Assembly (NCBI GenBank): GCA_017860005.1
Contig: JAFNAE010000004.1
Location: 1 to 46,130 of the forward strand
Origin: Acidobacteriota bacterium
GTDB lineage: Bacteria > Acidobacteriota > Thermoanaerobaculia > Multivoradales > JAGPDF01
DNA length: 46,130 nucleotides
Direction of reading: 5' to 3'
In this document: piece after piece, positions 1 to 46,130 of the stretch
How positions within the stretch are numbered: position 1 is the first letter of the stretch
Layout: the number at the start of each line of letters is the position of its first letter
Translations under genes and position numbers: made by a program
Notes under the pieces: generated by a model
Told to the model about the DNA's origin: nothing
Database searches by the model: none
Seen by the model: only the letters and a program-made list of their open reading frames with translations

Positions 1-1997
1 CCGAGCTCGGACTCGTAGGAGAGGACACCCTCCTCGGGCCGGCTCTCCCAGGGGCCCAGGACCGCGACCGCCCGGGCTCCGCCCGGGCCTCCTTCGAGCC
101 GGACGCGCGCGCCGATGCGCACCTCGGCGAGGTCCAGAGCCGAGAAGTCGATCGTGCGCACGCGGCCGAGGTCGCGATGGAGCGCCGCCACGCGCGCGTT
201 GAGGTACTCGTGCCGCTCGCGCGCCGCCTTGTACTCGAAGTTCTCGCGCAGGTCGCCGTGGGCGCGGGCTTCGGCGATCGCCTTGCGATTGGCCGGGATC
301 TCGACGTCGCCGAGCCGCTTGAGCTCGGCGCGCTTGGCGGCGATCGCCTCGGCGGTCGCATAGAGGGGCCGCGTCGCCTCGGTCTCGGCCGCGCGCAGGG
401 ACGGGAAGCGCAGCTCGAGCGCGGCGGTGAGCGCGTCGCGCTGATAGGCCTCCAGCCCGGCGGCGCGCCGCACCGCTTCGGCCGCGGCCGGAGCCTCCGC
501 CTCGCCGAGCAGCGCGACGAGGCGGGGCACGGTGCCGCCGGAGTCCGCGAGCGGGCGCAGGCGGGACCGGAAGCGGGAGAAATCGGGGTCGGAGAGGGCC
601 GAGAGCAGCTGTTGGAGGAGTCGCACCGGCGCCCGTCCACGCAGGTCGGGCTGATCGGCGGCGCGCTCGGCGAGCCAGACGAAGGCGCCGGGCGCGCGCC
701 GCGGCTGCGCCAGCAGGTCGTCGACCAGGCGCTCGCGCAGTGCCGGATCGGCGTCCGAGAGCCCGCGCACGATCACGTCCAGGACGCGCGGATCCTCCTC
801 GCGCGCGAGCTGGTCGCGGTAGATCGCCACCCAGTCGGCACGCCGCTCGCGCAGCATGCCGAGCGCGCGCTCGCGCAGCAGCCGGTCCTCGACGCTGGCC
901 AGCAGCCTGCGCGCGTCGCCGCCCGGGCCGAGCAGCTGGTCGGGGAGCGCCTCGAGGCGGGCGGGGAGGTGCCCGAGGCGCTCGAGAGTGAACCAGAGCT
1001 CGAGCGCCAGGCCGGGAGCGGCATCCGCGCTCTCGCCCGCGATCGAGGCGAGGTCACCCGCCAGCTCGCGCGCCAGCGCCGGGTCGCGGTCGGCGTTGCG
1101 GCGCAGCAGGTCCGCCTTGCCACGCGGGTCGGCGTGCGCGAAGGCGCGTTTCACCGCGTCGAGGGCGCCCTGCTCGGAGGTCTCCCAGCGATAGGCCTGG
1201 CGGCCCCCGGTCGAGGTCACCACCTGCGGGTGCCTGCGCGCCGCGGCCCACCAGGCCGCCCACTTCGCCTCGGGAACGATGCCGGTCAGCGACTCGCGGA
1301 TCTCGGTGGCCGTCATCGGCTTGTCGGCAGTCTCGAGCAGCGCGCGCAGCAGCCCCGGCGGGTCCTCGTCGCGCAGCCGCTCGAGGCCTGCCGGATCCTC
1401 GAGCTTGCGGCGCAGCAGGTGGCCGGGCGGCAGGGCGCGCAGCAACTTCGCGGCGGCGCGCAGGCCGACGGTGACGCCGGCGCGTTTCTCGAAGTCGATC
1501 TTGAGGCTCTCGAGCGGCAGGTTGACCTCGACCACGCGTCCGACGCCCTGCCCCTGCATGACCACCACCTCGCCGACGTCGAAGTGGAGCAGGCTGTGCA
1601 GCCGGTTCACCTTGTCCCAGAGGCGCGCCGGGTCGTCGGTGGTCTTGCCGAGCCCGACGTACTCGATCGCCGCGGCGAGATTGGGCTTCGCGGCCCACAC
1701 CCGTTCGAGGGTCGCGACCACCTCGCGCTGGAGCCGGGTCGGGCGCACCGTGAGCGGGCCCACGCGCCGCAGCAGCTCGAGCCGCACCGTCCAGAGTCCG
1801 CGCGCCGCGAGCTCGCTCTCGTAGAGCTCGAGCAGCGACCGGGCGCGCTCCTCCTCGCCCTCGGCGGCCAGGCCTTCGGCCAGGGCGACGAACCAGGCGA
1901 GGTCCGAGGGCTCGCTCTCGGCGTGCTGGAGCCAGTCCTCGTCCAGGCTCGCGAGCGCCCCTCGTGACCGGTATTCTTCGTAGGTCCGGAACGGCAT
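1..1997 (-). CDS. Long GreA/GreB-type transcription elongation factor, C-terminus cut by window edge
   Basis: Read on the minus strand from ATG at 1997, the frame stays open to base 1 (about 665 residues, no stop), so the gene continues beyond the left edge. Residues about 545-620 resemble the GreA coiled coil: the tip reads AEARAHGDLRENFEYKAA, close to E. coli GreA, and keeps the acidic Asp and Glu of the HGDLxEN tip that stimulates RNA cleavage by RNA polymerase. A short linker (RTIDFSALDL) leads into the start of the C-terminal FKBP-like domain. About 540 residues of helical, Arg/Leu/Glu-rich sequence precede this. Ordinary GreA is about 158 aa; long versions with a large N-terminal extension are known in Chlamydiae and some other phyla. 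Inferred role: rescue of backtracked RNA polymerase. No good Shine-Dalgarno precedes the ATG, so the start is moderately sure. It diverges from the gene at 2042 with only 44 bp between. Confidence 0.82.
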   Translation of the reverse strand, partial: MPFRTYEEYRSRGALASLDEDWLQHAESEPSDLAWFVALAEGLAAEGEEERARSLLELYESELAARGLWTVRLELLRRVGPLTVRPTRLQREVVATLERVWAAKPNLAAAIEYVGLGKTTDDPARLWDKVNRLHSLLHFDVGEVVVMQGQGVGRVVEVNLPLESLKIDFEKRAGVTVGLRAAAKLLRALPPGHLLRRKLEDPAGLERLRDEDPPGLLRALLETADKPMTATEIRESLTGIVPEAKWAAWWAAARRHPQVVTSTGGRQAYRWETSEQGALDAVKRAFAHADPRGKADLLRRNADRDPALARELAGDLASIAGESADAAPGLALELWFTLERLGHLPARLEALPDQLLGPGGDARRLLASVEDRLLRERALGMLRERRADWVAIYRDQLAREEDPRVLDVIVRGLSDADPALRERLVDDLLAQPRRAPGAFVWLAERAADQPDLRGRAPVRLLQQLLSALSDPDFSRFRSRLRPLADSGGTVPRLVALLGEAEAPAAAEAVRRAAGLEAYQRDALTAALELRFPSLRAAETEATRPLYATAEAIAAKRAELKRLGDVEIPANRKAIAEARAHGDLRENFEYKAARERHEYLNARVAALHRDLGRVRTIDFSALDLAEVRIGARVRLEGGPGGARAVAVLGPWESRPEEGVLSYESEL

Positions 1998-2041
1998 TGC
2001 GCCGGGATGATACCGGACCGAAGGCGACTCCGGAGGAACCG

Positions 2042-2821
2042 ATGGAGCAGGGATCGGAGCCCGACCTCGGAGCGCTCCTGCGCGACGCCAACGAGGAGCA
2101 GCTCGCCGCGCTGATCGGCGGGCGACTCGACGAGATCGACGTGCGCGCCGCGCGCCAGGCCTTCCGCAACCCGTTCCTGACCGGCTCCCTGATCGAGGCG
2201 CTCGCGGCCTCGCCCGGGCTCGCCGCCGCCTACGAGCTGCGCCGCGAGGTGGTGCTGCACCCGCGCGCGCCGCGCCTGCTCGCGTTGCGTCTGGTCTCCG
2301 GCCTCTACTGGGCCGACCTGGTGCGCGTCGGCACCGACGCCCGCCTCCATCCGACCGTGCGCAGGGCCGCCGATCAGCGCCTCGTCGAGCGCCTGCCCGG
2401 CCTGTCGGCGGGCGAGAAGATCGCGGTGGCGCGCTCGGCCGACGCGGCCGTGATCGCGGCCCTGCGCCTGGATCCGACGCCGCGCGTGATCGACGCGCTG
2501 CTCGACAACCCGAGGCTCACCGAGGGACTGCTGGTGCCGCTCGCCGCGAGCGACCGGGCGAGCCCTCTGGTCCTGGCCCGGGTCGCGGCGAACCCGCGCT
2601 GGGGCGTGCGTCCGGGGATCCGGTACGCGCTGTGCCGCAATCCCGCCACGCCGTTGACCGCGGCGTTCGCGCTGCTGTCGCTGCTGACCAAGCGCGAGCT
2701 CGAGGCGGTCGCCCACGATCTGCGGCTCGCGCTGCCGCTGCGCCGGCGCGCACAGCTGCTCTCGGGCTCCCCGGGGCCGGGCCGCCGCCCCTCCGCGGCG
2801 CCGGGCGGTGCTCGCGATTGA
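2042..2821 (+). CDS. Helical-repeat (HEAT/ARM-like) protein of unknown function
   Basis: The product is 259 aa. ATG at 2042 was chosen because CGGAGGAA lies just upstream; an in-frame ATG at 1964 lies inside the divergent gene and is less likely. The sequence is rich in Leu, Ala and Arg and made of short amphipathic helices. The C-terminal part has a recognisable pattern: VAANPRW, then RYALCRNPATPL, then LLSLLTKRELEAVAHD and an Arg-rich end. The same pattern (VAAN, RYGVCHALVLNPRTP, LAVKDLKNL) closes the protein at 3841-4863, so the two are probably paralogs flanking the RodZ-like gene. No catalytic motif is visible. A scaffold or protein-binding role is inference from the repeat-like architecture only. 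Confidence 0.75.
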   Translation: MEQGSEPDLGALLRDANEEQLAALIGGRLDEIDVRAARQAFRNPFLTGSLIEALAASPGLAAAYELRREVVLHPRAPRLLALRLVSGLYWADLVRVGTDARLHPTVRRAADQRLVERLPGLSAGEKIAVARSADAAVIAALRLDPTPRVIDALLDNPRLTEGLLVPLAASDRASPLVLARVAANPRWGVRPGIRYALCRNPATPLTAAFALLSLLTKRELEAVAHDLRLALPLRRRAQLLSGSPGPGRRPSAAPGGARD

Positions 2822-2846
2822 CCGCGCCGGGGCCTCTCGATACCCT
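2818..2846 (+). promoter_or_regulatory. Candidate sigma-70 promoter for the RodZ-like operon
   Basis: TTGACC (2818-2823) and TACCCT (2841-2846) are separated by 17 nt, 32 bases before the ATG at 2879. The -35 box overlaps the stop of the preceding gene. The -10 match is modest, but boxes this good are rare in such GC-rich DNA. Confidence 0.4.
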
Positions 2847-2878
2847 TTCACGATCGAAGTCGGACCTCCCGAGGGGGA

Positions 2879-3844
2879 ATGAGCAAGGACAAGCCGCAGG
2901 ACCGGGATCGACCCGCCGCGGGCTCGGCGGCGTCCACGCTGCCCCAGGGCTCCCTCGGCGCGTGGCTCCGGACCCAGCGCGAGGCGCGCGGGGTCGGCCT
3001 GCGCGAGATCGCCGACGCGAGCAAGATCAGCATCCGCTATCTCGAGGCGCTCGAGCACGACCGCTTCGAGATCCTCCCGGCCCCCGTCTTCACGCGCGGC
3101 TTCCTGCGCGAGTACTCGCGCGTGGTGGGCCTCGACCCGGACGAGGTCGTCAACCTCTACCTGCTCGCCGTCGACGAGCGACCGGAGCTGCCCTCCGAAG
3201 AGGCGAGCCTGCGCCCGAGGGCGTCCGGCGGTCCCTCGGCGCTCGGGTACGGCCTCCTGCTGGTGCTCGCCGTGGTGCTCCTGCTCGGGCTCGCGGCCCT
3301 GCTCTGGTGGTGGGCCCGGGGCCGGACCGGCGGGCAGCCGGAGTCGGTCGCGCCGCCGCCGGCCGTTTCGGTCGCGGCGCCCGAGCCGCTCGCGACCGAG
3401 GTCCAGGCGGCGCCGGAGCCGCCCCGGGCGGCCCTCGTGCCCGAGCTGGGCGCAGGCGCGCCGGCCGGCGCGCCGCCCCCCGCCGCGGCGGGCGCCGAGC
3501 CCGCCGTCGCACCGGGCCCGGCGACCGTCGTCGGCGAAGGAGGCGCGAGCCCGGCGGCCGCCGCGCCGATGCGCGTCGTGCTCGAGTTCGCGGAGGACTG
3601 CTGGATGGAGTACGTGGTCGACGGCGGCCGGCGCACCGGGGAGCTGCGCACCAGCGGCGAGGTCGTCCAGCTCGACGCCGAGCGTTCGATCCTGCTGACC
3701 CTGGGCAACGTCCCCGCGGTCCGCGTCGAAGTCGACGGCCGGAGCTTCCCGTTGCCAGTGAGCGACGCGCGTGTGGTGCGCGACCTGCGCATCGACCGCG
3801 ACGCGCTGGCGCGGCTCGCGGGAAGCCCCCCGGCCCTGCCGTGA
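2879..3844 (+). CDS. RodZ-like membrane protein: HTH_25 domain, one TM segment, DUF4115-type tail
   Basis: The product is 321 aa. Residues 25-95 form a RodZ/HTH_25-type helix-turn-helix (GAWLRTQREARGVGLREIA, then ISIRYLEALE, then FTRGFLREYSRVVGLDPDEV). One membrane segment follows at 121-146, then a Pro/Ala-rich periplasmic linker (about 155-220) and a beta-rich C-terminal domain of the DUF4115 kind (WMEYVVDGGRRTGELRTSG). RodZ links the actin-like MreB filament to cell-wall elongation machinery; here that role is inferred from architecture. GAGGGGG sits directly before the ATG at 2879, an unusually short spacing. Its last bases overlap the GTG start of the next gene in a GTGA arrangement, so the two are translationally coupled. 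Confidence 0.85.
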   Translation: MSKDKPQDRDRPAAGSAASTLPQGSLGAWLRTQREARGVGLREIADASKISIRYLEALEHDRFEILPAPVFTRGFLREYSRVVGLDPDEVVNLYLLAVDERPELPSEEASLRPRASGGPSALGYGLLLVLAVVLLLGLAALLWWWARGRTGGQPESVAPPPAVSVAAPEPLATEVQAAPEPPRAALVPELGAGAPAGAPPPAAAGAEPAVAPGPATVVGEGGASPAAAAPMRVVLEFAEDCWMEYVVDGGRRTGELRTSGEVVQLDAERSILLTLGNVPAVRVEVDGRSFPLPVSDARVVRDLRIDRDALARLAGSPPALP

Positions 3845-4863
3845 GCGCGCCGAATCCGCTCGTCGAGCAGGTCCGCTCCGGCACCAGCCCCGAGCTCGAG
3901 CTGCTCGCCGCGCAGGGCATCCTGCCGCTGGCGGTCGAGGAGCTGATCCCGCTCCAGGTCCACCTCGCCGTTTCGACCGACGCCCAGATCGCCTCCTACG
4001 CCCGCGAGTCGCTGGCCACGCTCGAGCCGCGCGTCGCCGCCGAGTACCTGACCACCGAAGCGACCGACGCGGAGCTGCGCTGGTTCGCCTTCGGGCACCC
4101 GGATCCGCGCGTGGTCGAGGCCGTGCTGCGCCGCCGCGACACGTCGCGGGAGCTGCTCGAGGAGGTCGCTGCGGGCCTCTCGGCCGAGCTCCAGGAGGTG
4201 CTCCTGCTGCGCCAGGACGCGATCGTCGAGCGCCCGGCGATCCTCGACGCGCTGGAGACCAACCCGGCGCTTTCGATCTTCTCGCGCCGGCGCATCCAGG
4301 AGTACCGGGAGCACCTGCTGCCCCGCGAGGTGCAACACGAGGAGGCGCCGCCCGCGGGGCTCGCCGCCGGCCACGCCGTGCTCACCACCGAGGAGCTCCG
4401 CGAGATCGAGCACGTGCGGACCCTGCCGGCGCAGGGCGAGGTCGACGAGCGCACGGGCCTGTCCGAGGCCCAGGTGCGCGCGCTGCCGGTGCCGGTGCGC
4501 GTCAAGCTCGGGCAGGGCGCCTCCCGGACCCTGCGCTCGATCCTGATCAAGGACTCCAATCGTCTGGTCGCGCTCGCGGTGCTCGCCAACTCGGCGTTCT
4601 CCGAGGACGAGGTGGAGCAGGTGGCCGCGAACCGGTCGATCGACGACGAAGTGCTGGGCTTCATCTCGCGCCGCCGGGAATGGGTGCAGCGCTACGGGGT
4701 CTGCCACGCGCTGGTGCTGAATCCGCGCACGCCGGTGGGCATCTCGGTGCGCCTGGTGGCGAGGCTGGCAGTCAAGGACCTCAAGAACCTGCGCCGGGAC
4801 CGCAACGTCCCGGACCCCGTCCGGTCCGCGGCCGACCGGTTGTATAGAATCAAGACGGTCTGA
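3841..4863 (+). CDS. Helical-repeat (HEAT/ARM-like) protein coupled to RodZ-like gene
   Basis: The product is 340 aa from GTG at 3841, which overlaps the upstream TGA (GTGA). The open frame extends much further upstream, but that part is antisense-like, Arg/Ala-rich and overlaps RodZ. Residues are almost entirely helical, with degenerate repeats such as EYLTTEATDAELRWFAFG followed by HPDPRVVEAVL, and the C-terminal module VAANRSID, RYGVCHALVLNPRTP, LAVKDLKNLRRD that is shared with the protein at 2042-2821. No enzyme motif is seen. The position between RodZ-like and J-domain genes, and the 3-nt gap to the latter, suggest a structural or adaptor role in the same pathway. The family is not one I can name with confidence. 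Confidence 0.8.
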   Translation: MSAPNPLVEQVRSGTSPELELLAAQGILPLAVEELIPLQVHLAVSTDAQIASYARESLATLEPRVAAEYLTTEATDAELRWFAFGHPDPRVVEAVLRRRDTSRELLEEVAAGLSAELQEVLLLRQDAIVERPAILDALETNPALSIFSRRRIQEYREHLLPREVQHEEAPPAGLAAGHAVLTTEELREIEHVRTLPAQGEVDERTGLSEAQVRALPVPVRVKLGQGASRTLRSILIKDSNRLVALAVLANSAFSEDEVEQVAANRSIDDEVLGFISRRREWVQRYGVCHALVLNPRTPVGISVRLVARLAVKDLKNLRRDRNVPDPVRSAADRLYRIKTV

Positions 4864-4866
4864 CCG

Positions 4867-5511
4867 ATGCCCAGGGACTACTACTCCATCCTGTCGGTGG
4901 CGCGTAACGCGACCCCGGAAGAGATCCGCGATTGCTTCCGCCAGCTCGCGCGCGAGCGCCATCCGGACCGCTTCCAGGGCGAGGAGCGGGCGGAGGCCGA
5001 GACGCGCTTCCAGGAGCTGACCGAGGCCTTCAACGTGCTGTCCAGCCCGGAGCGGCGCCGCCAGCACGATCTCGAGCTGTCGCGGCCCACGACCGAGCCG
5101 GGCAGCGACGCCGCGCGCATGGCCCGCTTCCATCTCGAGGCGGGCGTGGCCTTCTACCGCGAGGCCAACTACCCGGGGGCCGCGGAGGCCTTCGAGCGCG
5201 TGACCCAGCTCGCGCCCGACAATCACCAGGCCTGGCATCACCTGGCGCAGGCACTGGTGCTCCAGCGCCGGGCCCTGCCCAGGGCCGGCCAGGCGATCGC
5301 CCGCGCCTGCGAGCTGAATCCGGTCAGCCCCCAGTACCTCAAGCTGGCGGGCAGGATCCACGCCGAGCTGGGCAATGCCGAGAAGGCGGAGCGGTATTAC
5401 AATGAGGCGATCGCACTGGGAGGGGAGGATCCGACGGTGTCGAAGGCCCTCGAGGAGCTGAGAGCTCGCTCGAAGAAGGGGCGGTCCGGTCTGTTCGGGA
5501 GAGGCTCGTGA
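4867..5511 (+). CDS. J-domain (DnaJ-like) protein with TPR repeats
   Basis: The product is 214 aa. Residues 1-68 are a J domain (DYYSILSVARNATPEEI; HPD at 32-34; FQELTEAFNVLSSPERR), so it should stimulate an Hsp70 partner. Residues about 80-190 carry two to three TPR-like helical pairs (FHLEAGVAFYREANYPGAAEAF; AWHHLAQALVLQRRA; LKLAGRIHAELGNAEKAERYY). There is no Gly/Phe region or zinc-finger, so this is a class III J protein, probably targeting Hsp70 to a specific client. It begins 3 nt after the helical-repeat gene and ends in GTGA overlap with the PP2C gene. A TGTATAGAAT string at 4843-4852 just before it could be an internal -10 element, without a clear -35. Confidence 0.9.
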   Translation: MPRDYYSILSVARNATPEEIRDCFRQLARERHPDRFQGEERAEAETRFQELTEAFNVLSSPERRRQHDLELSRPTTEPGSDAARMARFHLEAGVAFYREANYPGAAEAFERVTQLAPDNHQAWHHLAQALVLQRRALPRAGQAIARACELNPVSPQYLKLAGRIHAELGNAEKAERYYNEAIALGGEDPTVSKALEELRARSKKGRSGLFGRGS

Positions 5512-6326
5512 CCCTGCGCCCGCGCGCGAGCGGCCTGTCCGACGTGGGCGTGATCCGCAGCCACAACGAGGACTGCTTCGAGATCGATCCCGAGCTCCAG
5601 ATCTTCGTGGTCGCCGACGGCATGGGCGGGCACAGCCATGGCGAGATCGCCTCGCGCATCGCGGTCGAAGCGATCCGCGACGTGGTCGCCAAGACCGCCG
5701 ACGACGACGCCACCCTGCCCTTCGAGCTCGATCCCCGGCTCGGGCGCCACTCGAACCGGCTCAAGGCGGCGATCCGCATCGCGCACGATCGCGTGCTCAA
5801 GGCGATCCGGCAGGACGCCTCGCTGCACGGCATGGGCACCACCGTGGTCGGGATGCTGCTGGACCGCGACTCGGCCGCCATCGCGCACGTCGGCGACAGC
5901 CGCTGCTACCGCCTGCGCGGCGGCAAGCTCGAGCTGCTCACCCAGGACCACACCTGGGTCAACGAGCAGGTCGTCGCCGGGTTCCTCTCCGAGGAGCAGG
6001 CCCGCGTGCACCCGCTCAAGAACGTGGTGACGCGGGCGCTCGGCGGCGATTCCCAGGTGGACGTGGACGTGCGGGAATGGCAGGTGGCGCCCGGCGACGT
6101 CTTCCTGCTCTGCTCGGACGGGCTGACCACCATGCTCACCGACCAGGACATCCTCGAGCGCCTGCGCACCACGAGCCAGCTCGAGGAGGTCTGCGGGCGC
6201 CTCGTGCGCGACGCCAACACGCGCGGCGGCTACGACAACGTGTCGGTCGTGCTGATCCGGGTCGAGGGCTCGTCGGACGGCGGTCCGGACGACGACGAGA
6301 CCGCCGCGCTGCCCGCGGCGCGCTGA
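5508..6326 (+). CDS. PP2C-family Ser/Thr protein phosphatase (Stp1-like)
   Basis: The product is 272 aa from GTG at 5508, overlapping the upstream stop. All bacterial PP2C motifs are visible in order: SDVGVIRSHNEDCF, VADGMGGH with metal-binding Asp37, GTTVV, AHVGDSRCYRL, LTQDHTWV, VTRALGG, LLCSDGLTTML and the final DNVSVVLI. The length is usual for the family (about 240-270 aa). It should be a soluble Mn2+/Mg2+-dependent phosphatase that reverses Hanks-type Ser/Thr kinase phosphorylation. No kinase is encoded in this window. Its coupling to RodZ-like and J-domain genes hints that phosphorylation touches cell shape or wall growth here, which is inference. Confidence 0.93.
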   Translation: MTLRPRASGLSDVGVIRSHNEDCFEIDPELQIFVVADGMGGHSHGEIASRIAVEAIRDVVAKTADDDATLPFELDPRLGRHSNRLKAAIRIAHDRVLKAIRQDASLHGMGTTVVGMLLDRDSAAIAHVGDSRCYRLRGGKLELLTQDHTWVNEQVVAGFLSEEQARVHPLKNVVTRALGGDSQVDVDVREWQVAPGDVFLLCSDGLTTMLTDQDILERLRTTSQLEEVCGRLVRDANTRGGYDNVSVVLIRVEGSSDGGPDDDETAALPAAR

Positions 6327-6332
6327 AGCCGC

Positions 6333-6347
6333 GGCGGCTCAGCCGCC
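6333..6347. terminator. Candidate bidirectional hairpin between convergent genes
   Basis: A perfect 7-bp inverted repeat with a 1-nt centre (GGCGGCT-C-AGCCGCC) lies between the convergent PP2C and VWFA genes and overlaps the stop of the latter. There is no T-tract, so termination is only suggested by its position. Confidence 0.3.
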
Positions 6348-7457
6348 TGCCGCGAACCCGATCCCGCGCCGCGAGCGGACCCGGAACTCCGGATTCCCGA
6401 CCTCGACCTCGGCCTCCCGGTAGGCGCCGCCCTCGAGCGCGCCCCGGAGCCGCACCGAGACCAGGTAGTAGCCGTTCGTCTCGCGCGCGATGCGCGCGAG
6501 CGGGATCGAGAAATCGACCACGTCGAGGAAGGGCAGCCCGCCCGTCGCCCCCGCGAGGTAGCCGAAGAAGGCCTCGAGCTGGTGACGGGTCGCGTGCGGC
6601 ACGAGGTCCACGGTGTAGACCGCGACGTTGGCCGAGTTCAGGGCTCGGACCATCGCCGGGTCGTAGCGCGGATCGGGCCGGAACACGCCGCCGGGACCGA
6701 GGTCGCCGAAGCCGGTCGTGAACAGCACCAGGTTCTTGCGCCCCGGCACGGCCCGCGCGGCGTCGGCCAGGACGGTCATCGCCTCGTGGACGTCGGCGGT
6801 GGCGCGCGCCAGCTCGGGCGGCGCCGGCAGCGACGCGGCGAGCGACGGCGAGTCGTCCGCCGGCCGCTGGCGCGACGGCCAGTCCTCGGGCGGGTCCTGC
6901 CCCCGGGCGGCGCGCCCGATCGCCCGTTCGAGGTCCTCCAGGTCGCCGGTGAAGTCCTGCTGCAGCTTGAGCCGGACGTCGTGGTGGACCACCGCCACCC
7001 GGTCGTTGCCGGCGAGCTCGCGGCGCAGCCAGGCGACGGCGTCGCGGCCGGCCTGGAGCTGGCGCTGGCGCAGCTCCGGGTTGTCGAACGACTCCAGGCG
7101 CTGGTCGTCGAAGAAGAGCACGAAGGTGCGCCGGTCCGGCACCGCGGCGGGGTCGAGGCCGAGCCGCGCGGCGCCGGCGGCGTCGAGGAACCGGCGGTTG
7201 CTGTAGAAGCTCGCGGCGCTCACCTCGGCCGGCTCGCCGTCGACCCGGACGCGGAAGTCGGCGGGTCCGAGCCCGAGCACGACGTTGCCGTCGCGGTCGG
7301 TGACCAGGACGTCGAGCAGCGCCTCGGAGACCTCGAGGCGCTCGGCGAAGGTGCCGGCGGGCGGCACCTCCTGCGGGCCGCGCGCGGGCGCCCCCGGGGC
7401 CTCCAGCAGCGCCAGCAGCCAGGCTGCAGCGAGGGCGGCGGAGCGGGATCGGGGCAT
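6339..7457 (-). CDS. Secreted VWFA-related (Acidobacteria-type) domain protein
   Basis: The product is 372 aa. ATG at 7457 was chosen because GAAGGAGGT lies 4 nt upstream; an ATG ten codons earlier has no such site. Residues 1-26 form a signal peptide (LAAAWLLALLEAPGAPARG). The region EVSEALLDVLVTDRDGNVV followed by LGLGPADFRVRVDG is the typical opening of VWFA-related Acidobacterial domain proteins. A Rossmann-like VWA core follows (RTFVLFFDD at 110-118; RKNLVLFTTGFGDLG). The canonical DxSxS metal site is not obvious, so metal binding is doubtful. The function of this family is unknown and probably extracytoplasmic. Its presence is the main taxonomic hint in this window. It lies 69 nt downstream of the fatty-acid gene and may be co-transcribed. 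Confidence 0.85.
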   Translation of the reverse strand: MPRSRSAALAAAWLLALLEAPGAPARGPQEVPPAGTFAERLEVSEALLDVLVTDRDGNVVLGLGPADFRVRVDGEPAEVSAASFYSNRRFLDAAGAARLGLDPAAVPDRRTFVLFFDDQRLESFDNPELRQRQLQAGRDAVAWLRRELAGNDRVAVVHHDVRLKLQQDFTGDLEDLERAIGRAARGQDPPEDWPSRQRPADDSPSLAASLPAPPELARATADVHEAMTVLADAARAVPGRKNLVLFTTGFGDLGPGGVFRPDPRYDPAMVRALNSANVAVYTVDLVPHATRHQLEAFFGYLAGATGGLPFLDVVDFSIPLARIARETNGYYLVSVRLRGALEGGAYREAEVEVGNPEFRVRSRRGIGFAAGG

Positions 7458-7526
7458 GGCGACCTCCTTCGGCTCCGGCCGGAGCAATCCGCGCGCCAGG
7501 CCCCGCCGGGAGGCGCGGCGGCGCGC

Positions 7527-9656
7527 TCAGCGGCGGGCGGCGGCGTAGAAGCCGCCGTCCGCCGCGATCCGGCGCAGCGCCTCGCAGGGCGCGTGGCGGG
7601 CGCCGACCTCGCGCGCCAGCCGCTCCAGCTTCTCGACCAGGTGCGCGACCCCCTGCTGGTCGGCCCAACGGCACAGGCCCCCGCGGAAGGGGGGGAAGCC
7701 GGTGCCGAGGATCAGCGCGAGGTCGAGCGGAGCGGGTCCGTCGACGATCTCCTCCTCGAGGCAGCGCGCCGCTTCGTTGACCATGGGCAGGACCAGGCGC
7801 TCGGCGAGCGCGCCGGGCTCGAGCGGACGCGCGCCGGGCCTGACGCCGATCGCCGCGTAGACCTCGGGATCGACCGCCTTCTCCTTGCGGCCCTCGTAGC
7901 GGTAGATCCCCCGGCCGTTCTTGAGGCCGAGCCGGCCGCTCTCCGGCAGCCGGTCGAGCCAGGCCGGGAAGGGCAGCCGCTCGGGGAAGGCCGCGGTGAG
8001 GATGTGGGCGACCTTGGCCGCGACGTCGAGCCCGACCTCGTCGGCCAGCCGCAGGGGTCCCATCGGCATCCCCCAGGCGACCATGGCGCGATCGACCTCC
8101 TCGACGCGGTGGCCCTCGTCGAGCAGCCAGAGCGCCTCGGCGGAGTAGAACATCAGGAGGCGGTTGACCAGGAACCCGGGCCCCTCGCGCACCACTACCG
8201 GCGTCTTGCCCAGCCGCCGTGCGAAGGCCGCCACCGCGCGCACGGTCTCCGCCCGGGTCCACGTTCCAGCCACGACCTCGACCAGCGGCATCCGGTCGAC
8301 CGGGTTGAAGAAGTGCATGCCGGCCACGCGGCCGCGGTGCGCGGCGTGGGCGCCGATCGCGTCGATGGACAACGAGGAGGTGTTGGAGGCGAGGACGGCG
8401 TCGGGCCGCAGCCGGCGGTCGAGATCCGCGAACAGCCGCTGCTTGACCTCGAGGCTCTCGACCACCGCCTCGATCACGAAGTCGCAGCCCGCCAGACCCG
8501 TGTCCTCGAGCGTCGGCTGCAGCAGGGCCATGCGCCGGCGCATCTCGGCCGGCTCGAGGCGCCGGCGGCGTACCTGCCTCCCGAACAGGGCGGCAGCGTG
8601 GCCGAGCGCGGTTGCCAGCGCCTCGGGCCGGACGTCCTTGACCCGCACCGGGAGGCCGGCCTGATCGGCGACGAGGTGCGCGATCCCGCCGCCCATCACG
8701 CCCGCGCCGAGCACCGCCGGACGGCGCACCTCGGGCGGTTCCGGTCCCTCGCCGTCGCGCCGGGCGGCCTCCATCAGCCGGAAGACGTGGAGCAGGTTCT
8801 TGGCTACGCCCGAGACCGCCAGCGTGCCGATCGCGCGCGCTTCGGCGTCGAAGCCGGCGGTGGCGCCGCGATCCAGCCCGATGCCGACGACCTCGATCGC
8901 GGCGAGCGGCGCCGGGTAGTGGCCGCGCGTCTGGGCGAGGGTGCGCGCGCGGGCCCGCGCGAGCACCAGGCGCCGTCCGAGCGGGTTGCCCTCGAGCAGC
9001 AGCCCGCGCAGGCCGCGCGCGCCGCGGCGGGGCGCGCGGCGGCCGATCCTCGAGCGCGCGAACTCGGCGACCCGGGGCAGGAACTCCGGATCCGGGAAGA
9101 GCGCGTCGGCGAGGCCGGCGCGCAGCGCGCGCGCCGCCGAGAGGTTCCTTCCGGCCAGGATCACCTCGAGCGCCGTGGTCAGGCCGACCCGCCGGGGCAG
9201 GCGCGTACAGCCGCCCCAGCCGGGCAGGATGCCGAGGCGGACCTCGGGCAGCCCGATGCGCACCTCGCGCCGGTCGGAGACCGCGATCCAGGTCGAGGCG
9301 AGCGCGAGCTCGGTGCCGCCCCCCAGGCAGGTGCCGCGGATCGCCGCCACCGTGGGGAAGGGCAGCGCCTCCCAGGCCGAGAACAGGCGCTGCCCGAGGC
9401 GCGAGCCGGCCGCCGCCTGGTCCGGCTCGGTGACGCGCTCGATCTCGTCGACGTCCGCGCCGGCGATGAACACGTCCGGCTTGCCCGACAGCAGCACGAG
9501 CACGGCGATGTCGGCGCGGCCCCGCAGCTCGGCGAGCAGGGCCTCGAGCTCGGCCAGCACCTCGCGGGTGAAGATGTTGACCCGGCGCTCGGGCAGGTCG
9601 AAAGTCAGGCTCGCGAGCCCGTCGCCACCGACCGCGAGCCGGAAGGCGCTGGTCAT
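7527..9656 (-). CDS. fadJ: Bifunctional enoyl-CoA hydratase / 3-hydroxyacyl-CoA dehydrogenase (FadB/FadJ type)
   Basis: The product is 709 aa, the usual length for the alpha subunit of the beta-oxidation complex. The N-terminal crotonase domain (1-190) keeps both catalytic acids, Glu116 (GGGTELALAS) and Glu138 (GLPEVRLGILPG), and the oxyanion-hole region IAGADVDE. The NAD-binding part of the dehydrogenase starts at GAGVMGGG (317-324); SNTSS (424-428), His448 in MHFFNPVDRMPLVE and Glu460 are the dehydrogenase site. C-terminal helical domains follow (GPGFLVNRLL; GTGFPPFRGGLCRWAD). It catalyses the hydration and oxidation steps of acyl-CoA beta-oxidation. It starts 4 nt after the acyl-CoA ligase stop, so the two form an operon. 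No FadA thiolase or acyl-CoA dehydrogenase lies nearby. FadB versus FadJ naming is uncertain. Confidence 0.95.
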   Translation of the reverse strand: MTSAFRLAVGGDGLASLTFDLPERRVNIFTREVLAELEALLAELRGRADIAVLVLLSGKPDVFIAGADVDEIERVTEPDQAAAGSRLGQRLFSAWEALPFPTVAAIRGTCLGGGTELALASTWIAVSDRREVRIGLPEVRLGILPGWGGCTRLPRRVGLTTALEVILAGRNLSAARALRAGLADALFPDPEFLPRVAEFARSRIGRRAPRRGARGLRGLLLEGNPLGRRLVLARARARTLAQTRGHYPAPLAAIEVVGIGLDRGATAGFDAEARAIGTLAVSGVAKNLLHVFRLMEAARRDGEGPEPPEVRRPAVLGAGVMGGGIAHLVADQAGLPVRVKDVRPEALATALGHAAALFGRQVRRRRLEPAEMRRRMALLQPTLEDTGLAGCDFVIEAVVESLEVKQRLFADLDRRLRPDAVLASNTSSLSIDAIGAHAAHRGRVAGMHFFNPVDRMPLVEVVAGTWTRAETVRAVAAFARRLGKTPVVVREGPGFLVNRLLMFYSAEALWLLDEGHRVEEVDRAMVAWGMPMGPLRLADEVGLDVAAKVAHILTAAFPERLPFPAWLDRLPESGRLGLKNGRGIYRYEGRKEKAVDPEVYAAIGVRPGARPLEPGALAERLVLPMVNEAARCLEEEIVDGPAPLDLALILGTGFPPFRGGLCRWADQQGVAHLVEKLERLAREVGARHAPCEALRRIAADGGFYAAARR

Positions 9657-9660
9657 CCGC

Positions 9661-11436
9661 TCAGACGTCGGCGCCGGCCTCGGCGTAGAGCCGGTCGAGA
9701 ACCGACTTGTACTTGGTGTTGATGACGCGCCGCTTGACCTTCATGGTGGGCGTCAGCTCGCCGCCCTCGAGCGTGAACTCGGCGGGCAGCAGCTCCCAGG
9801 AGCGGATCTGCTCGTAGCGCGCCAGGTGCTCGTTGGTCTTCGCCACCTCGGCGGCGATCAACGCACGCACAGCGGCGTGCGCGACCAGCTCCTGGCTCGA
9901 GCCCTGGATGCCCTGGCCGGCCGCCCACGGCACGAGCGCCTCGAAGTCGGGCACGAGCAGGGCGGAGAGGAACTGCCGGCGGTCGCCGACCACCACCGCC
10001 TGCGAGATCCAGCGGCTCGCCTTCAGGGAGTTCTCGATCGGCGCCGGGGCGATGTTCTTGCCGTAGGCGTTGACGATCAGCTCCTTCTTGCGATCGGTGA
10101 TGACCACGAAGCCGTCCCCGTCGACGTGCCCGATGTCGCCGGTGTGGAACCAGCCCTCCCGGTCGATCACCTCGGCCGTGGCGTCGGGCTTGCCGAAGTA
10201 GCCCTTCATGATGTTCGGGCCGCGGGCGAGGATCTCGCCGTCCTCGGCGATGCGCAGCTCGACGCCTTCGACGGTCGGTCCCACGGTTCCGAGCCGGACC
10301 CGCCGCTGGCGGTTGACGGTGAGCACGGGCGAGGTCTCGGTCAGACCGTAGCCCTCGAAGATGCGGACGCCGGCACCCCAGAAGAACTCGGCCACGTCGC
10401 GCGCGAGCGGGGCGCCGCCCGAGGCCGCGAGCTGGAAGCGCCCTCCCAGGCGCTCGCGGATCTTGGAGAAGACCAGCTTGTCGGCGAGGCGCAGCTTGAA
10501 ACCCGACGGCCGCTCGGCGAGGCGGTTGTCGAGGTTGGCGCGGCCGACGCGCACCGCCCAGTGGAAGATCGCGTGCTTCACGCCGCCCGCGGCGCGCGCG
10601 TTCTCGTAGGCCCGCGCCATGACCTTCTCGTAGACGCGCGGCACCGACACGAAGACGTGCGGGCGCACCTCCTGGAGGTTCTGGGCGACGGTAGCGACCG
10701 ACTCCGCGTAGGCGATCGAGATGCCGATGTAGAAGTAGATGTAGCTGACGGTGCGCTCGAAGGAGTGCGCGAGCGGGAGGAACGAGAGCGCCGTCCATCC
10801 CGGCTCGAGCGCGAGCGCGGCGGCGGAGGCCAGGATGTTGGAGACCAGGTTGCCGTGCGTGAGCATGACGCCCTTGGGGTCGCCGGTGGTGCCGCTGGTG
10901 TAGATCAGGGTGGCCAGGTCTTCGGGCCGGGCCCGGCGCAGCCAGGCCGAGAACTCCTCGTCGGTGACCGCCTCGCCGGTGGTCAGGAAGGCCTCGAACT
11001 CCTCGACGCCGGCTCCGCCGCCGCGCGCGCCGATGGCGATCACGCGCTCGACCGCGGGCATCTGGTCGCGCACCGCCAGCATGCCGGCCAGCCGCTCCTC
11101 GCCCTGCACGAACAGGACGCGCGCGCCGCTGTCGCGCGCCACGTAGGCGGCGCCGTCGGGCAGCAGGGTCGGGTAGATCGGGACGTGCACCGCGCCGAGG
11201 GCGAGGGAGGCGAAGTCGACCAGCGCCCAGTGCGGGCCGTTCTCGGCCATCTGGGCCACGCGGTCGCCGGGCCGCACCCCGGCGCGCTCGAGCGCCTTGG
11301 CGAGCCGGCGCACGCGCGCCGCGAAGTCGCGCGTCGAGATCGGCTCGTAGCGGCCTCCGACCTTGTGCAGCAGGCAATCCGGCTTGTCGTGTCGGACCAC
11401 CGTCTCGAACAGCTCGGACAGCGTTCGGATCGTCAT
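9661..11436 (-). CDS. fadD: Long-chain fatty acid--CoA ligase (AMP-forming)
   Basis: The product is 591 aa, a member of the ANL adenylating superfamily. Core motifs are present: the phosphate-binding loop SGTTGDPKG (181-189) followed by VMLTHGNL, the A5 motif GYGLTETSP (362-370), the hinge region WFHTGDIGHVDGDGF then ITDRKKELI, and the C-terminal catalytic Lys region (TPTMKVKRRVI). The order and the VSNILASAAAL/LPLAHSFERT segments resemble the FAA1/FAA15 type of long-chain acyl-CoA synthetase. It would activate free fatty acids for the downstream beta-oxidation enzyme. Start: GGAGGG lies 5 nt before the ATG at 11436. The upstream gap to tRNA-Pro (about 205 bp) is the only room for a promoter. 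Confidence 0.93.
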   Translation of the reverse strand: MTIRTLSELFETVVRHDKPDCLLHKVGGRYEPISTRDFAARVRRLAKALERAGVRPGDRVAQMAENGPHWALVDFASLALGAVHVPIYPTLLPDGAAYVARDSGARVLFVQGEERLAGMLAVRDQMPAVERVIAIGARGGGAGVEEFEAFLTTGEAVTDEEFSAWLRRARPEDLATLIYTSGTTGDPKGVMLTHGNLVSNILASAAALALEPGWTALSFLPLAHSFERTVSYIYFYIGISIAYAESVATVAQNLQEVRPHVFVSVPRVYEKVMARAYENARAAGGVKHAIFHWAVRVGRANLDNRLAERPSGFKLRLADKLVFSKIRERLGGRFQLAASGGAPLARDVAEFFWGAGVRIFEGYGLTETSPVLTVNRQRRVRLGTVGPTVEGVELRIAEDGEILARGPNIMKGYFGKPDATAEVIDREGWFHTGDIGHVDGDGFVVITDRKKELIVNAYGKNIAPAPIENSLKASRWISQAVVVGDRRQFLSALLVPDFEALVPWAAGQGIQGSSQELVAHAAVRALIAAEVAKTNEHLARYEQIRSWELLPAEFTLEGGELTPTMKVKRRVINTKYKSVLDRLYAEAGADV

Positions 11437-11539
11437 CGGGGCCCTCCGGAGAGAGACTGGCTCGATCCTACAGCAGGCCTCCGCGCCCGCCCCGCGCCGG
11501 CGGGCGGGCGCGGGGAGCCGCGGCCGGGGCGCGCGCGGC

Positions 11540-11569
11540 TTGACCGCTCGCGCGCGCCGGCGGTAGGCT
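11540..11569 (+). promoter_or_regulatory. Candidate sigma-70 promoter for tRNA-Pro
   Basis: TTGACC (11540-11545) and TAGGCT (11564-11569) are separated by 18 nt, about 70 bases before the mature tRNA 5' end. This is the best box pair in the 205-bp gap between the divergent ligase gene and the tRNA. Confidence 0.45.
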
Positions 11570-11641
11570 GCCTGCTCTCGAGCGGGGATCTCCCGCTCCC
11601 CGCCGCGAACCCGACGCGGCGCGCGGCAGCCCGAGGCACGA

Positions 11642-11718
11642 CGGGGCGTAGCTCAGCTTGGTAGAGCGCACGGTTCGGGTCCGTGAGGCCGGAGGTTCAA
11701 ATCCTCTCGCCCCGACCA
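11642..11718 (+). tRNA. tRNA-Pro (anticodon CGG)
   Basis: This is a complete 77-nt cloverleaf. The 7-bp acceptor stem pairs CGGGGCG with CGCCCCG, with the C1-G72 pair typical of bacterial tRNA-Pro. The D-arm is GCUC/GAGC with loop AGCUUGGUA. The anticodon stem CACGG/CCGUG encloses loop UUCGGGU, giving anticodon CGG (reads CCG). The variable loop is 5 nt. The T-arm GGAGG/CCUCU encloses UUCAAAU. The 3' end is A73 followed by an encoded CCA. CCG should be a heavily used Pro codon in this GC-rich genome. No integrase or repeated 3' tRNA segment was seen nearby, so there is no sign of use as an attachment site. Confidence 0.97.
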
Positions 11719-11851
11719 TTCCTCCCTCCTCGCAGCCTTTCGGGCACCCCCGCGTCTGCGTCCGGCCCGCCCCCCGCCGCCCCGGCACCCTTCTCGCAGT
11801 AGGATCGGCCGGATTTTCCGCCGCCAGCGCGCGAACGGGAGGAGTCGGAGG

Positions 11852-13879
11852 ATGAAGGACGAGCCGAGGCCCTACGTGGCCGCCGATTCGACGCTCGCCG
11901 AGCTGACCTGGAAGTCGCTCGGCCTGGGGATCGTCCTTGCGGCGCTGATGGGCGCCGCCAACGCCTATCTCGCGCTCAAGGCGGGCCAGACCGTCTCGGC
12001 GACCTTCCCGGCAGCGATCCTCGCCCTGGCGGCCTTCCGGCTGCCGTTCTTCCGCGGCACGGTGCTCGAGCAGAACATCGCTCGCGCGGCGGGCACGGTG
12101 GGCGAGGCGCTCGCCGCGGGCGCGATCTTCACGATTCCGGCGTTCCTGCTCGTCTCGGTCGACGGCCAGCGCCTGTGGACGACGTTCGACTACTGGCAGA
12201 CGGCCTTCATCCTGCTCATCGGCGGCGTGCTGGGGGTGTTGTTCATCATCCTGCTGCGCCGCACGCTCGCCGTCGACGCCGGCCTGCCCTTCCCGGAGAG
12301 CCGGGCCTGCGCGGCGATCGTCCGGGCCGGACAGGCTGGCGAGACGGGCGCCAAGTACGTATTCGGCGCCATGGGCGTCGGCATGCTGCTCCAGGTCTTC
12401 AAGAGCGACACCGGGATCAAGCTCTTCCGCGAGTCGGTCGAGTTCTTCCGCGAGCTCCCGGCCTCGGTGATCCGGCACTTCGACTCGTCGCGCAACCCGC
12501 TCGGCGAGGTGCAGCACCACGGTGCGATCGCCTTCGCCACGCCCGCGATCTCGCCGGCGCTGATCGGCGTCGGCTACATCATCGGCTTCGAGCTCGCGGC
12601 GATCAACTTCTCGGGCGGCGTGCTGGCCTGGCTGGTGTTCATCCCGCTCGCTTTCTTCGTCAATCCGGATCTGGCCGGCCAGCTCTCGACGGGCGGCGCC
12701 GCGGTGCCGCCCGGGGAGGTGATCTTCTCGGTCTGGTACAACGTGGTGCGTCCGATCGCGGTGGGCGCGATGCTGGTGGGCGCGGCCAAGACCATGTGGG
12801 GGATGCGGGCGTCGATCGCCTCGGCCTTCCGCGGCGCCTTCCACAGGGGCACGCGCGTGGAGGCGCCGTCCCGGCTCGAACGCGACATCGACGCGCGCGG
12901 CATCGTGATGGGCATCGTCGGATTGACCATCCCGATGACGTGGCTGTACTGGAAGTTCACCGAGAACCTGCTCGGCGCCGTGCTCGCCGCGGTGGTGATG
13001 CTGGCGCTCGGCTTCCTGCTCTCGGCGGTGGGCGGCTACCTGGTGGGCCTGGTGGGCGGCTCGAACCAGCCGGTGTCGGGTCTGACCCTCTCCGCGCTGA
13101 TCCTCGCCGCCCTGCTCATGGTCGCGTTCGGGGTCACCGGCCTGCAGGGAGTCGGCGCGGTGCTCGGCGTCGCGGCGATCGTCTGCTGCGCCATCTGCGT
13201 TTCCGGGAGCCTGATCCAGGACCTCAAGGTCGGGCACCTGCTCGGCGGCACGCCGAAGAAGATGGAGATCGCCGAGATCGTGGCCACGATCACCACTTCT
13301 TTCGTTCTCGTCTACCCGATGCTCTGGCTCCACCAGGCGAACCTGAAGACCGGCGGCATCGGCATCGGCGACCCCGAGCTGCCGGCGCCCCAGGCGGGGC
13401 TGATGGCGCAGCTCTCCGAGGGGATCGTGGGCGGCCAGATGCCGTGGGGCCTGATCCTCTTCGGCATGTGCTTCTCGATGGCGCTGATCCTGATCAAGGC
13501 GCCTTCGCCGACGCTGATCGCGGTGGGCATGTACCTGCCCTTCGAGACCACCGGGGCGATCTTCGTGGGCGGCTGCCTGAAGTGGCTCGCGGACCTGCTC
13601 GCCGCCCGGCGCGGCATCGCCGGCGAAGCCTTCGACAGCTTCGGCTCCCTGGTCGCGTCCGGACTGATCGCCGGAGAGTCGCTGACCGGGGTCGTGTTCG
13701 CCGGGCTGGTGCTCGCCTTCGACGGCTTCACCTCTCTCACCCACACGCTGTTCGGCGTCGCCCAGTTCGAGTGGGTTGCCGGGATCGGCGGAGCGCTGAC
13801 TTCGCTGGTCGCCCTGGGCGTCCTCGGCTGGCTGCTGGTGGGCCTGCCGTTGCGCCACGTCAAGCCTCGTACCGCCTGA
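11852..13879 (+). CDS. OPT-family oligopeptide transporter
   Basis: The product is 675 aa with about 14-16 hydrophobic segments. The N-terminus (LTWKSLGLGIVLAALMGAAN, then YLALKAGQTVSATFPAA) and the NIARAAGTVGEALAAGAIFT motif are typical of bacterial OPT proteins. Later segments (VSGLTLSALILAALLM, KAPSPTLIAVGMYLPFETT, GLIAGESLTGV) also fit the family. OPT proteins are proton-coupled importers of oligopeptides or metal-chelate complexes in the inner membrane. The ATG at 11852 follows GGAGGAGTCGGAGG. The stop is 16 nt before the next transporter gene, so the two are probably co-transcribed. The substrate cannot be told from sequence. Confidence 0.92.
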   Translation: MKDEPRPYVAADSTLAELTWKSLGLGIVLAALMGAANAYLALKAGQTVSATFPAAILALAAFRLPFFRGTVLEQNIARAAGTVGEALAAGAIFTIPAFLLVSVDGQRLWTTFDYWQTAFILLIGGVLGVLFIILLRRTLAVDAGLPFPESRACAAIVRAGQAGETGAKYVFGAMGVGMLLQVFKSDTGIKLFRESVEFFRELPASVIRHFDSSRNPLGEVQHHGAIAFATPAISPALIGVGYIIGFELAAINFSGGVLAWLVFIPLAFFVNPDLAGQLSTGGAAVPPGEVIFSVWYNVVRPIAVGAMLVGAAKTMWGMRASIASAFRGAFHRGTRVEAPSRLERDIDARGIVMGIVGLTIPMTWLYWKFTENLLGAVLAAVVMLALGFLLSAVGGYLVGLVGGSNQPVSGLTLSALILAALLMVAFGVTGLQGVGAVLGVAAIVCCAICVSGSLIQDLKVGHLLGGTPKKMEIAEIVATITTSFVLVYPMLWLHQANLKTGGIGIGDPELPAPQAGLMAQLSEGIVGGQMPWGLILFGMCFSMALILIKAPSPTLIAVGMYLPFETTGAIFVGGCLKWLADLLAARRGIAGEAFDSFGSLVASGLIAGESLTGVVFAGLVLAFDGFTSLTHTLFGVAQFEWVAGIGGALTSLVALGVLGWLLVGLPLRHVKPRTA

Positions 13880-13895
13880 CCGGCTGGAGGAGCAC

Positions 13896-15197
13896 ATGTC
13901 CTTCGCGTCGCTCGTGGAGAAGACGAAGACCGGCTTTTCGCCGACCTTCTGGATCGCCAACGTCATCGAGCTGTTCGAGCGTTTCGCCTACTACGGCTCG
14001 AAGGCGATCCTCGCGGTGTTCGTGGCCGACCAGGTGGGCCTGGGTCCGGAGAAGGCGGGCTGGCTGGTGGGGAGCCTGTTCAACGGCCTGCTCTACTTCC
14101 TGCCCATCCTGGCCGGCACCATCGTCGACCGCTTCGGCTTCAAGAAGAGCCTGCTCGCCTGCTTCTCGATCTTCTGTCTCGGTTACCTGCTGATCGGTCT
14201 CGGCGGGCTGCCGCAGGGCAAGCCCCTGGTCGACGCTCTGGGCGCCGAGGTCTACATGATCCTGGCGCTGGTGGTCACCGCGGCGGGCGGGTCGCTGATC
14301 AAGCCCTCGATCGTCGGGACGGTGGCGCGCACCACGACGCCCGACACCAAGGAGCTCGGGTACTCGATCTACTACACGCTGGTCAACCTGGGCGGCGCGA
14401 TCGGGCCGATCCTGGCGCTCCAGGTGCGCGAGAACCTGGGGATCTCCTTCGTCCTGGTGATGTCCTCGCTGACCAGCCTGCTGCTCGTGCTCGCGACGCT
14501 GGTCTTCTACTCGGAGCCGAAGCGGCCGGCCGACGCGCCACCGCCGAAAACCATGGCGGGCGTGCTCGCGGACATGTTCCTGGTGTTCGGGAACCTGCGC
14601 TTCATGAGCTTCCTGGTCATCTTCTCCGGTTTCTGGGCGATGTTCTGGCACGTCTTCTACGCGCTGCCGTTCTACGTGCGCGACGTGCTCGGCTTCCAGC
14701 AGTTCGAGATCATCGAGACGATCGACGCCTGGACGATCATCATCGTGACCGTCCCGGTGACGGCGATCGCGCGGCGGCTCTCGCCGTTGGCGGCGATGAT
14801 CGCCGGCTTCGTGCTGGCCAGCGCATCCTGGTTCGTGATGGGGGCCTTCCCGACCCTGGCCATGACGGTGGCCGCGATCGTCGTGTTCGCGCTCGGCGAG
14901 TCCACGCAGGCGCCGCGCTACTACGCCTACGTCGCGGACCTGGCGCCCAAAGAGCAGGTCGGGACCTACATGGGCTTCGCCTTCCTGCCGATCGCGATCG
15001 GCACCTTCATCGCCGGCGTGTCGAGCGGCAAGCTGGTCGCCCACTACGTGGGCGCGACGAGCGGCGGGACGTTCCACCCCGGGCCCGGCTTCGCGTACGC
15101 CTCGCACATGTGGTACTGGGTCGGCGGCATGGGCGTCGTCTCGACCGTGCTGATGGTCGTCTACGACCGGCTCGTGGTGCGCCGGCCCCGGGCCTGA
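13896..15197 (+). CDS. POT/PTR-family proton-dependent peptide transporter (MFS fold)
   Basis: The product is 433 aa with about 12 membrane helices. The N-terminal signature ELFERFAYYGSKAIL matches the POT-family ExxERFxYYG motif, in which the Glu and Arg take part in proton coupling. The loop GTIVDRFGFKKSLL is the MFS motif between helices 2 and 3. The GYSIYYTLVNLGGAIGP segment corresponds to the second POT signature region. It is predicted to import di- and tripeptides with protons across the inner membrane. GGAGGAGC precedes the ATG. It follows the OPT gene by 16 nt; together they give one transcription unit with two different peptide-uptake systems. The POT identity is well supported; the substrate range is not. 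Confidence 0.88.
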   Translation: MSFASLVEKTKTGFSPTFWIANVIELFERFAYYGSKAILAVFVADQVGLGPEKAGWLVGSLFNGLLYFLPILAGTIVDRFGFKKSLLACFSIFCLGYLLIGLGGLPQGKPLVDALGAEVYMILALVVTAAGGSLIKPSIVGTVARTTTPDTKELGYSIYYTLVNLGGAIGPILALQVRENLGISFVLVMSSLTSLLLVLATLVFYSEPKRPADAPPPKTMAGVLADMFLVFGNLRFMSFLVIFSGFWAMFWHVFYALPFYVRDVLGFQQFEIIETIDAWTIIIVTVPVTAIARRLSPLAAMIAGFVLASASWFVMGAFPTLAMTVAAIVVFALGESTQAPRYYAYVADLAPKEQVGTYMGFAFLPIAIGTFIAGVSSGKLVAHYVGATSGGTFHPGPGFAYASHMWYWVGGMGVVSTVLMVVYDRLVVRRPRA

Positions 15198-15255
15198 GCC
15201 GCTCGCGCCGGCGGCGCGCGCCACGAGTTTCCGCCGCGCTCGGGCACTCTCCGCG

Positions 15256-15933
15256 TCAGCAGCCTTCCTTCTTCTTTTTCTTCACCGGGCTCCCGGCCGG
15301 CGGTGGCGCGGTCGGCGCCACGCCCGGCGCCGTGATCGGCGGCGGCACCAGCGCGGGAACGGCAGGCGCGAGGCCTGCGGCGGCGGCGCGCGCAGCGCCG
15401 CCGAAGGACGCCGCCCGCGCGGCCGCCCGTTCGAAGGCCGCGCGCTCCTCGGCGCCCGCACCCGCCTCCGGCCGGACCGGATAGAGCACCTGCTCCTGCC
15501 ACTGCGCGAGGCCGCCGAGCAGGATGTAGACGGCGGGGTAGCGCCGCGCCTTGAGCAGGAACCAGGCCTGCGCCGAGTGGATGCCCTCCTGCGAGTAGAG
15601 GACGATCTTCTCGTTGCGCGCCAGCTCGGCGTCCTCGAGCCCGGTGATCGGGATCCGCTCCGCGCCGGGGACGTGGTAGGCGGCGTAGTCGGCCTCGGCG
15701 CGCAGGTCGACGAGCCGGAAGTCCTGGCGGCCGGCCACGATCCAGTCGGCGAGCTCGTCCGGGGTGACGTGGTCGACCTCGCCCTCGACCAGGGCGGCGA
15801 GCTCGCGCGCGTCGAGGGTGACCCGGCCCCCGTCGCCGGGATCGCCGATCAGGAGCGCGCCGAGCCCGAGCGCGACCGCGCCGGCGGCGAGCTTCTGGTT
15901 GCGCGTCCAGCGCGCCGGCCGCCCGGCGCTCAC
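15256..15933 (-). CDS. Membrane-anchored rhodanese-like protein lacking the catalytic Cys
   Basis: The product is 225 aa from GTG at 15933, overlapping the stop of the upstream YeeE-like gene (GTGA). Residues 14-29 are a membrane segment, so the rhodanese domain (about 55-150) probably faces the periplasm. The domain shows FRLVDLRAEADYAAYHVPGA and a final GGLAQWQEQ. The active-site loop reads YSQEGIHSAQA: Ser114 stands where sulfurtransferases have the persulfide-forming Cys. The fold is likely intact but classical sulfur transfer is not expected; sulfur-compound binding or a structural role is inferred. The tail is Ala/Pro-rich and ends in a lysine run and EGC. It is the last gene of the sulfur operon. 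Confidence 0.85.
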   Translation of the reverse strand: MSAGRPARWTRNQKLAAGAVALGLGALLIGDPGDGGRVTLDARELAALVEGEVDHVTPDELADWIVAGRQDFRLVDLRAEADYAAYHVPGAERIPITGLEDAELARNEKIVLYSQEGIHSAQAWFLLKARRYPAVYILLGGLAQWQEQVLYPVRPEAGAGAEERAAFERAAARAASFGGAARAAAAGLAPAVPALVPPPITAPGVAPTAPPPAGSPVKKKKKEGC

Positions 15934-16541
15934 GAGCCCTCCCCGGCGCCGCGGCCGGCGAAGCGGCGCTCGAGCGCCGCCGCGCCCCAGAAGCCGCCGA
16001 CCGCCATCAGGACGACGAGCAGGACGACCAGCCCGGCCGGCAGGTGGAGGACCTCGGGCAGCGTCAGCCGCCCGAGCGCGGACGATTCGGCGAAGCCGGA
16101 GATCGCCGGCCAGGCCTCGCCGATCGCGAAGATGCCGGCGAAGATGCCGGCCACGAAGGCGAGCGCGTCGAGCTTGCCGGTGGCGAGCGCGACCAGCGAG
16201 GTGCCCGGGCAGTAGCCGCCGACGACGAAGCCGACGCCGAGCAGCAGCCCGCCCGCGACCTGCGGCCACAGGAAGGTCGGCGAGACGTAGACCAGCGAGA
16301 GGTCGACCCAGCCCAGCCAGCCGAGGTAGAAGAGCCCGAGCATGGCGGTCACGATCGCCGTGAACATCACGCGAAAGACCGCCATGTCCTTCAGGTAGAA
16401 CTGGTCGGTGAGCTTGCGCGCCGAGCCGAAGCCGGCCCGCTCGAGGAAGAAGCCGAAGCCGATGCCGATCAGGAAGGCCACGACGAGCGAGAACTCGTCG
16501 CCGAACAGTCCGAACTTGAAGAGCGGGGCGTTCACTGCCAT
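15930..16541 (-). CDS. YeeE/YedE (DUF395) family membrane protein, second half-size subunit
   Basis: The product is 203 aa. ATG at 16541 lies just after CGGAGGC. It overlaps the end of the preceding YeeE-like gene by 10 nt in another frame, so they are translationally coupled. It has about five membrane segments (FSLVVAFLIGIGFGFFLE, VMFTAIVTAMLGLFYL, VAGGLLLGVGFVVGG, ALAFVAGIFAGIFAI, VVLLVVLMAVGG). The Cys-containing motif GGYCPGTSLVALATGKLDAL is the YeeE/YedE sulfur-transport signature. In family members that import thiosulfate, such cysteines line the pathway. Single-chain family members have two of these halves; here they are separate genes that may form a heterodimer. Thiosulfate or another reduced sulfur compound is the inferred substrate. 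Confidence 0.85.
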   Translation of the reverse strand: MAVNAPLFKFGLFGDEFSLVVAFLIGIGFGFFLERAGFGSARKLTDQFYLKDMAVFRVMFTAIVTAMLGLFYLGWLGWVDLSLVYVSPTFLWPQVAGGLLLGVGFVVGGYCPGTSLVALATGKLDALAFVAGIFAGIFAIGEAWPAISGFAESSALGRLTLPEVLHLPAGLVVLLVVLMAVGGFWGAAALERRFAGRGAGEGS

Positions 16542-17074
16542 TGCCTCCGGAGGAACCAGGCCGCGCCGTAGCCGCCGGCGAAGACCATCAGCATGAAGGC
16601 CCAGCCTCCCGCCGAGAGCAGCGCGCCGCCGGTCAGCGCCTGGCCGCTGGTGCAGCCGCGCCCCAGCTTGGCGCCGATGCCCATCAGGGCGCCGCCCACG
16701 AAGGCGAAGGCGAAGCGGCCTCCGGTCGAGATGCGCGGTCCCTTCTCGACCGTGCGCCGCACGCGTCCGGCGAGCAGGCCGGACAGGAAGCCGCCGGCCA
16801 GCACACCGAGCACCTCGAACACCAGCCACTCCTTGAGCGGGTGGCCGACGCCGCTCTCGAGGTACTCCTTCCAGAACGGATTCGCCTGGGCGTGCGCCGG
16901 GGCGAGCGCGTCGACGGCCACGGCGCACGCGGACGAGAAGGCGCCCGAGGCGCCCAGCCCGCGCCCCATGACCACGAAGGAGGCGAGCAGGACCAGGCCG
17001 AGGCCGATGCCGGCGAGGTAGGGGTTCGTGTAGGGCGCCGGCCCGCGACGGGCCGGCTGGGAGAGCGAGGACAT
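16532..17074 (-). CDS. YeeE/YedE (DUF395) family membrane protein, first half-size subunit
   Basis: The product is 180 aa. ATG at 17074 is chosen over the in-frame ATG at 17089 because GGAGGTG lies 6 nt before it; the longer start would begin inside that ribosome binding site. Membrane segments include AGIGLGLVLLASFVVMG, VFEVLGVLAGGFLSGLL, FAFAFVGGALMGIGA and AGGWAFMLMVFAGGYG. The motif KLGRGCTSGQALTGGAL carries the family Cys. An external loop (about 55-75) may extend into the periplasm. It lies 20 nt downstream of the NrfD gene and overlaps the second YeeE-like gene. The role is probably uptake of a sulfur compound linked to the adjacent reductase. Confidence 0.85.
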   Translation of the reverse strand: MSSLSQPARRGPAPYTNPYLAGIGLGLVLLASFVVMGRGLGASGAFSSACAVAVDALAPAHAQANPFWKEYLESGVGHPLKEWLVFEVLGVLAGGFLSGLLAGRVRRTVEKGPRISTGGRFAFAFVGGALMGIGAKLGRGCTSGQALTGGALLSAGGWAFMLMVFAGGYGAAWFLRRQWQ

Positions 17075-17094
17075 GCGCGACACCTCCATGGCCT

Positions 17095-18042
17095 TCACAG
17101 TCCGGCCAGGCGCAGCCAGTGGCTGACCTGCCCGGCCTGAACGATCACGAATCGCAGCACCAGACCGCCGGAGATCACGAGCAGAGGCGCGACCGGAGTG
17201 TGCGCGACCTTGTGCTCGACCGCGAGCAGCTGGACGACGAGGGGGACGACGATGCCCAGGCCGACGACGCCCACCCAGAACAGGGCGCCGAACGGCCCGG
17301 TGAGCAGCAGGTCCGCCGCGCGCGCGTGGGCGCCGCTCGCGGTGAGCAGGCCGATCAGGAACAGCGCCAGGAAGACCAGCTCGGCGATCAGGAAGCCGTT
17401 GTCGGCCTTGGCCAGCAGCTCGCGCTCGGCGGCGTCGCGCGCGGTCAAGTGGACGAAGGCGGCGGCGGCCGACAGGCCCGAGACCAGGAAGAGCGGGCCG
17501 AGCAGCGCGCTGTTCCAGAGCGGACGGGCGCCGAGCGCGGAGAGCAGCACGCCGGTGTATACGCCCAGCAGGCCGCCCAGGATCATGTTCGTGGCGCCGA
17601 TCCAGCGCGGCGCCGCCGGCCGCTCCACCAGCCGGTCGGAGAGCTCGCCCAGGGCCGGTGCGCGCCGCCGCAGCGGCGCGGGCACGCGCATCAGCAGGTT
17701 GGCCGCGAGCGCCGGGTAGACGAGGACCAGGATCCAGGCCCCCCACGACATCGGAGAGCCCGGCTCGAAGGTCGTGTAGAGGCGCCAGACGAACGCCTTG
17801 TGCTCGAGGTCGAGGAAGAGCGCGAGCATGCCGGCGGAGAGCAGCACGAGGCTCATTCCGGGCAGCACGTAGCAGGCCGAGCGCGCGTTGCGCCAGCGGC
17901 CGGAGAACAGGAAGTAGCCGGAGATCAGCATCATCCCGGCGACCAGCCCGCCGAGGAACAGGTAGACGGGGATCTCCCAGCCCCAGACGTGGAGGATCGG
18001 GTCCACCATCGGGTTGCTGCGCGTGGTCGTGAGCTCGGTCAC
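17095..18042 (-). CDS. NrfD/PsrC-type membrane subunit of a molybdoenzyme complex
   Basis: The product is 315 aa from GTG at 18042, preceded by GAGGAGAG. It has eight to nine membrane segments (PVYLFLGGLVAGMMLISGYF, VLPGMSLVLLSAGMLALFL, WGAWILVLVYPALAANLLM, ILGGLLGVYTGVLLSALG and others). The opening VWGWEIPVYLFLGGLVAG is typical of NrfD proteins, which hold the quinone site and pass electrons between the menaquinone pool and the ferredoxin-like subunit. There is no heme-binding pattern. It completes an A-B-C complex with the two genes upstream, spaced 16 nt from the ferredoxin gene. Confidence 0.92.
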   Translation of the reverse strand: MTELTTTRSNPMVDPILHVWGWEIPVYLFLGGLVAGMMLISGYFLFSGRWRNARSACYVLPGMSLVLLSAGMLALFLDLEHKAFVWRLYTTFEPGSPMSWGAWILVLVYPALAANLLMRVPAPLRRRAPALGELSDRLVERPAAPRWIGATNMILGGLLGVYTGVLLSALGARPLWNSALLGPLFLVSGLSAAAAFVHLTARDAAERELLAKADNGFLIAELVFLALFLIGLLTASGAHARAADLLLTGPFGALFWVGVVGLGIVVPLVVQLLAVEHKVAHTPVAPLLVISGGLVLRFVIVQAGQVSHWLRLAGL

Positions 18043-18058
18043 GGCGTCTCTCCTCGCC

Positions 18059-18598
18059 TCAGCTCAGGTAGAAGATGCGCGGCCGGGTGCCGGCCTCGGG
18101 CAGGAGCGCATGGTGGCGACGGGACTGGAGCAGGCGCGAGACCTCGCTCTGCGGGTCGTCGAGGTCGCCGAAGTGCATGCAGCGGGTCGGGCAGACCGCC
18201 ACGCAGGCCGGGTCCTGGCCCGCCTCGACCCGGTGGATGCAGAAGGTGCACTTGTCGGCGTAGCCGTCGGGGTGGACGAAGCGGGCGTCGTAGGGGCAGG
18301 AGGCGAGGCAGGCCTTGCAGCCGATGCACTGCTCGTGGTTGACCAGCACGATGCGCCCGAACTCCTCGACGTGCGACGCCCCGGTCGGGCAGCAGGTGAC
18401 GCAGGGCGGCTCGTCGCAGTGGTTGCAGCGCTCGGTGCGGATCTCCATCGACAGGGTGGGGAACCGGCCGCTCACCTCGGTGGTGATCCAGTCGCGATGG
18501 AACCCCTCGGGCACCTGGTTCTCGGTCTTGCAGGCGATCACGCAATCCATGCACCCGACGCAGCGCGCGGTGTCGATGACCATGCCGAAGCGCGCCAT
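18059..18598 (-). CDS. Four-cluster [4Fe-4S] ferredoxin subunit (PsrB/NrfC type)
   Basis: The product is 179 aa. Four Cys groups are visible: CVGCMDCVIACK, CNHCDEPPCVTCCP, CIGCKACLASCP and CTFCIHRV with a later CVAVCP. This is the DMSO-reductase-family electron-transfer subunit that links the molybdenum subunit to the membrane subunit. No signal peptide is present; partner export through the TAT-bearing molybdenum subunit is the usual route. AGGAGG lies 6 nt before the ATG at 18598, in the last codons of the upstream gene, so translation is coupled. Confidence 0.94.
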   Translation of the reverse strand: MARFGMVIDTARCVGCMDCVIACKTENQVPEGFHRDWITTEVSGRFPTLSMEIRTERCNHCDEPPCVTCCPTGASHVEEFGRIVLVNHEQCIGCKACLASCPYDARFVHPDGYADKCTFCIHRVEAGQDPACVAVCPTRCMHFGDLDDPQSEVSRLLQSRRHHALLPEAGTRPRIFYLS

Positions 18599-18599
18599 C

Positions 18600-20807
18600 T
18601 CAGGCCTCCTTCCCGGCGCCCGCCCGCAGGGTGACGAAGTTGACGTTCATGCCGGTGCCGCCCATCAGCGGATCGACCGCATAGCGCGTGATGAGCTGGG
18701 CGTCGGAGGCGCCGCGCCCGACGGTGCGCCGGAGGCCCTTGGCGGTGTGGCCGAAGCCGTGCACGAGGTAGACGCAGTCGGTGCGGATGCGCTCGGTGGC
18801 CTTGATCCGGATCGGGGCGCTCTCGACGCCGTCCTGGTTGACGAGGCGCACCGCGTCGCCGTTGGCGAGCCCCGACCGGCGCACCACGTCGGCGTTGATC
18901 CAGACTTCGTTCTCGGGCATCGCCTCGGCGAGCAGCGGATTGGTCTGCGTGCGCGAGAACGTGTGCACCGGGGCGCGGCCGAAGAGCAGCCGGAAGTAGC
19001 CGGGCGGCGGCTCGGGGTGGGGTGTGTAGCGGGGCACCGGGTCGAAGCCGTGCTCGGCGAGCTGGTTGGACCAGAACTCGACCTTGCCCGACGGCGTCGG
19101 GAACTCGAGCGCGTGTCCCTCCTCGACCGTGATCGGGCGGTGGGGCCCGACCACGACGCCGCGCCGCTTGAGCTCGGCGAGCGAGAGGCCGGCCGGCGCC
19201 AGGCGGGCCTCGAGGTACTCCTCGACGGTGCGCCAGGGGTACCAGGCCTCGAGCCCGAGCCGGAGCGCGAGCTCGCGCGCGATCCACCAGTTCGGCCGCT
19301 GATCGTCCGGGGACTCGACCACCGGCTGGCGCAGCGAGACGAACGGCTCGCGGAACGCCTCGGTGTTGAGGTCGTCGTAGCGCTCCAGGTAGACCGACTC
19401 GGGCAGCACCACGTCGGCCCAGCCGGCGATCTCGGACGGCACCACGTCGACCACCACCATGAGGTCGAGCGCCTGGATCGCGCGCAACGTCTCCTCCTGG
19501 TTGGGCAGGGCCTGGAGCAGGTTCGTCGCGTAGACGAACCAGGCCTTGATCGGGTACGGGCGGCCGCTCAGGGTCGCCTCGCGGATGCCGTTGGTGAGCC
19601 CCAGGTCGGCGAACGGGTACCTGCCGTCGGGGTTGTCGACCGGCGGCCGTCCGGCGTGGGGATAGGGCGGGTAGGGGTACTTCGGCACCTCGAACGAGGC
19701 CGGGAAGAAGAAGCCCCCCCGGCGCCCCCAGCTGCCGAGCAGCGCGTTGACCAGCGCGATGGCGCGGCTGCGCTGGGCGTCGTCGCCGTACCAGGTGACG
19801 TGGCGGCCCGGGTGGACGAGGGTCGCGGGGCGATGGCGCGCCATCTCGCGCGCCGTCTCGCGGATCGCCGCCGGCTCGAGACCGGTGACCGGGAAGGCCC
19901 ACTCCGGTGTCCAGGGGGCGATCGCGGCGGCGAACGCCTCGAAGCCGTGGCCGTGGGCCGCGACGAACTCCCTGTCGTAGAGCCCCTCGCCGACCAGCAC
20001 GTTCATCCACGCCAGCAGCAGCGCGAGGTCGGTGCCGGGCTTGATCGGCAGGTAGTGCTTCGCCTTGCCGGCCGCGACCGAGAAGCGCGGGTCGGCCACG
20101 ATCACGCTCGCCCCGGCGCCGACCGCGTCCGCGAACTCCTGGACCTGGCTGTTGTGCATGTTCTCGCCCAGGTGGGAACCGAGCAGGACCAGGCAGCGCG
20201 CGTTGGCGATGTCGGTGCGCTCCGGCGTGGCGACGTCCTCGCCGAAGGTGAGCTGGAAGCCGACGTCGCGGGGGCCGCGGCACTGGGCATAGGAGGGAGC
20301 CACCAGGTTGGGCGTGCCGAAGGCCTTGAAGGTGTGCTTGAGGAAGTTGCCGCCGATGCCATGGCTGAAGAACGCCAGCGCCTCGGGGCCGTGCTCGGCC
20401 TTGAGGCGCTGGAGCCTCCCGGCGATCTCGCCCAGCGCCTCGTCCCAGGTGACCTCGACCCACTCGTCCTCGCCGCGGTTCCGGCGCCGCACCAGCGGCG
20501 TGCGCAGCCGGTCCGTGTCGTAGTAGGCGCCGACGCCGCCGGTGCCGCGCGGGCAGAGCCGGCCGCGCGAGAGCGGGTCCTCCGGGTTGCCCTCGATCTT
20601 CCAGAGCCGGCCGTTCCTGGTGGTGGCGATCGCGGCGCACTTCCAGAAGCAGAGGTCGCAGTAGGTCGGCACCCGCTCGAGGCGGTCGCCGGGACGCGCG
20701 GGGCCGAAGAAGTCCCCGGCCCAGGAGGGTGCGCGCGAGCCGAGCGTGGCGGCGGCGCCGGCCCCGGCGCCGATCTTGAGGAACCTTCTCCTTGACAATA
20801 TGGCCAT
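18600..20807 (-). CDS. Molybdopterin oxidoreductase, PsrA/PhsA-like (polysulfide/thiosulfate reductase type)
   Basis: The product is 735 aa. The N-terminus has a twin-arginine signal (SRRRFLK, then an Ala/Gly-rich stretch), so the folded protein is exported. Cys50, Cys53, Cys57 and Cys85 bind the N-terminal [4Fe-4S] cluster (YCDLCFWKC; GRLCPRG). Cys176 in SYAQCRGPRD is the probable molybdenum ligand. Typical family segments follow: LVLLGSHLGENMHN, VADPRFS, IKPGTDLALLLAWMN, WADVVLPESVYLERYDD and a C-terminal cap domain (GRAPVHTFSRTQTNP; HGFGHTAKGL). The cap resembles PsrA/PhsA. The neighbours (ferredoxin, NrfD, YeeE pair, rhodanese fold) support a sulfur oxyanion or polysulfide substrate, but the direction and substrate are inferred. 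The SD is weak (CGGAG, 9 nt before the ATG). Confidence 0.9.
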   Translation of the reverse strand: MAILSRRRFLKIGAGAGAAATLGSRAPSWAGDFFGPARPGDRLERVPTYCDLCFWKCAAIATTRNGRLWKIEGNPEDPLSRGRLCPRGTGGVGAYYDTDRLRTPLVRRRNRGEDEWVEVTWDEALGEIAGRLQRLKAEHGPEALAFFSHGIGGNFLKHTFKAFGTPNLVAPSYAQCRGPRDVGFQLTFGEDVATPERTDIANARCLVLLGSHLGENMHNSQVQEFADAVGAGASVIVADPRFSVAAGKAKHYLPIKPGTDLALLLAWMNVLVGEGLYDREFVAAHGHGFEAFAAAIAPWTPEWAFPVTGLEPAAIRETAREMARHRPATLVHPGRHVTWYGDDAQRSRAIALVNALLGSWGRRGGFFFPASFEVPKYPYPPYPHAGRPPVDNPDGRYPFADLGLTNGIREATLSGRPYPIKAWFVYATNLLQALPNQEETLRAIQALDLMVVVDVVPSEIAGWADVVLPESVYLERYDDLNTEAFREPFVSLRQPVVESPDDQRPNWWIARELALRLGLEAWYPWRTVEEYLEARLAPAGLSLAELKRRGVVVGPHRPITVEEGHALEFPTPSGKVEFWSNQLAEHGFDPVPRYTPHPEPPPGYFRLLFGRAPVHTFSRTQTNPLLAEAMPENEVWINADVVRRSGLANGDAVRLVNQDGVESAPIRIKATERIRTDCVYLVHGFGHTAKGLRRTVGRGASDAQLITRYAVDPLMGGTGMNVNFVTLRAGAGKEA

Positions 20808-20809
20808 AT
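20798..20809. promoter_or_regulatory. 12-bp perfect palindrome over the molybdoenzyme start codon
   Basis: ATATGGCCATAT is self-complementary and contains the ATG of the molybdoenzyme gene. It stands out as an AT-rich patch in GC-rich DNA. It could be an operator half of the regulatory region or chance. Confidence 0.25.
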
Positions 20810-20828
20810 CGCTATGCTCCGGACACGA

Positions 20829-20847
20829 TTGTTCCTCTGAGGAACAA
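20829..20847. promoter_or_regulatory. 19-nt perfect palindrome, candidate operator of the sulfur operon
   Basis: Two 9-bp arms around a single T (TTGTTCCTC-T-GAGGAACAA) lie 22 bp upstream of the molybdoenzyme ATG, in the only gap available for the operon promoter. The centre is too short for a good RNA hairpin without opening the inner pairs, so a dimeric DNA-binding regulator is more likely. On the minus strand AACAAT at its 3' edge could serve as a -10 box, but no good -35 is seen. Confidence 0.5.
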
Positions 20848-20875
20848 GCGCTCGAAACGTCCGCAGGGGTGAGGC

Positions 20876-20904
20876 GGCGCCCCCCCGGCGAGGCGGGCGG
20901 CGCC
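20876..20904 (-). terminator. Candidate GC-rich hairpin after serC
   Basis: GGCGCCCCCC (20876-20885) pairs with GGGCGGCGCC (20895-20904) at 9 of 10 positions, leaving a 9-nt loop, about 40 bases past the serC stop. It has no T-tract, so factor-independent termination is uncertain. Confidence 0.25.
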
Positions 20905-20943
20905 AGGGCCGTCCGCGCGCCGGCGGCGGGGCGTGCCGCCGCG

Positions 20944-22047
20944 TCAGCCGGCGCGGCGCTGGAACTCGGCCATGAACGAGACCAGGGCGTCCACGCCGGC
21001 CTCGGGGAAGGCGTTGTAGATCGAAGCCCGGATGCCGCCCACCGAGCGGTGGCCCTTGAGGCCGCTGAGCTCCTGCGCGGTCGCCTCGGCGACGAAGCGC
21101 TTCTCGAGCTCCTCGGAGGGGAGCCGGAAGGTGATGTTCATCCAGGACCGGCTGTCGGGGCGGGCGTGGCCGCGGTAGAAGCCGCCGCTGCCGTCGATCG
21201 CGGCGTAGACCTTCTCGGCCTTGCGCCGGTTGCGCGCCTCGACCGCCGCCAGCCCGCCGCCCGCGATCAGGTGCCGGAGCACCAGGCGCAGCACGTAGAT
21301 GCCGAACACCGGCGGCGTGTTGTAGAGCGAGCGCTCCTTGGCGTGGGTCGCGTACTTGAGATACACGGGCAGGCCGGCCGGGGCGCGCTCGAGCAGGTCC
21401 TCGCGGATCACCACCACGGTCAGGCCGGCGATCGACAGGTTCTTCTGCGCTCCGGCGTAGGTGAGCGCGAACTTCGAGAAGTCCACCGGGCGGCAGAAGA
21501 CGTCGGACGAGGCGTCGTTGACCAGCGGTACGCCGGCCGGGACCTCGGGCACGAAGTGGTACTGCGTGCCGAAGATCGTGTTGTTCGAGGTCATGTGCAC
21601 GTAGGCGGGGCGCTCGGAGAAGCGCACCTCGCCCTGGCCCGGGATGCGGTCGTGGTTCGTGGCCTTCGAGGAGGCGGCGACGTGGACGGCGCCGACCTTC
21701 TGCGCCTCCTTGATCGCCTTCTCCGACCAGACGCCGGTGTCGAGGTAGTCGGCGGTGCCGTCCGGCGGCAACAGGTTCATTGGCACCATCGAGAACTGGA
21801 GCGTGGCGCCGCCCTGGAGGAAGAGGACCTGGTAGCCGGCCGGGATCCCGGCCAGGCGCTTGAAGTCCTCCTCGGCGCCGAAGCAGATCTCCTCGAACGG
21901 CTTGGAGCGGTGCGAGATCTCGAGCACGGACATGCCGACCCCGGGCAGCGCGACCAGATCGCGCTGCGCGGACTCGAGGACTTCGAGAGGAAGAACGGCC
22001 GGGCCGGCCGAGAAATTGAAGACGCGGTGCACGGTGGCGGTGGTCAT
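20944..22047 (-). CDS. serC: Phosphoserine aminotransferase
   Basis: The product is 367 aa. ATG at 22047 follows CGGAGGAATCC; the open frame extends 58 codons upstream without support. SerC features are clear: NFSAGPAVLPLEVLE at the N-terminus, EISHRSKPFE, the PLP phosphate-binding region LFLQGGATLQFSMVPMN, ASSDVFCRPVD with the PLP Asp region, and the Schiff-base Lys202 in YAGAQKNLSIAGLT. It converts 3-phosphohydroxypyruvate and glutamate to phosphoserine and 2-oxoglutarate, the second step of serine biosynthesis; it can also serve pyridoxal phosphate synthesis. The SerA-type gene of the pathway lies about 10 kb away (31475-32725). It diverges from the cluster starting at 22265. Confidence 0.96.
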   Translation of the reverse strand: MTTATVHRVFNFSAGPAVLPLEVLESAQRDLVALPGVGMSVLEISHRSKPFEEICFGAEEDFKRLAGIPAGYQVLFLQGGATLQFSMVPMNLLPPDGTADYLDTGVWSEKAIKEAQKVGAVHVAASSKATNHDRIPGQGEVRFSERPAYVHMTSNNTIFGTQYHFVPEVPAGVPLVNDASSDVFCRPVDFSKFALTYAGAQKNLSIAGLTVVVIREDLLERAPAGLPVYLKYATHAKERSLYNTPPVFGIYVLRLVLRHLIAGGGLAAVEARNRRKAEKVYAAIDGSGGFYRGHARPDSRSWMNITFRLPSEELEKRFVAEATAQELSGLKGHRSVGGIRASIYNAFPEAGVDALVSFMAEFQRRAG

Positions 22048-22264
22048 GGATTCCTCCGGAAGGAGCTGCGACCGACGCCCTGATCCTATCGGGACCGCCC
22101 TGCGTTCCCTAGCGCGGGACGCAGCGCGCCGGGCGCCCGCCGCCGGTAGGGCGGGGCCCCTGCCCGGGAGGGTGGCGACGCTCGAGGGCCCCGGCTCTAG
22201 CCTCCCGGTGGGGCGCAGCACCTCACCCGGCGCCGCCCGCGCGCCGCCAGATTCGGAGCATCTG

Positions 22265-23401
22265 ATGACCGCCTACAAGATCGCCTGGCTTCCCGGAGAC
22301 GGGATCGGCATCGAAGTCCTCGAGGCCACCCGCCTCGTCCTGGACGCCGTCGGATTCGAGGCGCAGTACCTGCACGGCGACATCGGCTGGGAGTTCTGGT
22401 GCCGCGAGGGAGACGCCTTCCCGGCGCGCACCGTCGAGCTGCTCGGCAAGGTGGACGCCGCCATGTTCGGCGCCATCACATCGAAGCCGGCGAAGACCGC
22501 CGAGGCGGAACTGGTGCCCTCGCTGCGCGGCCAGGGGCTCAAGTACCGCTCGCCGATCGTGCGCATGCGGCAGCTCTTCGACCTCTACGTCTGCCACCGG
22601 CCGTGCAAGGCCTACCCCGGCAACCCCCTGAACCACCGCGAGGGGATCGACCTCGTCGTCTTCCGCGAGAACACCGAGGACCTCTACTCGGGCGTCGAGT
22701 TCGCGCCGGTGCCGGCGGAGCTCGCCGGCATGCTCGGTCGCCTCTCCCGGGCCTTCGCGCCGTTCGCGGGCCTCGCCGCCGACGACTACGCGATCTCGTG
22801 CAAGGTCAACACGCGCCGGGGCTCCGAGCGCATCGTGCGGGCGGCCTACGAGTTCGCGCGCGACCACGGGCGCAGGAAGGTCACCATCGTCCACAAGGCC
22901 AACGTGGTGCGCGCCGCCGACGGGCTCTTCCTCGAGGAGGCGAAGAAGGTCGCCCAGGAGTTCCCGGGCATCCAGACCGACGACGCCAACATCGATGCCA
23001 TCTGCATGTGGCTGCTCAAGAATCCCTTCGCCTACGACGTGCTGGTGGCGCCCAACCTGTACGGCGACATCATCTCGGATCTCTGCGCGCAGATGGTCGG
23101 CGGGCTCGGCTTCGGCTGCTCGGGCAACATCGGCGAGAAGCTCGCGGTGTTCGAGCCCACGCACGGCTCGGCTCCGAAGTACGCCGGCCAGTACAAGGTG
23201 AACCCGATCGCCACCATCCTCGCCGCCAAGATGATGCTCGACTGGCTGGGCGAGAAGGAGATGGGCGCGCGGGTCGAGCAGGCGGTGGCGGAGGTGATCG
23301 CCGAGGGCAGCGTCCGTACCTACGACATGGGCGGCAGCGCGACGACCCTGGACCTGGGGCGCGCCATCGCCGCGCGGGTAACGGTGGGGGCCGCCCGATG
23401 A
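22265..23401 (+). CDS. Isocitrate/isopropylmalate dehydrogenase family, NADP-type, with altered substrate pocket
   Basis: The product is 378 aa. ATG at 22265 gives a normal N-terminus (WLPGDGIG); the frame extends upstream without conservation. It is a beta-decarboxylating dehydrogenase. By comparison with E. coli ICDH: Ser113, Arg119, Arg129, Arg153, Tyr160, Lys230, Asp307 and Asp311 have counterparts (S96, R102, R112, R134, Y141, K211, D268, D272). The Asn115 counterpart is Ile98 (RSPIVRMRQ instead of RSLNVALRQ). K305-Y306 in HGSAPKYAG match the NADP-selecting Lys-Tyr pair. It would oxidatively decarboxylate, or reductively make, a substituted malate. Isocitrate, 3-methylmalate-like and isopropylmalate-like substrates are all possible. 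The stop overlaps the next ATG (ATGA). Confidence 0.9.
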   Translation: MTAYKIAWLPGDGIGIEVLEATRLVLDAVGFEAQYLHGDIGWEFWCREGDAFPARTVELLGKVDAAMFGAITSKPAKTAEAELVPSLRGQGLKYRSPIVRMRQLFDLYVCHRPCKAYPGNPLNHREGIDLVVFRENTEDLYSGVEFAPVPAELAGMLGRLSRAFAPFAGLAADDYAISCKVNTRRGSERIVRAAYEFARDHGRRKVTIVHKANVVRAADGLFLEEAKKVAQEFPGIQTDDANIDAICMWLLKNPFAYDVLVAPNLYGDIISDLCAQMVGGLGFGCSGNIGEKLAVFEPTHGSAPKYAGQYKVNPIATILAAKMMLDWLGEKEMGARVEQAVAEVIAEGSVRTYDMGGSATTLDLGRAIAARVTVGAAR

Positions 23402-24351
23402 AGATCGTCGCCCCGCCCGAGGGCGCGCTGCTCGTCCACGAGGTCGGGCTGCGCGACGGCCTGCAGATGGAGAAGCTGGTCGTTCCGACCGAGCAGAAGA
23501 TCGCCTGGATCGAGGCGCTGCTCGACTCGGGAATCGACGGCGTGCAGCTGGGCTCGTTCGTGCACCCCGAGAAGATGCCGCAGATGGCGGACACCGACCG
23601 GCTGTTCCACCACTTCACCGATCGCGGGACGGAGCGCGAGCGGCCCGTCCTCTCGGGCCTGGTGCTCAACGAGAAGGGTCTCGAGCGCGGCCTGGCCTGC
23701 GGCGTCGAGGTCTTCTGCATGGGCGTCTCGGCCAGCGAGACCCACAGCCGCAAGAACACGGGCATGTCGATCGAGGACGCGAACCGGCGCATCCTCGCCA
23801 TGGCCAGGGAGGCGAAGGCGGCAGGCCGGTACGTGCAGGTGTCGGTGCAGTCGGCGTTCGGCTGCGGTTACGAGGGGCCGGTGCCGATGGAGCGCGTGCT
23901 GTCGATCGTGCGCACCTACCTCGACGCCGGCCTCGCTTCGCTCAGCCTCGCCGACACCGCCGGGCACGCCACGCCCGATCGGGCCGAGGATCTCTTCGCG
24001 CGGGTGCGCGTGCTCGATCCCTCCGCGAGCTGGGCATGCCACTTCCACAACACCTACGGCCTCGCGCTCGCCAACTGCTACGCGGCGCGTCGCATGGGTG
24101 TCCGGATCTTCGAGACCTCGGTGGCCGGGCTGGGCGGTTGTCCGTTCGCCAAGGTCGCGGGCGGCAACACCTGCACCGAGGACCTCGTCCACGCCCTGCA
24201 GCGCGACGGACTGCGACGCGACGTCCGGCTCGACGCGCTGCTCGACGTCGCGCGCGACGTGGCGCGTTTCTTCGGCCGCGACATGGCGGGCTCGGTCTAC
24301 CGCACCGGACCGGTCCCCGTGCCGGCGCCGGTCCTGGCGCAGCGGAGCTGA
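23398..24351 (+). CDS. HMG-CoA-lyase-family enzyme (DRE-TIM metallolyase)
   Basis: The product is 317 aa, starting in ATGA overlap with the dehydrogenase. It follows human HMG-CoA lyase closely in motif order: EVGLRDGLQMEK (R19, D20), GVSASETHSRKN, FGCGYEGPVP, CHFHNTYG (metal ligands H215, H217) and SVAGLGGCPFAKVAGGN with the loop Cys248, Asn257 and Glu261. These support a divalent-metal retro-Claisen lyase that releases acetyl-CoA from a 3-hydroxy-3-substituted acyl-CoA. HMG-CoA itself would fit leucine catabolism, but none of the other leucine-catabolic genes is here. With the adjacent CoA-transferase and isomerase, a citramalyl-CoA- or citryl-CoA-like substrate is plausible. That is inference. 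Confidence 0.9.
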   Translation: MKIVAPPEGALLVHEVGLRDGLQMEKLVVPTEQKIAWIEALLDSGIDGVQLGSFVHPEKMPQMADTDRLFHHFTDRGTERERPVLSGLVLNEKGLERGLACGVEVFCMGVSASETHSRKNTGMSIEDANRRILAMAREAKAAGRYVQVSVQSAFGCGYEGPVPMERVLSIVRTYLDAGLASLSLADTAGHATPDRAEDLFARVRVLDPSASWACHFHNTYGLALANCYAARRMGVRIFETSVAGLGGCPFAKVAGGNTCTEDLVHALQRDGLRRDVRLDALLDVARDVARFFGRDMAGSVYRTGPVPVPAPVLAQRS

Positions 24352-24354
24352 GCC

Positions 24355-25548
24355 GTGGGCGCGCTCTCCGGCGTGCGCGTGCTCGACCTGACCAATGTCC
24401 TGTCGGGTCCGTTCTGCACGCTCCACCTGGCGTTGCTCGGCGCCGAGGTGGTCAAGATCGAGAACCCGAAGGCGGGCGACCTGGCGCGCGTCCTGGGTAA
24501 CGTGCCGAAGTACAACAAGATGCTGATGGGCACCAGCTTCCTGGCCCAGAACGCCAACAAGAAGTCGCTGACGCTGAACCTCAAGTCGGCCGAAGGCAAG
24601 GAGATCTTCAGGAAGCTGGTGGCGGGCGCCGACGTGGTGGTCGAGAACTTCCGGCCCGACGTCATGCCCCGCCTGGGGCTCGGCTACCCGGCGCTCGCCG
24701 CGCTCCAGCCGCGCCTCGTCTACTGCGGCATCTCGGGCTTCGGCCAGACCGGTCCCGACGCCGACAAGCCGGCCTACGACCAGATCATCCAGGGCCTGTC
24801 CGGCACCATGGACGTCAACGGCGACGAGCGCCTGCACCCGCTGCGCTGCGGCTTCCCCGTCTGCGACACGGTCGGCGGCCTGAACGCCGCCTTCGCCATC
24901 CTCGCCGCCCTCTACCACCGCGAGCGGACCGGCGAGGGCCAGATGATCGACGTCGCGCTCCTCGATTCGATCCTGCCCCTGATGGGCTGGGTGGCGGCCA
25001 ACCTGCTGATCGGCGGCCAGGGGCCGGTGCCGATGGGCAACGACAACTTCACCGCCGCGCCCTCCGGCAGCTTCGCCACCCAGGACGGGCACGTCAACAT
25101 CGCCGCCAACAAGCAGGAGCAGTGGGAGGCGCTCGCCGAGGTGGTCGGCGTCGAGTCGCTGAAGTCCGACCCGCGCTTCGCCGAGCGCGACGAGCGCAAG
25201 CGGAACCGCAAGGCGCTCACCCCGCTGCTCGAGGAGAAGCTGAAGCAGAAGCCGACCGCGTACTGGGTCGAGGCGCTCAACACCCGCGACGTGCCGTCGG
25301 GCGACATCCTGCCGCTCGAGCGCGCGCTCGCGCAGCCGCAGGTCGAGCATCGCGGCGTGCTGCACGAGGTCCGGGTGGAGGAGGTCGGCGCGGTGAGGCT
25401 GTTCGGGCTGACCGCGCAGCTGTCGAAGACGCCGGGCGAGATCACCTCGCCGCCGCCGCGCCTGGGCGCGCACACCGACGAGATCCTGGGCGCGCTGGGG
25501 TTCTCCGGTCCGGAGATCGCCGCGTTGCGCGAGAAGGGGGTCGTCTAG
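24355..25548 (+). CDS. Class III (CaiB/BaiF) CoA-transferase
   Basis: The product is 397 aa from GTG at 24355, 3 nt after the lyase stop. The N-terminus SGVRVLDLTNVLSGPFCTL, the GAEVVKIE strand, VVENFRPDVMPRLGLGY and ISGFGQTGP are typical of the family. Asp171 (VCDTVGGLNAAFA) matches the catalytic Asp that forms a mixed anhydride with the carboxylate substrate. These enzymes form interlocked dimers and move CoA between carboxylic acids. Here it probably makes or consumes the thioester used by the neighbouring lyase, for example with succinyl-CoA or acetyl-CoA as partner. Substrate pairing is inferred from context. Confidence 0.92.
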   Translation: MGALSGVRVLDLTNVLSGPFCTLHLALLGAEVVKIENPKAGDLARVLGNVPKYNKMLMGTSFLAQNANKKSLTLNLKSAEGKEIFRKLVAGADVVVENFRPDVMPRLGLGYPALAALQPRLVYCGISGFGQTGPDADKPAYDQIIQGLSGTMDVNGDERLHPLRCGFPVCDTVGGLNAAFAILAALYHRERTGEGQMIDVALLDSILPLMGWVAANLLIGGQGPVPMGNDNFTAAPSGSFATQDGHVNIAANKQEQWEALAEVVGVESLKSDPRFAERDERKRNRKALTPLLEEKLKQKPTAYWVEALNTRDVPSGDILPLERALAQPQVEHRGVLHEVRVEEVGAVRLFGLTAQLSKTPGEITSPPPRLGAHTDEILGALGFSGPEIAALREKGVV

Positions 25549-25584
25549 GCCCTCCGGGCCGAGGACCTCGGGGAGGTACGGAAG

Positions 25585-26874
25585 ATGCCGATGACGGTGG
25601 TCGAGAAGATCCTGGCGCGCGCCTCCGGGCGCGACGTGGCGCGCGCGGGCGACGTGGTCGAGCCCGCGGTCGACCTCGCGATGTCCCACGAGAACGCGGC
25701 CCTGGTCATCAACCAGTTCGCCGAGATCTACGAGGGCACCGGCCTCGAGCCGCGGATCTGGGATCCGGCACGGATCGCGATCATCTTCGACCACCGCGTG
25801 CCGGCGGAGTCTCCCAAGACCGCCAGCAACCAGAAGAAGGTGCGTGAGTTCGTGGCCCGGCACGGCATCACGCGCTTCCACGACATCCGTGGCGACGAAG
25901 GCGGCATCTGCCACCAGATCCTGCCCGAGAACGGCTACGTGCGCCCGGGCGCGGTGGTGGTCGGCACCGATTCGCACACCACCAGCCACGGCGCGCTGGG
26001 GGCCTTCGCCTTCGGCATCGGCGCCACCGAGATGGCGAGCGTCTGGGCGCTCGGGGTGGCGCTCAACGTCGAAGTGCCGAGGACGATCCGGGTCGAGGTC
26101 TCGGGTGCGTTCGCCCCTGGCGTCGGGCCCAAGGACCTCATCCTCCACCTGGTCGGCCTGCTCACCGCCGAGGGCGCCAACTTCCGGGTCATCGAGTTCC
26201 ACGGCGAGACGGTGCGCGCCATGTCCACTTCGGGGCGCCTGACGCTGTGCAACATGTCGGTCGAGGCGGGCGCCACCTCCGGGGTCGTGCCGGGCGACGC
26301 GGAGACGGTGCGCTACCTGCGCGAGGTCGCCGGCGTGAGCGACCCGATCGTCGTCGTCACGCCCGATGCCGGCGCCGACTACGAGCGGACCCTGGCGATC
26401 GACGCCGCCGCGCTCGTGCCCCAGATCGCCTGCCCGCACACCGTGGACAACGTCAGGCCGGTGGACGCCGTGGTCGGCACCAGGGTGCACCAGATCGTGA
26501 TCGGCTCCTGCACCAACGGCCGCCTGGACGACATCGCCGCCGCCGCCCGCATCCTGCGCGGCCGGAAGGTCGCGCGCGGCACGCGCATGCTGGTCTTCCC
26601 GGCCTCGGCGCGCATCTACCAGGAGGCGCTGGCGGCGGGCTACGTCGCCGACCTCATGCGCGCCGGCGCAGTGGTCATGAACTCCGGCTGCGGACCCTGC
26701 CTCGGGGTCCACGAGGGCGCGCTCGGCGACGGCGAGGTCGCGCTCTCGACCACCAACCGGAACTTCAAGGGCCGCATGGGCAATCCGAAGTCGGAGGTCT
26801 ACCTCTGCTCGCCCGAGGTCGCCGCCGCCTCGGCGGTCACGGGCGTCATCACCGACCCGCGGAAGGGAGCCTGA
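25585..26874 (+). CDS. Aconitase/isopropylmalate-isomerase-type hydro-lyase, large subunit
   Basis: The product is 429 aa, the size of the archaeal/HACN-type LeuC (about 420 aa). Three Cys that bind the [4Fe-4S] cluster are present: C309 (IGSCTNGR), C369 and C372 (NSGCGPCLGVHEG). Other conserved parts are DHRVPAESPKTA, GGICHQILPENGY and GTDSHTTSHGALGAFAFGIG. It would isomerise a 2-hydroxy di- or tricarboxylate through a dehydrated intermediate, together with the small subunit at 26877. GGGGAGGT lies 7 nt before the ATG at 25585, which favours this start over the ATG two codons later. It is 36 nt downstream of the CoA-transferase. Leucine biosynthesis is unlikely as the sole role because no LeuA is present. 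Confidence 0.9.
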   Translation: MPMTVVEKILARASGRDVARAGDVVEPAVDLAMSHENAALVINQFAEIYEGTGLEPRIWDPARIAIIFDHRVPAESPKTASNQKKVREFVARHGITRFHDIRGDEGGICHQILPENGYVRPGAVVVGTDSHTTSHGALGAFAFGIGATEMASVWALGVALNVEVPRTIRVEVSGAFAPGVGPKDLILHLVGLLTAEGANFRVIEFHGETVRAMSTSGRLTLCNMSVEAGATSGVVPGDAETVRYLREVAGVSDPIVVVTPDAGADYERTLAIDAAALVPQIACPHTVDNVRPVDAVVGTRVHQIVIGSCTNGRLDDIAAAARILRGRKVARGTRMLVFPASARIYQEALAAGYVADLMRAGAVVMNSGCGPCLGVHEGALGDGEVALSTTNRNFKGRMGNPKSEVYLCSPEVAAASAVTGVITDPRKGA

Positions 26875-26876
26875 CC

Positions 26877-27368
26877 ATGGCCAGGGTGATCGCGAAGCTG
26901 GGCGACGACGTCTCCACCGACGTCATCTACCCCGGACGCTACATGGCGACGGTGCTGCCCACCGAGACGCCGCAGTTCGCCTTCGCCGACCACGCCGAGC
27001 TGAACGCCCTGCTCAAGAGCGGGCGTGCCCCGACCGGCGGAGTGATCGTGGCGGGCAAGAACTTCGGCTGCGGCTCCTCGCGCGAGCAGGCGTGCTCGTG
27101 CCTCAAGGGCCACGAGCTGACCATCGTGGCGCGGGGCTTCGCGCGCATCTTCCTGCAGAACTCGATCAACCTCGGGCTCGACCTGGTCACGGCTCCGGAC
27201 GTCGAGGCCGCGGAGGGCGACGAGCTCGAGGTGACGGCGGACGAGGTCGTCAACCGCACCACCGGTCACAAGTACGCGACCGTGCCGCTGCCCGCCGCGC
27301 GCCAGGCGATCATCGACGCCGGCGGCCTGATCGCCTACACGCGCCAGCGCCTCCTCGCGGCGCGCTGA
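26877..27368 (+). CDS. Aconitase/isopropylmalate-isomerase-type hydro-lyase, small subunit
   Basis: The product is 163 aa, a swivel-domain subunit (KLGDDVSTDVIYPGRYM; GKNFGCGSSREQA; ARIFLQNSINLGL), starting 2 nt after the large-subunit stop. The substrate-selecting loop reads Y22-M-A-T. In methanogen enzymes this position is YLRT for homoaconitase and YLVY-like for isopropylmalate isomerase. The Arg that binds a distal carboxylate in homoaconitase is replaced by Ala here, so a homoaconitate-like substrate is less likely and a smaller or less polar side chain is suggested. This is an inference from one loop. It is the last gene of the five-gene cluster. Confidence 0.9.
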   Translation: MARVIAKLGDDVSTDVIYPGRYMATVLPTETPQFAFADHAELNALLKSGRAPTGGVIVAGKNFGCGSSREQACSCLKGHELTIVARGFARIFLQNSINLGLDLVTAPDVEAAEGDELEVTADEVVNRTTGHKYATVPLPAARQAIIDAGGLIAYTRQRLLAAR

Positions 27369-27426
27369 GCCGGCGCGCCCGGTCCCCCCGGCGCCCGCGA
27401 CGTTCTAGAGTCCGCGTCCGGAGACC

Positions 27427-28281
27427 ATGTCCGGGCCGGGAGCGGGTACGACGGCGGTCGAGACCGCCGCGGCGCTGGTCGCGTTCGCGGCCAACTCGCT
27501 GCTCTGCCGCGCCGCGCTCGCGGGTGGCGCGATCGACGCCACGACCTTCACCGCGCTGCGCCTGGGCGCCGGCGCGCTCGCGCTGGTCGCGCTGGCGCGG
27601 GCGCGCACGCGCGGAGGATCGTGGGCGTCGGCGGCGGCGCTCGCCCTCTACGCCTTCCTGTTCTCGATCGCCTACCTGCGCATCCCCGCCGGGATCGGCG
27701 CGCTGGCGCTGTTCGGAGCGGTCCAGACCACCATGCTCGCGGCCGGCCTCGCGCGCGGCGAACGGCCGCGCGCGCGCGAGTGGCTCGGCCTCGCGCTCGC
27801 CTTCGGGGGCCTGGTGGCGCTGGCGCGGCCGGGGCGCGAGGCGCCGGACGCGCTCGGCCTGGCGGCGATGGCGGCGGCCGGCGTCGCGTGGGGGGTCTAC
27901 TCGCTGCGCGGGCGGGGCAATGCCGACGCGCTCGGCGTCAATGCCGCGAACTTCGCGCGCTCGGCCGCGCTCGTGCCGCTCCTGGCCGCGCTCGCGGTCG
28001 GGCTGCCGCCGGGCGCGCCGGGGTTCCACCTCACCCCGCGCGGCGCCGTTCTGGCGCTCGTCTCGGGCGCTGTCACCTCCGGGCTCGGCTACGCTCTCTG
28101 GTACGTGGCGCTGCGCGGCCTGAGCGCGACGCGCGCCGCGATCGTCCAGCTCGCGGTGCCCCCGCTCGCGGCGCTGGGCGGCGTGGCTCTGCTCGGCGAG
28201 CGGCTCACGCTGCGTCTCGCCCTGTGCGGCGCCGCGATCCTGGGCGGCGTGGCGCTGGCGGTCACCGGCCGGCGCGCCTAG
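27427..28281 (+). CDS. EamA/DMT-family transporter
   Basis: The product is 284 aa with about ten hydrophobic segments arranged as two EamA repeats (first about 8-135, second about 145-280). Characteristic pieces are the SLLCRAAL and ALRLGAGALALVAL region, LFSIAYLRIPAGIGALALFGAV, LGLALAFGGLVALARPG, and in the second half GAVTSGLGYALWYVALRGLSATRAAI with VPPLAALGGVALLGERL. The family exports or exchanges metabolites such as amino acids; no substrate can be assigned. A CGGAG site precedes the ATG. It lies 58 nt after the hydro-lyase and 14 nt before the PBP gene. Confidence 0.88.
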   Translation: MSGPGAGTTAVETAAALVAFAANSLLCRAALAGGAIDATTFTALRLGAGALALVALARARTRGGSWASAAALALYAFLFSIAYLRIPAGIGALALFGAVQTTMLAAGLARGERPRAREWLGLALAFGGLVALARPGREAPDALGLAAMAAAGVAWGVYSLRGRGNADALGVNAANFARSAALVPLLAALAVGLPPGAPGFHLTPRGAVLALVSGAVTSGLGYALWYVALRGLSATRAAIVQLAVPPLAALGGVALLGERLTLRLALCGAAILGGVALAVTGRRA

Positions 28282-28295
28282 TACGATGCCGGTCG

Positions 28296-30566
28296 ATGGT
28301 GGCCGGGCGCCTGGGGCGGAGAAGGGTGTGGCTCGCCACTGCTCTGGCGGTGGCCGGCGCCGGCGCCGGCCGGTCCGCCGACCTGCCGCTCGAGGAGCGG
28401 CTGGGGCGCAGCGAGAGCCGGGTGCTCTCGGCGCCGTTCGCGATTCCCGCCGGAGCCGGCGTGCTCGACCTCGCGCTGCCCGAGCGGCTGGAGCGGCTCG
28501 GCTACCGCCGGGTCCACGTGCGTCCGGCGGCGCCGGGCGAGTACTTCCACGGCACCGAGGTGTTCTGGATCTACCGGCGCGCCGTCCACGCGCGCGGGGC
28601 GGATCGGCCCGCGGAGCTGTTCGGACTGGAGCTCGAGCGCGGCTCCGGCCGGATCCGCGGCGTGCGCCGGCCGGAGGGCGACGCACGGCCCATCCGGAGC
28701 GAGGAGGACGCCTGGCTCGAGCCCGAGGTGCTCGCCGAGTCGCTGCGCGAGGCGCGCGCCGACCGCGAGCGGGTCGAGCTCGCGGCGTTGCCCGAGCACG
28801 TTTGGCGCGCCGTGCTCGCCGCCGAGGACGCGCGCTTCTTCGAGCATCCCGGCGTGGACGCCCGCGCGGTCGCGCGCGCCGCGCTCCAGAATCTTCGCAA
28901 AGGGCGGATCGCCGAGGGCGGCAGCACGATCACCCAGCAGCTGGTCAAGAACCGCGACCTGACCCCGAAGCGCTCGCTCGGACGCAAGGCGACCGAGGCG
29001 ATGCTCGCCCTTGCCCTCGAGGCCGAGCACGACAAGCGCGAGATCCTGCAGGCCTACCTGAACGCGGTCTACCTGGGCCACGCGCACGGCCTCGCCGTGC
29101 ACGGCGTCGGCGCGGCGGCGCGCGCCTGGTTCTCGAAGCCGGCGCAGCGCCTCACCCTCGCCGAGGCGGCGGCCCTGGCCGCCATGATCCAGGGCCCCAA
29201 CCGGCTCTCGCCGGTGTCCGACGCCGGGGCTCTGCGCCAGCGACGCGACTGGGTGTTGTCGCGCATGGCCGAGCTGGGTTGGGCGCCGGAGGCCGAGGTC
29301 GCGCGCGCGAGGTCGCGGCCGGTCGAGGCCCGGCCCTCGGCGCCGCGCTCGTCCGCGCCCCGCAGCTTCGTGGCCTGGCTCGCGCAGGAGGTGAACCGCG
29401 AGGAGGCGTGGCGCGCCAGGCACGGCCAGGGGTTCCTGGTCGAGTCCACGCTCGATCCCTGGCTCCAGCGTCTGGCCGAGGAGGCGGTGCGCACCCGGCT
29501 CGCGGCGCTGCGCCGGGAGCATGCGCGCCTGCGCGGCGCCGGGCTCTCGGCGGCGCTGGTCGCGCTCGACGCGCGCACCGGCGCGGTGCTCGCCTACGTC
29601 GGAGGCGACCCGGACGAGGGCGCCGGCATCGACCGCGCACGCGTGGCGAAGCGCCAGCCCGGCTCGGTGGTCAAGCCGTTCGTGGCGCTCGAGGCGCTCG
29701 ACGGCTGCGGCCGCCGCGAGCCGCTCACCGCGTCGAGCCGGATCGCCGACCAGCCGCTCTCGATCGAGCTGCCCTCGGGGCGCTGGACGCCGGAGAACTT
29801 CGACCGCAGGTTCGCCGGGCCCGTGCTGCTGCGCGAGGCGCTCGCCGAGTCGCGCAATGTCCCGGTCGTGCGCATCGCGCGCTGGTGCGGCTTCGACGCC
29901 ACCGCAGCGACCTTCGAGCGCGCCGGGCTCGAGCTGCCGACGGATCCGCCGCCGTCGTTCGTCCTGGGCGCGGTCGAGTCGACGCCGCTCGCGGTGGCGG
30001 GCGCCTACACCGTGCTCGCGACACCCGGGCGGGCGCTCGAGCCGTTCCCGGTCCGGAGGATCGAGACCTCGAGCGGGATCGGGCTCGAGCGCGGCCGGGG
30101 CGGCTCGCGGCGCGTCGCGAGCGAAGCGTCGGCGTACATCGTGCGCGACCTGCTGCGCAGCGCGGTCGAGCACGGCACGGCCGCGGCGGGCGAGATCGCG
30201 GGGCTCGACGTCGCGGCCAAGACCGGCTCGAGCTCGCAGCTGCGCGACGCCTGGTTCGCCGGCCACGCGGGCTCGGTGGTGGCCGCGGTCTGGATCGGCC
30301 TCGACGGCGGCGGGCGTCTCGGGCTGACCGGCGCGCAGGCGGCGGGCCCGCTCTGGCGCGGCTTCATGGCGCGCGCGGCGCCCGCCCGGGCGCCCCACCG
30401 CGTCGAGCGGCCCGCGGGCGTGGTCGAGCAGTGGGTCCAGACCGGTACGGGGCTGCTCGTGCGCGAGGGCCGCGCCGGCGCGCGGCCCGAGCTCTACCGC
30501 CGCGGCACGCTGCCCGCCCGGCGCCGCTGGTGGCGCATCGACGAGCCGATGCCGGTCATCGAGTGA
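28296..30566 (+). CDS. PBP1B-like bifunctional peptidoglycan glycosyltransferase/transpeptidase
   Basis: The product is 756 aa. ATG at 28296 gives an N-terminal Arg-rich stretch and membrane anchor (VWLATALAVAGAGAG). Residues about 45-130 resemble the UB2H domain of PBP1B (EYFHGTEVFWIYRRAVH). The GT51 domain has catalytic Glu177 in AAEDARFFEHPGVD, GGSTITQQLVKN, RKATEAMLALALE and EILQAYLNAVYLG. The transpeptidase has SVVK (Ser457-Lys460), SRN (519-521) and KTG (642-644). All core catalytic motifs are intact. It polymerises and crosslinks peptidoglycan at the outer face of the inner membrane. Its 3' end overlaps the convergent amidohydrolase-like gene by 11 bp. It may share the EamA transcript. 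Confidence 0.95.
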   Translation: MVAGRLGRRRVWLATALAVAGAGAGRSADLPLEERLGRSESRVLSAPFAIPAGAGVLDLALPERLERLGYRRVHVRPAAPGEYFHGTEVFWIYRRAVHARGADRPAELFGLELERGSGRIRGVRRPEGDARPIRSEEDAWLEPEVLAESLREARADRERVELAALPEHVWRAVLAAEDARFFEHPGVDARAVARAALQNLRKGRIAEGGSTITQQLVKNRDLTPKRSLGRKATEAMLALALEAEHDKREILQAYLNAVYLGHAHGLAVHGVGAAARAWFSKPAQRLTLAEAAALAAMIQGPNRLSPVSDAGALRQRRDWVLSRMAELGWAPEAEVARARSRPVEARPSAPRSSAPRSFVAWLAQEVNREEAWRARHGQGFLVESTLDPWLQRLAEEAVRTRLAALRREHARLRGAGLSAALVALDARTGAVLAYVGGDPDEGAGIDRARVAKRQPGSVVKPFVALEALDGCGRREPLTASSRIADQPLSIELPSGRWTPENFDRRFAGPVLLREALAESRNVPVVRIARWCGFDATAATFERAGLELPTDPPPSFVLGAVESTPLAVAGAYTVLATPGRALEPFPVRRIETSSGIGLERGRGGSRRVASEASAYIVRDLLRSAVEHGTAAAGEIAGLDVAAKTGSSSQLRDAWFAGHAGSVVAAVWIGLDGGGRLGLTGAQAAGPLWRGFMARAAPARAPHRVERPAGVVEQWVQTGTGLLVREGRAGARPELYRRGTLPARRRWWRIDEPMPVIE

Positions 30567-31485
30567 GCCGGCCGCCGTCCGCGCCGAGCTCGGCGCCGAG
30601 GCAGGCGGCGAGGACGCGCGCGACGCGCGCGACCTTGCGCGGGCCGATGCGCGACTCGACGAACGGGCGCCAGGGCGCGCCGAGCAGGTCGCGGCGCACC
30701 TCGACGCAGAGCACCTGGCCGGGCCAGCGGGAGGAGTGCTCGAATCCGGTCGTCGCCGGGTGGAGCGAGTAGCTCCGGTTCTCGGCGACCTGAGTGCCGT
30801 TCGAGGAGAAGGACCTCCGCAGAAGGGATGACAGCGCGGGCGGGGCGAGCGTGGCTCCGTCGCCCGTACCGGTGATCAGGTCGATCTCCGGACGGAGCTC
30901 CCAGGTGGCGTATCGCGCGGAGCGGTAGGCGCGGCGCAGCTGCGCCACGACCTCGTCGCCGACCTCGACCTCGACCGCGCGCGGCGCGTAGGTGTGGAGC
31001 GCGAGCGCGATCCCGCCCGCGCCGCAGACCTCGTCGTAGTGCCGGCGCGCCTCCTCCTGGTAGCGCGCGTGGAGCGCGAGCAGGAGGCGGCGGTCGTCCT
31101 CGTCGCGCACGTAGGGCGGAAGTCCGGCGCTCATGCCGGCGGCGACCTCGCCTTCGACCACGCGGTTGACGTCGATCAGGGTGCGCGGCACGAGCGAGCG
31201 CAGCACCACCGTGGCGACGCCGCGCGCGGCCAGGCGGCGCGCGACGTCGAGCGCGAGCTCGGGCGCGCCCTCGTCGGTGTTGACGTGGAAATAGGCCTCG
31301 AGGCCGGGCGGCAGGGCGCCGACGAGCCGCCGGCGCACGGCCTCGAAGTCGGCGCGGCGTGTGGCGCCGTGGGGCACCTCGACGAGGAGCCGCGGCGGCC
31401 CCGCCGGTGGCGGCGGACCGAAACGCGCGACCTCGGCGACCGCGTCCGGGTCGAGCCGCGCCGGAGAGCTCTCCTCAGAGCGCAA
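30556..31485 (-). CDS. N-formylglutamate amidohydrolase-like protein
   Basis: The product is 309 aa if translation starts at TTG 31485, which overlaps the end of the SerA-type gene by 11 bp. No ATG or GTG gives a full N-terminal strand, so TTG is the best available start; it is uncertain. Family-like motifs: LLVEVPHGATRR near the N-terminus, TLIDVNRVVE, LALHTYAPRAVE and VLCVEVRRDLL near the C-terminus. His in PHG, Asp-Val-Asn-Arg and His in HTY would be the metal and substrate residues. N-formylglutamate amidohydrolase ends one route of histidine breakdown, but no hut genes are nearby, so the true substrate is open. Confidence 0.75.
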   Translation of the reverse strand: MRSEESSPARLDPDAVAEVARFGPPPPAGPPRLLVEVPHGATRRADFEAVRRRLVGALPPGLEAYFHVNTDEGAPELALDVARRLAARGVATVVLRSLVPRTLIDVNRVVEGEVAAGMSAGLPPYVRDEDDRRLLLALHARYQEEARRHYDEVCGAGGIALALHTYAPRAVEVEVGDEVVAQLRRAYRSARYATWELRPEIDLITGTGDGATLAPPALSSLLRRSFSSNGTQVAENRSYSLHPATTGFEHSSRWPGQVLCVEVRRDLLGAPWRPFVESRIGPRKVARVARVLAACLGAELGADGGRLTR

Positions 31486-32725
31486 CGACGCGGATCTCGA
31501 GGATGTCGGGGTGGCCCGCGCGCACGGCGTCGAGCACGGCGTCGCCGGGAACGCCCTCGAGGAAGATGTGGGCCACCGCGGCCTGCCCGCCTTCGAACAC
31601 GAGGTTGTCGGTCTCCTGCACGTTGAGGCCGGCGTCGCGCAGGCACCGGAAGACGTGCGCCAGCACCCCGGGACGGTCCCGGTGGCGCACGACCAGCCGG
31701 TGCGTGGCGTCGCTCTCGCGCGCGAGGTTGACGCAATTGGGCACGCGTCCGCTCTCGACGTAAGAGCGCACGACACGCACCGTCTCGGCCGCGATCGCCT
31801 CCTGCGCCTGCTCGGTCGAGGCGCCGATGTGATGAGTGCCGTAGACGAGCGGCAGTCCCACGATCGGGTCGTCGAACGCTCCGGCGCCGCCCGCGGGCTC
31901 GCGCGCGAAGACGTCGAGCCCGAGCCGGAGCCCCCGATCGCGGGCGGCGGCCTCGAGCGCGCCGGCGTCCACCACCTCGCTGCGCGCGGTGTTGAGGAAG
32001 ATCGCGCCCGGCTTGAGCCGCCCCAGCACCCCGGCGTCGACCAGGCCGCGCGTCTCGGGGCCGAGCGCCAGGTGCACGGTGAGCGCGTCCGAGCGGGCGG
32101 CGACCTCCGCCGGCGTCGGGGCGAGCCGGATCGGGTCGGCCTGGTGGACCGCTTCGAGACCGAGAGCGCGCGCCTCCGCGACGGCGAGCGGGCGGTCCTC
32201 GCCCGCGAAACGCCGGCTCCAGGCCACGATGCGCAGACCGAAGGCGGCGGCACGGCGGATCGTCTCGACGGCGATCGCGCCGAGGCCGAGCACGCCCAGC
32301 GTCGAGCCGTGGAGGCCGCGCGCCTTCGAGTATTCCTTCTTGTCCCAGCGCCCGGCGCGCAGGTCGGCGACGGCGTCCGGGATCCTGCGGTCGAGCGCGA
32401 GCAGCAGGCCCAGGGTGAGCTCGGCGACCGCGATCGAGTTCCTGCCGGGGCAGTTCGCGACGTGCACGCCGCGCTCGGAGGCGGCCGCGACATCGATCGT
32501 GTTGGTGCCCGCTCCGGCGCGCACGACGAGCGCCAGCGGCCCGGCGTCGAGCATCGCCGCGGTGACCTTCGTCGAGCGCACGACCAGCACCTCGGGCCGC
32601 TCGCGTCCGATCGCCGCGACCAGGGCGTCGTCCTTCGCCTCCGGCAGGTAGGCGACCTCGCAGCCGGCCGCCGCCAGCCCGTCGAGCCCGCTCTTCTCGA
32701 ACTTGTCCGCGACCAGGACTCTCAT
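31475..32725 (-). CDS. serA: D-3-phosphoglycerate dehydrogenase-type protein with ACT domain
   Basis: The product is 416 aa. ATG at 32725 follows GAGGAGA by 8 nt. A D-2-hydroxyacid dehydrogenase fold has the nucleotide loop GLGAIA (147-152) and catalytic Arg248 (NTARSEVVD), Glu276 (DVFAREPA) and His299 (THHIGAST). Residues about 345-416 are an ACT domain (RPGVLAHVFRCLRDAGLNVQE), as in short SerA enzymes where it binds serine. It should catalyse the first step of serine synthesis. The residues after the second strand read AWSRR instead of an acidic residue, which suggests NADP(H) rather than NAD. A 30-residue insertion follows at about 175-205. Context with DUF1015 upstream and SerC in the same window supports SerA. 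Confidence 0.88.
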   Translation of the reverse strand: MRVLVADKFEKSGLDGLAAAGCEVAYLPEAKDDALVAAIGRERPEVLVVRSTKVTAAMLDAGPLALVVRAGAGTNTIDVAAASERGVHVANCPGRNSIAVAELTLGLLLALDRRIPDAVADLRAGRWDKKEYSKARGLHGSTLGVLGLGAIAVETIRRAAAFGLRIVAWSRRFAGEDRPLAVAEARALGLEAVHQADPIRLAPTPAEVAARSDALTVHLALGPETRGLVDAGVLGRLKPGAIFLNTARSEVVDAGALEAAARDRGLRLGLDVFAREPAGGAGAFDDPIVGLPLVYGTHHIGASTEQAQEAIAAETVRVVRSYVESGRVPNCVNLARESDATHRLVVRHRDRPGVLAHVFRCLRDAGLNVQETDNLVFEGGQAAVAHIFLEGVPGDAVLDAVRAGHPDILEIRVVAL

Positions 32726-32945
32726 GCCCGATTCTCCTCTTCCGCCGACTCGAGCTCGCCCCGTCCTGCCTCGTTCACCGAGAGGCGCCCGAGGAGGGTC
32801 GGCTCCCGCCCGCTCGCGGCTCGCCGGGGTCGCCCGCGTCGGCCGGAGCCGTCGACGCTGACACGGCGCCCCTTTCAATGGAAGCCTCTCGTGTCGAGGC
32901 GTGGATGCGCGGCCGGAGGCACGGGCATCGCGGACGCCGCCGCCT

Positions 32946-32964
32946 GCGCCGCCTGCGGCGGCGC
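32946..32964 (-). terminator. Strong GC hairpin after DUF1015 gene
   Basis: GCGCCGCC-TGC-GGCGGCGC forms a perfect 8-bp stem with a 3-nt loop, 21 bases beyond the DUF1015 stop. It lies in the 259-bp gap (32726-32984) before serA, which otherwise holds no gene I can support. No T-tract follows, so intrinsic termination is not certain. Confidence 0.35.
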
Positions 32965-32984
32965 CGGAGGCGCGGGCGGGACGC

Positions 32985-34217
32985 CTAGATCTCGTGGATC
33001 AGCAACCCGTCGCGCAGCTTGGGCTCGAACCAGGTCGATTTGGGCGGCATCACCTCGCCCGCGTCGGAGACGGCGAGCAGGTCGCCGACGGTCACCGGGT
33101 GGAGGGCGAAGGCGATCGCCGCACGCCCGGAGTCGACGCGCCGCTCGAGCTCCGCGGTGCCGCGGATGCCGCCGACGAAGTCGATCCTCGGGTCGGTGCG
33201 CGGGTCGTCGATGCCGAGCAGCGGACCGAGCACGAGCTCCTGGAGCAGCGCACAGTCGAGGCGCGCGACCGCCGAGCCGCTCGCGGGTACGGGCAGCACG
33301 TGGGTGGTCCAGCGCCGCTCGAGGTAGATCGAGAACCGGCCCGGCACGGACGGCTGCGGCGCGTCGGCGACCGGGGCGAAGCGGCGCTCGAGCTCGGCGC
33401 GCAGGGCGGCGGCGTCGCGCAGGCCCAGGTCGCGCACCACGCGGTGGTAGGGGAGGATCTGCATCTGGTCGTGCGGGAAGGCGACCGCCAGGAAGGTGTT
33501 GAAGTCGCCCGCGCCCGGCGCCGGCGGGTGGCCGGCGGCGCCGCCGCCGAGCTCGCCGCGCGCGCGCCAGGCCGAGGCCGCGCGGTGGTGGCCGTCCGCG
33601 ATGTAGAGCGCCGGCACGGTCGCGAAGGCTGCGACCAGAGCGTCGCGGTCGCGGTCGCCGGCGCGCCAGACGGTGTGCGCCACGCCGTCGCCGGCGACGA
33701 AGTCGTAGAGCGGGGCGCCGGCGGCGACGCGCTCGACCACGGCGTCCACGTCGCGGCTGGCGCGGTAGGTGAGGAAGACCACGCCGGTCTGGGCGCGCAG
33801 CTCGACGATGTGGCGAGTGCGGTCGTCCTCCTTGGCGCGGCGCGTCTTCTCGTGCTTCTTGATGCCGTCGCTCTCGTACTCGTCCACCGAGAAGGCGCCG
33901 GCGACGCCGGTCTGGACGTGGTCGCCCATGCGCAGGCGGTAGAGGTAGAGCGTCGGCTCGGAGTCGGTCTCGAGCGGCGCCTCGCGCTTGAGGCGCTCGA
34001 AATTGGCGCGCGCGCGCTGGTAGACGGCGGCCGAGTAGGGGTCGGTGCCGGCCGGCAGCTCGATCTCGGAGCGCGTCACGCGCAGGAAGGAGAGCGGATG
34101 GCCCTGGGCCAGGACTCGGGCTTCGTCGGCGGAGACCACGTCGTAGGGGACGGAGGAGACTTCGGGAGCGACCGGCGGCGCGGGCCGCAGGGCGCGGAAC
34201 GGTGTCAGTCGGGACAT
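32985..34217 (-). CDS. DUF1015 family protein
   Basis: The product is 410 aa, the usual DUF1015 length. The start MSRLTPFRALRP at 34217 matches the family opening. Recognisable parts are VSSVPYDVVSADEARVLAQ, HPLSFLRVTRSEIELP, the EDDRTRHIVELRAQTGVVFL region, YIADGHHRAASA, and the C-terminal PPKSTWFEPKLRDGLLIHEI. The His-rich GHHR segment is strongly conserved in the family. The molecular function is not established. The gene often sits next to serA/serC-type genes, as here, which links it loosely to serine metabolism. No clear SD is seen, but a TAGAAT -10-like box lies about 10 nt upstream, so the leader may be very short. Confidence 0.9.
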   Translation of the reverse strand: MSRLTPFRALRPAPPVAPEVSSVPYDVVSADEARVLAQGHPLSFLRVTRSEIELPAGTDPYSAAVYQRARANFERLKREAPLETDSEPTLYLYRLRMGDHVQTGVAGAFSVDEYESDGIKKHEKTRRAKEDDRTRHIVELRAQTGVVFLTYRASRDVDAVVERVAAGAPLYDFVAGDGVAHTVWRAGDRDRDALVAAFATVPALYIADGHHRAASAWRARGELGGGAAGHPPAPGAGDFNTFLAVAFPHDQMQILPYHRVVRDLGLRDAAALRAELERRFAPVADAPQPSVPGRFSIYLERRWTTHVLPVPASGSAVARLDCALLQELVLGPLLGIDDPRTDPRIDFVGGIRGTAELERRVDSGRAAIAFALHPVTVGDLLAVSDAGEVMPPKSTWFEPKLRDGLLIHEI

Positions 34218-34371
34218 GCCGGGAATTCTAGGCGAAGGGCGGGAGGGTCGGCCGGGCGGAGGGGCTCGCGACCGCCCGGCGGCCGGCCCGCTGCGTGCGG
34301 GTGGACGAAGGGAATGTGACAGAATGACCGGCGCACCGCGGGCCACTGCGGTCCGGAGGGCCCCCGAAACG

Positions 34372-35397
34372 ATGTCTCACCTCAAGATCGGTCTCGTCGG
34401 TTGCGGCCGCGTCGGTCGCAACCTGGTTCGACTCCTCGCCCGCCAGGATTCCCTGCGGCTGGCCGCCATCGAAGAGCCGTCCGACGCCGAGGCGGTCGAG
34501 TACCTGCTGCGCTTCGACACCCTGCTCGGCCGCTTCCCGGACAGCCTCCGGCGCATCGAGGGCGGGCTCGAGATCGCGGGCCGCGAGGTGGCGCTGCTGG
34601 CGCCGCCGGCCGAGGGCCCGCCGTCCTGGAAGCAGCTCGGCGTGACGGTCGTGATCGAGGCTTCCGGCCGCTCGCGCACGCGCGCCGAGCTCGAGGCGCA
34701 CCTGCGGGCGGGCGCCCGGCGGGTGGTGGTCTGCTCGCCGCCGGCCGAGCCGCCCGACCTCACCCTGGTGGCTGGCGTCAACAGCGGCGACCTCGAGGCG
34801 CGCCACCGCATCGTCTCGGCGGGCTCGGTGACCGCCAACTGCGCGGGGCCGCTGCTGCGCCTCCTGTCGCGCACCTTCGGCGTCGAGCGCGCGTTCCTGA
34901 CCACGGTGCACGCCTACACGAGCCACCTGCGCCTGGCCGACGTGCCGACCCCGGAGTGGCGAACCGGCCGCGCCGCGGGCGAGAACATCATCCCGCACTC
35001 GACCAACGCCGACGACCTGCTCATCGACCTGCTGCCCGAGCTCGCCGGGCGGATCTCGGGCCTCGCCCTCCACGTGCCGGTGCCGAACGGATCGGTCGTG
35101 GACCTGACCTGCTGGCACCCGCGCCCGGTCACCGCCGAGGCGATCAACGCGGCGGTGCGCGCCGCCGCGGAGGGCGAGCTCGCCGGCATCCTGGCCTACG
35201 AGACCGAGCCGATCGTCTCCTCCGACGTGCTGATGAGCAGCTACTCGGGGGTGTTCGACTCGCTCTCCACCATGATCGTCGCCGGGCGTGTCTCGAAGAC
35301 CCTGACCTTCTACGACAACGCCTGGGGATACGCCCATCGCGTCCTCGATCTGCTGCGACGGATCGCGGCGTTCGAGGAAGAGGAGACGGCGGCGTGA
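34372..35397 (+). CDS. GAPDH paralog lacking the catalytic Cys and phosphate-site residues
   Basis: The product is 341 aa, of GAPDH size and fold. The nucleotide loop is present (GLVGCGRVGRNLV), as are HAYT (His180) and YDNAWGY. The active-site motif SNASCTTNC reads SAGSVTANC: Val153 replaces the nucleophilic Cys. The phosphate-binding stretch TTTGAAR is HSTNADD, and the RVPV Arg is His234. The Asp after the second strand that selects NAD is also lost (AIEEP instead of AINDL). Phosphorylating GAPDH activity is therefore not expected. It ends in GTGA overlap with a canonical GAPDH, so a regulatory or structural subunit role in a mixed tetramer is an attractive inference. The start at 34372 fits the fold; an ATG at 34324 is possible. 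Confidence 0.88.
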   Translation: MSHLKIGLVGCGRVGRNLVRLLARQDSLRLAAIEEPSDAEAVEYLLRFDTLLGRFPDSLRRIEGGLEIAGREVALLAPPAEGPPSWKQLGVTVVIEASGRSRTRAELEAHLRAGARRVVVCSPPAEPPDLTLVAGVNSGDLEARHRIVSAGSVTANCAGPLLRLLSRTFGVERAFLTTVHAYTSHLRLADVPTPEWRTGRAAGENIIPHSTNADDLLIDLLPELAGRISGLALHVPVPNGSVVDLTCWHPRPVTAEAINAAVRAAAEGELAGILAYETEPIVSSDVLMSSYSGVFDSLSTMIVAGRVSKTLTFYDNAWGYAHRVLDLLRRIAAFEEEETAA

Positions 35398-36413
35398 GCG
35401 TGCGCGTGGGCATCAACGGCTTCGGCCGCATCGGCCGGTCCGTGTTCCGCATCCTGGCGGAGCGCGACGACCTGCAGGTGGCCGCGATCAACGACCTCTT
35501 CGACAACCAGGTGCTCGCCTACCTGCTGCGCTACGACACCGTGATGGGGGAGTTCCCCGGCACGGTCTCGGCCGACGACGACTTCCTCTATGCCAACGGA
35601 CGCAAGGTGGCGATGACCGCCGAGAAGGAACCGGGCGCCATCCCGTGGCGCGATCTCGGCGTCGAATTGGTCGTCGAAGCGACCGGCGTCTTCCGCAGCC
35701 GCGCGAAGCTGGAGCCCCACCTCGCGGCCGGGGCGCGGAAGGTGCTGCTCACCGTCCCGGCCAAGGACGAGATCGACCGCATGATCGTGCTCGGCGTCAA
35801 CGACGCCGAGCTCCGGGCCGAGGACCGCATCGTCTCCAACGCCTCCTGTACGACCAACTGCCTGGCGCCGGTCGCCAAGGTCCTCCACGACGCCTTCGGC
35901 CTCGAGGAGGGGTTCCTGACCACGGTGCACGCCTACACCAACGACCAGCGCCTCTCCGACGTGCCCCACAAGGACCTGCGGCGCAGCCGCGCGGCGACGG
36001 TCAACGTGATTCCGACCACCACCGGTGCCGCCCGTTCGGTGGGCAAGGTGCTGCCGGCGCTCAAGGGCAGGCTCGACGGCGTCTCGCTGCGCGTGCCGGT
36101 CCCCGACGGCTCGATCGTGGACTTCGCCTGCCGGCTCCAGGCGCGCCCGGGCGTGGCCGAGGTCAATGCGGCGATGCGCGCGGCGGCCGAAGGGCCGATG
36201 CGGGGCATCCTCCAGTTCAGCGAGCAGCCGCTGGTCTCGTCCGACATCGTCGGCAACTCCCACTCGGCGATCGTCGATGCGCTCTCGACCCAGGCCGAGG
36301 CGGACGGCTGGGCGAGGGTGGTCGCTTGGTACGACAACGAGTGGGGATACTCGTGCCGGGTCGTGGACCTGCTCGGGCGCCTCGCCGCGCTCGGCCCGGG
36401 CACCGCTGCGTGA
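35394..36413 (+). CDS. gap: Glyceraldehyde-3-phosphate dehydrogenase, type I
   Basis: The product is 339 aa from GTG at 35394, overlapping the upstream stop. All hallmarks are intact: GINGFGRIGR, Asp34 in AINDLFD (NAD preference), catalytic Cys152 in SNASCTTNC, His179 in TTVHAYTNDQ, TTTGAAR (208-214), Arg233 in LRVPVPDGS and YDNEWGYS. It oxidises glyceraldehyde-3-phosphate with phosphate and NAD to 1,3-bisphosphoglycerate in the cytosol. It is translationally coupled both to the Cys-less paralog before it and to the ketosynthase-like gene after it. No pgk or tpi gene lies in the window. Confidence 0.97.
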   Translation: MSVRVGINGFGRIGRSVFRILAERDDLQVAAINDLFDNQVLAYLLRYDTVMGEFPGTVSADDDFLYANGRKVAMTAEKEPGAIPWRDLGVELVVEATGVFRSRAKLEPHLAAGARKVLLTVPAKDEIDRMIVLGVNDAELRAEDRIVSNASCTTNCLAPVAKVLHDAFGLEEGFLTTVHAYTNDQRLSDVPHKDLRRSRAATVNVIPTTTGAARSVGKVLPALKGRLDGVSLRVPVPDGSIVDFACRLQARPGVAEVNAAMRAAAEGPMRGILQFSEQPLVSSDIVGNSHSAIVDALSTQAEADGWARVVAWYDNEWGYSCRVVDLLGRLAALGPGTAA

Positions 36414-37981
36414 AGCGGGTCGGCGTCTTCGGCTGGGGCGTGGTGGCGCCCAAGTCCCCGAACATCGAGGCCTTCGCGCGCAACCTCGAGCGCAGCGAGA
36501 GCTGGCTCGAGCCGTTCAACGGCTTCGGTCCCGACACCTTCCTGGTCGGCCGGCCGGAGTTCGAGTTCTCCGACTACCGCGCCTGGGTCGACGAGCGCTT
36601 CCCGCCCAGCCGCTTCCCGCAGCTGGTCGAGAAGATGGACCTGCCGACGAAGTTCGCGATCGGCGCCTTCGTGCAGGCGCTGGGTCAGAACCCCGGGCTG
36701 GAGCAGGAGCTGACCCGGCTGGGCACCGAGGCCCACGTCTACGTCGGATCCGGGCTCGGCGCGCTCGCCACCACCGCCGACGTGGCCATCCACCTCTACC
36801 GGGCGCAGCGGCGCTGGAACCGCTTCTGGGCGCAGCCCGAGCGCAACGAGGCGCTGGCGCAGCACCTCGCGCATCCCGAGAGCCTCGACCCCACGGTGGA
36901 GGTGCCGGTGGCGCCGGAGGAGGCGCCTCCGGACGAGGTCGAGGCCGCCGAGGACGCCTGGTGGTCGTTCTGGACCCAGCGCTCGCGCGAGCTGCGCGAG
37001 TTCCTGGCCGAGCTGCGCGAGATCGAGTCGCTGTCGGTCGACGGACCGGTGGAGAAGGGCAAGATCGCGCTGATCAAGGAGAAGCAGCGCCGCCGCCAGC
37101 GCCTGCAGCGCCGCTGGGGGGCGCCCAATCCGCCCTGGCACGAGGCGTCGCCGAACCTGCTCTGGAACATCCACAACGCGCCCGCCTCGCAGATCTCGAT
37201 GCTCGGCCGCATCACCGGCCTGGCCTTCGCGCCCGTGGCGGCGTGCGCGACCTTCGGCGTCACCCTGAAGCTGGCGATCGACGCCATCCGGCGCGGCGAG
37301 GCGAAGGCTGTGGTGATGGGCGCCAGCGACCCGCCGCCGCTGCCGATGGTGGTGGGCGGCTTCTACGGCGCGCGCGTGATCGCGGCCGACGGCCAGGTCT
37401 CGAAGCCCTTGACCACGCTGCGCGGGACGCACGTCGCAGGCGGTGCCGCGATCTGGATCCTCGGCGACCACGAGCACATGACCGGGCTCGGCTTCCGGCC
37501 GCTCGGGCTCGAGCCGGTGGCGGTCGGGGTCTCCTCCGACGCGGAGCACATCATCACGCCCTCGAAGGAGGGCCCGACCATCGCCATCCGCCAGGCGTTC
37601 GCCCTCGCCGGCGCTGCGCCGGAGCAGATCGCGACCTGGGACCTGCACGCCACCGCGACGCCGGGCGACTTCCAGGAGGTCGAGAATCTGCGTGAGGTGC
37701 TCCCCGGGCACGTGCTGGTGAGCGCGCGCAAGGGGACCTTCGGCCACGGCATGGGCGCGGGCGGCGGTTGGGAGCTGACCGCGCAATACCTGGGCTACGA
37801 GCGCGGCGCGCTGTACCCGACGCCGATCGCGGCGGGTGAGCTCCACGCGGAGATCGCGCGCGTCCACGACCGTTTCGTCTTCGACGCCGGCTGCCGGGTC
37901 GAGCCCGGCTGGGCCGGCAAGCTCTCGATGGGCGTGGGCGGCGTCAACGCCTGCGTCCTGTCCCGCCCCTGGACGGCCTGA
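36410..37981 (+). CDS. Beta-ketoacyl synthase-like protein with large internal insertion
   Basis: The product is 523 aa from GTG at 36410 (GTGA overlap with gap). The thiolase/KAS fold is recognised by Cys279 (PVAACATFGVTLKLAIDAI), His413 (DLHATATPGDFQE), Lys441 and His446 (SARKGTFGHGMGAGGG) and the C-terminal KLSMGVGGVNACV. These match the Cys-His-Lys-His arrangement of KAS I/II, so condensing activity is possible. Residues about 130-255 are an insertion rich in Trp, Arg and Glu (RRWNRFWAQPERN; EKQRRRQRLQRRWG) absent from standard KAS II, which has about 410 aa. No ACP, acyltransferase or ketoreductase is nearby. The coupling to GAPDH genes is unexpected. The function is open. Confidence 0.82.
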   Translation: MKRVGVFGWGVVAPKSPNIEAFARNLERSESWLEPFNGFGPDTFLVGRPEFEFSDYRAWVDERFPPSRFPQLVEKMDLPTKFAIGAFVQALGQNPGLEQELTRLGTEAHVYVGSGLGALATTADVAIHLYRAQRRWNRFWAQPERNEALAQHLAHPESLDPTVEVPVAPEEAPPDEVEAAEDAWWSFWTQRSRELREFLAELREIESLSVDGPVEKGKIALIKEKQRRRQRLQRRWGAPNPPWHEASPNLLWNIHNAPASQISMLGRITGLAFAPVAACATFGVTLKLAIDAIRRGEAKAVVMGASDPPPLPMVVGGFYGARVIAADGQVSKPLTTLRGTHVAGGAAIWILGDHEHMTGLGFRPLGLEPVAVGVSSDAEHIITPSKEGPTIAIRQAFALAGAAPEQIATWDLHATATPGDFQEVENLREVLPGHVLVSARKGTFGHGMGAGGGWELTAQYLGYERGALYPTPIAAGELHAEIARVHDRFVFDAGCRVEPGWAGKLSMGVGGVNACVLSRPWTA

Positions 37982-38021
37982 GGCCGTCGGGCACCGCCGC
38001 ACGCATCTTGTGGAGAAGCGC

Positions 38022-39197
38022 ATGACCCGAATCGTCCGCCGTTCGTTCACCACGCCGCTCGCGGCCGCCGCGGTGCTGCTCGTCCTGGGCTGCTCGAAGG
38101 GCACCGCCGGCACCGAGCAGGCGCCCGCTCCGGCCCCGGGCACGGAGTCGCCGGCCGCGCCGGTCGCGAGCGCCGCACCGGCCCCCGCCGCGCCCGCTCC
38201 AGTTCCGCCCGCCCCGGGGACGCCAGAGGCCGCCTCGGCGGCGCAGGCGTCGCCCGCTGCCGCGCCCGCCGCCGCGCCCGCTCCGGATCCGGTCCTGCCC
38301 AGCGATCAGATCCCGGACGTGGTCGCGCGCGCGAACGGGCGCGAATTCTCGAAGGCCGACCTGCTCGCGCGCGCCGCCGAAGCGCGCAGCGCGCTCGCCC
38401 AGCGCGGCGTGCCGCCGCCGCAGCCGACGCGCAGCTTCTACCGCAGCGTGCTCGACGACCTGATCGGCAACCACCTCCTCTACCTGGAGCTCTCGGCGCA
38501 GGGCAAGGCCGCTGCCCAGAAGGACGTGGACGACCAGCTTGCGGCGCTGCGCGGCCAGTTCGCGTCCGACCAGGAGTTCGACGCCGCGCTCGCGCAGCGC
38601 GGCTTCGACCGTGAGCGGCTGAAGCGGGACATCGCCGAGAGCCTGACCGTCAACGGCTGGATCGAGGGGACCGTCATCCCGTCGATCCAGGTCACCGACG
38701 CCGAACAGCGCCAGTTCTTCACCGAGAACCAGGAACGGATGATCCAGCCCGAGGGCGTGCGCGTGCGTCACATCCTGGTCTCGGTGGCGGCCGCGGACGG
38801 ACCGGAGCAGAAGGCCGCGAAGCGCAAGGAGGCCGACGAGCTGCGTGCCCGCCTGGTGGCCGGCGCGGACTTCGCGGCGGTGGCCAGGGAGTCCTCGGAC
38901 GATCCGGGCTCGGCGGCCAAGGGTGGCGAGCTGGGCTGGCTCCGGCGCGGCCAGACCGTGCCGTCCTTCGAGGCGGCCGCTTTCGCGCTGCCGGCAGGCC
39001 AGCTCTCCGAGGTGGTCGAGAGCCGCTTCGGCTACCACCTGCTCGAGGTCGAGGAGAAGCGCGCGGAGTCGAAGCTCGGCTTCGAGGAGGTCCAGCCGCG
39101 CATCGAGGCCGCGATCCGTCAGCACAAGGTCGAGCAGGCCGTGCGCGCGAAGCTCAACGAGCTCGGGTCGAAGGCGAAGATCGAAATCCTGATCTGA
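38022..39197 (+). CDS. Lipoprotein peptidyl-prolyl isomerase (PpiC/SurA/PrsA-like)
   Basis: The product is 391 aa. ATG at 38022 follows GGAGAA. Residues 1-24 form a lipoprotein signal with lipobox LVLGC (Cys24). An Ala/Pro-rich linker runs from about 26 to 95. A SurA_N-like helical region follows (VARANGREFSKADLLARAAE; FYRSVLDDLIGNHLLYLEL), then one parvulin domain at about 245-340 (VRVRHILVSVAAADG; FAAVARESSDDPGSAAKGGELGWLRRGQ; FGYHLLEVEEKR). It is a probable membrane-tethered chaperone/isomerase that helps fold exported proteins. It follows the ketosynthase gene by 40 nt. Confidence 0.92.
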   Translation: MTRIVRRSFTTPLAAAAVLLVLGCSKGTAGTEQAPAPAPGTESPAAPVASAAPAPAAPAPVPPAPGTPEAASAAQASPAAAPAAAPAPDPVLPSDQIPDVVARANGREFSKADLLARAAEARSALAQRGVPPPQPTRSFYRSVLDDLIGNHLLYLELSAQGKAAAQKDVDDQLAALRGQFASDQEFDAALAQRGFDRERLKRDIAESLTVNGWIEGTVIPSIQVTDAEQRQFFTENQERMIQPEGVRVRHILVSVAAADGPEQKAAKRKEADELRARLVAGADFAAVARESSDDPGSAAKGGELGWLRRGQTVPSFEAAAFALPAGQLSEVVESRFGYHLLEVEEKRAESKLGFEEVQPRIEAAIRQHKVEQAVRAKLNELGSKAKIEILI

Positions 39198-39214
39198 GCG
39201 CGCGAGGGCCGCGG

Positions 39215-40576
39215 GTGCTCACCGCGCATCGTCTCCGGGTCGGCGCCTTGGTGCTCGGCCTGGCCGTCTCGGCGGTCCTGGTCGCGCTCGCGCAGGCGGG
39301 TGGCGACCAGCTCAACCTGCTCGCGCGCGGCTGGCTGCTGGCCGCGCGCGGCGAGCTCGTCCCCTACGGCAACCCGCTCTCGTCGGGCGGCAACGCCCCG
39401 GGCGCCCTCTCTTCGGTGCTGGTCGGGTGGCCGCTCGCAGCCTGGGCGGACCACCGCGCGCCGATCGTCCTGATCTGGGTCCTCCACCTCGGGGCCTGGC
39501 TGGTGCTCGACCGGACGCTGCGCGGCGCGCTGACGCCGCTCGAGCGCGCGGCGCTCGCGGTCGTCTACTGGCTCAACCCCTGGCGCGTGGAGGCCGCCGG
39601 CTTCCTGTGGAACCCGAACTACCTGCCGCTGGTCGGCGCGGTGCACCTGGCCACCGCGCGCGCGCTGGCCGCCCGGCCGCGCTTCGCGGCCACGTTCGTC
39701 CACGTCCTGGCGCTCGGCCTGGGGGCGCAGCTGCATCCTTCGGTGTTGTTGCTGGGGGTACTCTCGGCGCTGCTCTGGGCGCGCGGCTACGTGCGCGTGT
39801 CGTGGCCCGGATTCGCGGCGGGTTGCGCGGCGACGGCGGCGACGCTCGCGCCCTGGCTCGCCGCGGTGGCGGCGCGGCCGGAGCTCGCCGCGGCCGGCGC
39901 CGGCTTTCCGTTCCGCGGCCTGCTGCTCGTCCAGCCGATGCTCAAGGGGCTCTCGTACTGGCTGCGCTACCCCTCGCTCGCGCTGCACCGGGAGAGCGCG
40001 CGCTTCGACTTCTCGGCGCGCCTGGGGCCGGAGACGGACGCCTGGCTGGCGCCCGCGACCGGGGCGCTGCTCGCGGTGGCCGGAGTCGCGACGGTGGCGT
40101 TCGCGCTCTGGGCCAACTTCGCCTTCTTCCGCGCGCGCCGCCGCTCGCCGCTGGCGCGCCCGCGCCCGCAGGAGGGGGAGCGCGGCTGGCTCGACGGCTA
40201 CGTGACGCTGGCGCTGGTGGCGGCGGTAGCGACGTTCGCGGCTTCGCCCACGACGCCGCAGGCCTGGCAGATGATGCCGTTCCTGCACGTCGCGGTGCTG
40301 CCGGTCGTGCGCGGCATCGGGCAGCTCGGCCGGCGGTTCGGCGAGGCGCGCGTCGTGAAGGGCCTCGCGGCCGCGGCCGCCATCGTGCTCGCGGCCGACC
40401 TCGCGCTCGCCGCGGGCGCGCCCAACTTCCGCTGCGGCGGCCGCCACGCCGTGGTCATCCCGCTCCGGGCTGCTTCGCCCATGTTCGAGGAGCTCGGCCT
40501 CCAGCGCACCTGCCCCTGGCCCCTCGACCGCCCCGGCGGCTGGTGGCCCGACGTCCTGCCCGAGGACCCAGAGTAG
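39215..40576 (+). CDS. Multi-pass membrane protein, possible GT-C-type glycosyltransferase
   Basis: The product is 453 aa from GTG at 39215, with GAGGG 6 nt before it. It has about nine to ten hydrophobic segments, an early loop (LARGWLLAARGELVPYGNPL) and long Ala/Leu-rich helices. The first-loop pattern with a substrate-facing acidic or polar stretch, and NPWRVEAAGFLWNPNYLPLV, are reminiscent of dolichyl-phosphate-mannose/ArnT-like GT-C enzymes, but the expected Asp pair is not obvious. The C-terminal soluble tail has two Cys. Treat the function as unknown. The last codons lie in the first copy of the 12-nt tandem repeat. Confidence 0.75.
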   Translation: MLTAHRLRVGALVLGLAVSAVLVALAQAGGDQLNLLARGWLLAARGELVPYGNPLSSGGNAPGALSSVLVGWPLAAWADHRAPIVLIWVLHLGAWLVLDRTLRGALTPLERAALAVVYWLNPWRVEAAGFLWNPNYLPLVGAVHLATARALAARPRFAATFVHVLALGLGAQLHPSVLLLGVLSALLWARGYVRVSWPGFAAGCAATAATLAPWLAAVAARPELAAAGAGFPFRGLLLVQPMLKGLSYWLRYPSLALHRESARFDFSARLGPETDAWLAPATGALLAVAGVATVAFALWANFAFFRARRRSPLARPRPQEGERGWLDGYVTLALVAAVATFAASPTTPQAWQMMPFLHVAVLPVVRGIGQLGRRFGEARVVKGLAAAAAIVLAADLALAAGAPNFRCGGRHAVVIPLRAASPMFEELGLQRTCPWPLDRPGGWWPDVLPEDPE

Positions 40577-40605
40577 GTGCAGAGTAGGTGCTGCAGAGTA
40601 GGTGC
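40569..40605 (+). repeat. Three copies of a 12-nt repeat (CAGAGTAGGTGC)
   Basis: Exact copies lie at 40569-40580, 40580-40591 (sharing one C) and 40594-40605. The last copy runs into the left terminal inverted repeat of the transposase element, and the first contains the stop of the upstream gene. The copies may have arisen from slippage or from repeated element end processing. Confidence 0.85.
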
Positions 40606-40619
40606 CAGCCGATTCCTGC
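40600..40619 (+). repeat. Left terminal inverted repeat of the RAYT element
   Basis: AGGTGCCAGCCG followed by ATTCCTGC matches the reverse complement of 41842-41861 at 18 of 20 positions; the first 12 bases are exact. Confidence 0.8.
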
Positions 40620-40849
40620 TCGACCAGCTGCCGTCGTCTTCCAGACCGGTCATTCAAAGCGTCGCGAAGTTCGCCAGAAAGTCCAGAGTCGCGCGGCCGT
40701 CGAGCCTCGGCAGCATCCGGAGAGTGAAGTTCGGTCCTCGCGGCATCGCTCATCCAGAAGAGGCGAGAAGAACCGGCTCGACCAGCTGATCGCTGAGACC
40801 CGGGACCCTCTCGAGCCTGCTCGTCTCCTCGAGCGTCGTCGCCTGCGGT

Positions 40850-41806
40850 TCAGACCGGCCAGCCCGTAGAGATGGCTGGCGACTCGGCGACGAAGGGGCC
40901 CGGGGGAAGGAAGGAGCCGACCGGGAAGCGGGCGAGGAGCTCGCGCAGGTCCCCGCCGCGGCGGAATCGGATGGAGGCCTCTCGATAGACCTGGACGAAT
41001 CGCCGGTAGGCAGCGCGCACGGTGTCGCGCACCGCCTTGGAGGCCGCATGCACGAGTGGCGCAGGGCGTCGTGCGACGCGACTTGGCGCATCGTGCGGAT
41101 TCTGCCGCGCGAGGCGGGCGCGGCCGAGCGGCTCTCTTCCGTTCTCCGCCCTGCGCACGGTTTCCGCCTCGACCGAGTCGACGAGGTCGGCGAGTCGGGC
41201 GCGAAGTTCCTCTGTGCTCAGCTGAGTCCAGCAAGGTAGCGGCGACAATTCGAAGCGCTCGACCGAAACGAAGTCCTGGCGCTCGAGAAGACCACACCTG
41301 TGGGCGGCCCGGTGGGAGCGCGTCCGGTCGAACCAGTGGCCAGTAACCGGCTCGCCGAAGAGGAGATTCCGGACAGCGTTCGCCCCTGGCCATTCTTCGG
41401 GTCGTCTGACCAGGTTCTCCTTGCAGCCGTGGCGAAGCAGGTACAGCAGCCTATCGACCTGCGCTGCGGGTTCTTCCGAGACAAGGATCGCCTGGTAGCG
41501 ACGCCCCCAGAACTTCTCGCGCCAGCGGACCGCGCGGCCGACCTCGCGGGCGAGGTTGGAGTTGAGGTAGTTCATGAAGGCGGCGAGGCGGGCGGCGCTT
41601 TGGACGGTTAGGAGCAGGTGGTAGTGGTTTCCGAGGAAGACGAAGGCGTGCACTTGCACCGGATAGAGGCGGACGGCGCGGGCGAGAACGCCCCGGCACA
41701 GGTCCGCGATCAACGGCGTCGGCTGGAGCAGGAACCGGCCCTGCACCGTCCGGCAGGTGACCTCGACGAGAGAATCCGGCGGATGGAAGCGGATGCGGCG
41801 TCCCAC
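40850..41806 (-). CDS. Y1-type (IS200/RAYT-like) transposase
   Basis: The product is 318 aa from GTG at 41806 (VGRRIRFHPPDSLVEVT). A TTG at 41848 would add 14 residues; the N-terminus is uncertain because no SD is clear. The Transposase_17/Y1 domain is seen at residues 1-140: the HUH motif is H61-Y62-H63 in FLGNHYHLLLTV, and the candidate nucleophile is Tyr122 in DRLLYLLRHGCKENLV. The middle has the family FWGRRYQAILVSEE segment. A C-terminal Arg-rich region (about 200-318) may bind the palindromic ends. These enzymes cut and join single-stranded DNA. There is no sign of frameshift in the core domain. Confidence 0.88.
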   Translation of the reverse strand: MGRRIRFHPPDSLVEVTCRTVQGRFLLQPTPLIADLCRGVLARAVRLYPVQVHAFVFLGNHYHLLLTVQSAARLAAFMNYLNSNLAREVGRAVRWREKFWGRRYQAILVSEEPAAQVDRLLYLLRHGCKENLVRRPEEWPGANAVRNLLFGEPVTGHWFDRTRSHRAAHRCGLLERQDFVSVERFELSPLPCWTQLSTEELRARLADLVDSVEAETVRRAENGREPLGRARLARQNPHDAPSRVARRPAPLVHAASKAVRDTVRAAYRRFVQVYREASIRFRRGGDLRELLARFPVGSFLPPGPFVAESPAISTGWPV

Positions 41807-41841
41807 GGGATCAAAGGACGGAAACCACCCCCCGCGACCTC

Positions 41842-41861
41842 GCAGCAAGCGGCTGGCACCT
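41842..41861 (-). repeat. Right terminal inverted repeat of the RAYT element
   Basis: GCAGCAAGCGGCTGGCACCT is the partner of the left repeat at 40600-40619 with two mismatches. It ends 27 bases before the stop of the neighbouring methyltransferase gene. Confidence 0.8.
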
Positions 41862-41888
41862 TGATGTGGCTCGGGGGACTGGGCGCGG

Positions 41889-42479
41889 CTACTTCGCGAG
41901 CACGAGGCAGTTCTGGCGCAGCCAGGGGGCGCGCTCGAGGCGCTCGAGGTCGCGCTTCACCTGCTCCGTGAGGTCCCGGTCGCAGGCGACCGATCGCGCC
42001 CGGAACCAGACGAGCCAGTCCTCCGCGGGGCGGCAGTTGATGTGGCCGCGGCCGCCCTGCTCGGGCGGCGCGGCGGTGAAGAAGATCCACCGCCGCGACA
42101 GTCGCACCAGGACGTCCACCAGCTCCTCGCTGCGCTCGGGCGGGATGTGCTCGGCGACCTCGACGCAGCAGGCGAGGTCCCACACGCCCTCCGACGCCGC
42201 GAAGTCCCGGACCTGGATGCGATCGCGGATCGCGGGGCTGGCGACCTCGAGCGCCGCCGCGGAGACCTCGGTTCCCGTGACCTCCCTGCCCGCCTCGAGG
42301 AACGACTCGAGCAGGAAGCCGTTGGCGCAACCGACGTCGATCGCCGAGTCGAACGGGAGCCTGGCGAGCAGCGAGGCGGCTAAGATGCGGTAGTCGGCCC
42401 GGTAGCGCTCGCGCGCCGCGAAGTTCTTCGCGCGGTAGACCTTGGGTCGGCGCGCCAGGGCACTCAGTCGCTTCCACAT
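41889..42479 (-). CDS. Class I SAM-dependent methyltransferase
   Basis: The product is 196 aa. The SAM-binding Rossmann motif I is AIDVGCANGFLLESFLEAG. GTEVSAAALEVA is the acidic second strand, and VWDLACCVEVAEHIPPE is the motif II/III region common to Methyltransf_11/23 proteins. The substrate is unknown; small-molecule or sugar methylation is possible. It begins 69 nt after the RlmL-like stop on the same strand. The RAYT element inserted just beyond its 3' end did not disrupt it. Confidence 0.85.
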   Translation of the reverse strand: MWKRLSALARRPKVYRAKNFAARERYRADYRILAASLLARLPFDSAIDVGCANGFLLESFLEAGREVTGTEVSAAALEVASPAIRDRIQVRDFAASEGVWDLACCVEVAEHIPPERSEELVDVLVRLSRRWIFFTAAPPEQGGRGHINCRPAEDWLVWFRARSVACDRDLTEQVKRDLERLERAPWLRQNCLVLAK

Positions 42480-42548
42480 CGGAGCCTCGCTGCGGAGTCC
42501 GGATCCTCTCGCCGTGAGCCTATCGAAGCGCCGGGCGGCCGGACGGCC

Positions 42549-43706
42549 TCACCAGAGGTCGAGCACCAGGATGCGTGCCTCGAGCGGGCCGTTGCGCACC
42601 GGGATGCGGCGCACGGGCTTCAGCCCGAGGTGCTTGCCGAGCCCCTCGCCGCCCGCGAGGACGATGGCCTTCCAGCCGCGGTAGCGCTGCTTCAGCAGGT
42701 CGCCGAGCCGGCGCCACGCCGCGTCCCCCTCGGCCCCCAGCCGCTCGCCGTAGGGAGGATTGACCGCGACGAGGCCGGGTCCGGGCGGGGGCTCGAAGGC
42801 GAACGCGTCGCCCAGGTCGATCCGCGCCCGGTCGCCGAGCCCCGCCGCCTCGAGGTTCCGGCGCGCGGCGGCCACCGCCTGAGCGTCGAGGTCGCGCCCG
42901 CACAGGCGCACCGCGGGTCCCGGCGCCGGGAACGGCTCGGCGCGCAGGCGCTCGAAGGCCGCGCGCTCGAATCCGGGCAGCCGTTCGAAGGCCCAGCGCG
43001 CGCGCAGCCGGTTGGGCGCCAGGCCGAGCGCGATCGCACCGGCCTCGGCCAGCAGTGTCCCGGAGCCGCACATCGGATCGACCACCGGCCCGAGGCCGTC
43101 CCAGCCCGAGGCGAGCACCGCCGCCGCCGCCAGCTGCTCGCGCACGGGCGCCGCGGTGGTCTCCAGCCGATAGCCACGCCGGTCGAGCGGCTCGCCCGAG
43201 CTGTCGGCGAGCAGGGTGGCGCGATCCTCGAACAGGCGCACTCGCAACGCCAGGTCGGGGTCGATGCGATCGACCGAGGCGCGCTCGCCGAAGCGCGCGC
43301 GCTGGCCGTCGACCAGCCCGTCCTTGACTTTGAGTGCCACCCAGCGCGTGTCGCGCACGCGCGAGCGGCCGGAGGTGGCCGCGACCGAGAAGGTGCGCTC
43401 GGGCCCGAGCAGGCCCGCGAGCTCCCCGGCGAGGAGCTCGCGCGCACCGCGATAGAGGGCTTCGTCGTCGGGCGCGGGCCAGGAGGCCAGCTCGAGCAGG
43501 ACCCGGTTGGCGGTGCGCAGGCGCCAGTTGGCGCGCAAGCCGTCGGCGAGCGTGCCGCGGAAGGCCACGCCGCCCGCCTCGGCCGTCTCGACCGCCAGGC
43601 CGGCCGCGCGCGCCTCGCGCTCGAGGATCTCCTCGAGCCCGCGCGCGCAGATCGCCACCCAGCGGCGCGGGGTCGCGGCCGACCAGGGCGCGGAGTCGCC
43701 GCTCAC
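42549..43706 (-). CDS. rlmL: RlmL/RlmK-type 23S rRNA guanine-N2 methyltransferase
   Basis: The product is 385 aa from GTG at 43706 (GTGA overlap with the flavin reductase). The N-terminal part (about 15-160) is a ferredoxin-like/THUMP region (CARGLEEILEREARAAGL; RTFSVAATSGRSRVRDTRWVALKVKDG). The methyltransferase part has the SAM motif DPMCGSGTLLAEA (about 208-222) and catalytic NPPYGERLG (about 316), diagnostic of N2-guanine methyltransferases. By family this is the RlmL half (m2G2445 in E. coli numbering); the RlmK half of the fused E. coli protein is absent. The exact target site is inferred. Confidence 0.88.
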   Translation of the reverse strand: MSGDSAPWSAATPRRWVAICARGLEEILEREARAAGLAVETAEAGGVAFRGTLADGLRANWRLRTANRVLLELASWPAPDDEALYRGARELLAGELAGLLGPERTFSVAATSGRSRVRDTRWVALKVKDGLVDGQRARFGERASVDRIDPDLALRVRLFEDRATLLADSSGEPLDRRGYRLETTAAPVREQLAAAAVLASGWDGLGPVVDPMCGSGTLLAEAGAIALGLAPNRLRARWAFERLPGFERAAFERLRAEPFPAPGPAVRLCGRDLDAQAVAAARRNLEAAGLGDRARIDLGDAFAFEPPPGPGLVAVNPPYGERLGAEGDAAWRRLGDLLKQRYRGWKAIVLAGGEGLGKHLGLKPVRRIPVRNGPLEARILVLDLW

Positions 43707-44197
43707 TCGGAGGCCGGATCGAGCCGGCGGTAGTCGCGGTTCCAGTAGACGAGCGGGCGCCCGCCCGGACGCGGCACGCCGCTCGCCTCGACCTGGCCGA
43801 TGTAGAGCGAGTGCGAGCCCGCGGGGTGGCGCGAGAAGATCGAGCAGTCGAGCCAGGCGAGCGCGTCCTCGAGCACCGGCGCGCCGGTCGCCGCGGTCGT
43901 CCAGCGTCCGGCCGCGAAGCGATCCTCGTCGCGCGCGCGGGCGAAGCGCTCGGACAGCTCACGCTGGTCCTCGGCCAGGATGTTGACCGCGAACGCGGTC
44001 TCCGGCTGCTCGAGCAGCGCGTGGGCGCGATGGCGGTGGTCGACCATCACCGCCACCAGCGGCGGGTCGGGCGACACCGAGACGAACGCCGACACGGTCA
44101 GGCCGTGAACGGTGTCCCCCGAGCGCAGCGTGAGCACCGTCACCCCGGCCGGGAAATGGCGGAGGGCGTCGCGGAAGGCGTCGGCGGAGACCGGCAT
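43703..44197 (-). CDS. Flavin reductase family protein
   Basis: The product is 164 aa with the flavin-reductase-like split-barrel motif order: RHFPAGVTVLTLRSGDTVHG, LTVSAFVSVSPDPPLVAVMV, FAVNILAEDQRELSERFA, and GSHSLYIGQVEASGV. These proteins bind FMN and reduce it with NAD(P)H, often for a partner monooxygenase. No oxygenase partner is next to it; it is coupled to the rRNA methyltransferase gene instead, probably just by shared transcript. Members of this family also include flavin-binding proteins without free-flavin reductase activity. Confidence 0.9.
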   Translation of the reverse strand: MPVSADAFRDALRHFPAGVTVLTLRSGDTVHGLTVSAFVSVSPDPPLVAVMVDHRHRAHALLEQPETAFAVNILAEDQRELSERFARARDEDRFAAGRWTTAATGAPVLEDALAWLDCSIFSRHPAGSHSLYIGQVEASGVPRPGGRPLVYWNRDYRRLDPASE

Positions 44198-44244
44198 GGC
44201 GGCGAGGAGTCTAGCGCCGCGCCGGTGCCGCGCGGCGGCCGGCG

Positions 44245-46011
44245 TCAGCGGGCGACGAGGCGCCAGAGCTCGCGGCTGGCGCGCCCGGCGCGGTCGCTGA
44301 CCACGACCTCGAGGGCGGGCGCCCCCTGCTCGTCGCGCGCGAGGCGCAGCCGGGCCTCGGCCAGGCCGCAGCCGATGTCGCCCAGGCGGAGCGTCGTCGC
44401 CTGCCCGGGATCGAGTGGCAGGTGGGCGCCCAGGCGCGCGTGGCGCGCCACCCGGAGCTCGAGCTCGGCGCTCTCACCGGCGAGCGGCAGCCGCGCGGCC
44501 TCCGCCGCGCCGTCCAGCGCACAGGGCACCGCGGCCCAGCCCGCGTTCCCGGTCGAGACCTCGAGCCCGAGGCCGCAGACCTGGTCGGGCGCGCTGCTCG
44601 GCGTGCCCCAGAAGCGGCGGATCTCCCGCCGGTCGGGCACCGGAGCGAGCTCGGCCCAGGGGTGGACGAGGTCGAGTTGGAACCCGATCGACGGCGAGCT
44701 GGCGGTCCGCCCGCGCGCGTCGCGCGCGACGGCGGCGACCTCGTAGCGCGTGCTGCCGGAGAAGACCGGCTCGCGCCCGGTGTCCCGGCCGCCGACGACG
44801 ATCGACCAGTCGAGCGGGCGCCCGTAGCGGTCGGCGGCGTTGACCTCGGCGCGGGGCGCCACGGCCGAGCAGGTGCCCGCGGTCACCGGTGCCTCGCCCG
44901 CGCCGCGCAGCACGAGCGCGGGCGGCGGCGGCGCCACCGAGTCCACCGGCCGCAGCGTGCGCGCGCCGGCGGGGAAGCCGTCGAGCCCGCTCGCGCTCGC
45001 GGCCGTCACGCGCCACCAGGCGGTTTCGGCGGGCGGGCGCACGAGGCGGTGCCGGGTCCCGGCGACGCCGGCAGCGCGCTCGATCAGGGAGCCGCAGGCG
45101 GCGTCGCCGCAGACTTCGACGGTGTAGCTGCGCGCCCCGGGCACCTCGGCCCAGACCAGGATCGGGTCGTCGAGCCCGAGCTCGCCGCCCTCGGCCGGCA
45201 GCACCAGCTCGGGCGCGGGCAGCAACGCCTCGGCGGGCGTCGGCGGCTGCCTCGGCTCGACCGTCGTGCCGGTGCCCTCGGGCAGCTCGACCCTGCGCCC
45301 GGCGGCGGAGACCTCGGCCTGGCCGCGGTAGATCATCAGGCGCGACGAGCCCCGCTCCTCGGCGCGCGAGCGCGCGTGCAGCGCGCCGCCCGGCGTGCCG
45401 GTCGCCCGCCCGCGCGCGTCGCCGAGCACGATGTCGATCTCGGGCGTCGTGCCGGCGCGCGGCGCCGCCTCGACGTCGGCCTGGCCGACCCGGATCTCGA
45501 TCTCGTTGCGCGGCAGGGGGGTCGCGGCGTTCGCCTGCCGGCGCAGGAAGACGAGCGAGTTCTCGGTCAGCGTCACCGACGAGCCGTCGTCGAAGCGCAG
45601 GCGCGAGGAGCCCGCCTCGAACGTTCGCACGCCGTCGCGGTCGAGCAGGAGGTCGCCCTCCGCGGCCGGCCGCCAGGGCACCGGCGCGGGCCGCTCGTCG
45701 ACGCGGCCCGCGACCGTCTCGACCTGCGCGCTGGGCTGCGGCGTCGGGCGCTCGACCCAGATCCGGATGCGCTGTCCGGGGCGCAGCAGGTCGGGATCGA
45801 CGATGCCGGGATTGAGGCGGTGGAGCTCGCGCCACGCCTCCGGATTGCCGAGGAACCGCCCGGCCAGGCCCTCGAGCGTGTCGCCGGGCCGTACCACGTG
45901 CCAGGCCGCCTCCCAGTTCGGGCGCGGCGAGAGCTCCTGCGCGGCCGCGCCCGCGGCGGCGAGCGCCAGGGCGGCGAGCAGGGGCCGGAGCGGACGGGCG
46001 ATACGGGGCAT
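44245..46011 (-). CDS. Exported LysM and FecR-domain protein
   Basis: The product is 588 aa. GGAGG lies 4 nt before the ATG at 46011. Residues 1-24 are a signal peptide ending AGAAAQ. A LysM domain follows at about 36-85 (HVVRPGDTLEGLAGRFLGNP; LRPGQRIRIWV), which binds peptidoglycan or related glycans. A FecR-type domain spans about 112-245 (EGDLLLDRDGVRTFEAGSS; LRFDDGSSVTLTENSLVFL; ATGTPGGALHARS). The rest (about 265-588) is beta-rich and resembles two Ig/fibronectin-like modules (DDPILVWAEVPGARSYTVEV). There is no TM segment or sigma-factor partner, so it is probably a cell-wall-bound structural or sensing protein rather than a classic FecR regulator. Confidence 0.87.
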   Translation of the reverse strand: MPRIARPLRPLLAALALAAAGAAAQELSPRPNWEAAWHVVRPGDTLEGLAGRFLGNPEAWRELHRLNPGIVDPDLLRPGQRIRIWVERPTPQPSAQVETVAGRVDERPAPVPWRPAAEGDLLLDRDGVRTFEAGSSRLRFDDGSSVTLTENSLVFLRRQANAATPLPRNEIEIRVGQADVEAAPRAGTTPEIDIVLGDARGRATGTPGGALHARSRAEERGSSRLMIYRGQAEVSAAGRRVELPEGTGTTVEPRQPPTPAEALLPAPELVLPAEGGELGLDDPILVWAEVPGARSYTVEVCGDAACGSLIERAAGVAGTRHRLVRPPAETAWWRVTAASASGLDGFPAGARTLRPVDSVAPPPPALVLRGAGEAPVTAGTCSAVAPRAEVNAADRYGRPLDWSIVVGGRDTGREPVFSGSTRYEVAAVARDARGRTASSPSIGFQLDLVHPWAELAPVPDRREIRRFWGTPSSAPDQVCGLGLEVSTGNAGWAAVPCALDGAAEAARLPLAGESAELELRVARHARLGAHLPLDPGQATTLRLGDIGCGLAEARLRLARDEQGAPALEVVVSDRAGRASRELWRLVAR

Positions 46012-46100
46012 TCGTCCTCCGAGGGTGCTGCGGTCCGGGCCGATTGTATGCCCGGCGCGCCGGTGCGCGGACCGCGAGCGGGTCCGGGGCTGCGCGCCGC

Positions 46101-46130
46101 TCAGCCGGACGGGACCGGCGGGCGGCGCTC
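46101..46130 (-). CDS. Possible C-terminal end of a gene entering from the right edge
   Basis: On the minus strand the last bases read as nine codons (ERRPPVPSG) and TGA at 46103-46101. It could be the tail of a gene upstream of the LysM-FecR gene, separated from it by 89 bp. The stretch is too short to support beyond its position. Confidence 0.2.
   Translation of the reverse strand, partial: ERRPPVPSG

Follow-up and report, generated by a model that had tools for sequence, protein, structure and literature searches.

Short tandem arrays of host flank and element tip adjoin a family of TIR-associated Y1 transposons in Acidobacteriota and may record cleavage at inserted ends

What process turns the host DNA beside the end of an inserted transposon into a short tandem array? 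The question is raised by positions 40569-40605 (forward strand) of the 46,130-nucleotide stretch of an Acidobacteriota genome analysed here (the window), where three copies of host flank plus the hexamer AGGTGC lead up to the left end of a 1,262-bp element (40600-41861) carrying an intact Y1/HUH transposase gene. The sequence CAGAGTAGGTGC occurs there exactly three times (40569-40580, 40580-40591 and 40594-40605). Copies 1 and 2 share one base, the spacing being 11 and then 14, and the AGGTGC tips lie at 40575-40580, 40586-40591 and 40600-40605; the last of these is the end of the element itself, and the third copy, as the earlier note on this DNA had described, continues into the terminal inverted repeat (TIR). 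Read from the left, the order is CAGAGT-AGGTGC, AGAGT-AGGTGC and TGCAGAGT-AGGTGCCAGCCG. Allowing up to two mismatches, the window contains 8 matches to CAGAGTAGGTGC, where 2.35 would be expected, and none of 100 shuffles reached this number; GGTGCCAGCC-like sites with up to one mismatch are not enriched over the whole window (8 vs. 7.4 expected).

The element has the defined ends that had been claimed for it: TIRs of 20 nt, reading AGGTGCCAGCCG, at 40600-40619 (forward strand) and 41842-41861 (reverse strand), complementary at 18 of 20 positions (90%), non-palindromic and without a subterminal hairpin. Its transposase gene (40850-41848, reverse strand) encodes 332 residues from a TTG start in an intact open frame. 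The statement that the ends bound this gene exactly holds on one side only, in that the start codon sits within the right TIR, outside which there is no tandem array, and the stop lies 230 bp from the left TIR, across a non-coding stretch (40620-40849). Neighbouring stop codons do lie close to both ends, as had been noted. That of the upstream gene (40574-40576) falls in the first repeat copy, its T coming from the flank and its AG from the first copy of the tip, and the end of the downstream gene, at 41889, is 27 bp away from the right end of the element. These boundaries are based on a comparison of copies, not on an empty site: alignment of the three family copies in this genome places the limit of homology at AGGTGCC at both ends. 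Two other genomes, G003 and G006, have homologues of both the upstream gene and the next-but-one gene; in G003 there is no AGGTGCC between them, at a protein identity of 57-67% and with intergenic DNA that cannot be aligned. The upstream gene of the window (39215-40576) ends in WWPDVLPEDPE, and its stop codon arises at the repeat; the G006 homologue stops just past WWPDVLPEE, and that of G003 continues into a region with a CKVCH motif, which we take to be cytochrome-c-like.

The protein contains a Y1_Tnp domain (PF01797, E 1.4e-6). The HUH motif (His75-Tyr76-His77) is encoded at 41618-41626 and Tyr136, presumably the catalytic tyrosine as in the rest of the family, at 41441-41443 (both on the reverse strand); His75, His77 and Tyr136 are invariant across 49 aligned proteins chosen out of 88 open frames. 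The predicted structure (mean pLDDT 88) finds its best solved match in the E. coli REP transposase 4er8, followed by ISDra2. From about residue 150 onward there is a conserved C-terminal region that matches no Pfam family at E 0.001 and, at the same threshold, the transposase has no HTH family. Conserved features of this region (residues about 150-320) include WPG, W172, P264 and FPxG, and its structure is predicted with high confidence over most of its length.

The earlier note called the element a RAYT, a label that in its strict sense does not suit it. There is no GT[AG]G foot with a palindromic stem and no REP hairpin; the transposase scores 43.1 bits against NF047646 (REP_Tyr_transpos), below the cut-off of 80; and the ends show no excess folding, with z-scores that average close to 0 at both the upstream (48) and the downstream (63-64) ends (the test used the 48 and 64 ends with the tip motif at the expected distance). 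RAYTs or REPtrons, as portrayed in the accessible text of PMC2817692 and PMC8266576, do share with this element a Y1 enzyme, inverted ends around the gene and dispersed short relatives, and 4er8 is its best structure match, but the window element lacks both the REP palindrome and the end hairpin, and its protein is about twice as long and has a C-terminal domain. IS200/IS605 elements (IS608, ISDra2) have the Y1 fold in common with it; these are described, in the accessible parts of the sources, as lacking TIRs (PMC2817692) and carrying subterminal hairpins (PMC6006769), whereas the window element has TIRs and no hairpin excess, and we rejected membership of that family as well.

The element fits better among the TIR-associated tyrosine transposases (TIRYTs, or TIRtrons) than in either of these groups. 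Its Y1 domain contains the HUH motif and the presumed catalytic tyrosine, and its gene lies between TIRs unrelated to GTAG REPs; according to the accessible text of PMC3733652 and PMC6006769, TIRtrons likewise combine an HUH-plus-tyrosine Y1 enzyme with TIRs, not REP palindromes, around the gene, their TIRs are repeated in the genome, and Acidobacteria are among the published hosts. In contrast to many published TIRs, that of the window is AGGTGCCASCCG-like and has no GGGGWSAS motif, which is described as a frequent but not a defining TIRYT feature (PMC3733652, accessible text). TnpAY1 subclass 2.1 is reported to have a C-terminal HTH (PMC6006769, accessible text), and since the window transposase has no Pfam HTH, we do not place it there.

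Three copies of the family are present in the window's genome (G000), with 100, 75 and 74% identity, the 75% copy having one in-frame TGA; there is also a fourth, weak Y1 match. As the earlier note anticipated, the ends recur beyond the window, in the other full-length copies and in short non-autonomous elements, although the dispersed units are TIRs and not the mobilised palindromes that it had envisaged. We found 26 exact AGGTGCCAGCCG ends, a few of them isolated and perhaps due to chance; with up to one mismatch there are 100 sites, a number near that of the reversed control (94). The non-autonomous relatives are of two types, one of about 200 bp (three copies with near-identical interiors) and the other an 82-bp pair, and the different left flanks of the dispersed short relatives are indirect support for a putative cleavage and transposition activity. 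On contigs C181, C105, C269, C86 and C277 (loci L213-L230), a second, partly palindromic repeat (CCGGTGTCAGAGCAC-like) adjoins the 200-bp elements, and it recurs elsewhere in the genome. Named records of protein relatives (8 loci) are draft MAGs of Thermoanaerobaculia or Acidobacteria. The family occurs in 45 of 72 genomes of the order (E <= 1e-30), and all 13 carriers among 395 sampled genomes of the phylum (E <= 1e-40) belong to this order. The plasmids searched gave no match, nor did PADLOC return any.

CAGAGT itself is local flank: among the matches listed for G000, AGAGT is found only in the window's two. The identical order is found with other flanks, namely CCGAT (contig C3), TGCAGCTAG (C43), TGCCGCG (C105), TGGGT (C181) and ACGGGCC (C279), and flank plus AGGTGC are likewise ordered around relatives in other genomes. 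What recurs is a rule (flank + AGGTGC) and not a particular sequence. One contig, C181, holds two elements of about 200 bp that share their right-hand flank (TTATCCCTGA in the direction of the element). At position 3204 this flank meets the tip once; at the end near 251-281 it is followed by AGGTGC-CTGA-AGGTGC-CAGCCGATTGGCTGCCTGA-AGGTGC-CAGCCGATGG. Because homologous flanks are present with and without an array, this one pair of copies is most simply read as an array that grew from single-copy flank beside an end already present, the reverse direction (i.e., loss of copies) being possible. Two loci, L185 and L201, have long mosaic arrays in which CCATTTG is followed by AG, AGG, AGGTGC or AGGTGCC; these look like the outcome of breaks at several points of the tip within a single site.

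Arrays of this kind are a trait of the family. Perfect short tandem duplications adjoin the gene in 65 of 99 related elements, far above control DNA: in 97.6 kb of element flanks (193 segments, 88 of which have at least one) there are 113 merged clusters, compared with 2 in 89.8 kb of coding (transposase) DNA, 23 in 110.4 kb of distal DNA, and an average of 1.7 in shuffled flanks. The typical unit is about 3-10 bp of site-specific host flank plus the outer six bases AGGTGC. Of 32 sampled genomes, 27 have an array and 23 have one that holds a tip-like hexamer in tip orientation, as do 38 of the 99 elements; the other 61 elements, without a strict tip-bearing array, count against a transposase-cleavage reading. 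(One overlapping locus, L094/L092, was flagged and retained.) Among other RAYT loci of the phylum, 20 of the 30 fetched were analysed, no HUH-bearing frame having been found in the other 10; their 19.4 kb contained 5 arrays, and three of these came from a single locus, whose 37-bp unit includes an entire palindrome. At locus L236 (G164), a canonical RAYT of another class, a 37-bp tandem array contains a whole palindrome plus flank and is of the published whole-REP type.

Genome-wide searches gave a corresponding pattern. Across 17 genomes that carry the family, AGGTGC-N(2-14)-AGGTGCCA was found 226 times and its reversed control 26 times (116 vs. 1 in the seven of these genomes that belong to the taxonomic family of the window); 14 genomes of the order that lack the transposase showed no enrichment (3 vs. 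14). However, the latter genomes, defined by the lack of a transposase at E <= 1e-30, all belong to one genus and are also missing the tips, so that this comparison does not separate the enzyme from the sequence. The 60 stretches examined at pattern matches contain 73 tip pairs, of which 36 are perfect duplications and 41 repeat at least four flank bases.

A survey of breakpoints covered 143 tips in element flanks, leaving out those with fewer than 30 bases upstream, and 35 have a perfect duplication running from flank into tip. A break exactly after AGGTGC (AGGTGC^CA, which would be 40605/40606 in the window) is compatible with 22 of these 35 arrays, whereas uniform placement over 25 positions predicts about 8% at base 6 (binomial tail 4e-16, a value that treats non-independent paralogues as independent). 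The remaining 13 count against transposase cleavage; other element-side breaks include those near bases 3, 5, 10 and 18. Restricting the analysis to the innermost end per element, an array is present at 27 of 112 ends and base 6 is compatible with 18 of the 27, including 4 of the 6 with diverged tips. Units of the base-6 class measure 9-16 bp, most commonly 10 or 11. The flank-side break mostly falls 3-10 nt beyond the element end, in counts that omit the arrays incompatible with base 6 (18 of 68 in a first set, 7 of 36 in a second). Microhomology is near chance in the first set (none in 13 of 33 first-type events, null 46%) and in slight excess in the second (none in 3 of 20, null 29%). A flank-side preference for TG was seen in one set (10 of 33, null 8%) and is not clear in the second (3 of 20, null 6%), and we regard it as tentative. 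Later copies frequently begin again within the preceding tip, at AGG^TGC, and the unit grows by exactly 3 bp in the window and at L028, L055 and L072. Among the 36 elements with both ends placed, a direct repeat of at least 4 bp across the ends, as expected of a target-site duplication, was found in none; L086 alone has a 5-bp inverted repeat beyond the TIRs (GAAAG / CTTTC).

Taken together, the preferred inner break, the narrow outer distance, the finding that microhomology is not clearly required and the failure to find target-site duplications point to enzymatic cutting at AGGTGC^C, for which the element's own Y1 transposase is the obvious candidate; REP transposases are reported to cut single strands beside their REPs and to transfer them (PMC8266576, accessible text). 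We put at about even the chances that this TIR-associated Y1 (HUH) transposon has a transposase that acts on the element's own ends once these have been inserted and so builds the arrays, and we hold more tentatively, at somewhat under even chances, that it keeps cutting its inserted ends at AGGTGC^C and at a nearby flank site, making tandem repeats from arbitrary host DNA. Under this scheme, the preferred inner breakpoint would be the strand-cleavage site, and a second break would occur 3-10 nt outside the element end. Either the free 3' end would be transferred onto the outer break (of the sister strand or of an excised mini-circle), or the gap would be filled and rejoined; both routes would duplicate the segment between the two breaks. 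Repeated rounds, at times restarting inside the previous tip at AGG^TGC, could then build the array, and ordinary slippage may afterwards add or remove copies. The suggestion in the earlier note that the tandem copies record events at a cleavage site becomes the best reading once the family-wide pattern is seen.

The main rival, which we consider less likely, is replication slippage or template switching without transposase chemistry: a polymerase halted about 6 nt inside the end by a TIR foldback or a bound protein would, on resuming a few bases further upstream, copy flank and tip again. The small units would suit such a process, as would the 1-3 bp of microhomology in some events (slightly above the null in the second set), and arrays with many equal copies (e.g., L089, L106, L187) look slippage-extended. 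However, a TIR stem of 16-20 bp does not explain a preferred break at base 6, and 13 of 33 first-type events have no microhomology. The lack of excess folding within the ends weakens this rival further, as does the arrays' lack of dependence on an inverted partner, which lies within 1.7 kb at 28 of 37 array tips vs. 99 of 127 tips without an array (a loose test, allowing up to 2 mismatches).

The local pattern F-AGGTGC-F also resembles a footprint, such that repeated insertion with imprecise excision could have duplicated a target F and left AGGTGC between its two copies. This seems improbable, because F would then be expected on the other side of the present element, where none of the 36 elements has a direct repeat of at least 4 bp, and because the C181 pair points to growth beside an end still in place. 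An assembly artefact or chance is the least probable explanation and a very remote one: although every count comes from assemblies, and the related named records are draft MAGs in which repeats can be misjoined, the arrays are found, with differing flanks, in 27 of the 32 genomes sampled, are nearly absent from shuffles and coding DNA, and show no enrichment in the 14 family-free genomes. They also span 20-60 bp, and sequencing reads are usually longer than this.

Amplification of element sequence together with flank has precedents in the accessible text of published accounts, for SMAG repeats (PMC2613905), GTAG REPs (PMC3733652) and REPIN clusters (PMC3116915), whose units likewise combine element sequence with varying lengths of host flank. 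In those cases a complete REP, dimer or REPIN is repeated along with the flank, and no rule was discernible for SMAG clusters (PMC2613905); in the present family, by contrast, the outer tip is all of the element that is repeated with the flank, and base 6 is the preferred breakpoint. The accessible TIRtron descriptions (PMC3733652, PMC6006769) do not mention tip-plus-flank arrays, and in the accessible text of the open-access literature we found no report of such arrays with a preferred fixed breakpoint.

If transposase cleavage is the correct reading, these elements would generate minisatellites enzymatically, by a process other than target-site duplication, slippage or whole-element amplification. 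How REP transposases spread and cluster their ends is described as poorly understood (PMC8266576, accessible text), and in this family dozens of genomic sites preserve what a reaction at the ends has produced. Should the enzyme be responsible, transposon ends would have a simple means of building tandem arrays from the host flank.
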